Assembly (NCBI GenBank): GCA_028289445.1
Contig: JANQPO010000014.1
Location: 302,912 to 366,911, forward strand
Direction: 5' to 3'
Origin: Tepidamorphaceae bacterium
GTDB lineage: Bacteria; Pseudomonadota; Alphaproteobacteria; Rhizobiales; JAKSCL01
DNA: 64,000 nt
The notes beneath the pieces were generated by a model. The model was not told the origin of the DNA, made no database searches, and saw only the letters and a list, made by a program, of their open reading frames with translations. Positions within the stretch are counted from its first letter, which is position 1. Each line of letters opens with the position of its first letter. The translations under genes were made by a program, and so were the position numbers. Positions 1 through 64,000 of the stretch are shown here, one piece after another.

Positions 1-281
1 GTTCTATTCGAAACCGAGCCCTTGGCTGGTTTGCAATCCGCTATGTCAGCCGAGACCGTACAGTTTGCTTTATATTTGTCGGCAGGGCATGAGTTGGTTT
101 CAGTCGATTCGCAGTTGGCGCACTTCAATTTACTGCAGTGTTCGCAACATCCTACAAATCGTTGAGCTTTTTGTCTGGACTGCAAATCTTGCGCCGTCGA
201 ATAATTAGGCAACGAAACCGCAGCGATCGAAATCAGCGCTGCAGGCAACAGCCAACCTGCAGCTTTGTGGAACACCGGCAC
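1..281 (-). CDS. Exported Cys-rich protein of unknown function, 3' end beyond the window
   Basis: An open frame without stops runs leftward from a GTG at 281 to the window edge (93 codons seen). An AGGAAGGG ribosome binding site lies at 291-298, about nine bases before the GTG; a second in-frame GTG is at 275. The N-terminus has a basic residue, a hydrophobic stretch (roughly residues 9-24) and a plausible signal peptidase site near STAQD (residues 28-32). The mature part holds eight cysteines, including CCEHC and CANC arrangements, which suggests disulfides or metal binding outside the cytoplasm. I recognise no family. It points the same way as the exported-protein genes at 784-5934 and could be a distal member of that group, although 500 bases separate them. 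The missing C-terminus limits any functional call. Confidence 0.6.
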   Translation of the reverse strand, partial: MPVFHKAAGWLLPAALISIAAVSLPNYSTAQDLQSRQKAQRFVGCCEHCSKLKCANCESTETNSCPADKYKANCTVSADIADCKPAKGSVSNR

Positions 282-783
282 GATCGATTTCCCTTCCTAG
301 AAGCATCAACCAGGGCTCAGGCGACAATAACGCAAATTCATTCGAACACGAATGGGACACACTGAGCTATGCGCCGTCTCAATCGCAAAGTCAAAAGACG
401 GCAGGGCAAGCCGTTGAGACAGGAACCAGAGTTGATTTGTCCCATGACAATAAGGTCGGAGTTAGCTCGCACCCGCACCGTCAGTTCTAGATTCGACGCC
501 ATCCAAACATGCACAACACAACTACTAGTTCAGTCAGTCCGCTGAGCGGACGACTGATCCGAGCCCTGAGCAGACCTCCGGCATTTTCTGGTAACTGAAC
601 AAAGCTGCCTTCCGTCTTAGGTCACTTACGCTAGCGTGCGGCCACTCGATGCAGACATTCGCTGATGCCAGAGTATTCAGCGGGCTCATGCAGCAATGGT
701 GCGAACAGTAATGCCTGTGACCTAGACTGTTGATCGGTGTCGGCACGAACTCCTCGCTACCGAAGCTCAGATCCCAACAGGAC
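282..783. other. Non-coding gap of about 500 bases
   Basis: It lies between the GTG-started gene at the left edge and the end of the 345-residue exported protein. It contains the Shine-Dalgarno sequence of the left-edge gene (291-298). The short frames present (for example 534-746 on the minus strand) show no signal peptide, family signature or ribosome binding site that I can support. I see no clear hairpin terminator after 784. Confidence 0.4.
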
Positions 784-1821
784 TTAACGCATATCTAGTT
801 CAACGACCGGGAAGTCACCGATTGCGGCCGTGAATTCGGTTTCTACAACTTTGCCGCCTGATGTCGCGACGACCCTGTAGCGCGACGGTGGCTGAAGGAT
901 CCAGATATTGGCCATGTCCTCCGGTGTGCGGCGGCGCGAAGAATATGTCCGATTGCGCGCGCTTGGTCGGTCAAGCGCGGTCGACTTGAGCCCGATCGTC
1001 CAGTCCCCGTCTGCGGGAACGAGGATCTTGTAACGAACCGGCACATCCTCAAGACGGAAATTCAACTGTCCGTTGCCTGGAAGCTCTACGACACTTGAGA
1101 GCTCGCCATCCGCCACCTCCGCATAGAGGTGAAAGCGGCCCGCGCTCAGGTCAAATCTCGTCGTCTGTGTGCGCGCTCCCGAATGCTGATCGAGACCCTT
1201 GATGAAGCCTGTGCCCATATCTTGAGAGACAAACCACGTGAGGGGAACGTCCGGCGGGATGTTGTCGGTTCGATCGGCGTAGACAATCGCAGCGTCGATT
1301 GTCGTCGTCGCCTCGACCTGACCCGTCGATAGAGGCGCCTTGTCGGCAATCGCAATGTCGAGTGGCGGCACTTCGGCAATCATGGACGCTTCGCACCTAT
1401 GCATCCAAGCGCATTCGAAGGTGCCGTGTTCCCGGATGCAGAGGCGGGGTGGCGTCGAGCCAACCACGGAGAATGAAACGGCTGCCGGCTCTCCGGTGTG
1501 CAGCAGTTGATCCGCGTCGCTCGTATTCAGTTGCTCGCATTCGTTATCGGACATGTGTCCGTCACACAGCAGCGCCCGCGCCGAGTAATACCCCGTGCGG
1601 CCCACGAGCCGGCGAACCAGGACCAGTCCGTCCTGTCGGAAGATCGTGTAGTCGGACCGGCAGGTCTCGGTTATCGCGGCCTCACTTGGATTACGCTCCC
1701 GCATGAAGGCCCAAATCTCATCGGCGGGCGCCGGCTGCATGGCGCCGGTTGTGACCAGCCACATGAACGCGCCAATCAGAAATTTGCCTCTCAAATCGAA
1801 ACGACCTACTTGGCAGCGCAA
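784..1821 (-). CDS. Exported protein of unknown function (345 aa)
   Basis: The predicted protein begins with a basic segment followed by a hydrophobic stretch (about residues 12-30) ending near PAPADE, consistent with Sec export. The mature part is mostly polar and beta-rich, with cysteine pairs in the first half (about residues 54-145) and a C-terminal half that looks like beta-sandwich repeats. I recognise no catalytic motif or named family. Its start overlaps the end of the preceding 386-residue gene by 16 bases, so the two are probably translated from one transcript. It is the last tightly linked member of a leftward run of exported proteins that begins opposite a LuxR-type regulator. Function unknown. 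Confidence 0.7.
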   Translation of the reverse strand: MRCQVGRFDLRGKFLIGAFMWLVTTGAMQPAPADEIWAFMRERNPSEAAITETCRSDYTIFRQDGLVLVRRLVGRTGYYSARALLCDGHMSDNECEQLNTSDADQLLHTGEPAAVSFSVVGSTPPRLCIREHGTFECAWMHRCEASMIAEVPPLDIAIADKAPLSTGQVEATTTIDAAIVYADRTDNIPPDVPLTWFVSQDMGTGFIKGLDQHSGARTQTTRFDLSAGRFHLYAEVADGELSSVVELPGNGQLNFRLEDVPVRYKILVPADGDWTIGLKSTALDRPSARNRTYSSRRRTPEDMANIWILQPPSRYRVVATSGGKVVETEFTAAIGDFPVVELDMR

Positions 1822-2966
1822 TCGAAGACCAAGCGCGCGTTCGAACTATCGGGGTTATAGCCCGTGATCTCACAAGCGTCGTTTCTGATCGGTGGCGGTC
1901 CCTGCAGGATCATGCGGCCATCGCTGACCGCCTCGCCGCTGACGTCGTATGAGATGGCGCCACAGCTTGCCGAAAACAGATGCGACACACCGATAAAGAC
2001 GCCGTTCGAAACGCTACCGTGGACCAACGTGCTGCCTGCGTGATTGCCGGATGCGCCACGAATGCCGAGCTTCTTCAAGGACGTTCTCGGTTCGAGATAG
2101 GCGATTTCCCAAACGTCCTCGTCGATGCGAAGTGACATGAGCGATCCGTTGTGGGTGCACTGGTGATCGCCCATGAGAGAAAGATGGGCCGGAAGATCGT
2201 CATGCGCCGGCTCCGGATCGCTGGCTGGCTGCGTCAGGCTTGCCTCCGCCGGGACGCGATCGACCTTTTCCACATGCAGCCAGAAGGACTGGAACGCGCG
2301 CGATCCCGAACCGTATTGGCCATTGTGCCTGGACTTGGCAGCGTCAAAGACAATGAAGTGGGTCTCGGCCGGGTCGGGCGTGGGGCGAAAATAGGCCCGC
2401 ACATTCGAGCCGACGACATCGACCCGCTCAAACTCTCCCGTTTGCTCCGACAGGGAACAGAACTCATCCGGCGGCACGCACGCGGCCTGCTTGAGATAGT
2501 AGCCGCCAATGTAGTTTCCGGTGCCGTCCTTCCAAACATCGAAGACCGCGACGATGTCACCTCTTCCGCTATCTCCCCGGCGCCAGGCGCCGTACTGACT
2601 TACCACGTCGAACTCGGGCGCGGGTGCTGGGGGCTGTTCCGGCTCTGCCGCCGAATCCGTTGGAGCACCGGCGCACTGATCCAGTGTTACCTTTCGGTCC
2701 TGCGCGATCTGGCTGCGGACACTGGGCCCGTATCCCATGCAAGCCTGATAGATGGCCGAGGCGTTCAACTGGAACGTCGTATCGCCGGGATATGTGCACC
2801 CAAATTGCATAGCCTTGACCGCATCCTGAATGGCCTGAGTCGTGAAGGCGCGGCAGTCCTGCTCGTGGGCTGGCGACCCTTCGTAGTTGCCGTCGAAAGA
2901 GATGGCGGGACGCGGAAGCAGTGCCAACGCCGCGATCAGCCACCCGCCTGCAATGCGGGCACTCAT
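1806..2966 (-). CDS. Exported protein of unknown function (386 aa)
   Basis: The N-terminus (MSARIAGGWLIAALALL) is a typical signal peptide. The first 100 mature residues are helical and carry several cysteines. A Pro/Ala/Glu-rich linker (about residues 105-120) leads to a beta-rich region of about 270 residues with further cysteines. No enzymatic motif was recognised. The ATG overlaps the stop of the upstream 829-residue gene in an ATGA arrangement (2963-2966), a strong sign of translational coupling, and its own 3' end overlaps the next gene by 16 bases. The three proteins are therefore likely made together and exported together. They could form an envelope or extracellular complex, but that is inference. 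Confidence 0.7.
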   Translation of the reverse strand: MSARIAGGWLIAALALLPRPAISFDGNYEGSPAHEQDCRAFTTQAIQDAVKAMQFGCTYPGDTTFQLNASAIYQACMGYGPSVRSQIAQDRKVTLDQCAGAPTDSAAEPEQPPAPAPEFDVVSQYGAWRRGDSGRGDIVAVFDVWKDGTGNYIGGYYLKQAACVPPDEFCSLSEQTGEFERVDVVGSNVRAYFRPTPDPAETHFIVFDAAKSRHNGQYGSGSRAFQSFWLHVEKVDRVPAEASLTQPASDPEPAHDDLPAHLSLMGDHQCTHNGSLMSLRIDEDVWEIAYLEPRTSLKKLGIRGASGNHAGSTLVHGSVSNGVFIGVSHLFSASCGAISYDVSGEAVSDGRMILQGPPPIRNDACEITGYNPDSSNARLVFDCAAK

Positions 2967-5452
2967 CGGCAGACCTCCTTGCCGTTATAGGCATAGATAT
3001 TGGCAATATCGCGCGAGAGGTTGGCGAAGCTGCCGCTGGCGCTCGGCATTTTCCACGCCACGAGGCACGTCTTGTAGTGGGTCAGCCAGTCGTCATGATA
3101 GAGGCTCTCCGGCCAGTCGCAGGCGCGCCGCGTGATCGTGTTGTGATCGCTTAGCCGGCCATTGGCGTCCGATTTGCAGCGGAACACGCCATCGTCTCCC
3201 GCGTTGGCCTCAAGTTGCTCCAGCGAGGTTCCGGCCGGAACCTCGGGAAGGCCGATGGTCCGATAGCCCGATGACAGCGTCGACACGGCTCCTGTCGTCA
3301 AGGCCCCGCCTGCGACCGCTGCTTGTTCTGAACCGCCGCTTTGATCGCTGCCCGCCTGATCGCCTCTACTTTGCCCGTCGTCTTGCGGCGTGACCACGTT
3401 GGCAAACTCACGCTGTTCGATCTGGGCGCACAGCTCGTAGGTCTCGTTGTCGATGGCATTTTGCACATCGATCTGGGCGTTGACCTTGGCGTTGACCTCA
3501 GCGGCAGGCGCACCTTGCTTCATCATGGACTGGGTAGTCGTGTCCAACTTCGCCAGCACGAATTCGCAGTATTCCTGATTGTTGCTGTCGCCGGCGCTGG
3601 CCGTGCCGGGCTGCGGCGCTGGAGCCGGCGTGCCGCTGCCGGCTGGTTGGGGGTCGTCAACCTGCGCAATCGCGCCCAGCGCAACAAGCTGATCATGAAC
3701 GGCCTTGCACCGGTCGAACCGGCCGTTCAAAGTCGCCTCGCCCATTTCCACGGCCAGCGTCGCCATCGCGCCGGGATTACTGGCCGACGCCGCGGCGACC
3801 TTACCGTTCTGCAACCCGTCGCCATAAGCCGCAGCGACAGCACCGCAATAGGCCTTCTCCTGGTCCTCTGTGAGTCCAGCGGCTGGCGTCGGATCGGGCG
3901 CTGGTCCGGTATCGGCCGGATCGCTTTCCGTGGCCTTGTTGGCCATCTGCCAGTCATAGTTTTGCTGGTCGATGAAACGGTATGAGGCGATCCAGGGTCC
4001 ATAGGCCAGCGTGGTGACACCGTTGCGCGTCGTCGCTTCATACGATTCCGCTGCCGCCAGCTTCTCCAAGAAAACCTGACCGCCCGATGTGTCGATCACA
4101 CCGGCATGCCGACCGGCGAAACAGATGTCGGAATCGAAGCTGTAAATGTCGGAGCCCCAGACCTGGGCGGTGTATCTGCCGCCAATTCCATTGACCATGG
4201 CGTCGGACGAACACTGGCAAGTGACATGGCCGCCGCGCCACAGTGCATCGAAGGTCTCAGGCGTGCAGGCGGCCATTTCGGTAGCCGGCCGTGGGCTTGG
4301 TGGCGGTGGTGCCTCTTCACCGCTGGCAGCAAGGCAGGCCTCCAGCTCACTTTCGCGCTGACGGCGCCGCGCGTCGCGCTCCTCAGGCGAGAACCGCGAA
4401 CACTCCGAATTGATTTCTTCCTGGCTGCGCGACCAAAGGCCGTCGGATCCTTCGCACCGATTGCCGAAGTATTGGAAGCTCATCAGCTTCGTTTCTTGGA
4501 CATAGGCCCTGCAATCCTTGCGCGCGTCCGTCTCGGCCTTCGCCAGTTCGACGTTGCAGGCATCAACAGCATCCTTGCGGCGGCGGTTGAGATCGTCCCG
4601 ATCGTTGGGGCTGAGCGTTTCACATTCGCGATCGAAATAAGCGGCGTCTTCGCTCCACCACTCTCCGACCGGATCGCAGGCACCGGATTCAAGATGGGGG
4701 ATGATCTGCCGGGACAAGTAGAGCCCCTCTTGACGATAGGAGCGGCACAGGTGGGCGCTGTTCGGGTCGGGAAGCTCGCCGAGCCGTGTGATCGAGACTT
4801 CGGCCGCGAAGCGGATTCTCCGCTCGGTTTGCAGCTTCGTGAAGATTCGGAAATAGCGCGGCACACCCACCTGATCGTTACCTGTCAGTAGGTCCTTCTT
4901 CAAAGAGACGACGCGTTCCGCTGTGCCGTAATCGTAGTAAGGACGGGCCGCATCTCCCTTGCTCTCCATCCGCATGACAAGTTTGAACGTCGCGTCGGCA
5001 CCAGAATCCAGAAAAACGAAATCGGGAATGTTCACTCGCTGCACGCCCCGAAGCGGACTCGCCCACCTTGGAATGCCACGCGAGCGCGCCTCGGCGTCAG
5101 CCCCGAAATAGAGCGGCGGTGCGAGCATCGGACATTCCCATCTGTAACCGGTTTCGAATGCCTTGGGCGTTTCCGATCCCGTAAACCACAATGAGGATGT
5201 CGGCAGATGCGATCGCCCGGCGGTCGCCACCTCCGCCGTCAGGTATCCGAAGACTAAGCTGTCCTCGTCGTGTTTCGGATAGACGAAACAGGCCTGAATG
5301 CCGGGTCCAGTGAAATGCTGCCCGCTGGCCCAGCCATAAGTCACGTGAATCTCGTATTCGACGGCGAAGGCCGAACTCGAAGGTATCGCCAGCATCGCAC
5401 AAAGCGCGGCAACAAAAGACGCGAAAACGTGGAGTGGTCGCACCGAGAGCAT
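2963..5452 (-). CDS. Large exported protein with an LCCL domain (829 aa)
   Basis: A signal peptide (hydrophobic about residues 8-28, ending SSSAFA) precedes a region of about 240 residues with no recognised fold. A Cys-rich helical region follows with repeated charged segments (about 245-370), then a Pro-rich linker. Residues about 396-493 match the LCCL domain: CQC near the start, then VWGSDIYSFDSDIC, HAGVI, a GGQV strand, and a Tyr...NGV motif. The C-terminal 330 residues are helical and low in complexity, with cysteines and Gly/Ser/Gln-rich stretches. LCCL domains are known from extracellular eukaryotic proteins and some bacterial ones, where they are thought to bind lipids or glycans. The stop overlaps the next start (ATGA). 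The exact role is unknown. Confidence 0.75.
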   Translation of the reverse strand: MLSVRPLHVFASFVAALCAMLAIPSSSAFAVEYEIHVTYGWASGQHFTGPGIQACFVYPKHDEDSLVFGYLTAEVATAGRSHLPTSSLWFTGSETPKAFETGYRWECPMLAPPLYFGADAEARSRGIPRWASPLRGVQRVNIPDFVFLDSGADATFKLVMRMESKGDAARPYYDYGTAERVVSLKKDLLTGNDQVGVPRYFRIFTKLQTERRIRFAAEVSITRLGELPDPNSAHLCRSYRQEGLYLSRQIIPHLESGACDPVGEWWSEDAAYFDRECETLSPNDRDDLNRRRKDAVDACNVELAKAETDARKDCRAYVQETKLMSFQYFGNRCEGSDGLWSRSQEEINSECSRFSPEERDARRRQRESELEACLAASGEEAPPPPSPRPATEMAACTPETFDALWRGGHVTCQCSSDAMVNGIGGRYTAQVWGSDIYSFDSDICFAGRHAGVIDTSGGQVFLEKLAAAESYEATTRNGVTTLAYGPWIASYRFIDQQNYDWQMANKATESDPADTGPAPDPTPAAGLTEDQEKAYCGAVAAAYGDGLQNGKVAAASASNPGAMATLAVEMGEATLNGRFDRCKAVHDQLVALGAIAQVDDPQPAGSGTPAPAPQPGTASAGDSNNQEYCEFVLAKLDTTTQSMMKQGAPAAEVNAKVNAQIDVQNAIDNETYELCAQIEQREFANVVTPQDDGQSRGDQAGSDQSGGSEQAAVAGGALTTGAVSTLSSGYRTIGLPEVPAGTSLEQLEANAGDDGVFRCKSDANGRLSDHNTITRRACDWPESLYHDDWLTHYKTCLVAWKMPSASGSFANLSRDIANIYAYNGKEVCR

Positions 5453-5478
5453 GGCGAAACCTCCTTGATTTCAGAAGA

Positions 5479-5934
5479 TTAGCCGGCTGAAAGATACGGC
5501 TTCGTGTAACAGTCGAAGACGGTCTGTCTGAACAGCAACACAAATGACAGCGCCGACTCCGAATCGGAGAACGCCTTGGCGTATTCCGGTTTCTTGCCCC
5601 ATGCCGTGGCAACGCCGAGCTTCCAACCGACTGCGGTCAGGCTGCGCAAAACGCCGTTCATGTTGTTGAGGTAGGAACCGGCATCCGTGCCATTCAAAGC
5701 GCCGGCCGCAGCGTTCATCGCGTCGGCGGCGCCGGTGAGATTTTGCGTTGCCTGAGGATCCGTCTCATCCTCGATATATCTGCGGAGCTTTCGTTCCTGC
5801 GCGCCGATTTCATAGGCCAGACTTTCCGCCTGGTTGGCCAACCCCTGCGGACTGCACTGGCTGGCGAACGCCGGCGGTGCAGCAAGAGCCACTAACGTGG
5901 CCAGACAGATGATGAAGTGACGGCTGGATGTCAT
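5479..5934 (-). CDS. Small exported helical protein of unknown function (151 aa)
   Basis: The protein has a clear signal peptide (hydrophobic residues about 8-24, cleavage near AFASQ). The mature part is about 125 residues, mostly helical, with one cysteine near the new N-terminus and one near the C-terminus that could pair. No family was recognised. It sits 26 bases before the 829-residue LCCL-domain gene on the same strand. Its ATG overlaps the stop of a possible small upstream frame (ATGA at 5931-5934). It is a good candidate for the first or second gene of the leftward exported-protein operon. Confidence 0.7.
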   Translation of the reverse strand: MTSSRHFIICLATLVALAAPPAFASQCSPQGLANQAESLAYEIGAQERKLRRYIEDETDPQATQNLTGAADAMNAAAGALNGTDAGSYLNNMNGVLRSLTAVGWKLGVATAWGKKPEYAKAFSDSESALSFVLLFRQTVFDCYTKPYLSAG

Positions 5935-6131
5935 GGCGCTTGTTCCATTCCGTTAGACGCTTCGATCCATGTCGGCAGGTGCGCGTGTCGTGAGGCCTCG
6001 GCCAGCTTGGCACCCGGCTTCGGACATTCCGCCGTGATGCGCGCCGCGACCGCCTTGCAGTGTCCAGTTGCGCGCCGCAGCTTGGTGTTTGCCGCTGAGA
6101 TTTCAGTCAAATCGTACCCCGCTTTCGGCAC
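5931..6131 (-). CDS. Possible small leader gene (66 aa), uncertain
   Basis: A GTG-started frame of 66 codons ends in an ATGA overlap with the 151-residue exported protein, the same coupling seen between later genes of this run. The predicted product is helical, with two cysteines and no signal peptide. There is no strong Shine-Dalgarno sequence before the GTG. It could be a real coupled peptide or a chance frame in the 5' leader. The only positive evidence is the overlap and the acceptable codon use. Confidence 0.35.
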   Translation of the reverse strand: MPKAGYDLTEISAANTKLRRATGHCKAVAARITAECPKPGAKLAEASRHAHLPTWIEASNGMEQAP

Positions 6132-6217
6132 AATCCGTCAAGAAATTGCCTTTGAGGGTCAATCTGTTAAAAGTGATATATCGTCTTTGAGATAGGCTTC
6201 TGGCGCGGCAAATTTGG

Positions 6218-6973
6218 ATGGATCGAAGTCTTCTTAGTGCCTCCCGTGCCATTGAGCGAAGGACATCAATAGACGAGGTGTTCGATCTCTTCGTTTCGGC
6301 GATCGAGCCTTACGGATTGACATATGTTATCTATGTCACCGTGGCAGACTCCCCCGATCGGGACCTTCATTTGCTTTCCAATTTCCCGCAGGACTGGGCA
6401 GACAAAGTTCGCGGAGATGACACTGCTTTCGATCCGTTTTTGGATTATTGTTGCTCCACCTATGACATCACGCTCACCGGCGTGGAGTTTCTGGAGGACT
6501 ATCCCTATCTCGATGACAAGTCGGTCGCGTTCATCAAAGCGGCTGGTGAGATGGGCTTTCGCTCGGGTCTCGGAATCCCGATGCGTCTACAGGGCTCAAC
6601 GCGCTTCGGCGGGTTCAATCTGGGAGCCTCTCAAAAACGCGCGGATTTCGAGAGGATTATCCTGCCAAAGAGCGAAATGTTTCGCGCTTTTTGTCTCTTC
6701 GCGCACCGTCGCATCGAGGAGCTTCGGGACGGCACGGCGTCGTCCATGACCCAGAGAAATCTCAGCCCGCGCGAGAAGCAATGCATAACGCTGATCGCCG
6801 CGGGGCGGCGGATCCCGCAGATCGCCGACGCCCTTAGCGTCAGCATCCCCGCCGTGCGACTTTACCTGCGCAACGCGCGCGGCAAGCTCGGTGCCTCGAC
6901 CAAGGAACAGGCCGTAGCGTTCGCCATGCAAAAAGGACTGCTCGACGACGAAGGCCTCATACAGGCGAACTGA
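6218..6973 (+). CDS. LuxR-family transcriptional regulator, apparently a solo
   Basis: The 251-residue protein has an N-terminal autoinducer-binding-type domain (about 10-165) and a C-terminal LuxR helix-turn-helix (about 181-242: LSPREKQ, IAAG, IADALSVS, KLGA, QAVAFA). In the ligand domain the conserved Trp (W60) and Asp-Pro pair (D72-P73) are kept. The Tyr four residues after the Trp is Val (V64), and the Trp normally found shortly after the DP motif is absent. It may therefore bind a non-canonical signal or none. No luxI-type synthase lies in the window. It is divergent from the exported-protein run, so it may control that operon. About 85 bases separate it from the possible leader frame at 5931-6131. 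No clear lux box was found there. Confidence 0.85.
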   Translation: MDRSLLSASRAIERRTSIDEVFDLFVSAIEPYGLTYVIYVTVADSPDRDLHLLSNFPQDWADKVRGDDTAFDPFLDYCCSTYDITLTGVEFLEDYPYLDDKSVAFIKAAGEMGFRSGLGIPMRLQGSTRFGGFNLGASQKRADFERIILPKSEMFRAFCLFAHRRIEELRDGTASSMTQRNLSPREKQCITLIAAGRRIPQIADALSVSIPAVRLYLRNARGKLGASTKEQAVAFAMQKGLLDDEGLIQAN

Positions 6974-7441
6974 GAGCGATTGTCAGTGGTCACGGACCGC
7001 TGACGTTTGCGGCGCTAGGTTCATTGCCTGATGAGAAGCATGACTTGGCGTCCTAGCGCCTCGAAATGGTCAATGACAACGCATCCAGACGCTGCGAAAG
7101 TTCGCTTCCCGCCCATATCAGACGCTCGCGTCTGGCAGCTTTGTCCGCGTCTTGCTACTTCGACTACGGTACCGCGAATGGTTGATTTGAAAACGGCTCA
7201 TTGGTGTTGCTTTGAATGACCGGTTCGGTGAGTTCGCTGCGTCGCCGCAACGCTTGCTGCTGCACCTGCGAGCGAAATCCTTGACGTTCTTTATCGGCAA
7301 TTGCTGCGGTTGTGTGGGTCTGCTTTGTCCGCATTGTCGCCGTCGAGAGGATACGGTTGGTCGCGCTGCGTGCACCGACGATTCTGCTTGCACTGTCTCG
7401 CCGCTTCAACGGCGCGCCACGTTCAGGACAACCCCCGGGGA
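6974..7441. other. Non-coding stretch, probably degraded sequence
   Basis: No frame here has a ribosome binding site plus a recognisable product. A short inverted repeat (CAGACGC at 7119-7125 and GCGTCTG at 7128-7134) is present, and CAGACGCT also occurs just upstream near 7086. The composition and the gene remnant immediately downstream suggest decayed DNA. Parts may belong to a dispersed intergenic repeat family, which a self-comparison of the genome would show. Confidence 0.35.
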
Positions 7442-7657
7442 CCACCTGGCGTTTATGGCTATGGCTATTTCTGGTACCCGGGCACGCTTACCGGCGGGCA
7501 CAAGGTGGTCCGGGCTGTCGGGAACGGCGATCGGCGGATTTACGTGCTGGCCGACGCTAAGCTGGCGGTCACGGTCTTTGCCGGGAATTACAACGATTTC
7601 AGCCAAGCCGTTGGCGAAAGGATCATAATAGGACTGATTGTCCAGGCGCTGCCTTGA
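7442..7657 (+). pseudogene. 3' remnant of a beta-lactamase-family serine hydrolase
   Basis: The last 70 codons of an open frame ending at 7657 match the C-terminal end of class C beta-lactamase/6-aminohexanoate hydrolase-type proteins: GYGYFWYPG, then AVGNGDRRIYVLADAKLAV and FAGNYND. The order is the usual W-x-G, GNGGQ-like, strand, AGNYND. The upstream SxxK and YxN catalytic motifs are not found in any frame of the preceding DNA, and the residues before the match look random. This is therefore a decayed fragment rather than an active enzyme. A new fusion protein reading into this end cannot be excluded but is unlikely. Confidence 0.5.
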
Positions 7658-7770
7658 GCAACCGTGTGCGGCGGTTGAAACCGTCCTATCAGGGGCGATG
7701 CCAGCCAAAAACCGACACGCAATGCCGATAAGACGTATGGCTTCAAGCCGCTCTAAACGGTGACCGGTAC

Positions 7771-8781
7771 ATGCAAGCGATCACATACGAGACATACGGG
7801 CCGCCCGAGGTGCTTCAACACAGCTCCGTCGATAGACCGATCGCCGGCGACGACGACGTGTTGATCAAGGTGCGGGCGGCCGAGGCGACGAAAGCCGATT
7901 GCGAACTGCGTGGCTTCAAATTCTCCGTCAAGTGGTTCTGGCTGCCGCTGCGGATCGCCGTCGGCATCTTCAGGCCGCGACGGAAAATCCTGGGCGGGTA
8001 TTTCGCGGGCGAGATCGTATCTGTCGGGAAAAACGTCTCGGACTTCGCACCGGACGACGCCGTGTTCGGATCGGCGGGGCTGCGCATGGGCGCCTATGGG
8101 GAATATGTCGCCCTGCCCGCATCCGCGACCCTTACCGCGAAGCCGCGCACCATGACCTTCGCGGAGGCTGCCGCCGTTCCGCTGGGCGGTCTGAACGCGC
8201 TTCACTTTATGCGCCTGGCGAAGATCGAGCCTGGAGAACGCATCCTTATCAACGGCGCGGGCGGGAGTATCGGTGCCCATGCCGTGCAAATCGCCAAGGC
8301 CATGGGTGCCGAGGTGACCGCCGTCGACAAAGCGGCCAAGGAACCGATGCTGCACCGGCTGGGCATCGACCGCTTTATCGACTACACGCGCCAGGATTTT
8401 GCGGAAACAGGTCAAACCTACGATGTCGTTTTCGACATGGTTCCGCGCAGTTCCTATCGCGCTTGCATCGATGCGCTGAAGCCGGGAGGACGGTATTTCT
8501 CCGGCAATCCGCGCCTTTCCGTCATGCTGCGCACGGCACTTACCAACCGTTTCACCGACAAGAGGGCGAGCTTCGCCTTTGCCAAGGAAACGAAGGAAGA
8601 GCTAGTCGCGCTCAAGGCGATGATCGAAGACGGCGAGATCAAGTCGATCGTAGACCGGGAGCTACCAATGACCGCGGCCGCTGAGGCGCATCGTCTCGTG
8701 GAGACGGAGGAGCGCTGCGGCGCGATCGTGTTGCTGATCGGCGACGCCGGCAACGTAGGCGTTGGGTTTGAGGAGCGTTAG
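7771..8781 (+). CDS. NAD(P)H-dependent MDR oxidoreductase, quinone-reductase/alcohol-dehydrogenase-like
   Basis: This 336-residue protein has the two-domain MDR fold: an N-terminal GroES-like part (PPEVLQ, DVLIKV, GxFAGEIVSVG) and a Rossmann part with INGAGGSIGAHAVQIAKAMGAEV (about 166-188). Cys and His ligands for structural or catalytic zinc are missing, so it is a zinc-free quinone reductase-like enzyme. The family reduces quinones or alpha,beta-unsaturated carbonyls with NADPH; the substrate is not predictable. It stands alone, 113 bases after the hydrolase remnant and convergent with the helical-repeat gene at 8808. Confidence 0.8.
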   Translation: MQAITYETYGPPEVLQHSSVDRPIAGDDDVLIKVRAAEATKADCELRGFKFSVKWFWLPLRIAVGIFRPRRKILGGYFAGEIVSVGKNVSDFAPDDAVFGSAGLRMGAYGEYVALPASATLTAKPRTMTFAEAAAVPLGGLNALHFMRLAKIEPGERILINGAGGSIGAHAVQIAKAMGAEVTAVDKAAKEPMLHRLGIDRFIDYTRQDFAETGQTYDVVFDMVPRSSYRACIDALKPGGRYFSGNPRLSVMLRTALTNRFTDKRASFAFAKETKEELVALKAMIEDGEIKSIVDRELPMTAAAEAHRLVETEERCGAIVLLIGDAGNVGVGFEER

Positions 8782-8807
8782 GGAGCGGTGCGTCCTGCCG
8801 CCCTCGC

Positions 8808-9311
8808 CTAGCGACGCCATTTACGCGCGCGCGCACGGACCGACGCCGCGCTGTCGTTTTCAGCAGCACTCAACGCTGCCATGGCGCGTTCGGCGAGCGT
8901 CGGATTTTGCTTTGCCAGGTGTTGCAGGGCATTCATCGACCACGCCCTCAGGAACGGCCGGTCGCTGATAAGCAAAGGCGTCAGCCAGTCGGCGCAGGCA
9001 TTTGCTTGATGTGCCGATACCTCCAGGTGCTCAGCCGATTGGCAGATATGCAGTTGTGCCGGCCAGGACGATATCGCGTCCAGTCGACCAATAAGCTCTT
9101 CAATCTGGGACGGCGACAAGCGGACCCCGTCCTCCAAGGACGCTTTGATCAACCACGTCGCGCCATCGCTGACGTTTGGCTCGTCGTGGCCGGAGAGTCG
9201 AACGAGCTCGGAGAGAAACGTCCGGCGTTCGCCGAACGTCGCACGGGCTTCGGAGAGGATGCTCGTCGCTTTTCCGTCGTAACGCTTTAGAGCGTCTTCC
9301 AGTGTCGTCAT
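8808..9311 (-). CDS. Small helical-repeat (HEAT-like) protein of unknown function
   Basis: The 167-residue product is almost entirely alpha-helical, with paired helices resembling HEAT/ARM repeats, for example around LRAWSMNALQHLAKQNP and in the last 35 residues. It has no signal peptide and no catalytic motif. Such proteins usually act as protein-binding scaffolds. It is divergent from btaA and convergent with the preceding oxidoreductase, and nothing in the neighbours identifies its partner. Confidence 0.65.
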   Translation of the reverse strand: MTTLEDALKRYDGKATSILSEARATFGERRTFLSELVRLSGHDEPNVSDGATWLIKASLEDGVRLSPSQIEELIGRLDAISSWPAQLHICQSAEHLEVSAHQANACADWLTPLLISDRPFLRAWSMNALQHLAKQNPTLAERAMAALSAAENDSAASVRARARKWRR

Positions 9312-9427
9312 AGGGTGTCCGACCGTGCCTCCCGACTATGCCGCGAGCTTGTAAGCTCATCGACCCTGCCCTACCTGCCAACCATGCGTGCGGTCCTTGG
9401 AGGACAGCAGCGTATCGTCCCCAGCCG

Positions 9428-9445
9428 GCGTCATGAAACGTTCAT
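9428..9445 (+). promoter_or_regulatory. Pho-box-like PhoB site upstream of btaA
   Basis: The 18 bases GCGTCATGAAACGTTCAT contain two TCAT half-sites 11 bases apart, separated by an A-rich spacer. This agrees at about 13 of 18 positions with the Pho box consensus (CTGTCAT-N4-CTGTCAT). It lies about 70 bases before the btaA start, a normal distance for PhoB activation, and the downstream genes are classic phosphate-starvation genes. Confidence 0.6.
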
Positions 9446-9515
9446 AAAACCGATACACGCCGGTCATCGGGCACGCCTACGGGCGGAAGATACATATCCA
9501 CAAAGCGAGTCGTCC

Positions 9516-10760
9516 ATGACCGATCAGGCAGTTGTCCCGACCGAAGCGCGGCCCTCCACTCTCCTCAAGACGGCGGTCTATCAAAACCCCGCAGCGTCGA
9601 AACAGGGGTTGATGGAGCGCCTCTTCGCACTGTTTTTCGACAATCTGGTCTACCCGCAGATTTGGGAAGACCCGGTCGTCGACATGCGCGCTTTGGCGAT
9701 CCAGCCGGACGACCACCTGGTCACGATTGCGTCAGGCGGCTGCAATGTTCTGTCCTACTTGACCGCCGATCCTGCCCGCGTGACGGCGGTCGATCTCAAT
9801 CCGGCGCATCTTGCGCTCACCCGGCTGAAGCTAGCCGGCGTCCGGCACCTGCCGGACTATGAAACATTTCGCCGGTTCTTCGCCGAAGCGGACAGCGCGA
9901 CCAACATTGCGGACTATAAGACGCATATCGCACCGGCGCTTGACGATGAGACCCGCAAGTTTTGGTCCGGGCGCGACATCTTCCTGTCGCCGCGCATCTC
10001 GCTGTTCAAGCGCAATATCTATCGTCACGGCTTGTTGGGCTATTCCATTTTCATCGGGCACGTCGTCGCGCGGCTACTGGGCACCAATCCGGTCGACATC
10101 ATGGCATCGCGAACGCTCGAGGATCAGCGGAACTTTTTCGAGCGCAGGCTAGCGCCCCTGTTCGACAACAGAATCGTGCGCTGGCTCTACGCCTCGCCGA
10201 TCACGCTCTACGGGCTGGGCATCCCGCCGGCGCAGTACACCGAATTAGCCGGCGGCCGGCACATGGCGGACGTGGTACGCGACCGGGTCAAACGCTTGGC
10301 TTGCGACTACGCCTTGAGCGACAACTACTTCGCCCGCCAGGCTTTCGCGCGGTCCTACGATACGGCAAATCCGGACAACGTGCTGCCGCCCTATCTGGAA
10401 GCGGCGCACTGGCATCATATCCGAGACCGCGCCGACCGGGTCGAAACCCATAACCGATCGGTGACCGATGTCCTGGCTCAAGCGCAAGCTGGACGTGTCG
10501 ACAAAGTGGTCTTGCTCGATGCCCAGGACTGGATGACAAACGATCAGCTCAATGCCCTTTGGAGCGCGCTGTCTCGGGCCGCAGCGCCGAAAGCACGGGT
10601 GATCTTCAGAACGGCTGGAACCCAGAGCCGGCTGGCCGAGAGGGTCGATCCGCAGATCATGGCCGGATGGCGCTATCTCGACGAATCCTCCAAAAAGTTT
10701 GCCGCCGAAGACAGATCGGCGATCTACGGCGGGTTCCATCTGTATATGCGAGCGTCATGA
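9516..10760 (+). CDS. btaA: BtaA, SAM:diacylglycerol 3-amino-3-carboxypropyltransferase
   Basis: The 414-residue protein is of the DUF3419/BtaA family. It transfers the 3-amino-3-carboxypropyl group of S-adenosylmethionine to diacylglycerol, giving diacylglyceryl-homoserine, the first step of DGTS betaine-lipid synthesis at the membrane. Visible signatures include DNLVYPQIWEDP near the N-terminus, the SAM-binding segment IASGGCNVLSYL followed by VTAVDLNPAHLAL, and the conserved C-terminal VLLDAQDWMT region. The ATG at 9516 gives the usual family length; an earlier in-frame start at 9315 would place the Pho-box-like site inside the gene. btaB overlaps its stop (ATGA), so both are translated together. 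Confidence 0.9.
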   Translation: MTDQAVVPTEARPSTLLKTAVYQNPAASKQGLMERLFALFFDNLVYPQIWEDPVVDMRALAIQPDDHLVTIASGGCNVLSYLTADPARVTAVDLNPAHLALTRLKLAGVRHLPDYETFRRFFAEADSATNIADYKTHIAPALDDETRKFWSGRDIFLSPRISLFKRNIYRHGLLGYSIFIGHVVARLLGTNPVDIMASRTLEDQRNFFERRLAPLFDNRIVRWLYASPITLYGLGIPPAQYTELAGGRHMADVVRDRVKRLACDYALSDNYFARQAFARSYDTANPDNVLPPYLEAAHWHHIRDRADRVETHNRSVTDVLAQAQAGRVDKVVLLDAQDWMTNDQLNALWSALSRAAAPKARVIFRTAGTQSRLAERVDPQIMAGWRYLDESSKKFAAEDRSAIYGGFHLYMRAS

Positions 10761-11461
10761 CCAGCGCCGCCCACACACCACAATCGTCCCATGCCCGTGT
10801 CATGGACCGGCTCTATCGCCGGCAACGGCATTTCTACAACCTCACCCGGAAATACTATCTGTTCGGCCGGGATCGCCTCCTGCGGGACCTCGATCCACCA
10901 GTGGGAGGCAGGGTGTTGGAGATCGGCTGCGGCACGGGTCGCAACCTCGTCATTGCCGCCAGGCGCAACCCGCATGCCCTGTTCTACGGCGTGGACATCT
11001 CCCAGGAAATGCTGTCGAGCGCTCAGTCCGCCGCCGCGCGCGCCGGCTTGACCAGCCGCGTCTTTACGGCGCCCGGCGATGCCGAGCGGGTCGATGCGAG
11101 ACAGACCTTCAACGTCAAGGACGGGTTCGATCGCGTCGTCTTTTCCTATTGCTTGTCGATGATCCCGGACTGGCAAGCGGCACTCGCCAACGGTATTGCA
11201 CAGCTGTCGCCGAACGGCCGCCTCCATATCGTCGACTTCGGCGATATGGCGCCGTGGCCCGAACCAGCACGCAGCGCGCGCCAAGCTTGGCTCTCGCATT
11301 TCCATGTCACACCGCGGGCAGACCTATTCGAGATCGCGCGCCTCCTTGGCGGCGCGCATGGTTTGGCCGTCAAACCGGCAAGCATTGCAGGCGGTTATGC
11401 ATGGGCCCTGACGCTGTCGCCGGCGCGACCGTCACAGATGCTTCACACGAATCTGGCTTGA
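10757..11461 (+). CDS. btaB: BtaB, diacylglyceryl-homoserine N-methyltransferase
   Basis: The 234-residue class I SAM-dependent methyltransferase carries VLEIGCGTGRN (motif I), YGVDIS (motif II) and a PNGRLHIVDFGD segment. In the BtaB family it performs three N-methylations of diacylglyceryl-homoserine to give DGTS. The start overlaps the stop of btaA by four bases and plcP follows 39 bases later, a phosphate-starvation lipid-remodelling operon. The order btaA-btaB and the family-specific N-terminus (RVMDRLYRRQRHFYNLTRKYYLFGRD) support BtaB over other methyltransferases. Confidence 0.88.
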   Translation: MTSAAHTPQSSHARVMDRLYRRQRHFYNLTRKYYLFGRDRLLRDLDPPVGGRVLEIGCGTGRNLVIAARRNPHALFYGVDISQEMLSSAQSAAARAGLTSRVFTAPGDAERVDARQTFNVKDGFDRVVFSYCLSMIPDWQAALANGIAQLSPNGRLHIVDFGDMAPWPEPARSARQAWLSHFHVTPRADLFEIARLLGGAHGLAVKPASIAGGYAWALTLSPARPSQMLHTNLA

Positions 11462-11500
11462 AGACCCCGTTCCGTCTGTGGCGGGTTACTCGGGGGCCGC

Positions 11501-12310
11501 ATGACCGCAATTCAGCCGACGCCAGGTGTCGTGCGCTATCGGGCCATCTGGGTTTCCGACGTGCATCTCGGTACACAGCGGGCGCAGGCCAACGCTCTTC
11601 TTGATTTCTTCCGCGCGACAGAATCGGACACGCTCTACCTGGTTGGCGACATCGTCGATAACTGGGCGCTTGGAAAGAGCTGGTACTGGGACCAGTCCCA
11701 CAACGATGTCATCCAGAAGATCCTCCGAAAGGCCCGCAAGGGAACCCGCGTCGTCTACATCCCGGGCAATCACGACGAGCATTTCCGCGATTTCGTCGGA
11801 TCAATGTTCGGACGCCTGGTGGTGCGGCGGGATGACATCCACATCGGTGTCGACGGCAAGCGGTACCTTGTCATGCATGGCGACGAGTTCGACGGCGTTG
11901 TGAAATACGCCAAATGGCTCGCTTATGTCGGCGATTCAGCCTATGAAGTCGCCATGCATGCGAATATGGCCGTCAATCGCATGCGAAGATGGTTCGGATT
12001 GCCCTATTGGTCATTGTCCGCTTACTTAAAATTTAGGGTCAAGCGTGCGGTGGAATTTCTCTCCAACTTTGAAAATGCCATGGTTCGGGAGGCAAGGCGC
12101 CGCGGCACAGACGGTGTGATTTGCGGCCATGTGCACACACCAGAGATGCGCGAAATCGACGATGTCATCTATTTCAACGACGGCGACTGGGTCGAAAGCT
12201 GTTCGGCCCTTGTCGAGCACCGCGATGGCCGGTTCGAACTTCTCCGGTGGCAGGAGATTTCACCGACCATTACAAGCACAAAGGCCGCGGTGGCGGAGCC
12301 GGCGGCGTAG
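11501..12310 (+). CDS. plcP: PlcP-type metallophosphoesterase (phospholipase C, LpxH-like)
   Basis: The 269-residue calcineurin-like phosphoesterase has the metal-binding motifs SDVHLGT, GDIVDNW, GNHDEHF, HGDEFD and GHVHTP. It resembles UDP-2,3-diacylglucosamine hydrolase (LpxH). In alphaproteobacteria this subfamily (PlcP) removes the phosphate head group from phospholipids under phosphate limitation, giving diacylglycerol. Its place directly after btaA-btaB and downstream of a Pho-box-like site fits PlcP: it would make the diacylglycerol that BtaA consumes. A lipid A role (LpxH/LpxI-like) is the main alternative and cannot be excluded from sequence alone. Confidence 0.8.
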   Translation: MTAIQPTPGVVRYRAIWVSDVHLGTQRAQANALLDFFRATESDTLYLVGDIVDNWALGKSWYWDQSHNDVIQKILRKARKGTRVVYIPGNHDEHFRDFVGSMFGRLVVRRDDIHIGVDGKRYLVMHGDEFDGVVKYAKWLAYVGDSAYEVAMHANMAVNRMRRWFGLPYWSLSAYLKFRVKRAVEFLSNFENAMVREARRRGTDGVICGHVHTPEMREIDDVIYFNDGDWVESCSALVEHRDGRFELLRWQEISPTITSTKAAVAEPAA

Positions 12311-12352
12311 TCTGAAGCGCTACGCCCAATCCGCTAGGGATGGCTGCCTGTC

Positions 12353-14149
12353 TTACTCGGCAGCAGCGGCCGGCGGGATATCTTCTTCTTCCTGCACGAT
12401 CTTTTTCGTCGGTGCGCCGTAGGTGTCGGGAATAACGTCCTCGAAGACCTTGATGAGACTAAGATCGTTTTCCTCCGCATCTGACACCGGAGAAAGTGCC
12501 AGGTCTGTGTAGGCAAGCTTATCCGGATCATTGACGACCTTGTCGTGGATCGCCTTGAACTTCAGATAGAGGCTGCCCCAGCCATAAAGGCTCTTGGCGG
12601 TCTCATACGCGCGGCGGGGATAGAACAGGATCGGATTTTCGATCGGCAGGCCATACCGCCGCTGACGTCGCGCCTTCCGGCGGACAAAACCGCATTCGAG
12701 CGGGTGCACGTCTTCGATGAAGAGCGAGCCGTAGAACGCACCCATTCCATGAAAGAGCTGTTTGACGCCGACGCCACGCGCGGCACCGCGTCGCAGAACG
12801 GTCTCGACGTGCTCGGGCGTGTAGTACTGATGCCAAGCGTCGCGGTAGACCTTCTCCCACTCCTGATCCGACATGATTGGATGGTGGGAGACGCGGTGGT
12901 TGAGGTCGTACTTGTTGATATCCGGGTCCATCCAGACGCCCTCGCGGGCCATTTTCTGGTGATCCTCGGAACCAGGCAGCGGCGTGAGGAAAAAGAACTC
13001 GACGAGATCGAGCGGCAGTTCGTTTTTGATGATCTCGATGTTGCGGTGAATCTTTTCCGGCGTGTCGTCCGGAAAGCCCAGAATATAGCCGGCATAGGTG
13101 ACGACGCCGGCATCCTTCCAGGCCTGTAGCATCTCCCGATATTCCCAGATCTTGTTCTGGCGTTTCTTTGCGCCCATCAGGGCATCTGGGTCGATGTTTT
13201 CTAGCCCGATGAAACAGCGATTGCAGCCGGCACGCGCCGCCTTCTCGATGAAGTTCGGCATCTTGTGACACAGCGTGTCGACCTGGATGATGAACTTGAA
13301 CTTAAGCTTGTCCACCTCGCGCAGCTTGATCATGCGATCGAGAATGGCTTCCCAGTTCTTGTTGCGCGCGAAATTGTCGTCGGTGATGAAGAAGCGCTTG
13401 ATGCCCTGTTCGTGGTTCAGCCGGATGATGCGCTCGATGTCGTCCGGGGTGCGGTAGCGCGACTTGCGGCCCTGAACGTTGATGATCGTGCAGAACGAGC
13501 ATTGGAACGGGCAGCCACGCCCGGAGTCGAAGCTCGTGTAAGCGCCCGCGGCCTTGCGAACGAGATGATCCGGCAGATAAGGCACCATGGCGTCCGCCAT
13601 ATCCGGCAGATCGTGCATGAAGTTGTAGAGCGGCTTCAGTTCACCTTTCCAGACATCCCTCAAAACGTCGTCCATCCGGCCTTCGGTCTCGCCGGCGTAG
13701 ATGGATATGCCCATCTCCTGAGCCTCGACGATCTCCGGCGGCGTTTCCGGCAGCATGGCCAGGCAGCCAGCCGTGTGGAACCCTCCGACGATGACCGGCA
13801 AATCGTGCCTGCGGAACTGGCGCGCCATGTCGACGGCGCGGGGAAACTGGTTGGACTGGACGCCGACGAGGCCGACAAAACCGCCGTCGGCCTTTTTCAT
13901 CTCACGGATGATTTTCTTGATCGGGATGATGGTGTTGGTTTCGTCGAAGGCGTCGATGACGATCTCGACATCGTCGCCCAAAACGCTGCGATGTGCGCAG
14001 TCGTCGATCAGGCCATAGACCGAGGCCAGCGAATTGGACGGAATTGACGAACGCATCCATTGGATGACGTAGCCGTCGTCGTCATAGTGAGACGGCTTGA
14101 TCAGCGTAACCCTGAATATCTTGCGGCTCACCCCGGCATCCCTCCACAA
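12353..14149 (-). CDS. B12-binding-domain radical SAM protein of unknown substrate
   Basis: The 598-residue protein has an N-terminal cobalamin-binding-like Rossmann region (about 10-170, including VIVGGFHT). A radical SAM core follows with the 4Fe-4S motif CPFQCSFC at about residues 212-219, then ITDDNFARN, FIGLEN and GFPDDTPE segments typical of the class B methylase-like group. A C-terminal region of about 200 residues has no recognised fold and ends in an acidic Glu/Ala tail. Members of this group include hopanoid, bacteriochlorophyll and natural-product enzymes. The substrate here is unknown. It is convergent with plcP and not part of an obvious pathway operon. Confidence 0.82.
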   Translation of the reverse strand: MWRDAGVSRKIFRVTLIKPSHYDDDGYVIQWMRSSIPSNSLASVYGLIDDCAHRSVLGDDVEIVIDAFDETNTIIPIKKIIREMKKADGGFVGLVGVQSNQFPRAVDMARQFRRHDLPVIVGGFHTAGCLAMLPETPPEIVEAQEMGISIYAGETEGRMDDVLRDVWKGELKPLYNFMHDLPDMADAMVPYLPDHLVRKAAGAYTSFDSGRGCPFQCSFCTIINVQGRKSRYRTPDDIERIIRLNHEQGIKRFFITDDNFARNKNWEAILDRMIKLREVDKLKFKFIIQVDTLCHKMPNFIEKAARAGCNRCFIGLENIDPDALMGAKKRQNKIWEYREMLQAWKDAGVVTYAGYILGFPDDTPEKIHRNIEIIKNELPLDLVEFFFLTPLPGSEDHQKMAREGVWMDPDINKYDLNHRVSHHPIMSDQEWEKVYRDAWHQYYTPEHVETVLRRGAARGVGVKQLFHGMGAFYGSLFIEDVHPLECGFVRRKARRQRRYGLPIENPILFYPRRAYETAKSLYGWGSLYLKFKAIHDKVVNDPDKLAYTDLALSPVSDAEENDLSLIKVFEDVIPDTYGAPTKKIVQEEEDIPPAAAAE

Positions 14150-14434
14150 GAAAACTCTAGTCTATAGCATCAACGGCTGATGCCGTGAAGGTATTGGCGT
14201 ATAATTCGCGGCCGTCGATTCGGCCCTGTGGCCAGCATGAAACGCGGCCGTTTCCCAGACATTAACGCTTTTCATCCCATCCTACCGCGCGTCGTGCGGA
14301 TCGTCCGTGTACCGCATCGACATCCGTCCATCCTCGAAATAGGCGCACGCGCCCAGGAATCTCCTAACGGTGTCCAAAGTCTTGCCATGTTTGGACGTGA
14401 CACGAGCGGCAGTCCACTTTCCGGATTCGATCTC

Positions 14435-14839
14435 ATGAAACTGACACTTCACTTGGCGGCGCTGGCCGCCCTCGTCCTCGCCGGTATGGCGACCGCACCG
14501 ACCGAAAGCCAAGCGGCCGCGCAATGCGGCAAGGCATCGTGGTATGGCGGAAAATTCCATGGCCGCAAGACGGCCAGCGGCGAACGGTTCAACCAGAACG
14601 GCATGTCGGCGGCACACCGCACGCTGCCCTTCGGCACGAAAGTTCGGGTCAAGAACCTGAACAACGGCCGCTCGGTCGTCCTTCGCATCAATGACCGGGG
14701 ACCGTTTTCGCGCGGCCGGGTTATCGATGTCTCCAAGGCGGCAGCCTCCAAGCTCGGCTTCATCCGCTCCGGCACGGTGCGCGTCAAAGTCGAACGTATC
14801 GGCGGCGGCGGCATCAAAGGCGGTTACCGCTGTAGCTAG
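14435..14839 (+). CDS. rlpA: RlpA-like double-psi beta-barrel protein
   Basis: The 134-residue product has a signal peptide (MKLTLHLAALAALVLAGMA, cleavage near SQAAA) and a full RlpA-like DPBB domain: GKASWYGGKFHGRKTASGE, AAHRTLPFGT, VRVKNLNNGRSV, RINDRGPF and VIDVSKAAA. Related proteins are septal or outer-membrane lytic transglycosylases acting on denuded peptidoglycan. There is no lipobox and no C-terminal SPOR domain, so this is a short soluble form. The ATG at 14435 is chosen because it begins the signal peptide; earlier in-frame starts would bury it. A hairpin terminator follows at 14861. Confidence 0.82.
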   Translation: MKLTLHLAALAALVLAGMATAPTESQAAAQCGKASWYGGKFHGRKTASGERFNQNGMSAAHRTLPFGTKVRVKNLNNGRSVVLRINDRGPFSRGRVIDVSKAAASKLGFIRSGTVRVKVERIGGGGIKGGYRCS

Positions 14840-14860
14840 CCGGCGTTGCTTTCGACCATG

Positions 14861-14898
14861 AAAAAACCCGGCACGGCGGTCGCCATGCCGGGTCTTTC
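14861..14898. terminator. Bidirectional rho-independent terminator
   Basis: An 8-bp perfect stem (ACCCGGCA at 14866-14873, TGCCGGGT at 14886-14893) is preceded by an A run and followed by a T-rich tract. It sits between the convergent RlpA-like gene and the BMP-family binding protein and can serve both strands. Confidence 0.75.
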
Positions 14899-14913
14899 TT
14901 GGTGACAAAGTTT

Positions 14914-15975
14914 CTAGTTCGGAAGCTTGTCGTCGACGCCCTGAACATACCAGTTCATGCTCAAAAGCGTGCCGTCGTCGAGCGTCTCGCCCTCGCCAAT
15001 CACCTGGCTGCCATCCTGCTTGAAGATCGGTCCCTTAAAGGGATGCAGCTCTCCCGCCTCGATGGCCGCAGCGGTGGCCTTGGCCAGTTCTGTCACATCG
15101 TCCGGAAGGTTGGTGTAAGCCGCCATATCGACCATGTCGTCGGCGAAACCACCCCATGTATCCTCCGACTTCCATGTGCCGTCCAAGGCCGCCTGTGTCC
15201 GGGCGATGTAGTAGTCGTTCCAGTTGTCGATGATCGACGTTAGCTGCGCCTTGGGCGCGAACGAGATCATGTCGGATGCCTGACCGAAGCCCAAAAGGCC
15301 ACGCTGTTCGGCAATCTGCAACGGCGCCGGTGAATCCGTGTGCTGTGTGATGATGTCGGCACCTTGATCGAGCAGCGCCTTGGCGGCGTCCGCTTCCTTG
15401 CTCGGGTCGAACCAAGTCGACACCCAGACCACTTTGATCTTGAAATCCGGGTTAATCGACTGGGCGCCAAGCAAGAACGCGTTGATGCCGCGCACCACTT
15501 CCGGGATCGGGAACGATGCGACATAACCCGCAACGCCGGTCTTCGACATCTTCGCCGCGATCTGGCCGATCACGTAGCGGCCCTCATAGAAGCGCGACGA
15601 ATAAGTCGACACGTTATCGGCGCGCTTGTAACCGGTGGCGTGCTCGAACATGACGTCCGGAAAACGCTTGGCGATCTTGACCGTCGGATTCATGAAACCG
15701 AACGATGTGGTGAAGATCAGCTTGTTGCCGTCGGCGGCGAGCTGGCGAATAACCCGCTCGGCGTCCGGGCCTTCGGCGACGTTCTCGACATAGGTCGTCT
15801 CAACGGCATCGCCGAACTTTTCCTCCACGGCGAGACGCCCCTGATCGTGCTGGTAGCTCCAGCCATGGTCGCCGATCGGGCCGACATAGACGAAGCCGAC
15901 TTTGAGCGGATCGGCCGCAAACGCGCCGGTCGATATACCAAGCACGGCGAGCGCCGCGATAAGAGCTTTTTTCAT
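14914..15975 (-). CDS. BMP-family (PnrA/Med-like) periplasmic substrate-binding protein
   Basis: The 353-residue protein has a signal peptide (MKKALIAALAVLGISTGAFA) and the BMP fold: VGFVYVGPIGDHGWSYQHDQG, FTTSFGFMNP, FPDVMFEHATGY, HTDSPAPLQIAEQ and the C-terminal PIFKQDG. The family delivers nucleosides or other small ligands to an ABC importer. No cognate ATPase or permease gene lies in the window, so it is an orphan binding protein here. The ATG at 15975 is preferred over 15999 because it starts the signal peptide. The product lacks a lipoprotein cysteine. Confidence 0.85.
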   Translation of the reverse strand: MKKALIAALAVLGISTGAFAADPLKVGFVYVGPIGDHGWSYQHDQGRLAVEEKFGDAVETTYVENVAEGPDAERVIRQLAADGNKLIFTTSFGFMNPTVKIAKRFPDVMFEHATGYKRADNVSTYSSRFYEGRYVIGQIAAKMSKTGVAGYVASFPIPEVVRGINAFLLGAQSINPDFKIKVVWVSTWFDPSKEADAAKALLDQGADIITQHTDSPAPLQIAEQRGLLGFGQASDMISFAPKAQLTSIIDNWNDYYIARTQAALDGTWKSEDTWGGFADDMVDMAAYTNLPDDVTELAKATAAAIEAGELHPFKGPIFKQDGSQVIGEGETLDDGTLLSMNWYVQGVDDKLPN

Positions 15976-16067
15976 ACCTGTCCCCTTGTTTTGCCGCATG
16001 TCTCTTCAGCATTGCGCGGTCTTGCCAAATGGGATCGCGCGACAGGTGTCATGTCAACACGCCGATG

Positions 16068-16094
16068 CCCGAATTTCGGGCAAATCGGCCCGAA
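16068..16094. repeat. Three alternating inverted arms (CCCGAA/TTCGGG/CCCGAA)
   Basis: Arms at 16068-16073, 16075-16080 and 16089-16094 can form either of two mutually exclusive hairpins between the end of the quinone reductase gene and the BMP-family gene. This could be a terminator or attenuator for leftward transcription; no long T run follows on the minus strand. Function not established. Confidence 0.3.
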
Positions 16095-16103
16095 GGACTT
16101 TCG

Positions 16104-17084
16104 CTAAATTTTTAAAACTGAGGCACCGGTCGTTTGCCGCCCCTCCAGCGCTTGGTGGGCCATGGCGGCCTCTTGGAGGGGAAATGTCTGACCAACACGC
16201 ACCTCGACATGACCGCTGCCGACAACGTCAAACAACTCTTGAGCGGTTGCTTCCAGGTCGGCGCGTTTGGCGATGTAAGTGAACAGCGTCGGCCGGGTCG
16301 CAAAGAGCGAGCCCTTTTGCGCCAGGATGCCGAGATTGATCTCCGGCAAGGCGCCTGACGATTGGCCGAAGGACACCCACATGCCGAGCGGCTTGAGGCA
16401 GTCCAAGGATCCAGGGAAGGTTTCCTTGCCGACAGAGTCGTAGACAACGTCAACGCCCTGCCCGTCTGTAATCTCATTGACCGCCGCCACGAAATCCTGA
16501 GCTCCGTAATCGATCGCGTGGTGGCATCCGTGGGCTTTGGCCAACGCCACCTTTTCGGGTGATCCGGCCGTGCCGATGACGGTCGCGCCCAAATGCGCCG
16601 CCCACTGGCAAGCGATCAGACCGACACCGCCGGCAGCCGCATGAAACAGGATGGTGTGCCCTGGACGGACGTTGAACGTGCGGCGAAGAAGATACTGCGC
16701 CGTCATGCCCTTAAGCATGATCGCGGCCGCCGTTTCGTCGGAAACGCCGTCGGGAATCTTGACGACACGGTCGGCCGCGATGGTCCTGGCCTCAGAATAG
16801 GCGCCGACCGGACCGGCATAGGCAACCCGATCCCCGACCGCGAAGCCTGTCACGCCGGCTCCAACGTCCTCGACGATGCCCGCACCCTCGTTTCCCGGCG
16901 TAAAGGGTAAAGCCTCGACGGGATAGAGCCCAGTTCGGAAATACGTGTCGATGAAGTTGAGACCAACCGCCGTGTGGCGAACGCGAAGCTCACCCTCGCC
17001 GGGTGGCGGAACGTCGATAGCTTCCCATTTGAGCACGTCCGGTCCGCCGGTTTCGTGAACGCGAATGGCATGGGTCATGGTCAC
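16104..17084 (-). CDS. qor: NADPH:quinone reductase
   Basis: The 326-residue MDR protein is a clear Qor: VRVHETGGPDVLKWE-like start, GLNFIDTYFRTGLYP (quinone/substrate loop), PFTPGNEGAG, and the NADPH-binding FHAAAGGVGLIACQWAAHLGA. It reduces quinones with NADPH in the cytoplasm, usually as a detoxifying reaction. The length matches the family. It precedes the BMP-family gene on the same strand with a 128-base gap, so common transcription is not certain. It is divergent from the UbiH-family gene at 17171. Confidence 0.88.
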   Translation of the reverse strand: MTMTHAIRVHETGGPDVLKWEAIDVPPPGEGELRVRHTAVGLNFIDTYFRTGLYPVEALPFTPGNEGAGIVEDVGAGVTGFAVGDRVAYAGPVGAYSEARTIAADRVVKIPDGVSDETAAAIMLKGMTAQYLLRRTFNVRPGHTILFHAAAGGVGLIACQWAAHLGATVIGTAGSPEKVALAKAHGCHHAIDYGAQDFVAAVNEITDGQGVDVVYDSVGKETFPGSLDCLKPLGMWVSFGQSSGALPEINLGILAQKGSLFATRPTLFTYIAKRADLEATAQELFDVVGSGHVEVRVGQTFPLQEAAMAHQALEGRQTTGASVLKI

Positions 17085-17170
17085 CTCCTCACCGTCATCT
17101 CTCGTCTACCAGCATTGGCAAATCGGTCAAAACGGACTAGTTGGCAAGATCATGGAGGCAAGACAGACAT

Positions 17171-18376
17171 ATGACGACGCCTGATTTCGATATCATCGTC
17201 GTCGGCCCCGGCCCGGTGGGAATGACCGCCGCCATGCTGATGGCTGAGCGCGGTTATCGGACCGCTCTGATCGGGCCCGATGTTTCCGCCTCGGAAACCC
17301 GCACGGCGGCGCTCCTGAAGGGGTCCATCACGCTCATGCGCCATTTGGGCGTGTGGGGTGGCATGGAAAGCGGGGGCGCGCCGCTGAGGGCGATGCGGCT
17401 GATCGACGATACGGGCCGCCTCCTGCGCGCACCGACCGTGACGTTCGAAAGCGCCGAGCTTGGCGAACCCTATTTCGGCGTCAACGTGCCAGTGAAGGGC
17501 ATTGCGGCGGCGCTTCACGCCGACTTGGCAAAGCGCAAAGACGTCGTTCGCATCGACGCGACGGTCGAGACAACGCGAACGTCGGAAAGTCAGATCATCG
17601 TTGCACTGCCGGGCGATGAGACCATCACGGCATCGCTGGTCGTTGCGGCGGATGGCCGGCTGTCTGTGTGCCGCGAGGCCGCCGGCATCAGCACCCGACA
17701 AACCCGGTATCCGCAGACGGCATTCGTGCTCAATCTCGAGCACGAACGCGAGCACGATTTTATCTCAACGGAATTTCACCGAAAGACCGGACCTTTCACA
17801 CTTGTTCCCCTGCCCGGCCGGATGTCATCGCTGGTCTGCGTCGTGAAGCCCGAGGACGCGGAATACCTTGGCACCTTGGACGACGACGCGCTTTCAACTG
17901 AACTTGCCCGGCAGTCGAAATCTCTCCTCGGCCGCCTCACGCCGGCTGGCCCCAGCCGTGCCTATCCGCTTGTCAGCCAGACAGCCGACCGGTTTGCTGC
18001 CGGCCGGACCGTTCTGGTCGGCGAAGCGGCGCACATCATGCCGCCGATCGGTGCACAAGGGCTCAATCTCGGCTTGCGCGATGTTGCAGCGCTTGCCGAT
18101 GCCGTTGACGCCGCGCCGGAACTGCAAGATGTAGCGCGTCTTTGCGACCGCTACCAAAGCGCCCGGCGTGTCGACGTTATGTCGCGGATGACGGCCGTCG
18201 ATTTGCTCAACCGGTCGCTTCTATCGGGTTTCTTCGGTTTTCAGGGCGCACGGAGCGTCGGCCTTCAGGCGTTGCAAAGCTTCGGCCCGCTCCGCCGATT
18301 GGTCATGCGCGAAGGCATGCTGCCCTCCTACGCCACACCGCGTTTGATGCAGGCGGAGTCGATCGCGCTGCAGTGA
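17171..18376 (+). CDS. UbiH/UbiF/Coq6-family FAD-dependent hydroxylase
   Basis: The 401-residue flavoprotein has the FAD-binding N-terminus IIVVGPGPVGMTAAMLMAERG, an internal VVAADGRLSVCREAAGI (DG motif) and the C-terminal VLVGEAAHIMPPIGAQGLNLGLRD motif of the UbiH/COQ6 group. These enzymes hydroxylate the ring of ubiquinone precursors using O2 and NAD(P)H. The exact ring position cannot be read from the sequence. The ATG at 17171 is preceded by a GGAGG at 17154-17158 and places the FAD motif at the normal distance from the N-terminus. It converges on the AEC permease gene, six bases away. Confidence 0.87.
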   Translation: MTTPDFDIIVVGPGPVGMTAAMLMAERGYRTALIGPDVSASETRTAALLKGSITLMRHLGVWGGMESGGAPLRAMRLIDDTGRLLRAPTVTFESAELGEPYFGVNVPVKGIAAALHADLAKRKDVVRIDATVETTRTSESQIIVALPGDETITASLVVAADGRLSVCREAAGISTRQTRYPQTAFVLNLEHEREHDFISTEFHRKTGPFTLVPLPGRMSSLVCVVKPEDAEYLGTLDDDALSTELARQSKSLLGRLTPAGPSRAYPLVSQTADRFAAGRTVLVGEAAHIMPPIGAQGLNLGLRDVAALADAVDAAPELQDVARLCDRYQSARRVDVMSRMTAVDLLNRSLLSGFFGFQGARSVGLQALQSFGPLRRLVMREGMLPSYATPRLMQAESIALQ

Positions 18377-18381
18377 GCCGC

Positions 18382-19350
18382 CTATCCACCGCCAAAGAGG
18401 TTGGTCGGCAACCGGTTGTCCGCAACCAAGATGAGCAGACCGGTGACCGTGACGACCGAGACCACGGTTCCTATCAAAATGCTGCTTGAGGCGCGCTCGA
18501 CGTAGACGTCGTATTGACGGGCCAGAATGAAAACGTTGAGCGCGGGAGGAAGCGCCGCCATGAGCACGGCGGTCGCAACCCAGATCGGGTCGGTTTCGCC
18601 CAGGAAATTCAATACGATAAGCACCAGGGCAGGATGCAGGACCAGTTTGATCATCAGGAGAACCGGCAGTTCTGCCGGAATCCGCTTGATCGGCCGCATG
18701 GCGACCGTCACGCCCATGGTGAAGAGCGCGGCCGGCGCCGCAGCACCGGACAGAAATGTCAGCATCTGGTCGACGGCCATCGGCGGTTTGAACTGAAAAT
18801 AGGCAGCAATGACGCCGACGATCGTCGCCAGGATGAACGGATGGGTAAAGACCCGCTTAAGGACGAGGAGCGTCGTTTCGCCGATCCCCATCTTGGCGCT
18901 CGATCCCAGCGCCATCAGGAACGGCACCAATGTGAACAGCAGCGTGTTGTCGAAACAAAAGATCAATGCGGTCGGGACAGCCGCTGAGGGTCCAAGTGCG
19001 GCCAAGGTGAGGCCCGGCCCCATATATCCGATATTGCTATAGGCTCCCACGACGCCCTGGATCGTCGCCTCTGGAATGCGGCCACGCATGACTATGAGAC
19101 CGACGAGAAAGGCCAGTGCGAAGGCGCAGTAGGTGGAAAACGTCGTCGCGAAAATGTAGGGCCAGTTGGTCAGTTCCTCAAACGGCGTTTGGGCAATCAG
19201 TTTGAAGAACAGCGCCGGCAGCGCGAAATAGATGATGAAAACGTTGAGCCAAGCGAGACCGCTTTCCGGCAGCTTGACCGCTCGCCCGGCCAGATAGCCA
19301 AGAAAGATCAGTCCGAAAAACGGCAAAGAGAGATTAAGAATATCGCTCAC
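18382..19350 (-). CDS. AEC (auxin efflux carrier) family transporter
   Basis: The 322-residue protein has about ten hydrophobic membrane segments with the family pattern: an N-terminal LPFFGLIFLGYLAGR, a central YSNIGYMGPGL crossover with conserved Asn-Gly, and ALPPALNVFILARQYDVYVERAS near the C-terminus. Bacterial AEC proteins transport malonate, malate or other carboxylates; the substrate here is unknown. It is a single gene, divergent from the acyltransferase gene at 19476. Confidence 0.85.
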   Translation of the reverse strand: MSDILNLSLPFFGLIFLGYLAGRAVKLPESGLAWLNVFIIYFALPALFFKLIAQTPFEELTNWPYIFATTFSTYCAFALAFLVGLIVMRGRIPEATIQGVVGAYSNIGYMGPGLTLAALGPSAAVPTALIFCFDNTLLFTLVPFLMALGSSAKMGIGETTLLVLKRVFTHPFILATIVGVIAAYFQFKPPMAVDQMLTFLSGAAAPAALFTMGVTVAMRPIKRIPAELPVLLMIKLVLHPALVLIVLNFLGETDPIWVATAVLMAALPPALNVFILARQYDVYVERASSSILIGTVVSVVTVTGLLILVADNRLPTNLFGGG

Positions 19351-19475
19351 AGGCCGGCTTTACCCCGTTCTATCCAAACCTTGCCGCGCCGGCCCGCTTG
19401 CCCCGCTCCTCCGATTTGGCTAGTCGGTTCACTAGCGCCGGTCAATGCGTCGAAAGTTCGTGCCGAAATTCGCTT

Positions 19476-20339
19476 ATGAAAAAAGCACTACAACTCATTG
19501 AATATGCGATATTTCGGATACTTGTCTTTCTGATCCGATTGATGCCGCTTGATATGGCATCCTTCGTTTTGGGTAAGATCTGGCGGGCTGTCGCGCCGTT
19601 CAACAAGCGCCACAAGCGCGCGCTTGAGAACCTTGCCATGGCGTTTCCCGACAAGAGCGCGGACGAGCGGGAGGCGATCGCGCGCGACATGTGGGAGAAC
19701 CTGGGCCGGGTGTCGGCGGAAACGGTGCAGATCGACCGGCTGATCGGCGATCCCGACCGGGTGGTATCCCCGACCAACGACCTTCTCGACTCGCTATTCG
19801 GCCACGGGTCGGTCGTCATCTCGCTCCACACCGGCAACTGGGAGCTGTGCGTGTGGCCGGTGACCCGCAGGGGCCATAAGCCGGCGGGCATCTACCAGAA
19901 GATCAAAAATCCTTACGTCGACGTCTATGTGCGCCAGCTACGCGCGGCGCTCTACACAGGTGGACTCTATCCAAAGAGTCCAGACGTTGTCCGCAAGATC
20001 ATCTCCGATGTCCGCAAGGGCGGCCAGCTCGCCATCCTAGCCGACCAGCGCGACAATAACGGCATTATGGTGCCCTTCTTCGGCGCCGATGCCCCCTCGA
20101 CGCCGCTGCCGGCCATGGTCGCCGTCCGGCTGGACGTTCCGTTGGTCATCGGGCGGGTAATCCGACTGAACGGTAGCCGGTTCCGGGTTGAGGCGCACCT
20201 TCTGGACGTTGCCAGAACCGGCGATAGAAAAGCCGACACGCTGGAAACGACACGGCGTATTCATGCAACGTTCGAGGATTGGATCCGCGAATATCCGTCC
20301 CAGTGGATGTGGGGTCATCGCCGCTGGAAGAGCCGCTGA
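19476..20339 (+). CDS. LpxL/HtrB-type lipid A late acyltransferase
   Basis: The 287-residue protein has one N-terminal membrane segment (about 8-30) and the acyltransferase H-x4-E motif in SLHTGNWE. Further family signatures are ILADQRDNNGIMVPFFG and the C-terminal YPSQWMWGHRRWK. It would transfer a secondary acyl chain to lipid A at the inner membrane. Which chain and position (LpxL or LpxM type) cannot be told. The ATG at 19476 starts the natural N-terminus; an upstream in-frame start would add an unlikely basic leader. Confidence 0.88.
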   Translation: MKKALQLIEYAIFRILVFLIRLMPLDMASFVLGKIWRAVAPFNKRHKRALENLAMAFPDKSADEREAIARDMWENLGRVSAETVQIDRLIGDPDRVVSPTNDLLDSLFGHGSVVISLHTGNWELCVWPVTRRGHKPAGIYQKIKNPYVDVYVRQLRAALYTGGLYPKSPDVVRKIISDVRKGGQLAILADQRDNNGIMVPFFGADAPSTPLPAMVAVRLDVPLVIGRVIRLNGSRFRVEAHLLDVARTGDRKADTLETTRRIHATFEDWIREYPSQWMWGHRRWKSR

Positions 20340-20389
20340 CGGCTTAAGCATCATGTGATCAATCCGTTGCGTTCGCGATGCAGCACGCT

Positions 20390-20406
20390 ATTGTGCATCG
20401 CACAAT
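20390..20406. promoter_or_regulatory. 17-bp palindrome upstream of malyl-CoA lyase gene
   Basis: ATTGTGC-ATC-GCACAAT is a perfect inverted repeat with a 3-base centre, ending 15 bases before the start codon. It looks like an operator. The TGC-N3-GCA core resembles sites bound by PhaR-type regulators, but that assignment is only a guess. Confidence 0.4.
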
Positions 20407-20421
20407 GAATGGATCGCGCCG

Positions 20422-21477
20422 ATGAAATCCCCGCACGCCTTCTACCGCCCCCTCGCCGTCGGTGCGCCGATGCCTGAGCGCGATCCTTCGTCGCAGTTGG
20501 AGCGGATGATCCACTTTGTGCCGCCGCACATCGAGAAAATCCGCGCCAAGCTTCCAGACATCATCCCGATGGTCGACGTGATCCTTGGCAATCTGGAAGA
20601 CGCCATCCCGGCCGATGCAAAGGATGCGGCGCGCGACGGCTTCATGGAGATGGCGAAGGCGCATGACTTTGGTGCGACGGGTCTGTGGATCCGTATGAAC
20701 AGTCTCGACAGTCCGTGGGCGCTCGACGATCTGTTGGCCATTGTCCCAACGGTCGGTAACAAGCTCGATGTTGTGATGGTCCCAAAGGTTCAGGGCGCGT
20801 GGGACATCCACTATGTCGATCAGTTGCTGGCGCAACTGGAAGCCAAGGCAGGTTTGCCCCGTCCGATCGGCATTCACGCCATCTTGGAAACCGCAGACGG
20901 TGTCAACAATATCAACGACATAGCGGCCGCCAGCCCGCGCATGCATGGCATGAGCCTGGGCCCGGCTGATCTGGCGGCATCGCGTGGCATGAAGACCACC
21001 CGCGTCGGCGGCGGACATCCGGCCTATCGCGTTCTGGGCGACACGGACGGCGATCAGGAGCGCGCAGTTTTCCAACAGGACTTGTGGCACTACACGGTCG
21101 CCAAAATGGTCGACGCGTGCGCCGCCAATGGCCTGAAGGCGTTTTACGGCCCGTTTGGCGATTTCTCCGATCCGGACGCCTGCGAGGCGCAGTTCCGCAA
21201 CGCCTTTCTCTTGGGATGTCACGGCGCGTGGACGCTCCATCCGAGCCAAGTCGATATCGCCAAGAAGGTCTTCAATCCGGATCCCGACGAGGTCCGCTTC
21301 GCGGTCCGCATCCTGGAGGCCATGCCGGACGGGACCGGCGCGGTCATGCTGGACGGCAAGATGCAGGACGATGCGACATGGAAGCAAGCCAAGGTCATTG
21401 TGGACCTGGCGCGCCAGATTGTTGCGCGGGAGCCGCAGATGGCGACCATTTACGGTCTGTCAGAGGGCGCACCTTGA
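20422..21477 (+). CDS. mcl1: L-malyl-CoA/beta-methylmalyl-CoA lyase (CitE/HpcH superfamily)
   Basis: The 351-residue protein closely follows the malyl-CoA lyase pattern: YRPLAVGAP at the N-terminus, [22 protein letters not shown] (metal-binding Glu), [49 protein letters not shown] and GPFGDFSD. The enzyme splits malyl-CoA to acetyl-CoA and glyoxylate, or makes it in reverse. It also handles beta-methylmalyl-CoA, in the ethylmalonyl-CoA pathway, serine cycle or hydroxypropionate routes. No other gene of those pathways is in the window. A palindromic operator-like site lies just upstream. Confidence 0.85.
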
Positions 21478-21532
21478 CAATGCGAGCGGTGAAATCGAGA
21501 TTGAATTAAGGAATTGGTGTTAGGGTCTTAGC

Positions 21533-21874
21533 ATGGCTCAACAAAGCGACCTCAGATCCGCGAAATATCAAATCGGCCAAGTGGTTCGCCATCGCCTTTT
21601 TCCGTTTCGCGGCGTGATTTTCGATGTCGATCCGGTGTTCGACAACACCGAGGAATGGTACGAGGCGATCCCCGAGGCCATCAGGCCGTCGAAGGACCAG
21701 CCCTTCTATCACCTGCTGGCCGAAAACGCGGAAACGGAATATGTCGCCTATGTTTCGGAGCAGAACCTTTTGCCCGATACATCCGGCGAGCCGGTGCGCC
21801 ATCCGCAAGTCCCCGAGTTCTTCGGCGACCTGAACGGCGACTGCTACCAAACGCGCGATCAAATCACGCACTGA
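21533..21874 (+). CDS. hspQ: HspQ/YccV-like heat shock protein
   Basis: The 113-residue product is an HspQ (hemimethylated-DNA-binding-like) protein: KYQIGQVVRHRLFPFRGVIFDVDP, the WYEAIPE segment, PFYHLLAEN and YVAYVSEQNLLPD. In enterobacteria HspQ is a specificity enhancer of the Lon protease and influences DnaA levels. The length matches. It is followed at once by a strong bidirectional terminator and is not clearly co-transcribed with the malyl-CoA lyase gene 55 bases upstream. Confidence 0.9.
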   Translation: MAQQSDLRSAKYQIGQVVRHRLFPFRGVIFDVDPVFDNTEEWYEAIPEAIRPSKDQPFYHLLAENAETEYVAYVSEQNLLPDTSGEPVRHPQVPEFFGDLNGDCYQTRDQITH

Positions 21875-21894
21875 TCAATCGATATAAACGCAAT

Positions 21895-21921
21895 AAAAAA
21901 AGCGGCCTAGGCCGCTTTTTT
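21895..21921. terminator. Bidirectional rho-independent terminator
   Basis: A perfect GCGGCC-TA-GGCCGC stem (21902-21915) is flanked by an A run on the left and a T run on the right. It separates the convergent hspQ and IalB-family genes. Confidence 0.85.
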
Positions 21922-21941
21922 CGTATCGTGTCCGACCGAAA

Positions 21942-22613
21942 CTACTGGCTAGCGGCCTCGCCACCTTGTTGTTCCTGCTGCTCCAGGAGTTCCTTGCGGC
22001 GCGCTTCGGCTCGGCGCTTGATTTCCGCTTCGAGCTTGCGTTGCGATTCCGCCAAGACCTGCGGATCAATCGGCGGTCCCTCGAACGTCTTGGTGAAGCC
22101 GATGAGCGATAGCGGGAACGACACCGTTTCACCGCGACCGCTGATGGCCAACAGGACCAACTGGTTGCCCTTCTTCATGGCATCGATATCCGCCGGCTCC
22201 GCCTTGACTTCCGCGAAACAGCCGGTCGGCAGGCAGATGCCATAAGCCCCTGATTTTTGTTCGTTCTGGTCGATCTGATAGCGCACACCGGGCTGCAACA
22301 ACATGCCGAGTGGGAAGCCGAAGATAAGCGCGACATTGTTTGGAGTTTCGGCATAGGTGCGAACGCCGGCGGAAGCCAGGAAGCCTCCGTTCTGATCCCG
22401 GATTTCCTGCGTGACGACGCACACCTCCTTCTCGGTCTGCGCTTCGGTCTCGCAGACTTTGATCCAGGCGCTTTGGCTGCCATCGGGGGCCGGCTGCGAC
22501 TCCTGCGCCCAAGCCGGTGCGAGCACGCCCGCAGTCATCATCGCCGCGGCGAAAACCGCCAAGACGGATCCGGCAGCGATCCGTCTTGCGGGTGTATGTT
22601 TCGTCAAGGTCAT
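21942..22613 (-). CDS. IalB-family (invasion-associated locus B) exported protein
   Basis: The 223-residue protein has a signal peptide (hydrophobic about residues 13-34, cleavage near AWAQE) and the IalB core: WIKVCE with paired cysteines, KEVCVVTQE, a central FGFPLGMLLQPGVRYQID and YGICLPTGCFAE. A charged C-terminal helix rich in Glu, Lys and Gln follows. The family is common in alphaproteobacteria, periplasmic or surface-linked, of uncertain biochemical role. The ATG at 22613 follows an AGAGGA ribosome binding site, so it is preferred over the ATG at 22634. Confidence 0.87.
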   Translation of the reverse strand: MTLTKHTPARRIAAGSVLAVFAAAMMTAGVLAPAWAQESQPAPDGSQSAWIKVCETEAQTEKEVCVVTQEIRDQNGGFLASAGVRTYAETPNNVALIFGFPLGMLLQPGVRYQIDQNEQKSGAYGICLPTGCFAEVKAEPADIDAMKKGNQLVLLAISGRGETVSFPLSLIGFTKTFEGPPIDPQVLAESQRKLEAEIKRRAEARRKELLEQQEQQGGEAASQ

Positions 22614-22848
22614 GGGTTGTCCTCTTTCGGCCATGAAACGGTGGCGCCGTCGAGTTCAGTGCGTGCGGCGCGGTTTCGACCAGCATTACGGCAACACCGT
22701 GTCAATCGCAGTGTCGAATCCGATTTGTAGCGACGGTTCTGCACAACTCCCTGAAAAAGTTCAAGACCGCGACGCCACGCGCCGTCGCACTCGCGCCAAA
22801 ACGTGATAATCGTTCACCGAGTGACGCCTGATTCCCGGGAGATGGGTC

Positions 22849-24696
22849 ATGACACCGCAGCGAAGGAGAACGTTTGATCGCAAGGCGGGCTCGTTCCGCT
22901 CTGCCGCCATGGGGCTGGGTGTGGCGATTGCGGCAGTTGTTGCGCTCAATGGCGCCAAAGCTGAACCGATGCATGGCATCGCCATGCACGGAGAACCGGC
23001 CTACCCCGCCGATTTCACCCATTTCAGCTACGTCAATCCCGACGCCCCGAAAGGGGGCGCGATCACCGTTGCCACGCTCGGTTCGTTCGACAGCCTCAAT
23101 CCCTTCATCGTCAAGGGCACCGCGCCGATCGCGCTGCGCGTCAACAACTACGTTTTCGAGCGCCTGTTGGCGCGCAGTTTCGACGAGCCTTTCGCGCTTT
23201 ACGGCCTCTTGGCGGAATCCGTCGAGACGCCCGAGGATCGCTCCTTTGTCCGCTTCACCTTGCGGCCGGAAGCCAAATTCTCCGATGGTCAGCCGGTCAC
23301 CGTCGACGATGTGATCTTTTCGTTGGAGACCCTGCGCGCCGAGGGGCGGCCGAACTATCGCTCCTCCTACGCCAAGGTGGCGCGGATTGAGCGCGAGGGC
23401 GAACGCACGGTGGTCTTCCACTTCGACGACAGCGGAGATCGCGAAATCCCTCTGATCATGGGTCTGATGCCGATCCTGCCGAAACATATCTACGGTGACG
23501 GCCGCATCACTGAAGCCTCGCTAGATGTCCCGATCGGCAGTGGTCCGTACCTGGTAGACTCCGTCGATCCGGGCGCATCCGTCACGTTCAAGCTGGATGA
23601 CGACTATTGGGGCAAGGATCTGGCGGTGAATCGCGGTCACTACAATTTCGAGACGCTCAAGATCGAATACTATCGCGATAACAACACGATGTTCGAGGCC
23701 TTTAAGAAAGGACTCTATCAGTTTCATAACGAGGGCGATCCAACCCGCTGGTCGACCGGTTACGATTTTCCAGCCGCCAACGATGGACGCGTCGTCAAGG
23801 AGACTTTCAAGACCGGCCTGCCCAAGGGCATGGGCGCGCTCGTCTTCAACACGCGCCGCCCGGTGTTCTCCGACATTCGTGTCCGCCAGGCCCTCATCCG
23901 CCTGTTCGACTTCGAGTGGATCAATAAGAACCTTTACTACAGCCTGTTTGCGCGCACGCAGAGCTACTTTCACGGCTCCTCGCTGTCGTCGCACGGTGTC
24001 CCAGCCAATGAGCTGGAACGCCAGATGCTAGGCGACACAATCGACGACCTTCCAGAGGACATCGTTGACGGTAGTTTTGCGCTGCCGAAAACCGATGGCT
24101 CGGGTCGAAACCGCCGGGCGCTCAGAGCCGCACTCGCCCTCTTCGAAGAAGCCGGATACACGCTCCAGGACGGCAAACTGGTCAAAAGCGAGACCGGCGA
24201 TCCGTTCACGTTCGAGATCCTGGTATCGAGCCGAGACCAGGAGCGACTGGCGCTCAGCTACTCAAAGAGCCTGGAGCGCGCCGGAATCGATGTCTCGATC
24301 CGCTTGGTCGACGCCGCGCAATACCAACAGCGGCGCCAGACCTATGATTACGACATGATCGAAAACCGCTGGTATCTGTCTCTGTCGCCCGGCAACGAGC
24401 AGAACTTCTACTGGGGTAGCGACGCGGCGGCGACGGATGGAACGCGAAACTATATGGGCGTTTCCGACCCCGTTATCGACCGCCTGATCGAAGCGATGGT
24501 CGCGGCGCGATCCCGCGAAGAACTTGAGGCGGCGACCCGCGCGCTTGATCGCAAGCTGATGGCCGGCGCCTATCTCATCCCGTTGTTTCACACGCCGGAG
24601 CAATGGGTGGCGCGATGGACGACGGTGTCACGGCCCGATAAGGCTTCGCTTTACGGGACTTTTATGGAAACGTGGTGGTCGAGCGACGCTGAGTAA
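22849..24696 (+). CDS. YejA-like peptide-type ABC substrate-binding protein
   Basis: The 615-residue family 5 binding protein has a long basic N-terminal segment, a hydrophobic signal region (about 19-35) and the mature start HGIAMHGEPAYP. It carries the family blocks YVNPDAPKGG, SFDSLNPFIVKG, FTLRPEAKFSDGQPVTVDDVIFS and IGSGPYLVDS. YejA-like proteins bind peptides or microcin-like compounds for an ABC importer. The partner yejB/E/F genes are not in the window. The gene for a degenerate adenylate-forming protein follows 35 bases downstream, so they may share a transcript. Confidence 0.87.
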   Translation: MTPQRRRTFDRKAGSFRSAAMGLGVAIAAVVALNGAKAEPMHGIAMHGEPAYPADFTHFSYVNPDAPKGGAITVATLGSFDSLNPFIVKGTAPIALRVNNYVFERLLARSFDEPFALYGLLAESVETPEDRSFVRFTLRPEAKFSDGQPVTVDDVIFSLETLRAEGRPNYRSSYAKVARIEREGERTVVFHFDDSGDREIPLIMGLMPILPKHIYGDGRITEASLDVPIGSGPYLVDSVDPGASVTFKLDDDYWGKDLAVNRGHYNFETLKIEYYRDNNTMFEAFKKGLYQFHNEGDPTRWSTGYDFPAANDGRVVKETFKTGLPKGMGALVFNTRRPVFSDIRVRQALIRLFDFEWINKNLYYSLFARTQSYFHGSSLSSHGVPANELERQMLGDTIDDLPEDIVDGSFALPKTDGSGRNRRALRAALALFEEAGYTLQDGKLVKSETGDPFTFEILVSSRDQERLALSYSKSLERAGIDVSIRLVDAAQYQQRRQTYDYDMIENRWYLSLSPGNEQNFYWGSDAAATDGTRNYMGVSDPVIDRLIEAMVAARSREELEAATRALDRKLMAGAYLIPLFHTPEQWVARWTTVSRPDKASLYGTFMETWWSSDAE

Positions 24697-24731
24697 CGGT
24701 ATGGGGCGGCGCGGCTTGGGGGCGGCAGGCG

Positions 24732-26423
24732 ATGATCATTCGACGCCAGACCGATATCAAAGATGATGTCACGGCGAGCGCGGCCGCGAATCTGACCCTT
24801 GACCAGCTTCTCCTAAACCAGGTGCGCAAAGGTGCGCACCGGCCGTTCATTTGCGATCCGCCCGACAAGACGGAGCTGACCGGTGCCGTTGCACATCAGT
24901 ACACTTACCGCGAGGCCGACATGCGGGTCGCGGCGATGGCGGCGGTGCTGCGCAACATTGGGTTGCGGCAAGACGATATCGTCGCCGTCCGCCTGCCGAA
25001 TACGACCGAGGCGGTGATCGCGCTTCTGGCCATTTGGCGCGCGGGCCTGGTCGCGTGTCTTGTGCCGCTGTCCTGGCGGCGGCGCGAATGGTCGATGGCG
25101 CTGGAAGCCGTTTCCCCCAAGGCGCTGATCACGGCGACGCGGATCGGCGAGGAAGATGCTGCGCTGACGGCATGTCTGATGGCGGAAAATCAGTTCTCGA
25201 TCCGTTTTGTGGCAGCCTTCGGACCCGATGAGCACGACGGAGTAATTGCCCTTGATCCGCTGATCTCCGCGGCGATGACCAACGAGCCCGAGCAATCCCG
25301 CCCGGCGGCGCGCAAGCGGGCTGGCGATCATGTGGCGACCATCACCTTCATGGAAACGCCCGATGGGCTTATTCCCGTGCCGCGATGTCATGCCTCTTGG
25401 ATCGCGACCGCCATGCGCCCCGCCGCCGATCTCGGACTTGGCCCCGGAGCCCGCCTGCTCTCGCCCTTCATGATGAGCCATCTCACGGGCCTTGCCGGAG
25501 CCGCGCTTCCGGTGCTTTTGACCGGCGCGATGCTCATCTTGCATCAGCCGTTCGATCTCTTCGCTCTTGAAGCGCAGTTTGAAACCCATCGCCCTACACA
25601 CATCTTGATCCCGGCCTCGTTGGCGAGCAGCCTGGCCGAGATCGAAAACGCGCAGGCACTGCGTACCGTGGTGCGAGTGACGCCCTTTGGCATCGGTGTT
25701 CCACCTAGAACCGGCTTCGAAGACCAGACCGTTCTCGACTACGCGTCATTCTCCGAACATGGCTTGCTGCCGCTTGCCAAGGGCGCTGACGGCGCGTTCG
25801 GGTTGCGTGCCGGCTACTATCATGTCCGAGATACCGGAGACGGGTCGCCGGTGATTGCGAGGCTTCGCGAAAACGATACGCCGTCGGCGAGCGGCGGACG
25901 GCTAGCCCACCAGATGATCCGCATGGCGGGTGGCGCAAAGCCCGGGCGAGAACGCCACTATCTGGAGATCGGTGGCGCGATGGCGCCCGACGGTGAATGG
26001 GTGGAGACGGTTCGGCCCAGCAAATCACGTCGCAAGCGTACCAAGAGCCTCGGATTCAATACGCTCCCTGTCGTGTTCGCCAAAGCGTCGGGGGGCCTCT
26101 TTCGCGCAACCGGGTTCGTTGCCGGCATGGGTGCCGTTGGCGGTCTTCCGATCAGCCTCGACGCGCTGGACAAGGCCTATGGCCGGATTGAGGGTGCCGA
26201 GGCCGCTGCCGTTGCCCATGCCGACGACGAGCTTGCCGTCGGCATCGTCCCGAAGGGTACGATGCCACTCGATCCGGGCGAAATTCGCGACGCCATGGCA
26301 TCGTTGGCGATTGCCGAGCACAAGATCGCCGCAAATGTTACGACACTGTCGACCATTCCCCGACGCGGTGACGGCGACATCGACCGCGACCAGATCACCA
26401 TCAAGGCGACCCGCAAGACCTGA
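24732..26423 (+). CDS. Degenerate AMP-binding (acyl-CoA ligase-like) protein
   Basis: The 563-residue protein has the overall plan of an acyl-CoA ligase: an N-terminal DQLLLNQV...YTYREAD region, LPNTTEAVIALLAIWRAG, and a C-terminal subdomain ending IPRRGDGDIDRDQI. The key motifs are broken. Where the phosphate-binding loop TSGTTGxPKG belongs it has FMETPDGLIPVP (about 206-217), without the Ser/Thr/Gly run or Lys. The YGxTE motif is YASFSE. The catalytic C-terminal Lys position is Asp (D549). It is therefore probably not a normal ligase: a pseudoenzyme or a binding protein. The frame is intact and long, so it is not simply decaying. Its stop overlaps the next start by one base. Confidence 0.75.
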   Translation: MIIRRQTDIKDDVTASAAANLTLDQLLLNQVRKGAHRPFICDPPDKTELTGAVAHQYTYREADMRVAAMAAVLRNIGLRQDDIVAVRLPNTTEAVIALLAIWRAGLVACLVPLSWRRREWSMALEAVSPKALITATRIGEEDAALTACLMAENQFSIRFVAAFGPDEHDGVIALDPLISAAMTNEPEQSRPAARKRAGDHVATITFMETPDGLIPVPRCHASWIATAMRPAADLGLGPGARLLSPFMMSHLTGLAGAALPVLLTGAMLILHQPFDLFALEAQFETHRPTHILIPASLASSLAEIENAQALRTVVRVTPFGIGVPPRTGFEDQTVLDYASFSEHGLLPLAKGADGAFGLRAGYYHVRDTGDGSPVIARLRENDTPSASGGRLAHQMIRMAGGAKPGRERHYLEIGGAMAPDGEWVETVRPSKSRRKRTKSLGFNTLPVVFAKASGGLFRATGFVAGMGAVGGLPISLDALDKAYGRIEGAEAAAVAHADDELAVGIVPKGTMPLDPGEIRDAMASLAIAEHKIAANVTTLSTIPRRGDGDIDRDQITIKATRKT

Positions 26424-27097
26424 TGGCACAGACGGCAGAACCTAGCACTACGGCGGTCACAGTCGACATCGTATCGGATGTCATGTGTCCGTGGTGCTAT
26501 ATCGGCAAGCGCCGCTTGGAGCGCGCGCTGCCGCTGATTGAGGATATCGCGCTCGATATTCGCTGGCGCCCGTATCAACTCGATCCGACGATTCCCGCCG
26601 GCGGAGTCGACCGCCGCGCTTATCTCGAGAACAAGTTCGGCGGTGCCGAGGGTGCCAAGGCGGTCTATGACGCAATCAAGGAAGCCGGCGACAGCGAGAA
26701 CATACCATTCGATTTCAAGGCGATAGCCATCTCACCCAACACGATCGACGCCCACCGGGTCATCCGATGGTCCGCCAATGTCGACGCTCAGGACCCGGTC
26801 GTCGAGGCGCTGTTTTCCGCCTATTTCATCGAAGGCCGAAACATCGGCGATCATGAGGTCTTGGTGGAGATTGCGGCATCGGCAGGCATGGACGGAAGGC
26901 TTGTCCGCGATCTCCTGGTGTCGGACGCTGATCGGGACCTGGTAGAAAAAGAGATCGCTCTTGCCCGCTCGCTCGGGATCAACGGTGTCCCGTGTTTCAT
27001 TTTGGCGAACTCAGTGGCGGTGTCAGGCGCGCAGGATCCGCAGACTCTCGCCGGCGCCATCCTTGAGACAGCGGCAGCTCAAGCGGCCTCGGCCTGA
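26423..27097 (+). CDS. FrnE-like DsbA-family oxidoreductase
   Basis: The 224-residue protein is a cytoplasmic DsbA-like thioredoxin-fold protein of the FrnE group: DIVSDVMCPWCYIGKRRLERAL (CPWC redox motif at about residues 22-25), a helical insertion, and GINGVPCFILANSVAVSGAQ with the cis-Pro loop. There is no signal peptide. The family has disulfide or thiol-transfer activity and includes 2-hydroxychromene-2-carboxylate isomerase relatives. Its ATG overlaps the TGA of the ligase-like gene (TGATG), so the two are translationally coupled. It converges on mfd, whose 3' end it overlaps by 19 bases. Confidence 0.87.
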   Translation: MAQTAEPSTTAVTVDIVSDVMCPWCYIGKRRLERALPLIEDIALDIRWRPYQLDPTIPAGGVDRRAYLENKFGGAEGAKAVYDAIKEAGDSENIPFDFKAIAISPNTIDAHRVIRWSANVDAQDPVVEALFSAYFIEGRNIGDHEVLVEIAASAGMDGRLVRDLLVSDADRDLVEKEIALARSLGINGVPCFILANSVAVSGAQDPQTLAGAILETAAAQAASA

Positions 27098-30000
27098 TCC
27101 ACCAGCCCGGCCAGATCGCGCAAAATCGACCGCGTGCCAGCAAGCCGCTGTTCCGCCGTCGGCCAATCGCGCAGGAAGACCAGTTTGTGATCGGGGCGGA
27201 CCTTTGCCAGTGACCCCTGCTTGTCGATGTAAGCGACCAGACCGTGCGGGTTGTCGAACCGATTGTTGCGGAACGCGAGCGTTGCACCCTTCGGCCCGGC
27301 GTCCACCTTTTCCACGCCGGCCTGGCGGCACAAAATCTTGATCCGCATAACCGCGATCAACTGCTCGACTTCCTCCGGCAGCGGACCGAACCGGTCGATC
27401 AGTTCGGCGGCGAAGGCTTCCATCTCCTCGTCGCTCTGCAGGTTCGACAGACGTTTGTAGAGGTTGAGGCGAAGCTGGAGGTCTTCGACGTAGCGTTCCG
27501 GAATGATGACGGCGACGCCGAGCGTGATCTGGGGCGACCATTGCTCGTCATCCGCCTCGGTCGTGCCGGCACGCAATTGCGCGACCGCCTCCTCCAGCAT
27601 TTGCTGATAAAGCTCGTAGCCGACTTCGCGGATATGGCCGGACTGTTCCTCGCCGAGCAGATTCCCGGCACCGCGAATATCGAGATCGTGGCTGGCCAGC
27701 ATGAAACCGGCGCCCAAGCTGTCCAGCGATTGCAGAACTTTGAGACGTTGCTCGGCGGTTTTCGTTAGCTTCTGGTCGGCGGGAACCGTGAAAAGGGCGT
27801 AGGCCCGCTGTTTCGACCGCCCCACCCTGCCCCGCAGCTGATAAAGCTGCGCCAGGCCGAACATGTCGGCCCGATGGACAATGAGCGTATTCGCGGTCGG
27901 AATGTCGAGCCCGGATTCGACGATGGTCGTCGACAACAGAACGTCGAAGTGGCCGTCATAGAACGCCGTCATCGCCTCTTCGAGCGCGGTCGGCGTCATC
28001 TGGCCATGGGCAACGACCACCTTCACTTCCGGAACGTGGGCCTCCAGATATTCACGCGCGGCCGCGATGTCCGATACACGCGGGCAGACATAAAAGGTCT
28101 GGCCACCGCGATAATGCTCCCGCAGCAGCGCCTCCCGGACAAAGACCGGATCGAACGGTGAGACGAATGTGCGCACGGCCAATCGATCGACCGGCGGCGT
28201 TGCGATGATGGACAGTTCGCGGACACCCGTCAGCGCCAGTTGCAGGGTGCGCGGGATCGGTGTCGCCGTCAGCGTCAAGACATGCACATTGGCGCGCATC
28301 TGCTTCAGACGCTCCTTGTGCTTGACGCCGAAGCGCTGCTCCTCGTCGATAATGAGGAGACCGAGATCGCGGAACTGGATGCTCTTGCCGAGCAGCGCAT
28401 GGGTGCCGATGACGATATCGACCTGCCCGCTCGCCAGCCCCTCCTTGGTCTGCGCCAATGCCTTTGAATCGACCAGCCGCGACGCCTGTTCGATCCGCAC
28501 CGGCAGGCCGCGAAAGCGCTCCGCGAAGGTTTGCGCATGCTGCCTGGCGAGCAACGTCGTCGGCACCACGACAGCGACTTGGCGGCCTGACAGCGCGGTG
28601 ACGAAGGCGGCGCGCAGCGCCACTTCGGTCTTGCCGAAACCGACATCACCGCACACTAGGCGATCCATCGGCCGGCCCAAGGTTATGTCATCGAGGGTCG
28701 CCTCAATCGCTGTGAGTTGATCCTCGGTCTCGGCATAAGGGAAGCGGGCGCAGAACTCGTCGTAAATTCCCTCCGGCGGGGTTAGAACCGGCGCATCGCG
28801 CAAAGCGCGCTCGGCGGCGACCTTGATGAGCGCATCCGCCATATCGCGGATCCGCTTTTTCATACGCGCCTTGCGCGCCTGCCACGCACCGCCGCCGAGC
28901 CGGTCCAAGGCGACGCCGGCATCCTCCGAGCCGTAGCGCGACAGCATTTCGATGTTCTCGACCGGCAGGTAGAGTTTATCGCCGGCGGCGTAGTCGAGTT
29001 CCAGACAATCGTGAGGCGCCCCCATTGCCTCGATGGTCTTCAGGCCAACGAAACGGCCAATGCCATGGTCGGCATGAACGACAAGATCGCCGGTTGCCAG
29101 ACTGGCAGCTTCCGTCAAAACATCCTTGCCGCGCCGCCGGCCCGTCGTGCGCACCATGCGGTCGCCCAGGATGTCTTGTTCCGCTATGACGGCGTCGGTG
29201 GCCGTTTCGAATCCCGTCTCAATCGGCAGAACGGTCAGCGCCACAGACCCGCGATCGAGCCCTTGCGCCGCGCTCCAGGTTTCAACGGGCGCGAGGCCGG
29301 TCAATCCATGATCAGCCAGCACGCCGGCCATACGGTCGCGGCTGCCGCCCGTCCAACAGGCGATGGTCACCCCGCGCTCCGCCTTCTGGAGAGCGCCGAT
29401 ATGATCGACCACGGCATCGTAGACATTGCGGTCGCGCGACTCGCGCTCCGCGGCGAAGGTTCGCCCCTGCCGGCCGCCCATGGAAACCGAAACCCGATCG
29501 GGTCCGTCGCCCGGTGCCGCGAAGGGTGAGAGGCGCACTTGCGCCCGTCCGGCAAGTGCCGTGACCCAATCGTCCTCGCCAAGGTGAAGCCGGTCCGGTG
29601 CCAGGGGCTTATAGGGCGGCGCGCCGAAACCGTCGGCCTCCAGGGCGTCGACCCGCGCTTGATAATAGTCGTTGACCTGTTTCAGCCGTTCCAGACGCGC
29701 TTCGCGATTGAGCGCATCGAGGACGACTGGAGCGCCGGGCACATGATCGAACAGCGTCACCAATCCGTCGTCGAACAGCGGCAGCCAATGCTCCAGACCC
29801 GGGAACCGTCGTCCATCTGACACCGCTTCGTACATGGGGTCCCCCGATGCGGCTACGCCCAACTCGCGCACATAGGCCTGTCGGAAGTCCCGAATGGTGT
29901 CCGGTGTCAACGCAACCTCGCTCGTCGGCACGAGGGTGAGTTGGGCAAGCGAGCCGGATGACATTTGGCTTTCGGGATCGAAAGGCCGGATCGTTTCCAG

Positions 30001-30579
30001 CGTGTCCCCGAAGAAATCGAGCCGCATCGACTTGGCCTCGCCCGGCGCATAAAGGTCGAGGATACCACCGCGCACCGCGTACTGGCCGGCTTCACGCACC
30101 GTCGACTCGCGCTGGAAGCCGTTTTCCTCAAGCCAGGCGGTGATCGCGCTCATTTCCATGATACCGCCGGCCTTGAGCGGCAGGCATCGGCTCGCCAGAG
30201 CCTGCGGCGCGATCACCCGCTGCGTTGCCGCGTTGATGGTCGTCAAGACCAAATCCGGCGATGGGCGCTCTGCCAGCCGGCGCAGTCCGGCAAGCCGCGC
30301 GGCGGTCACATCGGCGTTGGGCGACACCCGATCATAGGGCATACAGTCCCAAGCTGGGATGACAACGACCGAAAGCTCCGGTGCGAAAAACCGGAACGCG
30401 TCCTGGACGGTTTGAAGTCGCCGACCGTCGCGCAGGACCGCAAGCACGGGTCCTTCGGCCTCACCAGATCGGTGCAGACGCACGAGATCGGCGATGACCA
30501 GCGGTTCCAAGCCGTCTGGCACTTCGCACAGGTCCGTGGAAACACCAGTTTCAAGTGCGATATCGAGGCGATCGGTCAC
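27079..30579 (-). CDS. mfd: Transcription-repair coupling factor
   Basis: The 1166-residue Mfd protein has the UvrB-like N-terminal region, the RNA polymerase-interacting domain and the RecG-like translocase with GDVGFGKTEVAL (Walker A), DEEQRFGVKHKE (motif II) and VGRSKQRAYALF, then the TRCF C-terminal domain. It removes stalled RNA polymerase at DNA damage and recruits UvrA. The GTG at 30579 is chosen as start because it overlaps the TGA of sdhE (GTGA). It gives normal family length, whereas earlier in-frame ATG codons lie inside sdhE. The sdhE-mfd pair is common in alphaproteobacteria. Confidence 0.93.
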   Translation of the reverse strand: MTDRLDIALETGVSTDLCEVPDGLEPLVIADLVRLHRSGEAEGPVLAVLRDGRRLQTVQDAFRFFAPELSVVVIPAWDCMPYDRVSPNADVTAARLAGLRRLAERPSPDLVLTTINAATQRVIAPQALASRCLPLKAGGIMEMSAITAWLEENGFQRESTVREAGQYAVRGGILDLYAPGEAKSMRLDFFGDTLETIRPFDPESQMSSGSLAQLTLVPTSEVALTPDTIRDFRQAYVRELGVAASGDPMYEAVSDGRRFPGLEHWLPLFDDGLVTLFDHVPGAPVVLDALNREARLERLKQVNDYYQARVDALEADGFGAPPYKPLAPDRLHLGEDDWVTALAGRAQVRLSPFAAPGDGPDRVSVSMGGRQGRTFAAERESRDRNVYDAVVDHIGALQKAERGVTIACWTGGSRDRMAGVLADHGLTGLAPVETWSAAQGLDRGSVALTVLPIETGFETATDAVIAEQDILGDRMVRTTGRRRGKDVLTEAASLATGDLVVHADHGIGRFVGLKTIEAMGAPHDCLELDYAAGDKLYLPVENIEMLSRYGSEDAGVALDRLGGGAWQARKARMKKRIRDMADALIKVAAERALRDAPVLTPPEGIYDEFCARFPYAETEDQLTAIEATLDDITLGRPMDRLVCGDVGFGKTEVALRAAFVTALSGRQVAVVVPTTLLARQHAQTFAERFRGLPVRIEQASRLVDSKALAQTKEGLASGQVDIVIGTHALLGKSIQFRDLGLLIIDEEQRFGVKHKERLKQMRANVHVLTLTATPIPRTLQLALTGVRELSIIATPPVDRLAVRTFVSPFDPVFVREALLREHYRGGQTFYVCPRVSDIAAAREYLEAHVPEVKVVVAHGQMTPTALEEAMTAFYDGHFDVLLSTTIVESGLDIPTANTLIVHRADMFGLAQLYQLRGRVGRSKQRAYALFTVPADQKLTKTAEQRLKVLQSLDSLGAGFMLASHDLDIRGAGNLLGEEQSGHIREVGYELYQQMLEEAVAQLRAGTTEADDEQWSPQITLGVAVIIPERYVEDLQLRLNLYKRLSNLQSDEEMEAFAAELIDRFGPLPEEVEQLIAVMRIKILCRQAGVEKVDAGPKGATLAFRNNRFDNPHGLVAYIDKQGSLAKVRPDHKLVFLRDWPTAEQRLAGTRSILRDLAGLVDQAEAA

Positions 30580-30899
30580 GGTGTGCCGACCAAGTCGAGA
30601 TGAGCCTCGGCGGCGCTGGACCCGTCGATATGGAATGCCTGCAGCGCCCGAAAGACTGGACCATCGTAGTTCGCAGGGGTCTCGGTCTCGGCCGTGATCC
30701 AAGAGAAGAGATCCTGGTCGGGAACTTCGATCAGCGCCTCGATGGCCTCAAGATGCCGGTCATCGAAGCGGACAACGAACGCGTCAACGAACTGACCCAA
30801 CAAGAGGTCCATCTCGCGCGTGCCGCGATGCCAGGCGCGAAACAGCACCTTTCTTTGGCGCACGGTTAGTCCGTCGCTTGAAATTTGAGTACCGGTCAT
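30576..30899 (-). CDS. sdhE: SdhE, FAD assembly factor of succinate dehydrogenase
   Basis: The 107-residue product is of the SdhE/DUF339 family: RQRKVLFRAWHRGTREMDLLLGQFVDAF contains the conserved RG..E motif, followed by a five-helix bundle (FEALIEVPDQDLFSW-like). It helps attach FAD covalently to the flavoprotein subunit of succinate dehydrogenase. It is divergent from recG and its stop overlaps the GTG start of mfd. Confidence 0.92.
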   Translation of the reverse strand: MTGTQISSDGLTVRQRKVLFRAWHRGTREMDLLLGQFVDAFVVRFDDRHLEAIEALIEVPDQDLFSWITAETETPANYDGPVFRALQAFHIDGSSAAEAHLDLVGTP

Positions 30900-30952
30900 T
30901 GGCGTTCGCTAGATGCAGATGGCATCGCGGCTTATAAAGACAAGAGGAATCC

Positions 30953-33073
30953 TTGTCACGGATCGCCATGCGACCGACGCACCTCAATCCGTTCTTCGGC
31001 GATTTGCAATCGCTGCCCGGCATCGGGCCGAAGACGCTGCCGGCTTATCGTAAGCTGTTGGGGGTCGGCGACACCGAGCCGGCGCGTGTGCTCGATTTGA
31101 TGCTGCACATGCCCTCCGGCGTGATCGACAGGCGGTCGCGGCCTGCCGTCCGCGATGCGATACCTGGGACCATCGTCACCCTCACCGTGCGGGTTCTGTC
31201 GCATCGCGCCCCGGCGAAGGGAAGCCGCGCGCCTTATCGCGTCGTGTGCGAGGACGACACCGCAACGCTCACCCTGGTCTTCTTCAACGCGCACACGAGC
31301 TATTTGGAGAAGCAACTGCCTGTTGGCGAGACGCGGATCGTCAGCGGCCGGCTGGAACTCTTCAACGACACGGCCCAGATCGTCCATCCGGACCATATTG
31401 TTTCACAGGCCGAACTCGCCAATCTGCCTTTGATTGAACCGGTTTATCCACTGACCGCCGGGCTCTCGGCTGCCGTGCTTCGCCGATCCATTCGCGCCGG
31501 GCTGAAGACCCTTTCTGCTGTTGCGGAGTGGATCGATCCGCCGCTTCTGTCTGCGCGCGCGTGGCCGTCGTTTCGCGATGCCCTGGAAACGGTGCATGCG
31601 CCGTCTGCGGTCGACGATTGCGAGCCGTCAGGGGCACCCTGGCAGCGCCTCGCCTATGACGAGCTTTTGTCGGGCCAGTTGGCGCTGGCGCTGCTGCGGC
31701 GGCAAATCAAGACGCGAGGCGGTGTTGCCCGTGCCGTCACCGGCGAGCATGTGCAGCGGATTGAGGAGGCCTTGCCCTTCTCCCTTACGCTCTCGCAGCA
31801 GGCGGCCATCAGCGACATCCGGACCGACTTGACCAAGGACGAGCGAATGCTGCGGCTGCTGCAAGGCGATGTCGGCGCGGGCAAGACGGTCGTCGCTGTC
31901 GTCGCCATGGCGATGATGGCGGAGGCCGGCCTCCAGTCCGCGATGATGGCGCCGACGGAGATCCTCGCACGCCAGCACGCTGCAACGATCGCGAAGCTGG
32001 TTGAACCGGCGGGCCTCAGGGTCCAGGTCCTCACGGCGCGCGAAAAAGGCGCTGAGCGGAAGACAATTTTGGCCGATCTGGCCGCCGGAAACATCGACAT
32101 CCTCGTCGGCACGCACGCCCTGTTTCAAGCCGGCGTGGACTTTAAGTCCCTGGGGCTCGCCGTCATCGACGAGCAGCATCGGTTTGGCGTCCACCAGCGC
32201 CTTGCGCTTGCGGGCAAGGGAGATGCGGCGACTGAGATTTTGATCATGACGGCGACGCCGATCCCGCGCACGTTGGTTCTCACATATTTCGGCGATATGG
32301 ACGTCTCGAAACTGACGGAAAAACCCGCCGGCCGCATCCCCGTGGAAACGCGTTTGATCCCACATGACCGCGTCGCCGAAGTCATGGATCGCCTGGCGGC
32401 CCACGTCGATGGTGGCGGTCAGGCGTTTTGGGTGTGTCCGCTGGTCGAAGAGGGCGAAATGGTTGACGCGGTTTCGGCGGTCGATCGCCATCGCGTCCTG
32501 GCCGAGCGGCTTGGCGACCGGACTGCACTTATTCACGGCCGTCTCTCAGGCCGCGAAAAGGACGACATCATGGCGCGCTTCGCAGAAGGCGCCATTTCCG
32601 TCCTAGTCGCGACCACGGTGATTGAAGTCGGCGTCGATGTGCCGAACGCCTCGATCATGGTAATCGAGAACGCCGAACGTTTCGGCCTGGCGCAGCTTCA
32701 CCAACTGCGTGGACGTGTTGGGCGCGGTGCGGCGCGCTCAACCTGCCTCCTGGTCTATGGCTCACCGCTGTCGGAAACGGCGGAAGAGCGCCTTCGCATG
32801 ATGCGGGAGACCGAAGACGGCTTCCTCATCGCGGAAACGGATTTGAGGTTGCGCGGCGGCGGCGAAATCCTGGGGACCCGCCAAAGCGGCAGTCCGATGT
32901 CGCGGGTTGCCGTTCCGGAATTCCACGCCGACTTGCTGGCTATATCGCGCAAGGACGCGCAGGCTGCGCTTGCCGCCGATCCAGACCTGTCAAGCAAACG
33001 TGGCCAAGCGCTACGCTCGTTGCTTCATCTCTTCGAGCGTGCCGAAGCGTTGCGGCTGATCGAGGCGGGATAG
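30953..33073 (+). CDS. recG: ATP-dependent DNA helicase RecG
   Basis: The 706-residue protein has the wedge/OB domain at the N-terminus and helicase motifs GDVGAGKTVV (I), MMAPTEILARQHA (Ia), DEQHRFGVHQR (II), MTATPIPRTL (III) and QLRGRVGRG (VI). RecG reverses stalled forks and processes Holliday junctions. An AAGAGGA at 30942-30948 favours the TTG at 30953, four bases away. The ATG at 30968 would have a spacing of 19 bases but gives a conventional start, so the exact N-terminus is uncertain. The divergent arrangement with sdhE-mfd is conserved. Confidence 0.93.
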   Translation: MSRIAMRPTHLNPFFGDLQSLPGIGPKTLPAYRKLLGVGDTEPARVLDLMLHMPSGVIDRRSRPAVRDAIPGTIVTLTVRVLSHRAPAKGSRAPYRVVCEDDTATLTLVFFNAHTSYLEKQLPVGETRIVSGRLELFNDTAQIVHPDHIVSQAELANLPLIEPVYPLTAGLSAAVLRRSIRAGLKTLSAVAEWIDPPLLSARAWPSFRDALETVHAPSAVDDCEPSGAPWQRLAYDELLSGQLALALLRRQIKTRGGVARAVTGEHVQRIEEALPFSLTLSQQAAISDIRTDLTKDERMLRLLQGDVGAGKTVVAVVAMAMMAEAGLQSAMMAPTEILARQHAATIAKLVEPAGLRVQVLTAREKGAERKTILADLAAGNIDILVGTHALFQAGVDFKSLGLAVIDEQHRFGVHQRLALAGKGDAATEILIMTATPIPRTLVLTYFGDMDVSKLTEKPAGRIPVETRLIPHDRVAEVMDRLAAHVDGGGQAFWVCPLVEEGEMVDAVSAVDRHRVLAERLGDRTALIHGRLSGREKDDIMARFAEGAISVLVATTVIEVGVDVPNASIMVIENAERFGLAQLHQLRGRVGRGAARSTCLLVYGSPLSETAEERLRMMRETEDGFLIAETDLRLRGGGEILGTRQSGSPMSRVAVPEFHADLLAISRKDAQAALAADPDLSSKRGQALRSLLHLFERAEALRLIEAG

Positions 33074-33372
33074 CGCGGGCACTGACCTGCACAAAGCGTG
33101 TGGCGCAGGCTCCCGGCCTCAAAAGATCAGGTCTTTGCTTAAGCAAAGGCAATTTCAGGACGCGTCGATTTAACGAAAAATTCGTTCAATCTCGATAGCT
33201 TAATCACCATGCGACAGATTAGCGATCGACAGACATTTATCGAAAAATTCCCCTAAGCTGCATGCTTGGCGACAGTCTTCCCGTAGATGTCGTCGCAGTT
33301 GTTCTATGTCTTTAGATTCGCCTGGTTTGTCGAACGACATCATCGTCGCGGGCACAATGGGGCGTTAAGCAG
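33074..33372. other. Intergenic region with two palindromes
   Basis: This stretch between recG and the HerA/FtsK-like ATPase gene has no supported gene. CTTTGCTTAAGCAAAG (33133-33148) is a perfect 16-base palindrome. At 33167-33191 GATTTAACGAA and TTCGTTCAATC form an 11-base dyad with one mismatch around a 3-base centre. They have no T run, so operator function is more likely than termination. Confidence 0.45.
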
Positions 33373-35301
33373 ATGGACGACTTCCAGACCGGGTCAATCG
33401 GCCACGTTATTTCGATCGCCGGATCCCAAGCCGTCTTGTCGCTCAGCGGTACCGCAGCTCCTTCCGAACGGATTTCCATCGGCAAGCTGGTTGTTATCAA
33501 CTCCGGACAATCTCGGGTCGTTGCCGTGATCTCGCACGTTGCCGTTCCGGCGACCCAGGGCGAGGTCGCCCTGCACCATCCCCGCCGCGCCGAAGCCGAC
33601 CTGGTCGGCGAAATCCGCTCGATCAACGGCAGTGATGCGTTGTTTCAGCGCGGCATCACCCACTATCCCGTCATTGGCGATCCGGTTGTTGCAATCACCG
33701 AAGACGACCTCAACACGATCCATAAGATTCAAACCGCCAACACGATCGACGTCGGTCACCTGCAACAAAACCGCGATCTGCCGGCGCGCATCAATGTCAA
33801 CGAACTGTTGAGCAAGCACTTCGCCATTCTCGGCTCAACGGGTGTCGGCAAGTCCTGCAGCGTCGCGCTCGTGCTCCAGGAAATCCTGGCGGCCGATCCA
33901 GAGATGCGCATATTCATCTTCGACCCACACAATGAGTATGCGCCCTGCTTCGGCGACAACGCCGAGATCGTCGATCCGAACAACATCGTGCTGCCCTTCT
34001 GGCTGTTTAGCTTCGAAGAGATCGTCGATGTTTTCTTCGGCGGTCGTCCGGGCGTCGATGAGGAGGTCGAAATCCTGTCGGAAGCCATCTCGATGGCCCG
34101 ATCGATGTACGATTCAAATCAGCCGAACCGGGCATCGGGTGTCCGACGCAAAGTCAACGCGCGGCAAGCTTCGCTCTATTCCGTAGACAAGCCTGTGCCC
34201 TATCGCATCTCCGATCTGGTGACGATCATCACGGACCAGATGGGGAAGCTGGAGAACCGCGCTACGATTGCGAAATTCAGCCGACTGCTGTCGCGCATCA
34301 ACACGGTAACAAACGACCCCCGATACCGGTTCATGTTCGGCGAGTTGATGGTCACCGACAACATGGCCGAGGTGCTCAGCTATCTGTTCCGCATCCCGAC
34401 CAGGGGCAAGCAAGTCAGCATCATGCAGCTTGCGGGCTTCCCGGTTGAGGTCGTCGATTCCGTGGTATCGGTGCTGACCCGCATGGCGTTCGATCTGGGT
34501 CTTTGGAGCGATGGCGCATTTCGCCTTCTGGTCGTATGCGAAGAGGCCCACCGCTATCTTCCAGCCGACAAACGCGCCGGTTTCGGCCCGACCCGCAGAG
34601 CATTCTCGCGCATCGCCAAGGAGGGTCGCAAATACGGGATCTATCTGGGCATTGTCACCCAGCGCCCCGGTGAACTCGACGCAACGATCTTGTCGCAATG
34701 CAGCTCGCTCTTTGTCATGCGCATGGCCAACGATCAGGATCAGGCCATCGTCAAGGCTGCTGTGTCTGACGCCGGGAGCAGCCTGTTGAAGTTCCTTCCC
34801 TCGCTCGGAACGGGTGAAGCCGTGGCGTTTGGCGAAGCCGTACCGCTGCCAACGCGCTTGCAATTCAAGCAAATTCCCGAGCGCTATCGGCCACGCAGCG
34901 AATCTGTGCGCCACTCTCGCTTCGAGGCGCCGGAATCCTTCGACTCGTCGTTCGTCAAAACCGTGGTCGAGCGCTGGCGCGGAAGCGTACCCGACAGTTC
35001 AGACGACGACATGCAGGCCGCAGATGATGGAAGCGGTCATATTGCCAAGGTGACGCTTGGAACCAGCGAAAGCCCGGCAGTGTCGTTGGAGGCGCCCGTG
35101 GTCGGCAAGATTATTCAGGCCCGACCGACTATGGTGCCCGCCGATGCTCAAAACGGCCCTGCGGACAACGCGCCGATCCCAATGAAAAAGCGCGCCTTCG
35201 GACCGAGGCGAGCGGAGGCTGCCGAACAGCCCCCGCAAGACAAATCGGGCGAAAGTCCCGATTGGGCGACAATCCGCGACCGGATGCGTCAGGGCGGCTA
35301 G
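33373..35301 (+). CDS. HerA/FtsK-like (DUF87) DNA-translocase-type ATPase
   Basis: The 642-residue protein has an N-terminal HAS-barrel-like beta region (about 1-110), then a HerA-type ATPase core with Walker A GSTGVGKS (154-161), a Walker B segment LLVVCEEAHRY (about 383-393), a Gln/Arg sensor region and QRPGELD. The C-terminus (about 500-642) is acidic and low in complexity. HerA-type hexamers pump DNA, often with a nuclease such as NurA, or act in defence or plasmid systems. No nuclease partner lies beside it, so its partner is unknown. It is a single gene behind a palindrome-rich region and convergent with the DUF502 gene. Confidence 0.85.
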   Translation: MDDFQTGSIGHVISIAGSQAVLSLSGTAAPSERISIGKLVVINSGQSRVVAVISHVAVPATQGEVALHHPRRAEADLVGEIRSINGSDALFQRGITHYPVIGDPVVAITEDDLNTIHKIQTANTIDVGHLQQNRDLPARINVNELLSKHFAILGSTGVGKSCSVALVLQEILAADPEMRIFIFDPHNEYAPCFGDNAEIVDPNNIVLPFWLFSFEEIVDVFFGGRPGVDEEVEILSEAISMARSMYDSNQPNRASGVRRKVNARQASLYSVDKPVPYRISDLVTIITDQMGKLENRATIAKFSRLLSRINTVTNDPRYRFMFGELMVTDNMAEVLSYLFRIPTRGKQVSIMQLAGFPVEVVDSVVSVLTRMAFDLGLWSDGAFRLLVVCEEAHRYLPADKRAGFGPTRRAFSRIAKEGRKYGIYLGIVTQRPGELDATILSQCSSLFVMRMANDQDQAIVKAAVSDAGSSLLKFLPSLGTGEAVAFGEAVPLPTRLQFKQIPERYRPRSESVRHSRFEAPESFDSSFVKTVVERWRGSVPDSSDDDMQAADDGSGHIAKVTLGTSESPAVSLEAPVVGKIIQARPTMVPADAQNGPADNAPIPMKKRAFGPRRAEAAEQPPQDKSGESPDWATIRDRMRQGG

Positions 35302-35322
35302 GCAGACCGCCATCCGCAGCAC

Positions 35323-36099
35323 TTAACCGTCGGTTGGCTCCAGCGCGGGCGCCTTTTTCGTTTCCGTGGGCACCGTCGTTTCACCCTGTGCCAGTTTCTC
35401 GACGATTGGTTGAAACTCAGGTGCGACCAGACCGGCCGAAATGACCATCTTGGCGGCGTCCTCGACCGACATGGTCAGTAATTTCACATCCGCTTTCGGG
35501 ACGAACAGCAAGAAACCCGACGTCGGATTGGGTGTCGTTGGCAGAAAAACGCTGTAGGATTCCTCTTCGCCGCCGAGCAAATGAGCCACCTCGCCCTTGG
35601 TCGATGTCGCGATAAAGACAATCGCATGGAGCCCTTCGCGCGGGTACTCGATCAAACCGACGTGTTTGAACGACGTTTGGCCCTGCGCGACCGCTGTTTC
35701 GAAGATTTGCTTTAAAGCCTTGTAGATCGTCGAGATCAGCGGCGTCCGATGCACCAGCATTTCGCCATAGGAGACGATCGAACGGCCGAAGAAATTGGCG
35801 GCCAGGAAACCCAAAAGGGTGATCATCATGATAGCGAAGATCAGCCCGACGCCCGGCACGGAGAATGGCAGATAGGTCTCAGGATTGTATCGAGCGGGGA
35901 CGAGCGGCTTGAACCACTTGTCGATCAGATTGACGAAGGACCAAGTGAGATAGATCGTAATGCTGATCGGCGCGGCGATCACCAGGCCGGCCAGGAAATA
36001 GTTGCGCATCCGCGTGCCGAGGCTCAGGCGTACCGGCCCGGTCTCATGGTCATCGCCGAGTTCAGATTTTGAATCGTGCGATCGGTGGGGTCTGCGCAT
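35323..36099 (-). CDS. DUF502 membrane protein
   Basis: The 258-residue product has a short polar N-terminus, two membrane segments (about residues 32-55 and 80-103) and the DUF502 pattern: GLVIAAPISITIYLTWSFVNLIDKW, a central IPGVGLIFAI-like helix, STIYKALKQIFE, GEVAHLLGGEEESYSVFLPTTPNPTSGFLLFVP. The function of the family is unknown; it is common in alphaproteobacteria near recG and glmS. It is divergent from the YbaN gene and convergent with the HerA-like gene. Confidence 0.85.
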   Translation of the reverse strand: MRRPHRSHDSKSELGDDHETGPVRLSLGTRMRNYFLAGLVIAAPISITIYLTWSFVNLIDKWFKPLVPARYNPETYLPFSVPGVGLIFAIMMITLLGFLAANFFGRSIVSYGEMLVHRTPLISTIYKALKQIFETAVAQGQTSFKHVGLIEYPREGLHAIVFIATSTKGEVAHLLGGEEESYSVFLPTTPNPTSGFLLFVPKADVKLLTMSVEDAAKMVISAGLVAPEFQPIVEKLAQGETTVPTETKKAPALEPTDG

Positions 36100-36185
36100 T
36101 CGGTCCTCTGGCAGTGCTGACTCGCTGCTCTTGCGAATTATATAGGTCGAATCCGAACAATCTGAAACCAGACTGCGTCAAATCA

Positions 36186-36612
36186 ATGATAGGCATTCAG
36201 CGGCCGGCCGCAGATCGCGATGATCGCCCGATCGAACCAGGACCAAGGCGATCCGGTCCGCTGCGCGCGCTTTACCTGGTGCTCGGCTTGTTGTTCACCG
36301 CCCTTGGCCTGATCGGAGCCGTGCTGCCGATCATGCCAACGACAATCTTCCTGGTGCTTGCCGCTGCCTGCTTCGCGCGGTCGTCGCCGCGCCTTGAGCG
36401 CTGGATCCTCGACCACCCTGTGTTTGGGCCGCCTGTGGCCGCATGGCGGGATCACGGTGTCATCGGCCGTGGGGCGAAATGGGCATCGATTGTCATGATG
36501 TGGGGCGGCTTTGCCGTGACCGTGGTCCTCAACATCATGCCGCTGCTCGGTTACCTCGCACTGGCCGCCGTACTGGCGGCGGTCAGCGTCTTCGTTGCCA
36601 GCCGACCGAGCG

Positions 36613-36635
<23 letters not shown>
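36186..36635 (+). CDS. YbaN (DUF454) family membrane protein
   Basis: The 149-residue protein has the DUF454 features RALYLVLGLLFTALGLIGAVLPIMPTTIFLVLAAACFARSSPRLERWILDHP and WRDHGVIGRGAKW, with three or four membrane segments. The family role is unknown. The ATG at 36186 is preferred; upstream in-frame codons back to 36069 would overlap the divergent DUF502 start and add a Cys-rich, improbable leader. Its 3' end overlaps that of glmS by 23 bases in convergent orientation. Confidence 0.8.
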
Positions 36636-38439
<1,804 letters not shown>

Positions 38440-38568
38440 CTGGTGTCCCCAATGGCTGTTGGTCTGTCCCCGGTCTGTCACCGCTAGCAAGCCGCGATGA
38501 CGCCTGGAAATAACCTTTTATTGCTCAAAATGTGTTGCGAAATCCTACACTTGGCAGGGATTTTCGCC

Positions 38569-39915
38569 TTACTTCGCGAAGCGCTTACGAAAGGCGCGGG
38601 CCCAGCCGTCCTTGTTGGCCTGCCGGCCGCGCGCGACCGCAAGGGCGTCCTTCGGCACATCCGTGGTGACCGTGCTCCCGGAGCCGACGTAAGCCCCCTC
38701 GCCAACCGTCACCGGGGCGACGAGAGCACTGTTCGATCCGATGAAGGCGCCGCTGCCGATGACCGTCTCATGCTTGTTGAAGCCATCGTAATTGCAGGTG
38801 ATGGTCCCGGCACCGACATTCACGTTCTCGCCGATTTCGGCATCGCCGATATAGGTCAGGTGATTGACCTTGGTTCCGGCGTCGATCTTTGCATTCTTGA
38901 CCTCGACAAAATTTCCGATCTTGACGTTCTCGCGTGTCCGGGTGCCCGGCCGCAGACGCGCGAACGGACCGATGGTCGAGCCGGCGCCAATGGCGGCGTC
39001 TTCGATATGGCAGTAGGCGTTGATCGTGACATTGTCTGCCACCCGCACCTTAGGACCGAAGACGACATGCGGTGCTATCGTCACGTCCCGGCCGATCTCG
39101 GTATCGGCCGCTAGAAAAACGGTGTCCGGTGCGATCAAGGTCGCGCCATTGTTCATGACCTCACGGCGCTTGCGCGCCTGAAAGACGGCTTCCGCGTCGG
39201 CCAATTGCGCGCGCGAGTTGATGCCGAGGAACTCCGACTCATCGCCCGCGATAGCAACGACAGTCAGCCCGCGTTCATTTGCGATCTCGACGGCGTCGGT
39301 CAGGTAGAATTCCTGCTTCGGATTGTCGTTTCCAATGGCATCGACCAGGTCGATGAAATGCTCCGCACGAAATCCCATGACGCCGGAGTTGCAAAAGCGG
39401 ACTGTCTTTTCCGCTTCGCTCGCCGCGGCTTCTTCCCGGATCGCGAGAAGACGGTCGCCCTCGGTCAAAAGCCGGCCATAGCCGGTCGGATGTTCGGTCC
39501 GAAAGCCAAGCACGCAGACATCGGGCCCCTCGCCCAGTGCACTTCCGACGGCCGCCACGGTCTCCGACCGCATAAGCGGCGTGTCGCCAAACATGACGTA
39601 GATGAAATCCAGATCGCTCGAAACCGCGTCTCGCGCCGTACCGGCGGCATGGGCCGTGCCCAGGCGTTCGGTCTGGTGATGGATGGTGGCGGTCGGGTCT
39701 TGGTTCTTGATCTCACTTTCGAGATTATCCATGCCAGGTCCAACGACGACAGCTCGTCTCGTCGTTGTGGCCCCAGCGGTCGCCAACACGTGCCGGATCA
39801 GCGGGATTCCGCCGAGCGGATGCATGACCTTGGGGATGTCTGAACGCATCCGTTTGCCCAGGCCAGCCGCCAGGATGATGGCAAGCGCCTCTCCCGATTT
39901 CTCAGATCCTGCCAA
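38569..39915 (-). CDS. glmU: Bifunctional GlcNAc-1-P uridyltransferase/glucosamine-1-P acetyltransferase
   Basis: The 448-residue GlmU has the N-terminal pyrophosphorylase motif IILAAGLGKRMRSDIPKVMHPLGG, the GDTPL catalytic segment and EFYLTDAVE. The C-terminal left-handed beta-helix acetyltransferase contains repeated hexapeptides, GPFARLRPG, IGNFVEVKNAKI, GDAEIGENVNVGAGTITCNYDG and the terminal KKDG-like NKDGWA. It makes UDP-GlcNAc in the cytoplasm, immediately upstream of glmS, so the two supply the same pathway. Confidence 0.96.
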   Translation of the reverse strand: MAGSEKSGEALAIILAAGLGKRMRSDIPKVMHPLGGIPLIRHVLATAGATTTRRAVVVGPGMDNLESEIKNQDPTATIHHQTERLGTAHAAGTARDAVSSDLDFIYVMFGDTPLMRSETVAAVGSALGEGPDVCVLGFRTEHPTGYGRLLTEGDRLLAIREEAAASEAEKTVRFCNSGVMGFRAEHFIDLVDAIGNDNPKQEFYLTDAVEIANERGLTVVAIAGDESEFLGINSRAQLADAEAVFQARKRREVMNNGATLIAPDTVFLAADTEIGRDVTIAPHVVFGPKVRVADNVTINAYCHIEDAAIGAGSTIGPFARLRPGTRTRENVKIGNFVEVKNAKIDAGTKVNHLTYIGDAEIGENVNVGAGTITCNYDGFNKHETVIGSGAFIGSNSALVAPVTVGEGAYVGSGSTVTTDVPKDALAVARGRQANKDGWARAFRKRFAK

Positions 39916-40015
39916 CTGCCGCTCCGTTTAGTTCTTCCGACGCGTGCCCGTTACGGATTCATTAACTATATGCCGCCAAAACTTTGCGAAGGTTAACGAC
40001 TCATGAATTGGTGCC

Positions 40016-40780
40016 ATGACCGATCCGACGAAATCCAAGCAAAGTGCTGCTGGCGGAATTGCCACGATCGTGTGGGCTTGTCTTGCCGTCGTTGCAACGA
40101 TGGGCGCCTACATAGCTGTGAATTCAGCCGATGGCCAGAACCGGCTTTTGACATTGGTTGAATCGGCCCGGTCGGCGCTTCCGACCGGAACGAAAGTCAG
40201 CGTTGTTTCCCAGGTCGACAGCGACTTTGAGGTCAAGTTGCAACGGCTAACCGAGGACTTGGAGTTCACGATCGCCGACAATGCTGCTTTGCGCCGGCGG
40301 CTTGCGACGCTGGAAGATTCGCTGGGTTCGGTCACCGCCAGCGTTGCTTTCGACGAGGCACCCACGGAGACGGCCGCGATCGGTTCTTCTGAGGTGGCAC
40401 CCGCGATTGATCAACCGATCGCAGATGAACCGCGAGGCCTTGCGAACATAGCACCAGCTCCAGAGCCGCTGCTAGCAAACGAGTCGGCGGCTGCGGTCAT
40501 CAGCTCAACAAGCTTCGGTTTGGAGCTGGCCGCGACTTTGTCGCTCACCGACGGACAAGCACTGTGGGATGATCTGAAAGCGCGTCATCCAGACGTTCTA
40601 GCCGACCTCTCGCCACGCATCTCGATCCTTGAGACGGAAAGCGGTCGGCTGGAGCTTCGCCTCATTGCCGGACCGATCAGAAATGCCGCAACTGTTGCTG
40701 CCCTTTGCGCGCGCCTGCGGACGGTTGGGCAAACCTGCAACGGAACGATCTTTGAAGGTCAAAGCCTCGCAATGCGCTAG
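40016..40780 (+). CDS. Inner-membrane-anchored protein with SPOR-like C-terminal domain
   Basis: The 254-residue protein has a cytoplasmic N-terminus, one membrane segment (about 13-36), a coiled-coil (about 70-108), an acidic Ala/Pro-rich linker and a C-terminal SPOR-like region (about 165-254: FGLELAATLSLTDGQALWDDLKARHPDVL, then RLIAGPIRNAATVAALCARLR). SPOR domains bind denuded septal peptidoglycan. A topology with the SPOR domain in the periplasm fits. It could act in division or envelope maintenance. The assignment is from pattern and moderate in strength. It is divergent from glmU. Confidence 0.7.
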   Translation: MTDPTKSKQSAAGGIATIVWACLAVVATMGAYIAVNSADGQNRLLTLVESARSALPTGTKVSVVSQVDSDFEVKLQRLTEDLEFTIADNAALRRRLATLEDSLGSVTASVAFDEAPTETAAIGSSEVAPAIDQPIADEPRGLANIAPAPEPLLANESAAAVISSTSFGLELAATLSLTDGQALWDDLKARHPDVLADLSPRISILETESGRLELRLIAGPIRNAATVAALCARLRTVGQTCNGTIFEGQSLAMR

Positions 40781-40946
40781 GCTGCGACACTCAGCCGCGC
40801 TGAACGGTCTTTCCGCCTGAGCCCTAGGGATTCGACGCCCTTACCGCGCCCCAATTGCGCCGGATAAACGCCCTTAAGAGATATCACGCGGTTGTGCCCG
40901 TGTCCTGATTGACCGGGTGCTGGTGGCCTCATAGGTTGGCGCAATC

Positions 40947-42377
40947 ATGATCCAAGGGCTCCAAGACCCGCGCCCACTTTGTGGCGCAAAAAGCGCTAAA
41001 AGCGCTATGGCGACAGCGCTTGCCGCAGCCGTTCTTGCGACCCCAGGGCCGGTTCTCCCGTCGGCAACAGCACAGGGGCGCCTGCCCCTGATCCGCGATG
41101 CTGAAATCGAGTCGCTGATCCGCGACTATTCGCAGCCGATCTTTCGCGCCGCCGGCATCAGCGGATCGGACATTCAAATCTATCTCCTGAATTCGAAAGA
41201 CTTTAACGCGTTCGTCGCCGACGGCCGGCGCATGTTCATCAATGTCGGCACGCTGATGAAATCGGAAACGCCAAACCAGGTTATCGGCGTTTTGGCCCAC
41301 GAAGCGGGGCATATCGCGGGTGGCCACTTGGCTCGGGCGCGCGAACAGCTCGCCAAGACACAGACAGCGGCGATCATATCGATGCTGCTTGGCGCGGCGG
41401 CGGCAGCGGCAGCGGCGGCTTCAGGCAGCGGTGGTATCGCAGGTCAGGCCGGATCGGCTGCCGCGCTTGGCGGTCAGCAGATCGCACAGCGCAGCTTCCT
41501 TGCGTACCGCCGGACGGAAGAGCGCGCCGCCGATCTTGCCGCCATGAACTATCTTGAAGCGACCGGCCAGTCGGGCCGCGGTATGTTGGAAGTGTTCCGG
41601 CAATTCGAGAACCAGGCGATTTTTTCGTCCCGCTTCGTCGATCCTTACGTCGTCAGCCATCCAATGCCGGGAGACCGTATTGCGACACTGGAGGACATCG
41701 TTCTCAGGAGTCCGTTCTATAACCGCGCCGATCCGCCCGAACTGGTGGCGCGGCATAACCTGATGCGCGCCAAGCTGACCGGCTTTCTTGAAGCACCGCA
41801 GACGGTCTTTCGGCGATATCCCCGCAGCGATACGAGCATTGAGGCACGCTACGCGCGCGCCATCGCGCGATACCGAACCGCCGACATACGAGCCGCCGTC
41901 CGCGATATCGATGGGCTGATCAAGAGCCAACCCAACAATCCTTACTTCTGGGAGTTGAAGGGTCAGGCTCTGCTAGAAAGCGGGCGACCAAAGGACTCGA
42001 TCAAACCGCTTCGCCGTGCCGTAGAACTGGCTCCGAAATCCGGTTTGATCCGCATTCTCCTCGGACAAGCGCTGGTCGCTTCCGGTGACAATCGATACCT
42101 AGGCGATGCGATCTCTCATCTCAGCCAAGGTGTTTCGCGTGAGCCGGATGCCTCGGTCGGGCACCGACAACTGGCGATGGCCTATAGCCGAAGCGGCCGC
42201 AATGCAGATGCCGCTCTTGCGTCGGCGCGCGCCTATTATGCCGAAGGCCAAATTAAGCTCGCCAAACAGCAGGCGACACGGGCGCAAAGGTTATTCAAGC
42301 GCGGCTCGCCCGGCTGGCTGCAGGCCGACGACATACTCAAAATTAAGGAACCGCGGCGCAATAAGCGACGCAATTAG
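40947..42377 (+). CDS. M48-family periplasmic metalloprotease with TPRs (BepA-like)
   Basis: The 476-residue protein has an N-terminal export signal (hydrophobic about 21-43), then an M48 peptidase domain with HEAGH (118-122) and the downstream zinc ligand Glu in EERAADLAAM (about 191). An Ala-rich helix lies between them, then the HPMPGDRI segment, and about four TPR-like helical pairs fill the C-terminal half. BepA-like proteins degrade or help assemble outer-membrane proteins. A DsbA-like gene follows 13 bases later, so the two are probably co-transcribed envelope quality-control genes. Confidence 0.87.
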   Translation: MIQGLQDPRPLCGAKSAKSAMATALAAAVLATPGPVLPSATAQGRLPLIRDAEIESLIRDYSQPIFRAAGISGSDIQIYLLNSKDFNAFVADGRRMFINVGTLMKSETPNQVIGVLAHEAGHIAGGHLARAREQLAKTQTAAIISMLLGAAAAAAAAASGSGGIAGQAGSAAALGGQQIAQRSFLAYRRTEERAADLAAMNYLEATGQSGRGMLEVFRQFENQAIFSSRFVDPYVVSHPMPGDRIATLEDIVLRSPFYNRADPPELVARHNLMRAKLTGFLEAPQTVFRRYPRSDTSIEARYARAIARYRTADIRAAVRDIDGLIKSQPNNPYFWELKGQALLESGRPKDSIKPLRRAVELAPKSGLIRILLGQALVASGDNRYLGDAISHLSQGVSREPDASVGHRQLAMAYSRSGRNADAALASARAYYAEGQIKLAKQQATRAQRLFKRGSPGWLQADDILKIKEPRRNKRRN

Positions 42378-42390
42378 GAAGGATCAGTCG

Positions 42391-43155
42391 ATGCGCCTCT
42401 TGGATCGATTCAACGCCGTCGGGTTCGCTTTCGCACTGGGTGTTGCGGGCGCCCTGATGCCTGTCACCGCGTCTGCGGAGGACGCGCCGGATCGCGCCGC
42501 GATTGAAGAGATCGTCCGAGATTACCTCTTGAAGAATCCAGAGGTGATCCGCGACGCGCTTGAGGAGTTGGAGCGCCGCCAAGTGGCGGAAACCGAGGCC
42601 CGACAGCGCGAGGCCATCACGGAGCGACGTGATCAACTCTTTCGGGGCGACAGCATCATCGTCGGCGGTAATCCTGACGGCGATGTCACCCTGGTTGAGT
42701 TCTTCGACTACAATTGCGGCTTTTGCGAGCGCGCGCACGGCGACTTGGTGGCCCTACTTGAGCAAGACCCAAACCTGCGCGTCGTTTACATGGAGTGGCC
42801 CTTCCTCAGTCCCGAATCAGTCGGCGCGGCGAAGGTGTCGATCGCTGTCTCGCGACAGGGGCGCTATGAAGAATTCCACTCTGCCCTATTGCACGACCAT
42901 GGAACGGCCACCGAAGCGCGCGCCTTGGAAATCGCCGAGGCCATGGGTTACGACATGGCGCGTGTCAATCAAGACAAGGACAGCCCTCAAACCCTTGCTG
43001 TTCTTGAACAAAACATGCTTCTTGCCGAGGCCATCGGCGTGACGGGTACGCCGGCCTATGTTGTCGGCGACCAGCTTATCTTGGGCGCCCGTGGTTTTGC
43101 CGTGCTGCAAGAGGCGATTGCCGAAACCCGTTCGGCCGGCTGCAAAACCTGTTGA
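42391..43155 (+). CDS. DsbA-like (Com1/ScsC-type) periplasmic thiol-disulfide protein
   Basis: The 254-residue protein has a signal peptide (cleavage near ASAED), an N-terminal helical segment (about 26-75, EEIVRDYLLKNPEVIRDAL), a DsbA fold with redox motif CGFC at residues 109-112 and the cis-Pro loop VTGTPAYVVG. It also has two cysteines near the C-terminus. The N-terminal helix is typical of trimeric ScsC/Com1-type proteins that act as disulfide isomerases. AGGAAGGA at 42376-42383 precedes the ATG at 42391. It follows the M48 protease gene closely. Confidence 0.88.
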   Translation: MRLLDRFNAVGFAFALGVAGALMPVTASAEDAPDRAAIEEIVRDYLLKNPEVIRDALEELERRQVAETEARQREAITERRDQLFRGDSIIVGGNPDGDVTLVEFFDYNCGFCERAHGDLVALLEQDPNLRVVYMEWPFLSPESVGAAKVSIAVSRQGRYEEFHSALLHDHGTATEARALEIAEAMGYDMARVNQDKDSPQTLAVLEQNMLLAEAIGVTGTPAYVVGDQLILGARGFAVLQEAIAETRSAGCKTC

Positions 43156-43283
43156 TTTACCGAAACTCTTTCGCTTGCCCAGGCGCCGTCCTATAAACGA
43201 CGTGCCATAATGACCTGAGTTTCAGGCGTTCCATTCTTGTCGACCCGGTGTCACCAGCCGGGTTGCGTTCGATTTGGGCAGCG

Positions 43284-43751
43284 ATGTCGAATAAATCAAA
43301 AGCGATCGATCAGGCCGTCATTCGCGATCTGGCCAATATTCTCACCGAAACCGGATTGACTGAGATTGAGATCGAACAGGACGATCTCAGGATCCGCGTC
43401 GCCAAGGCGCCGCCGGCGGTGACGACGGTCGCGACCGTGGACAGCGTCGAGACACCAGCACCGCCGCCTCCGATGGAGGTAGCGCCTACGCCACCAACCG
43501 CGTCCCACACGAGCGATAAGAACACGATCACCTCGCCGATGGTCGGCACCGCCTATCGCAAGCCAGATCCCGATGCCAAGCCGTTCGTCGAGATCGGGCA
43601 ATCGGTCCGCGAAGGTCAAACGCTGATGATCGTCGAGGCGATGAAGACCTTCAATCCGATCACCTCGCCGCGCTCGGGCAAGGTGACCGCGATCCTGGTC
43701 GAGGACGGTCAACCGGTCGAGTTCGGCGAGCCGCTCGCCGTCGTCGAATAA
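43284..43751 (+). CDS. accB: Biotin carboxyl carrier protein of acetyl-CoA carboxylase
   Basis: The 155-residue AccB has the [21 protein letters not shown]-terminus, a Pro/Ala-rich linker and the biotinyl domain with the EAMKTFN site, where Lys carries biotin. It carries carboxybiotin for malonyl-CoA synthesis. The ATG at 43284 gives the usual N-terminus. accC follows 10 bases later, the standard accBC operon. Confidence 0.95.
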
Positions 43752-43761
43752 CGGTCACCGC

Positions 43762-45108
43762 ATGTTCGACAAGGTCTTGATCGCAAATCGGGGCGAAATC
43801 GCGCTTCGAATCCTGCGGGCCTGCAAGGAACTGGGGATTGGAACGGTCGCCGTCCATTCGACCGCCGACGCCGACGCCATGCATGTCCGGTTGGCCGATG
43901 AAAGCGTGTGTATCGGACCGCCGGAAGCCTCGAAAAGTTATCTGAACATCGGATCGATCCTGTCGGCCTGCGAGATCAGTGGCGCGGACGCCGTCCATCC
44001 GGGTTACGGCTTCCTAGCCGAGAACGCGCGCTTCGCCGATATTCTGCAGGCCCATAATATTCGCTTCATTGGTCCGTCTGGCGAGCACATCCGGCTCATG
44101 GGCGACAAGATCGCCGCCAAGCAGACGGCGGACCGGCTGGGTTTGCCGGTCGTGCCTGGTTCGGGCGATGGGGTTGAAACGGTTGAGGACGCAAGACGGG
44201 TGGCGGCCGACATCGGCTACCCTGTCCTCATCAAGGCCACTGCCGGTGGCGGCGGGCGCGGCATGAAGGTCGCCCAGTCGGCGGACGGGCTGGAGGAAGC
44301 CTATCGGACGGCGCGGGCGGAGGCCCGTGCAGCATTTGGAAACGATCAGGTCTACCTCGAAAAGTTTCTCGGCAAGCCGCGCCATATCGAAATTCAGGTG
44401 ATGGGCGATGGACAAGGCGGCGGTGTTCATCTCTTTGAACGCGACTGTTCCCTGCAACGACGCCATCAGAAAGTGTTCGAAGAAGCGCTTTCGCCGGCCC
44501 TTAATCCGCAGCAGCGCGAGGCGATCGGCGAACGCGTCGCCCATGCGGTACGCGAGTTGGGCTACTCCGGCGCCGGGACGATCGAGTTTCTCTACGAGGA
44601 CGGCGAATTCTATTTCATCGAAATGAATACGCGCATTCAGGTCGAGCATCCCGTGACCGAAGCAATCACCGGCATCGACCTGATCAACGAACAAATCCGT
44701 GTCGCGTCGGGCGCCCGTTTGTCGTTCGACCAATCCGACATCGAGATTACCGGCCACGCGATCGAATGCCGGATCAACGCCGAGCATCCGGAAACGTTTA
44801 TCCCGTCGCCCGGCCGCATCGATCCGTATCATCCTCCGGGCGGCCTCGGCATTCGCGTCGATTCGGGCGTCTACGCCGGATATTCGATCCCGCCCTATTA
44901 CGACAGCCTGATCGGTAAGCTGATCGTCCACGCGCGGACACGAACGGAGTGTCTGATGCGCCTGCGTCGTGCGCTCAGCGAATATGTGATCGGCGGCATC
45001 AACACGACCATTCCGCTCTTCCAGGCGCTGCTGGATGAGCCCGATATCGCCAATGGCAATTATGACATCCACTGGCTTGAACACTATTTCGAAAGGCGCA
45101 ATGCTTAG
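43762..45108 (+). CDS. accC: Biotin carboxylase of acetyl-CoA carboxylase
   Basis: The 448-residue AccC starts MFDKVLIANRGEIALRILRACKELG. It has the ATP-grasp Gly-rich loop KATAGGGGRGMK, FLEDxxHIEIQ-like KPRHIEIQVMGD, and EMNTRIQVEHPVTE with the catalytic Glu and Arg. It carboxylates the biotin of AccB using ATP and bicarbonate. aat follows 24 bases downstream, an order common in alphaproteobacteria. Confidence 0.96.
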   Translation: MFDKVLIANRGEIALRILRACKELGIGTVAVHSTADADAMHVRLADESVCIGPPEASKSYLNIGSILSACEISGADAVHPGYGFLAENARFADILQAHNIRFIGPSGEHIRLMGDKIAAKQTADRLGLPVVPGSGDGVETVEDARRVAADIGYPVLIKATAGGGGRGMKVAQSADGLEEAYRTARAEARAAFGNDQVYLEKFLGKPRHIEIQVMGDGQGGGVHLFERDCSLQRRHQKVFEEALSPALNPQQREAIGERVAHAVRELGYSGAGTIEFLYEDGEFYFIEMNTRIQVEHPVTEAITGIDLINEQIRVASGARLSFDQSDIEITGHAIECRINAEHPETFIPSPGRIDPYHPPGGLGIRVDSGVYAGYSIPPYYDSLIGKLIVHARTRTECLMRLRRALSEYVIGGINTTIPLFQALLDEPDIANGNYDIHWLEHYFERRNA

Positions 45109-45132
45109 GGTTCTGTCGAGCGCGAGAGGCTA

Positions 45133-45801
45133 ATGACCCGCAACGACGTCCTGATCGAAATCACTCCGCAGGTTCTTCTAAAGGCCTATGCCTGCGGCAT
45201 CTTTCCGATGGCGGAGAGCGCCGAAGACCCTGCCATTTATTGGGTCGAACCGGAGATGCGCGGCATCATTCCACTCGATCGGTTCCATGTTTCGAAACGG
45301 CTGATGCGTACGATCCGATCGGAGCCCTACACCATTCGCTTCGACACGAATTTCGAGACGGTGATCGAAAAATGCGCGGCGCCGGCCAAAGGACGCGGCA
45401 AGACATGGATTAACGATCAAATCCGTGCGCTCTACGGCGAGCTGTTCGATATCGGCCATTGTCACACCGTGGAGGTTTGGGACGGTGACGATCTGATCGG
45501 CGGGCTGTACGGCGTTCGTCTGGGGCGGGCTTTCTTCGGCGAAAGCATGTTTCACACTCGCCGGGATGCTTCCAAAGTTGCGATGGTCTATCTGGTCTCG
45601 CGGCTGAAGCGTGGCGGCTTTTCCCTCCTCGACACGCAGTTCGTCACAGACCATCTGCGCCGCTTCGGCGCGGTCGAGGTCGACCGCCGCCGGTATCATA
45701 CCTTGCTGGAGCAGGCGCTTTCCGGTTTTGGTGACTTCAGTCAGTTGCCGACATACGATTCGCCGGACTTGGTTCTGCACTCGGTTAGCCAAACGTCATA
45801 G
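45133..45801 (+). CDS. aat: Leucyl/phenylalanyl-tRNA-protein transferase
   Basis: The 222-residue protein has the Aat signatures [47 protein letters not shown] and GESMFH...[11 protein letters not shown]. It adds Leu or Phe to N-terminal Arg or Lys residues, marking proteins for ClpS/ClpAP degradation. A GAGAGG lies just before the ATG at 45133. Its 3' end overlaps the convergent DUF2155 gene by 61 bases. Confidence 0.95.
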
Positions 45802-46214
45802 ACCGGATGGTCGACGGCGTTGATCGACGGACTGTCGGCGAACATCCAACCGCTGAAAATGCGCCGGACCTTGTTATCCAGCATGACCTCGTCGACTTCG
45901 ACGAATGTCGTGGTGAGCGGCGCCTCGGTTGGCGGCCGGGAGTAGCAGACCTTGGGCGTCACTTGCAGCGCCCCGAACTGTACGGTCTCATCGATCAAAA
46001 CCTCGAACGACACGATCCGTCCCGTAACCTTGTCGAGGCCGGCGAAGACGGCGATGGGATTCTCGATCCGCTTCGGCAATGCGACCGCGACGTCGCCCTG
46101 AACCGACGGCTGTTCGGATTGTGCGGCGGCGTTGACGGTCGCAGCGCCCATGCAAAACGCCAGGGCGCAGCACCCGGCAGCGAGCGTACGAATCAGGGGA
46201 ATCGGCCTCATCAT
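45741..46214 (-). CDS. DUF2155 exported protein
   Basis: The 157-residue product has a signal peptide ([23 protein letters not shown], cleavage near NAAAQ) and the DUF2155 core: [68 protein letters not shown]. The family is widespread in alphaproteobacteria, of unknown function, with two conserved cysteines, and typically lies next to aat and NDUFA12 genes as here. Two adjacent ATG codons (46214, 46211) are possible starts. Confidence 0.87.
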
Positions 46215-46278
46215 GTCTCGTTCGTTAGCATGCGATTGCGACCGTCGGAAGCAGCTCTCTCGGCCGCGGACCTCAAAC

Positions 46279-47037
46279 TCATTTCTCCAGCGCTGCCTCG
46301 ACTCGAAGCCGGACGTAATCTGCCGTCCATCGACCCTCGGCATCCCGCAAGCTCGGTGCCAAGAGTGCGACCGTGTCGGCAAGCGCGGTGTGGCGATCGG
46401 TCCCGAACTGATCGAAAAACGGCGCCCTAAAAGTCTCCAGCCATCCCGACATTTCGGTCGGAAGTGGGGTTGGCCGCGGAATGAGCGCAATGCGGCGCAC
46501 AGCGAACCCCTCACCTTCCAGCAGCGCTTGATAAACGTCTGCGCTTGGAAAGGCCCAAGGATGCGCAAGCTCCGGATCGCCGCCGCGCGCGAGCGCAACA
46601 CCGCGCATCGCGGTTGCGATGGCCGCAACGTTTCCAAGCCCGCCCAACTCCGCGACGAATCGTCCACCTGGCTTCAGCGCGCGCCGAACACCGCTGATGA
46701 CCGCCGCCATGTCGGTCATCCAGTGAAGCGCGGCATTGGAAAACACCGCGTCGAACTCGCGATCGAAGGCAAGCGATTCGCCATCAGCGATATGCGCATC
46801 CAACCCGAGCGATCGCGCCGCCTCGACCATGGAGGCACTAGCGTCGACGCCCACAACCGATGCTCCGGCGTCCGCGATTCGCATCGTCAGCGCGCCGTCG
46901 CCGCAACCCAGATCGAGAATCCGTTCGCCTGGAACAGGGGCCAGCCAGCCCAGGACGTCGGCGCCCAAGTCGGACACGAATCGGGCGTTTCGGTCGTAGC
47001 GATCCGCCGACCAGGTCTGCTTTGCGGCCGTCGTCAT
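46279..47037 (-). CDS. Class I SAM-dependent methyltransferase, trans-aconitate methyltransferase-like
   Basis: The 252-residue protein has motif I ILDLGCGDGALTMRIADAG, VVGVDASASMVEAA, FSNAALHWMTD and RALKPGGRFVAELGG. The N-terminal WSADRYDRNARFV and the FSNAALHW block resemble trans-aconitate methyltransferase. The substrate is not certain. It lies between the DUF2155 and NDUFA12 genes on the same strand, with gaps of 64 and 18 bases. Confidence 0.82.
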   Translation of the reverse strand: MTTAAKQTWSADRYDRNARFVSDLGADVLGWLAPVPGERILDLGCGDGALTMRIADAGASVVGVDASASMVEAARSLGLDAHIADGESLAFDREFDAVFSNAALHWMTDMAAVISGVRRALKPGGRFVAELGGLGNVAAIATAMRGVALARGGDPELAHPWAFPSADVYQALLEGEGFAVRRIALIPRPTPLPTEMSGWLETFRAPFFDQFGTDRHTALADTVALLAPSLRDAEGRWTADYVRLRVEAALEK

Positions 47038-47055
47038 AGGGGTAAGGACAAAACC

Positions 47056-47454
47056 TTATGCGTCAGGTGACCAAGCATCGTAGTCGCCGGTCGCCGCCGG
47101 CCGCTTGGTGATCGTGGCAGCGCTGCCCGGTGGCCGGTAGGCCGCGGCCGTACCGGTCATGTTGGGTTGCCAAGTCTGCTCCCACTCTCGCGGCCGGTAG
47201 TCGCCATCGGCCGGTGAAACATCGGTGCGGTGATGGATCCAGCCGTGCCATCCGGGCGGAATGTGGGATGGTTCAGCCGTGCCATTGTAGATGACCCAAC
47301 GCCTCTCGCCGAGCGGCGGAACATTCTTGGCGCGATAATAGACGTTACCGAATTCGTCCTCGCCGACTCGCTCGCCCTTGCGTGCCGTGAAGACTCGAGT
47401 CCCAAGCGTCTGGCGGTGCCACCAGGCAAAAATTTGCAGAAAAAGCTCTTTCAT
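47056..47454 (-). CDS. NADH:ubiquinone oxidoreductase accessory subunit NDUFA12 (B17.2)
   Basis: The 132-residue product is the bacterial NDUFA12/B17.2 protein: GTRVFTARKGERVGEDEFGNVYYRAK, RRWVIYNG, EPSHIPPGWHGWIHHRTD. It is an accessory subunit of respiratory complex I shared by alphaproteobacteria and mitochondria. The C-terminal Pro/Ala-rich tail is longer than the conserved core, as usual in alphaproteobacteria. Its gene is not near the nuo operon here, which is normal. Confidence 0.93.
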   Translation of the reverse strand: MKELFLQIFAWWHRQTLGTRVFTARKGERVGEDEFGNVYYRAKNVPPLGERRWVIYNGTAEPSHIPPGWHGWIHHRTDVSPADGDYRPREWEQTWQPNMTGTAAAYRPPGSAATITKRPAATGDYDAWSPDA

Positions 47455-47644
47455 TCAGCCTGCTCCGCCGGGCACGACCGACTCATGCGCGCCGTGGTCA
47501 AAGATTGGCCGCGACTATGGAGTTTCGGCTCCGTCCTGTCCAGTTTGAACACTCGCCGGTTCCACTCTCCGTCAAATTTCGACCTAAGGTCGCGCGACCG
47601 TCGCTCCGTATATGACGCGTCGTCCCAAAACCGAGTCGGCGATG

Positions 47645-47680
47645 GTGCAAAAATTCCGATTGACAGGAATTTTCATGCAC
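47645..47680. repeat. Interrupted inverted repeat
   Basis: GTGCAAAAATTCC and GGAATTTTCATGCAC form a dyad of 13 matched bases with a two-base bulge around an 8-base centre. It is A/T-rich with no flanking T run. It may serve the leftward NDUFA12 or the rightward nrdJ promoter. Confidence 0.35.
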
Positions 47681-47714
47681 AGGCCTAACGTGCGTCCAAC
47701 CGTCTCACTTAGCG

Positions 47715-47733
47715 TTTTTCGATGATCGAAAAA
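47715..47733. promoter_or_regulatory. 19-base palindrome, possible operator
   Basis: TTTTTCGAT-g-ATCGAAAAA is a perfect palindrome with a one-base centre, about 480 bases before nrdJ. Its symmetry suggests a dimeric DNA-binding protein; the regulator is unknown. Confidence 0.4.
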
Positions 47734-47787
47734 GCACTTAAGCCGAATCATTCTGTTTGCCGGTTATCCCCAGATATCGTACAATAC

Positions 47788-47803
47788 CCACGATATTTAG
47801 TGT
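47788..47803 (+). promoter_or_regulatory. NrdR-box-like site upstream of nrdJ
   Basis: CCACGATATTTAGTGT agrees at about 13 of 16 positions with a symmetric ACACTATATATAGTGT-type NrdR box. NrdR normally represses ribonucleotide reductase genes through two such boxes; only one convincing copy was seen, so this is tentative. Confidence 0.3.
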
Positions 47804-48214
47804 TTGTCAGGGATTTCGACACAAGGTGTTGACGTCCAGAAATCGTTCTCATAGCTTCTGGATTGTCAGGCGACGGCCTTTTCAGGCCGGTCCGGGTTGA
47901 TGGGTCGGGGGTGTTTTTGGGCCCGTTGAACCAGCTTGGCCACCAGTTCAGGCGTGAGGCGTTGTGTCCCGTCGCAGGACGCGGACATGAGAGGTTTGTG
48001 CGCGCGTTTCGCGGCAGAGATGTCCGAGAGGCGTGGCAGGAAACCGATGCCTGGGCAAGCGAGGGCGATCGGCATTGTCCGGGATCTTCGCGTGAACGAA
48101 GAATCGTCGCGAAAGCGGCGCATGAGGCAACAAACGGTGGCGGGAGCCGGAAATGGAGTCCGGCTACGGAGACAGTGTTCTCCAATGCCAAGATTGGAAG
48201 AGGTCGACGGACAC

Positions 48215-51200
48215 ATGCGCATTGAGAGACGTTACACGGACGAAGGCAAATCTCCGTATGAGGCATTGGCATTTCGTTCCACCACAAGCGAGATTCGCAA
48301 CCCCAACGGTTCAATCGTCTTCCGCTTGGAAAGTGTTCAGGTTCCCGAGCAATGGTCGCAGGTCGCCAGCGATATCATTGCGCAGAAGTATTTTCGCAAG
48401 GCCGGCGTCCCGGCGAAGCTGAAGCGGATCGAGGAGAATTCGGTCCCGTCGTGGCTGTGGCGCCATGAGGCCGACACACAGGCGCTCAAGGCCCTGCCCG
48501 AGGACGAGCGCTACGGGTCGGAGACCGACTCGCGTCAGGTCTTCGACCGCCTGGCCGGCACCTGGACCTATTGGGGCTGGAAGGGCGGCTATTTCGACAC
48601 CGAAGAGGATGCCCGCGCCTTCTTCGACGAGTTGCGCTACCTGCTTGCTAGCCAAATGGTGGCACCGAACTCACCGCAATGGTTCAACACTGGGCTGCAC
48701 TGGGCCTACGGCATCGACGGCCCGAGCCAGGGGCACCACTATGTCGACCATGAGACGGGCAAGCTGACCCGCTCGAAGACGGCTTACGAGCACCCGCAGC
48801 CGCACGCCTGCTTCATTCAGTCGATCTCCGACGATCTCGTGAACGAAGGCGGCATCATGGACCTTTGGGTCCGCGAGGCGCGCCTGTTTAAGTACGGCTC
48901 GGGCACGGGCACAAACTTCTCCGCGCTGCGCTCAGAAGGCGAACCGCTGTCGGGCGGCGGCAAGTCGTCCGGCCTCATGTCGTTCCTGAAGATCGGCGAC
49001 CGGGCCGCCGGTGCGATCAAATCAGGCGGGACCACGCGCCGCGCCGCCAAGATGGTGGTCGTCGATATCGACCATCCCGATATCGAAAAATTCATCGACT
49101 GGAAGGTGACCGAGGAGCAAAAGGTCGCGGCGCTCGTCACCGGCTCGAAGCTGTGCGCCCGCCATCTGACCGCTATCATGAAAGCCTGTGTCAACTGTCA
49201 GGCCGATGGCGACGATTGCTTCGATCCGGCCAAGAATCCAGCCCTGAAGCGCGAAATCCGCTCGGCGAAAAAGTCCATGATTCCGGAGAATTACATCTAC
49301 CGGGTCATCCAGTTTGCCAAACAGGGTTATAAGGACATCGAGTTCAAGACCTATGACACCGATTGGGATTCGGACGCCTATCTCACCGTATCCGGGCAGA
49401 ACTCCAACAACTCGATCCGCGTCACCGACGATTTTCTGAACGCGGCCGAAGAGGGCCGGGATTGGGACCTGATCGGGCGCACCACTGACAAGGTCGCCGA
49501 GACCGTCAATGCCACGGAGCTTTGGGAAAAGGTTGGTTACGCCGCCTGGGCCTGCGCCGATCCGGGTATTCAGTTCCACACGACGGTCAACGACTGGCAC
49601 ACCTGCAAGGCATCGGGCGACATCCGAGCCTCCAATCCCTGCTCGGAGTACATGTTCCTCGACGACACGGCCTGCAATCTGGCGTCGCTGAACCTTCTGC
49701 ATTTCCGCGACAAGGACGGCACGTTCGATGTCCACTCGTTCGAACATGCAACGCGGCTGTGGACTATCGTCCTGGAGATATCGGTGCTGATGGCGCAATT
49801 CCCGTCCAAGGAGATCGCCAAGCTCTCATACCGCTACCGCACGCTCGGCCTGGGTTACGCCAATATCGGCGGCCTGCTGATGACCTCGGGCATTCCCTAC
49901 GACTCCGAGGAAGGCCGCGCGATCTGCGGCGCGATCACCGCAATCATGACCGGCACGGCCTATGCGACGTCGGCGGAGATGGCGAAGGAGCAAGGCCCCT
50001 TCCCAGGCTACGAGCCGAACCGCGAGCACATGCTGCGGGTCATGCGCAATCATCGCCGCGCCGCGCATGGCGAGCCCGACGGCTATGAGGGTCTCAACAC
50101 CAATCCGGTGCCGTTGGCTGCTTCAGCAACGTCCGATACGCGTTTGATGGAGCACGCGAAACTGGCGTGGGACAAGGCCGTCGAACTGGGCGAGCAACAC
50201 GGCTATCGCAATGCCCAATCGACGGTGATCGCCCCGACCGGCACGATCGGTCTGGTTATGGATTGTGACACAACGGGGATCGAGCCGGATTTCGCGTTGG
50301 TCAAGTTCAAGAAGCTTGCCGGCGGCGGTTATTTCAAGATCATCAACCGGGCCGTGCCGGCCGCGCTCAAGACGCTCGGCTACAAGAAGGGCGAGATCAA
50401 GCAGATCATCGATTATGCCGTTGGCTATGGCACGCTTGAGGGCGCCCCTGGCGTCAATCACGATCTGCTCGCCGACAAAGGCTTCACCGAGGAGAAGATC
50501 GAAGCCGTCGAAGCAGCGCTTGGGTCGGCCTTCGACATCAAGTTCGTCTTCAACCGGTGGACGCTCGGCGATGATTTCCTCACCGACACGCTCGGTATCG
50601 ACGCAGAGCGCCTGGACGATCCGGAATTCAATCTCCTAACCGAGATCGGCTTTTCAAAGAAGGACATCGAGGCCGCCAACACCTATTGCTGCGGCGCGAT
50701 GACCTTGGAAGGCGCACCGGGGCTCGATAAGGCGCATCTACCGGTCTTCGATTGTGCCAATCCGTGCGGTCGCACCGGCAAGCGGTTCCTGTCGGTGGAA
50801 AGCCATATCCGCATGATGGCGGCGGCGCAGCCGTTCATCTCCGGCGCGATTTCCAAAACGATCAACATGCCGAACGATGCGACCGTCGAGGACTGCAAGT
50901 CGGCGTATAGGCTCTCCTGGAAACTGGCACTCAAAGCTAACGCGCTTTATCGCGACGGATCGAAGCTATCACAGCCGCTTAACGCGCAACTTCTGGCGGA
51001 CGACGACGAGGACATGGACGACGTCGTCGAAACGCTAACCGCCGACAAGGGCGCCCCTGCCCGCACGGCGGCGCTGACGGAGCGCGTCGTTGAGAAAATT
51101 GTCGAGAAGGTCATCCGCGACCGTGAGCGGGAAAAGATGCCCGATCGCCGTACGGGTTACACTCAAAAGGCGATCGTCGGCGGCCACAAGGTCTATCTCC

Positions 51201-51901
51201 ACACGGGCGAGTATCAGGACGGCCGTGTTGGCGAGATCTTCATCGACATGCACAAGGAAGGCGCTGCTTTCCGCGCAATGATGAACAATTTCGCCATTGC
51301 CGTTTCGCTCGGCCTGCAATACGGCGTGCCGCTTGAGGAGTATGTCGAGGCTTTCACCTTCACCCGGTTCGAGCCGGCCGGATTGGTGCAGGGCAATGAG
51401 ACGATCAAGAACGCGACGTCGATCCTCGACTATATCTTCCGCGAACTGGCGATCTCATATCTTGGCCGCCACGACCTGGCCCATGTCAGCCCCGGCGATA
51501 TCAGCAACACGGCTCTCGGCTCAGGGGTCAGCGAAGGCAAGGCGCCGCCGGCGCCTCCGGTGTCGCGCGGGCTCGTTCGCGGCCTTCAGATCATCGATGA
51601 GGTGAAACCCGAAGACGGCACCAAGGCATCGTCGACGACGCCGATCACGAGTGCCGCCTCGGTCGGCCAGATGCAGGCGCTGGCAGCGACCGCCTTTGCC
51701 GGCGAACAGGAGACCCTGCCTGTCACCAAGGCCGAAGTCGCCACGCAGCCGCAGGAGAAGACGGCCGCCGAAAAGGCCGTCGAGGCCCGCATTCGCGGCT
51801 ATGAGGGCGAGGCCTGCGGCGAATGCGGCAACTTCACCCTGGTGCGCAACGGCACCTGCATGAAATGCGACACCTGCGGCTCGACGACGGGGTGCAGCTA
51901 G
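48215..51901 (+). CDS. nrdJ: B12-dependent (class II) ribonucleoside-diphosphate reductase
   Basis: The 1228-residue NrdJ has the alphaproteobacterial start [11 protein letters not shown]...SPYEA. It carries the barrel motifs [22 protein letters not shown], the cysteine segments [22 protein letters not shown] and [14 protein letters not shown], and [34 protein letters not shown]. The C-terminal Cys-rich tail ([15 protein letters not shown]) is redox or zinc-binding. It makes deoxynucleotides using adenosylcobalamin, with or without oxygen. The ATG at 48215 matches family N-termini; in-frame codons continue back to 47936 but look like untranslated leader. A strong terminator follows at 51958. 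Confidence 0.95.
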
Positions 51902-51957
51902 AACGATCGAAATAGCCTGGAGCTCAATCTTCCAGCTATTTGATCGCAGCATCGAAC

Positions 51958-51989
51958 ACCGGGCGCGGAGGCTTTCGCGCCCGGTTTTT
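51958..51989 (+). terminator. Rho-independent terminator after nrdJ
   Basis: A 10-bp perfect stem (ACCGGGCGCG at 51958-51967, CGCGCCCGGT at 51976-51985) with an 8-base loop is followed by a T run. Confidence 0.88.
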
Positions 51990-52099
51990 CGTTTCTCGCC
52001 TACCGCCCCACTTATCAACATCCCTCGTCCGGCAGACGTCACGAATCGGCTTAACGTCGATTGAAGTCGACCAACGCATGCAAGGACCCGACGCGGGCG

Positions 52100-52492
52100 A
52101 TGCCCTACTACCGGCTTACCGTAAAAGACGGCACGCCCACCAATCTTCTCGACAGTTCGCCCCACCACGGACCGGTGACGGTCGAGGCGAGCGACGAGAA
52201 CACGGCGCGGGCGATCGCCAAGACCAATTTCTGGACCATCTTGCGCGACACCGACGGGTTTCCGAAGCTCGATTGCCTATGGGCCGACCGGGACTGGGTC
52301 GCCTGCAATCCGATCTCCATCGACGATGTCGATAACCCCTCCACCTACTACGCTAGCTGCGATGACGTGACATGTCCCGACTTCCGCTTCGACAACGGCC
52401 GCTATGCTCGCCTTGTCGAATGGCCGACCGACACGGCGATCCCCGAACCGATCCAAGCCCGTAGGACGTTGCGGTCGGTGCTGCCGAAATGA
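52100..52492 (+). CDS. Small soluble protein of unknown function (130 aa)
   Basis: The 130-residue protein is cytoplasmic and polar, with four cysteines (YYASCDDVTC pattern) and many aromatic and acidic residues. No family was recognised. The ATG at 52100 has an AAGGA about 12 bases upstream. It ends 68 bases before AMP nucleosidase on the same strand, so it may be read with it. It follows the nrdJ terminator. Confidence 0.6.
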   Translation: MPYYRLTVKDGTPTNLLDSSPHHGPVTVEASDENTARAIAKTNFWTILRDTDGFPKLDCLWADRDWVACNPISIDDVDNPSTYYASCDDVTCPDFRFDNGRYARLVEWPTDTAIPEPIQARRTLRSVLPK

Positions 52493-52560
52493 AGGCTTGA
52501 CGGATCGGCGGCCGTGACCGACACACCCGCATGGGACTGGCACAGAGGTCGGCTGCCGTC

Positions 52561-54033
52561 ATGACGAAACACGAGCGTATTGCCGAACAGACGTTCGACG
52601 ACGGCGATGCCGCGGTCGCCCGGATAGCCGAGATCTACGAGCGCAATACCGCCTTTATCCGCAAGAACTTCGATGCATTTCTTGAAGGTATCGCGCCGGA
52701 CGAGCGCGTGCGGGCCTACTATCCGGAAATCGCGATTGAGACGACGTCTCATGCCCGTCTCGATTCGCGTTACGCTTATGGCTTCGTCTCGGGTCCAGGC
52801 GCCCATGCGACGACGCTGACGCAACCGGACCTGTTCGGCCGTTATCTCAGGCAGCAGGTCGCGCTTTTGATCCGTAATCACGGCGTCCCTGTCACCGTGC
52901 GCGAATCCGAAATCCCCATACCGGTGCACTTCGCCTATCCGGATGGCATCACCGTGCCGCCGGACGGTGCCTTTCCGGAAGGGCGCCCGCTGCGCGATCT
53001 TTTCGATGTGCCGAACCTGGAAATCACTGACGACTCCATCGTCAACGGCAATTATGTGGTCGAGCCGGACGGCCCGGCGCCGCTGGCGCTCTTCACCGCG
53101 CCGCGCATCGACTATTCGCTCCACCGGCTTCAGCACTACACGGCGACAGCACCGAAGTATTTTCAGAACTTCGTGCTCTTCACCAACTATCAGTTCTATG
53201 TCGACGCGTTTTGCACGCTCGCCCGCAAACTGATGGACGAGGGCTCGCCCGATTACGATTGTTTCGTCGAGCCGGGCAATGTCGTCACTCACAACGCACG
53301 GGACGGCAAAGCCGTGCGCGAAGGCGTGCCGGTCTCCCGCCTTCCACAGATGCCGGCCTACCACCTGGTGTCCGGCGACTCGTCCGGCATCACTATGGTC
53401 AATATCGGCGTCGGCCCATCGAACGCCAAGACCATTACGGACCACGTGGCCGTGCTGCGTCCCCATGCTTGGCTGATGCTTGGCCACTGCGCCGGTCTGC
53501 GCAATTCGCAAAAGCTCGGCGATTATGTGCTTGCCCACGGCTACGTGCGCGAGGATCACGTGCTTGACGCCGATCTGCCGACCTGGGTGCCAATCCCGGC
53601 ACTGGCGGAAATCCAGATTGCGCTGGAGATGGCCGTGCAGCAGGTAACCGATCTGTCGGGCTATGACCTTAAACGGATCATGCGCACGGGCACCGTCGCC
53701 ACCATCGATAACCGCAATTGGGAACTGCGCGACCATCGCGAGCCGGTGGAGCGGTTCTCGCAATCGCGCGCCATTGCATTGGACATGGAAAGTGCCACGA
53801 TCGCCGCGAATGGTTTCCGCTTCCGCGTCCCCTACGGAACGCTTTTGTGCATTTCGGACAAACCGTTACACGGTGAACTTAAGCTTCCGGGCATGGCCAA
53901 TGACTTCTACCGCAGCCAGGTCGATCAGCATTTGACGATCGGCATGCGGACGATGGAAATCCTCCGCGCCATGCCGTCCGACCGGCTACATTCGCGCAAG
54001 CTGCGCACCTTTTCCGAGGCCGCCTTTCAGTAG
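52561..54033 (+). CDS. amn: AMP nucleosidase
   Basis: The 490-residue enzyme has the family N-terminal domain (about 1-170) and the nucleoside phosphorylase-like catalytic domain with MVNIGVGPSNAKTITDHVAVLRPHAWLMLGHCAGLR, DYVLAHGYVRED, and ALDMESATIAANGFRFRVPYGTLLCISDKPLHGE. It splits AMP into adenine and ribose-5-phosphate in the cytoplasm. The ATG at 52561 fits the family length. Its stop abuts the stop of the convergent MptE-like gene with no spacer. Confidence 0.93.
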   Translation: MTKHERIAEQTFDDGDAAVARIAEIYERNTAFIRKNFDAFLEGIAPDERVRAYYPEIAIETTSHARLDSRYAYGFVSGPGAHATTLTQPDLFGRYLRQQVALLIRNHGVPVTVRESEIPIPVHFAYPDGITVPPDGAFPEGRPLRDLFDVPNLEITDDSIVNGNYVVEPDGPAPLALFTAPRIDYSLHRLQHYTATAPKYFQNFVLFTNYQFYVDAFCTLARKLMDEGSPDYDCFVEPGNVVTHNARDGKAVREGVPVSRLPQMPAYHLVSGDSSGITMVNIGVGPSNAKTITDHVAVLRPHAWLMLGHCAGLRNSQKLGDYVLAHGYVREDHVLDADLPTWVPIPALAEIQIALEMAVQQVTDLSGYDLKRIMRTGTVATIDNRNWELRDHREPVERFSQSRAIALDMESATIAANGFRFRVPYGTLLCISDKPLHGELKLPGMANDFYRSQVDQHLTIGMRTMEILRAMPSDRLHSRKLRTFSEAAFQ

Positions 54034-54846
54034 TCAAAAAAGACCATCGAAGTCGACCCGCGGAATGCTGTCCAGATTGCCGCCATGACCGGCGTTGGCA
54101 AGTGTCCGGCCAGCCGCGTCGAAGGCTTTACCGGCAATCGCGAATTGCGCGTTGGCGCGTACCATGGACGCGCGTGCGGCAACGACTTTCGGGTCCTGCT
54201 CGTGAGCATAGTCCTTCTCGCCCATCGCGTAGAAGTAATGGTCCGTGCCGGAATAGCTAAGATCGCAACCCATCACGTAGACTGCTTTGAAACCTAGGAA
54301 ATAGAGGACTTGGGCGGCAAAGAGCAGCACCGTCGCGTCGCTTCCCACGCCTTGCCATGCGCGTTCCTGGAACCCTGTGGTCAACAGCGTTCCGGCGCGG
54401 CGCGGCACGAAATGGGGCCGCCTGCCCTTGTTCGGCAGTTGTGCCCACGTCCCCTTCAGCCGCAGGCGATAGAAGCGCCACGGTATGTCGTGCCGGATGA
54501 CATCGGCCTCGATCTCCTCGCCGAAACGGCGGAAGCGGTTGATGCCGGACATGATATGAAACGTGGCGTGCGGAACGCCTTGATCGAGCATGCGCAGCCC
54601 CATGTTGACGCAGGCGACGTGTTCGCCTGAGAGGCGGTGAAGCGCCTGTTCGCCGAGCGACGGCCCATTGCCGAGCAGAAAAACCCGCTCGCCCTTGAAG
54701 TGGTTTTCCAATGCCTTCAAGCGTGCGACTTCGGGCCAGTTAAGCGCCAATTGGGCCGGCAGCGTCAGTTGCCGCCAAGCGGCAACAAGCGGTTTTCGCT
54801 CCTTGTGCCAGTTTTCCGGCTGCCAGGCCGGATCGTCGACCCGCAT
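54034..54846 (-). CDS. MptE-like (DUF115) Rossmann protein, probably glycan-related
   Basis: The 270-residue product has the motif VFLLGNGPSLGEQAL (about 53-67), then VACVNMGLRML, and GSDATVLLFAAQVLYFLGFKAVYVMGCDLSYSG near the C-terminus. This pattern is shared by DUF115/MptE-like and CST-type sialyltransferase-like proteins. These are linked to surface glycan, flagellin or pseudaminic-acid modification. The exact reaction is unknown. It is downstream of the GT8-like gene with a 273-base inverted-repeat element between them, so its transcription may be altered by that element. Confidence 0.72.
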   Translation of the reverse strand: MRVDDPAWQPENWHKERKPLVAAWRQLTLPAQLALNWPEVARLKALENHFKGERVFLLGNGPSLGEQALHRLSGEHVACVNMGLRMLDQGVPHATFHIMSGINRFRRFGEEIEADVIRHDIPWRFYRLRLKGTWAQLPNKGRRPHFVPRRAGTLLTTGFQERAWQGVGSDATVLLFAAQVLYFLGFKAVYVMGCDLSYSGTDHYFYAMGEKDYAHEQDPKVVAARASMVRANAQFAIAGKAFDAAGRTLANAGHGGNLDSIPRVDFDGLF

Positions 54847-54865
54847 ATCGCCTCCCGTTTGCGGC

Positions 54866-55138
54866 TAGAGCCTTCTGTGAAGAGGTTGGACCATTCTGTC
54901 GGTGCAGGTTTGGTTCGAGGCCAAGGGCTTCGGCGAAGGCCGTACCGGGTGGTACGATTGAGCCGAAGACCGCTGGCATTGGGCCAAAACGGCCCGGCCC
55001 TTCGGGTTTCCGTCCGGTGGGCGCCCACCGTGTCGAAGCGCTTGTCCGTAGTCCCGCTACGCACCGCGCGCTTCTTCGTGTGGGTCGTCACGCCGGACGA
55101 GAAACAGAATTGATCCAATCTCTTCACAGAAGGCTCTA
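54866..55138. mobile_element. MITE-like element with 25-bp terminal inverted repeats
   Basis: TAGAGCCTTCTGTGAAGAGG... at 54866-54890 is matched in inverted orientation at 55114-55138 with 24 of 25 bases identical. A few further inner bases match with one indel. The 273-base interior has no supported gene but several internal hairpins, for example GGGCC-AAAA-CGGCCC. Both ends carry TA, which fits IS630/Tc1-type target duplication. The right end supplies the TAG stop of the glycosyltransferase gene. The mobilising transposase is not in view. Confidence 0.65.
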
Positions 55139-55816
55139 CGCTTCCGGCGCGACAGAGAGCATCCGGTCGCGGGCGGCAAACCACTCGGCCGCATAGTCGA
55201 CATCGGCGTAGGACGGAAAATACGGCCCGCCTTCGGTGAAATGCACGAGCGCCGCCTCCGGATCGTGATCGTAGACGCCAACGAGGTGATTCCACTGGCG
55301 CGGGATTTCGCCGATCCGTTCGTCATCCCCCAGCCATTTGAACTGGTGAAGTTCGAGACCGGACCGCTCGTTCACATAGTCCATCGACAGTGCGTCGCAC
55401 TGTGCATTGTTGAACAGGATCACGCTCGACCAGTTCTTCTTTTCGTACTTCGTCTGAACCTGGCCCAGGAACTTGGTGTCCTCGGCCGGCTGATAGTCGT
55501 GCTTGACGACCTGAACCGCGTAGTTGTCGTCGCGCAGCGCCCATAGCTCGGCGATGTCGCGGCGCATGATCATGTCGCAGTCCATGAACACCGACCAGCC
55601 GTCATAGCCCGACAAATAGGGTGTCAGGAACCTGGAGAAGGAGAATTCGGTCGACTGCAAAGCGTTGCGCTCGCGGGTAAAGATGCCGGCAAGCGTATCA
55701 AGCGCGATGGGGCAGATTTGAACGGGTATAGTGGCCTTCTCGATGATTGTGTGCGCCAACACGTGATAGGCCACGACTTCCTTGGAGTCATACCCGATGA
55801 AAACCCGAGCGACCAT
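55136..55816 (-). CDS. GT8-like glycosyltransferase
   Basis: The 226-residue protein has a GT-A fold pattern: RVFIGYDSKEVVAYHVLAHTI at the start, the DxD metal motif in SVFMDCDMIMRRDI, and later NNAQCDALSMDYVN, IPRQWNHLVG and HFTEGGPYFPSY. It belongs with the glycogenin-like/LPS-type glycosyltransferase group. The donor and acceptor sugars are unknown. It lies 42 bases after the methyltransferase gene and its stop codon is inside the right terminal repeat of the MITE-like element. Confidence 0.82.
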   Translation of the reverse strand: MVARVFIGYDSKEVVAYHVLAHTIIEKATIPVQICPIALDTLAGIFTRERNALQSTEFSFSRFLTPYLSGYDGWSVFMDCDMIMRRDIAELWALRDDNYAVQVVKHDYQPAEDTKFLGQVQTKYEKKNWSSVILFNNAQCDALSMDYVNERSGLELHQFKWLGDDERIGEIPRQWNHLVGVYDHDPEAALVHFTEGGPYFPSYADVDYAAEWFAARDRMLSVAPEA

Positions 55817-55858
55817 GCTCTGCTCCCTGCCGATTCCGCAGATCTAGTTCGGTGGAGT

Positions 55859-56533
55859 CTAAGTGAAGGTGGGACCGCCCCGAAGCGATGTTACTTTCTT
55901 TCCACGTTTTTGTCGCAGCAGACCGGTCCGCGTTCGTTCCTCGATGAGAAACAGATAGCTGATATTTGGGTGGCGCGCTGCGACGCCCGTGATCAACGCA
56001 CGCCACCATTGCGGCTCACGCACGGTGCAATGGGCATTCTCACCGCTTGGAAGCGTCTTTGCCGCGGGATAGGACGCGATATTGGCAAAGACGAAACGTT
56101 TGGCGAGGCTGAACAGATCGTCGACGATCCATTCCATGTCCTCTTCCGGACAATGCTCAAGGACGTCCGTGCAGATCACGCCATCGGTCGGTTCACTCGG
56201 CCGCCTGCTCAGCGGCGGATATCCTGGATCATACAGAACGATCTCCGGGTCGCCCCAATAGCTCGCGATCGATGAGGCGATGCAGCCTCCTGGCAGCACC
56301 AGGTCCTGGCGCTCATATTGCAGACCCTTGCCGCAACCATAGTCGATCAGGGAGCTGGCTTGCGTATCGACCATCAACTCGCGGATGGCGGGGGCATGTT
56401 CCGGCAGGCTCTGACCCGGAAAGGTCTCCTCCGGCGACAGGCCTTGCGCTGTCGCGCCTTCGGTGTGGAGCTGACGATACTGTTCAATCAGCGCGAGATA
56501 GCGCGGGCTGGGCGACGTCTGCGAAAATCCCAC
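55859..56533 (-). CDS. SAM-dependent methyltransferase in a glycan-type cluster
   Basis: The 224-residue protein has a class I SAM motif SLIDYGCGKGLQY (motif I), EIVLYDPGYPP and GVICTDVLEHCPEED (motif III-like) with FANIASYPA. It resembles methyltransferases found in glycan or antigen clusters. The substrate is unknown. It sits 22 bases after aspS and 42 bases before the GT8-like gene, all on the minus strand. Confidence 0.8.
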   Translation of the reverse strand: MGFSQTSPSPRYLALIEQYRQLHTEGATAQGLSPEETFPGQSLPEHAPAIRELMVDTQASSLIDYGCGKGLQYERQDLVLPGGCIASSIASYWGDPEIVLYDPGYPPLSRRPSEPTDGVICTDVLEHCPEEDMEWIVDDLFSLAKRFVFANIASYPAAKTLPSGENAHCTVREPQWWRALITGVAARHPNISYLFLIEERTRTGLLRQKRGKKVTSLRGGPTFT

Positions 56534-56555
56534 GGCGCCCTGCCCCTTCAGTCTC

Positions 56556-58325
56556 TTAGGCCGGCGGATTGACGCGAATGTGGAGGTCCTGGAGTTGCTT
56601 TGCCGTCGCTTCGCTCGGCGCGCCCATCATCAGGTCCGCGGCCTGCTGGTTCATCGGGAACAGTGCCACTTCGCGCAGATTGTCGACGCCGCATAGGAGC
56701 ATGACGATGCGGTCGATGCCGGCCGCCATGCCGCCGTGGGGCGGCGCGCCATAGTGGAATGCGCGATACATGCCGCCGAACTGCGCTTCCAAGACGGATT
56801 CATCGTAGCCGGCAATCTCGAACGCCTTCACCATGATCTCTGGCAGATGGTTTCGGATGGCCCCGGAGGCGATCTCATAGCCATTGCACACGAGATCGTA
56901 TTGATAGGCCTTCAGGTCCAGGGGATCGCCCGCCGCAAGGGCGTCGAGCCCGCCTTGCGGCATCGAGAAGGGGTTGTGAGAGAACTCAACCTTCTTCTCG
57001 TCCTCGTCCCACTCATACATTGGGAAATCGACGATCCAGGCCAGGTCGAACCGGTCCCGGTCGACCAGATCGAGCTCCGATCCCACGCGGTCGCGCGCCG
57101 CGCCGGCAAAAGCCGCGAACTTCGCCGGAACCCCGGCGACGAAGAACACGGCGTCTCCATCGTCAAGACCGAACCGATCTCGGATCGCCGCCGTGCGCTC
57201 GGGGCCAATGTTCTTGGCGACCGGTCCGGCGCCCTCGCCGTCGCGAAAGAAGATGTAACCCAGACCCGGCTGGCCTTCGCCCTGTGCCCAAGCGTTCATC
57301 CGGTCGCAAAAGGCTCTTGAGCCGCCACCCTTAGCAGGTAGCCCCCACACCTCGACCTTGGAATCGCTGGCGATCATATTGGCGAAGATTTTGAAGCCTG
57401 AGCCGGCGAAATGGTCGGTGACCGCCTCCATCTCGATAGGGTTGCGCAGGTCTGGCTTGTCGGTGCCGTATTTGCGCATCGCTTCGGCGTAAGGAATGCG
57501 CGGCAGCGTCGATGTCACCGGCTTGCCGTTGGCGAACTCTTCGAACACGCCCCGGATCACCGGTTCCATGGTGTCGAAGATTTCGTCCTGCTCGACAAAA
57601 CTCATTTCAATATCAAGCTGATAGAATTCGCCCGGCAGCCGGTCGGCGCGCGGGTCCTCGTCGCGAAAACACGGCGCGATCTGAAAATACCGATCGAAGC
57701 CGGCGATCATGATCAGTTGTTTGAACTGCTGCGGTGCTTGCGGCAAGGCGTAGAACTTACCCGGATGGATGCGCGATGGGACTAGAAAGTCCCGTGCGCC
57801 TTCCGGCGACGAGGCGGTCAGTATAGGCGTTTGAAACTCCTGAAAGCCGGCAGCCACCATACGATCGCGCATCGTTTTGATCACCGCGCCTCTCGTCGTG
57901 ATGTTGCGATGAAGGGTGTCACGCCTTAGGTCGATGAAGCGGTATTTCAAGCGGGTCTCTTCCGGATAGTCGGGTTCGCCGAAGACCGGGAGCGGCAGTT
58001 CCTCCGCCTTGGACAAGACCTCGATCTCGCGCGCGAAAACCTCGACCTCGCCGGTCGGCAGGTCCGGGTTCACGGTGTCGGCCGAACGCGCTTTGACGTC
58101 GCCATCAACTCTAAGAACCCACTCGGCGCGCACCGTTTCGGCCAACGAGAACGCCGGCGAATCCGGGTCGGCGACGATCTGTGTAACGCCATAGTGGTCG
58201 CGCAGGTCGATGAACAAAACACCGCCATGGTCACGGACCCGATGAACCCAGCCCGACAAACGTGCCGTCTGGCCCACCTGTGACGCGGTCAATGCGCCGC
58301 ATGTGTGTGTGCGATACCGATGCAT
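56556..58325 (-). CDS. aspS: Aspartyl-tRNA synthetase
   Basis: The 589-residue class II synthetase has the OB anticodon-binding domain ([24 protein letters not shown]), motif 2 [24 protein letters not shown], the bacterial GAD insertion and motif 3 [16 protein letters not shown]. It charges tRNA-Asp, or tRNA-Asp and tRNA-Asn in species without AsnRS. It starts a leftward run with the methyltransferase and glycosyltransferase and is divergent from rnd. Confidence 0.96.
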
Positions 58326-58412
58326 GTGAATGTCGCCGAGATTGTTTCAGGCCGGGTCTTCCCTTTGTTGCCAGTGTTTGTCAAGCGGGGCAAAGGTGCT
58401 AAAGCCAAGGCA

Positions 58413-59648
58413 ATGAAACAAAAAAGCGCGCCCCTCCCCGCCGTCGACCTCACGCCGATCGACACGACAGAGGCTCTTTCAGCATTCTGCCAGGACATGG
58501 CGGCTGAGCCTTTCGTCACGGTGGACACGGAGTTCATTCGCGAAACGACCTATTGGCCCCAGCTTTGCCTCGTCCAGATCGCCGGCCGCGACCGCGCCGT
58601 CGCGATCGATCCCTTGGCCGATGGCATCGATCTCGCACCCTTTTTCAGCCTCATGGAAAATCCTTCCGTGCTGAAGGTCTTTCACGCAGCGCGTCAGGAT
58701 CTGGAAATAATTTGGAATCTCGGCCGGCTTATCCCCAGTCCGATCTTCGATACCCAGGTCGCGGCGATGGTGTGTGGCTTTGGCGATTCGATTTCTTACG
58801 ACCAGTTAGTGCAACGGATCTGCGGCGGTCAGATCGACAAATCGTCCAGGTTCACCGACTGGTCCCGCCGGCCGCTGTCGCACAAGCAAGTCACCTACGC
58901 CTTGAGCGACGTGACCTATCTGCGCAACGTTTATCTGGCGCTGCAGACGAGCCTCGACGAGCAAGACCGCAGCCATTGGGTGCGCGAGGAAATGGCGATC
59001 CTGACCTCGTCCGACACTTATGATGTGAGGCCCGAGCAGGCCTGGAAGCGCTTGAAGATGCGCGTTAAGCGGCCGCGTGATCTGGCGGTCATGATGACCG
59101 TCGCCGAGTGGCGTGAGGCAGAGGCCCAGTCGCGCGATATGCCGCGTAATCGCATTCTCAAAGACGATGCGATCTATGAGATCGCGACACAAAAACCGAC
59201 GACACCGGACGCCTTGGCAAAGTTGCGCGCTGTGCCCAAGGGCTACCACCGTTCGCGCCACGCGGCCGGACTGCTGGCCGCCGTGGAGGCCGGTCTGGCG
59301 ATCGATCCAGACGCCATCCCGCGCATTGAGAGACATCAGCCGCCGCCGAACGGCATAGGAGCGGTCGTAGACCTGCTGAAAGTGCTACTTAAGGCCGTAT
59401 CGGAATCCGAAGGAGTCGCAGCGCGGATCATTGCAACCGTCGATGATTTGACGCGGATTGCAGCTGACGACGCGGCGCCGGTCGCAGCGCTCAATGGCTG
59501 GCGGCGCGAAATCTTCGGCGAGAAAGCGCTTGATCTCAAACACGGCCGACTTTGCCTCCGTGTCATGGATGGCAAGGTCGAGGTCGTTCCCGTTCAGGCG
59601 CTTGAGATGCCAGATCGGCCGGTTCCCGCAGTCACGGTCTCAGCTTGA
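58413..59648 (+). CDS. rnd: Ribonuclease D
   Basis: The 411-residue 3'-5' exoribonuclease has the DEDD motifs VDTEFIRE (I), [12 protein letters not shown] (II) and YALSDVTYL (III), then an HRDC domain. It trims tRNA and other RNA 3' ends. The ATG at 58413 is preferred; earlier in-frame codons back to 58305 run into the divergent aspS start. Its 3' end overlaps the convergent ppx by 55 bases. Confidence 0.93.
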
Positions 59649-61172
59649 AGACCGACGAGTTTGGCGAGCCGCTGAAGTCTGGCGTCGATACGATCGCTCT
59701 TTAGGCTCGCAGGTTCCGGTTCGAGATGGAGCCGGAGAACGCCGTCATCCACTTCAAAGCGCGTGCGCGACAGGACTCCCGGCATCGAAGCAGAGAGTCG
59801 GTAGGCGAGCTTGAGTGCCGCTCCAAGCACCGCTGCCCGTTGAACGCCATTGAGATCCACGAGGTGTCGCAATCCGGGGCCGGGTTCCGCATCGCTGAGG
59901 CTGGCGTTGCAATAGTAGACCGTGAGCGCCAACACAGCGCGGCCTGGATGATCGATGCCGATGAAGCCGGCATTGGCGACGATGTTGAGGCTCTGTTCGC
60001 CGCGATAGTCCGCGTGCGCGCGCCAGCCGATATCGGCCAGCCAGCACGCGGCATGGCGAATGCGCTTATGCTCGGGATCCTCGCGATGGCCGAGAGCGGC
60101 GAAGAGCTGATCGGTCCAGCCGCATAACTCGCGGGCGTGATCGGGGGAGCGAGAGCGCAGGATCGCGAATTCTCTGGTTGCCGACAAGAGCGGGTCTTCG
60201 GCCTTGGTCGCCTCGTCGAGATGGCTGAACAATAGGCCTTCGCGCACACCCAGCGCCGAAATCAGCATGGATCGCGCCTTGGTTCGCTTGAGGACCTCTT
60301 CCAGGACAATCGCGCCATACGGCAATAGTGCCACCCGCTGGTTCGACACAGCCGCCGGTCCCGTAAGGTGGTCGATCTCGGAACGCTGCATCTGCCGGGC
60401 CAGGGCGATCGCATGCTTGGACTTGATCCGATAGGCATGCAACACGCGTAGCGGATAGTCGATGGTCGCCATGTGCAGCTTGGCGAAGGCTCGCCAGGTG
60501 CCACCGATGGCGTAAAACGGTCGCCCGTTCAGCTTTGGCAGCTCTATCGCGTCCAGCGTGCTTTCAACGATGTCCCGGGCCTTCTTGAGGTTGCCACCCG
60601 ATCGATCGCGCAAGCGCAATGCACCGATCGGAAAGGACTGGAGGCTGGTTACCACGCCACCGTTGAGTTCGACCAGTTCAAGGCTGCCGCCGCCCAGATC
60701 GCCGACGAGACCATCAGGCGCGTGGAAGCCCGAGACCACGCCCAGCGCAGTCAAGTGCGCCTCCTGCGTGCCGGAGATCACGTCAACGGGCACCCCGCAA
60801 ATCCGGCTGGCCTCAGCGACGAAATCTGCACCGTTGGAGGCATCGCGAGTCGCCGCAGTAGCAAAGACCAGCACGGATTCGCAGCGCAACTGATCGCTGA
60901 GTGCCCGATAGCGCCGCAGCGTATCAAGCGCCCGTTCAATCGAGGCCTCTGCCAACAATCCAGTTTCGGCCAGCCCCTCGCCCAACCCACACAAGGTCTT
61001 TTCGTTGTAGAGCGGTGTCGGGCTGCGGTTCAGCCCTTCATAGACGACGAGACGGACTGAGTTCGATCCGATATCGATGACGCCAATCGGTCGCACGTCC
61101 GGCAAACGGCCCTGCGCCGGCAAACCGTCTCCGCCGCCGGAAAGCGGATCGGCGCCGGCGGAAAATGGGCCG

Positions 61173-63455
<2,283 letters not shown>

Positions 63456-63517
63456 ATCGCTCTCCCACCTCGCCGTTACCATGTCTCTGCGACACGACCT
63501 TGACGTTCGGTTCTTGG

Positions 63518-64000
63518 TTATCCGTCTGAACCGCTATCCAAAATTCGCGCTGCCATCGATCGTGTCACGGCTCGCTTCGCGGCCAGGGCCTCGCGGTCGA
63601 GCGTGTCGACGATATCGATCGTTGCGGCAACCGATCGTTCGATGCGCCGTAAAATGTAAGATACGACGGTTGGGTCCGGAATCAATTGACGATCCGCAAA
63701 CAGCTTAACGAGAACGGCGTTCAACAAGGCATCGTCGGGTTCGAACAGCTCAATCGCCGGGATGGCGAGCACCCGCGACCGCAAATCGGCCAGCGTCAAA
63801 CCCCAGTCCTGCGGCCATGAGCGCGCGGTTAGAAGCAGCGACATGCCAAGTTCGCGCACCTGATTGAGAAGATGGAACAGGCCCGTTTGATCGGGTTTCC
63901 AGCCGTCTGGAACTTCAAGGACCAGCGCACGGCCACTGAAATAGACATCGCCGATCTCCGGAAGTGCCTCGGTCGGGTCGATGAACCGGGCATTGGTGTG
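63518..64000 (-). CDS. hdaA: HdaA/DnaA-related regulator of replication, 5' end beyond the window
   Basis: The visible C-terminal part (160 residues) matches the DnaA-like AAA+ protein Hda/Hda[55 protein letters not shown] and [23 protein letters not shown]. HdaA with the beta clamp inactivates DnaA-ATP (RIDA). The Walker A and N-terminal clamp-binding motif lie beyond the right edge. It is upstream of ppk with a 62-base gap. Confidence 0.87.

Follow-up and report, generated by a model that had tools for sequence, protein, structure and literature searches.

Near the left edge of the 64,000-nucleotide stretch of DNA analysed here (the window), a run of leftward genes for apparently exported proteins faces a LuxR-type regulator. 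Does this run form one system, and is it controlled by the regulator opposite?

A leftward run of four genes with signal-like starts

The locus consists of the following features.

784-1821, minus strand: p345 (345 aa), an exported-type orphan starting at TTG1821 or TTG1794; ORF, coding frame and signal-like start
1806-2966, minus strand: p386 (386 aa), with a signal-like start, a four-Cys module, a middle domain and a C-terminal HNGS domain
2963-5452, minus strand: p829 (829 aa), a multidomain protein with a signal-like start, an LCCL domain and four-Cys modules
5479-5934, minus strand: p151 (151 aa), a small exported-type orphan; ORF and signal peptide
5935-6217, no strand: divergent intergenic region of 283 nt, presumed regulatory from its position only
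6218-6973, plus strand: LuxR-type regulator of the TG/GGFNLG subfamily, with Autoind_bind and GerE domains and an alignment to TraR

Each of the four minus-strand ORFs matches the codon usage of the window best in its own frame. The first-pass annotation had described four or five leftward genes with signal peptides. This stands for p151, p829, p386 and p345, all of which have signal-peptide-like N-termini by a crude rule. The same rule is met by 9 of the 42 other window genes, and at this background rate four consecutive signal-like starts are improbable by chance. The possible fifth gene, an ORF of 66 aa, was dropped because it has no signal peptide, no Shine-Dalgarno sequence and a weak coding score.

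The genes had also been said to overlap by 4-16 bases at most junctions, which is true in part. p829 and p386 share a 4-nt ATGA overlap. The junction of p386 and p345 depends on the start of p345, being a 16-nt overlap with TTG1821 and an 11-nt gap with TTG1794, and both starts are equally plausible. p151 and p829 are separated by a 26-nt gap. Shine-Dalgarno sequences are strong in p829 and p386 (AAGGAGGT). The description of the products as Cys-rich was borne out: cysteine makes up 2.0-2.8% of the cassette proteins, compared with 0-1.9% in five other window genes. The genes p151-p829-p386-p345 are probably read as one transcript.

Only p829 and p386 recur together

The source genome assembly (3.95 Mb) is near-complete (99.9%), and its family is represented by 2 genomes in the set searched; to judge by named relatives, its order is Hyphomicrobiales. 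Co-occurrence was searched in an order-level sample of 297 Hyphomicrobiales genomes and by a pattern scan of the genomes of 84,980 species. In both together, the p829/p386 pair was found in one further genome only, a Tepidamorphaceae MAG of another family (G061). Its p386 (L037) is 75% identical to that of the window and has the same 4-nt ATGA overlap with p829; its p829 is 79% identical over the C-terminal 110 aa, where the contig is cut inside the gene, so that the upstream side is not covered. dN/dS between the two p386 genes is about 0.11. These comparisons support the view that p829 and p386 are coupled in a second lineage and subject there to purifying selection. The high identity together with the patchy presence of the pair suggests horizontal transfer.

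The other genes do not follow the pair. The first-pass annotation had set independent occurrence in other genomes as a test of a common system, and such occurrence was found: p345 is not next to p386 in G061, and elsewhere LuxR homologues are found in the absence of p829. ORFs about 0.4 kb after the G061 p386 would, from their translations, encode a phosphonate-type ABC transporter. No LuxR homologue was found in the G061 genome at E<=1e-10. p345 has no credible relative and p151 no relative in the 297-genome order sample, and neither has any on plasmids, where matches were limited to the LCCL or HNGS domain. Beyond its own genome, p345 had a single order-level match (G210, E 3e-4), which falls within a large and unrelated oxidoreductase-like ORF and was rejected as chance. 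For the N-terminal domain of p829, the samples searched gave no credible relatives; class-level matches to it were likewise discarded as chance, the matched frames appearing non-coding. Viral contigs searched with a p386 profile gave no relative. Only p829/p386 recur together, p345 and p151 have no credible relatives in these searches, and no close LuxR homologue was found in G061. The five genes thus do not make up the single conserved system that the first-pass annotation had supposed.

To the left of the cassette (L032:5577-8851) are an IS1-like transposase, a gene with HTH and IrrE-type (Peptidase_M78) parts and a tRNA-Ser(TGA). GC is low there, and the region is likely an insertion hotspot. 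The chief rival explanation starts here. The exported genes might form a cargo island in which p829/p386 are the functional core and which happens to lie beside an unrelated LuxR gene that acts elsewhere. The tRNA-Ser, the low GC and the transposase fit such an island, as do the recurrence of the pair alone and the lack of a close LuxR homologue in G061. Against it, divergent exported neighbours recur in several lineages beside LuxR genes of the subfamily, as described below, and we consider it doubtful.

An antagonism or toxin-immunity type of cassette on an island is very improbable. It would account for the exported, multidomain and orphan character of the proteins and for their patchy distribution, but there were no matches to toxin, defence or phage families, all four genes have signal peptides, and p345 is not retained with the pair in G061.

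Domains of p829 and p386

The proteins had been assigned to no recognised family, although an LCCL domain had been noticed in one of them. This domain is genuine and lies in p829, where PF03815 scores 50.1 bits against a curated cut-off of 22.6 over profile positions 33-94 of 96, and where the LCCL domain of cochlin (PDB 1jbi) is also matched. p386 ends in a widespread, unnamed domain, here called HNGS. The lack of a recognised family did not hold for the LCCL domain.

3986-4183, minus strand: LCCL domain (p829 residues 424-489; PF03815 E 3.2e-13; PDB 1jbi E 1.9e-6)
4556-4747, minus strand: four-Cys module copy 1 (p829 residues 236-299; profile match)
4334-4513, minus strand: four-Cys module copy 2 (p829 residues 314-373; profile match)
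3056-3178, minus strand: four-Cys module copy 3, weak and partial (p829 residues 759-799; 5.5 bits)
2673-2855, minus strand: four-Cys module of p386 (residues 38-98; 26 bits, shuffle maximum 6.4)
1812-2165, minus strand: HNGS domain, unnamed (p386 residues 268-385; alignment)

p829 and p386 have in common a module of about 60 aa with four invariant cysteines. It was detected with a profile of that length built from proteins of the order that have a PAN_4 domain. This profile scores 32 bits for the whole of p829 and 26 for p386, whereas shuffles that preserve composition reach at most 10.4 and 6.4. G061 p386 and the C-terminal piece of G061 p829 likewise match the profile, and the third copy, weak in the window, scores 14.7 bits in the G061 homologue. 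No Pfam model was found for this repeat. In exported proteins of the order (L012-L016), up to eight copies per protein follow a PAN_4 domain.

The HNGS domain (about 115 aa) has the pattern HNGSxM...PR...G...LF.G...C...Y.V.G...P...C...L.F and matches in at least 34 of the 297 Hyphomicrobiales genomes. Many exported proteins of the order contain it, either alone or with SH3, SPOR or caspase-like domains, the last being a putative assignment read from the sequences. Neither a Pfam model nor a solved relative was found for it. AlphaFold models of p829 and p386 had mean pLDDT values of 37 and 35 and were not taken into a fold search.

In the same order, some LCCL proteins (L003, L004, L006) carry LCCL three or four times in tandem and end in an OmpA domain; our literature search found no paper on this LCCL-OmpA architecture. 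These proteins bear on a second rival explanation, namely that the run is a periplasmic or outer-membrane module of envelope maintenance (a peptidoglycan- or LPS-associated scaffold) that is not secreted or signal-dependent, with the LuxR protein as a minor modulator. The OmpA peptidoglycan-binding domain of other LCCL proteins and the occurrence of HNGS domains with SH3 and SPOR domains are in its favour. However, the Pfam search of p829 and p386 gave no OmpA, SPOR, lipobox or membrane anchor, and the patchy distribution is unlike that of housekeeping genes. We regard this explanation as unlikely.

p829 resembles cochlin, CRISPLD2, Limulus factor C, Plasmodium CCp/LAP and the bacterial LCCL-OmpA proteins in that LCCL is part of an exported multidomain protein. 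It differs from them in having a single LCCL domain among four-Cys modules and no OmpA, VWA or protease domain, and in an N-terminal domain for which no relatives were found. The Hyphomicrobiales LCCL-OmpA proteins (e.g., L006), in contrast, combine tandem LCCL domains with a C-terminal OmpA domain.

The LuxR-type regulator

To our knowledge, neither the signal nor the target is known for most LuxR solos. The ORF at 6218-6973 encodes, as had been noted, a LuxR-type regulator opposite the leftward genes: PF03472 (Autoind_bind) scores 44 bits (cut-off 23) and PF00196 (GerE) 39 bits (cut-off 23.5). In the alignment to TraR, W57, D70, P71 and G113 of six pocket residues are retained, whereas Y61 is replaced by V and W85 by T. 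These two replacements suggest a LuxR protein that is not a canonical AHL receptor. A 2015 survey describes such changes as common among LuxR solos for which binding of standard acyl-homoserine lactones is not expected (PMC4338825). A search of the genome for luxI (PF00765, E<=1e-3) gave no match, nor did the control genomes, and the absence of luxI is only indicated. In the 283-nt intergenic region, no lux-box-like palindrome rose above chance; the lack of a detected operator favours a regulator that acts elsewhere, with the exported genes as an unrelated island.

Relatives of the regulator repeatedly face exported proteins

Loci of the closest LuxR homologues were picked by similarity before their neighbours were inspected, and annotated plasmid relatives were added. 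A uniform rule was applied to the neighbours: a divergently oriented ORF of 100 aa or more, with a start within 450 nt, a positive coding score and a signal-like N-terminus. By this rule, an exported or membrane-anchored protein is divergently encoded at 10 of 15 subfamily loci and at 2 of 17 more distant LuxR loci. Fisher's test on a nearly identical earlier count gave p 0.003, with the limitation that the loci are not independent. The rule is crude; a membrane protein (L081) also satisfies it, and the Phaeobacter VWA gene escapes it. Neighbour type changes state five times on the tree. The subfamily as a clade was not rejected by an AU test (p 0.34), which is uninformative. Its members have, with exceptions, the motif DPF...C...TG...GG[FW]N[LIF]G.

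The divergent genes are of several kinds. In G255 and G287, which belong to another family, the LuxR gene faces genes for two small Cys-containing exported proteins, an exported protein of 456-525 aa and an HNGS-SH3 protein. An exported VWA protein is divergent from LuxR in G255 (a second copy), G253, Phaeobacter and Tritonibacter, and is followed by further exported proteins in three of the four. Exported proteins of 402 and 399 aa are found in Roseovarius, and exported proteins are also divergent at the G092 and G244 loci. There are exceptions: at a locus of the type on a 78-kb Phaeobacter plasmid, the neighbour is a Fic-type protein, and in G087 (L104) and G025 (L105) it is an HTH protein whose C-terminal part appears, on reading the sequence, to be alpha/beta-hydrolase-like.

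The closest LuxR relatives are those of Phaeobacter inhibens pP66_c and Tritonibacter (36-39% identity). They also face a tightly spaced run of exported proteins (VWA, 325 aa, 187 aa), but this cargo is not homologous to p829, p386 or p345, as profile comparison was negative. The VWA cassette itself is conserved among P. inhibens pP66_c (L106), Tritonibacter scottomollicae (L107) and L101: related exported proteins of 187-211 aa follow VWA in these, and one of 299-325 aa occurs in two. A likeness between the middle domain of p386 and the 456-525 aa protein of G255 and G287, suggested by eye, had no profile support.

This repeated placing makes local control more plausible than it would be from one genome. 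Among the groups shown in the 2015 survey, no exported-run context appears (PMC4338825), and our literature search found nothing on a divergent exported-run context of this LuxR group. The window regulator resembles the LuxR solos OryR, XccR and PsoR, which stand beside pip (PMC4338825), in its autoinducer-binding and GerE domains, in the lack of a detected luxI, in its pocket substitutions and in a target presumed to be adjacent. It differs from them in that the neighbours of its subfamily are runs of exported-protein genes that change with lineage, and in that the W85 position is T inside the TG motif.

A proposed switched cassette as the best explanation

A common function and a common control of the leftward genes are what we infer. 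Our preferred explanation, which we put at a little under an even chance, is that p151-p829-p386-p345 is an accessory cassette of exported disulfide-rich binding proteins, switched by the divergent LuxR-type solo. The LuxR protein would bind a small molecule, probably not a standard acyl-homoserine lactone given that two of six pocket residues are changed, and would act on the 283-nt intergenic region to turn on the run. The cassette proteins would be Sec-exported and oxidised. p829 and p386, the stable core, may work jointly beyond the inner membrane, in binding or scaffolding; a surface glycan, LPS or matrix would be a plausible target of LCCL and its companion modules. Animal LCCL proteins have been described as interaction partners of components of the bacterial cell wall (PMC10892792).

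This explanation is based on the four consecutive, signal-bearing and tightly spaced genes; on the retention of p829/p386 in another family, where the overlap is unchanged and selection is purifying; on the common four-Cys module, the LCCL domain and the LuxR pocket changes; and on the 10/15 versus 2/17 count of exported divergent neighbours, together with the HNGS protein in the runs of G255 and G287. Against it count the missing operator, the lack of a close LuxR homologue in G061, the lack of conservation of p345 and p151, the non-independence of the subfamily loci, the crude signal-peptide rule and the low confidence of the structure models.

In this best explanation, the regulator would be the more general part, and the cargo would be lineage-specific and exchanged between lineages. 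A broader version, in which the LuxR-solo subfamily is a portable switch across Alphaproteobacteria whose exported cargo (VWA, LCCL/HNGS Cys-rich, others) is swapped by lineage, is conceivable, with the balance leaning against it. What is new here is that a LuxR subfamily is recurrently placed divergent from exported cargo that is exchangeable. This hints at an undescribed means of switching on cell-surface proteins after a chemical cue. If the subfamily habitually faces exported proteins, each member would gain a nearby testable target, and the VWA cassette of P. inhibens, with a LuxR protein 39% identical to that of the window, would offer a culturable model. Such a subfamily would also tie bacterial LCCL proteins, and two domains that Pfam does not name, to a regulated surface programme.

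Small Cys-rich genes at the left edge

Two small genes for Cys-rich exported proteins converge to the left of the cassette. One lies at window positions 1-281 on the minus strand and runs off the left edge (L032:9897-10193), and the other is on the plus strand (L032:9502-9876). Neither has a Pfam match. Their products of 98 and 124 aa look like paralogues with the pattern GCC..C....C..C...C....YKANC......C.
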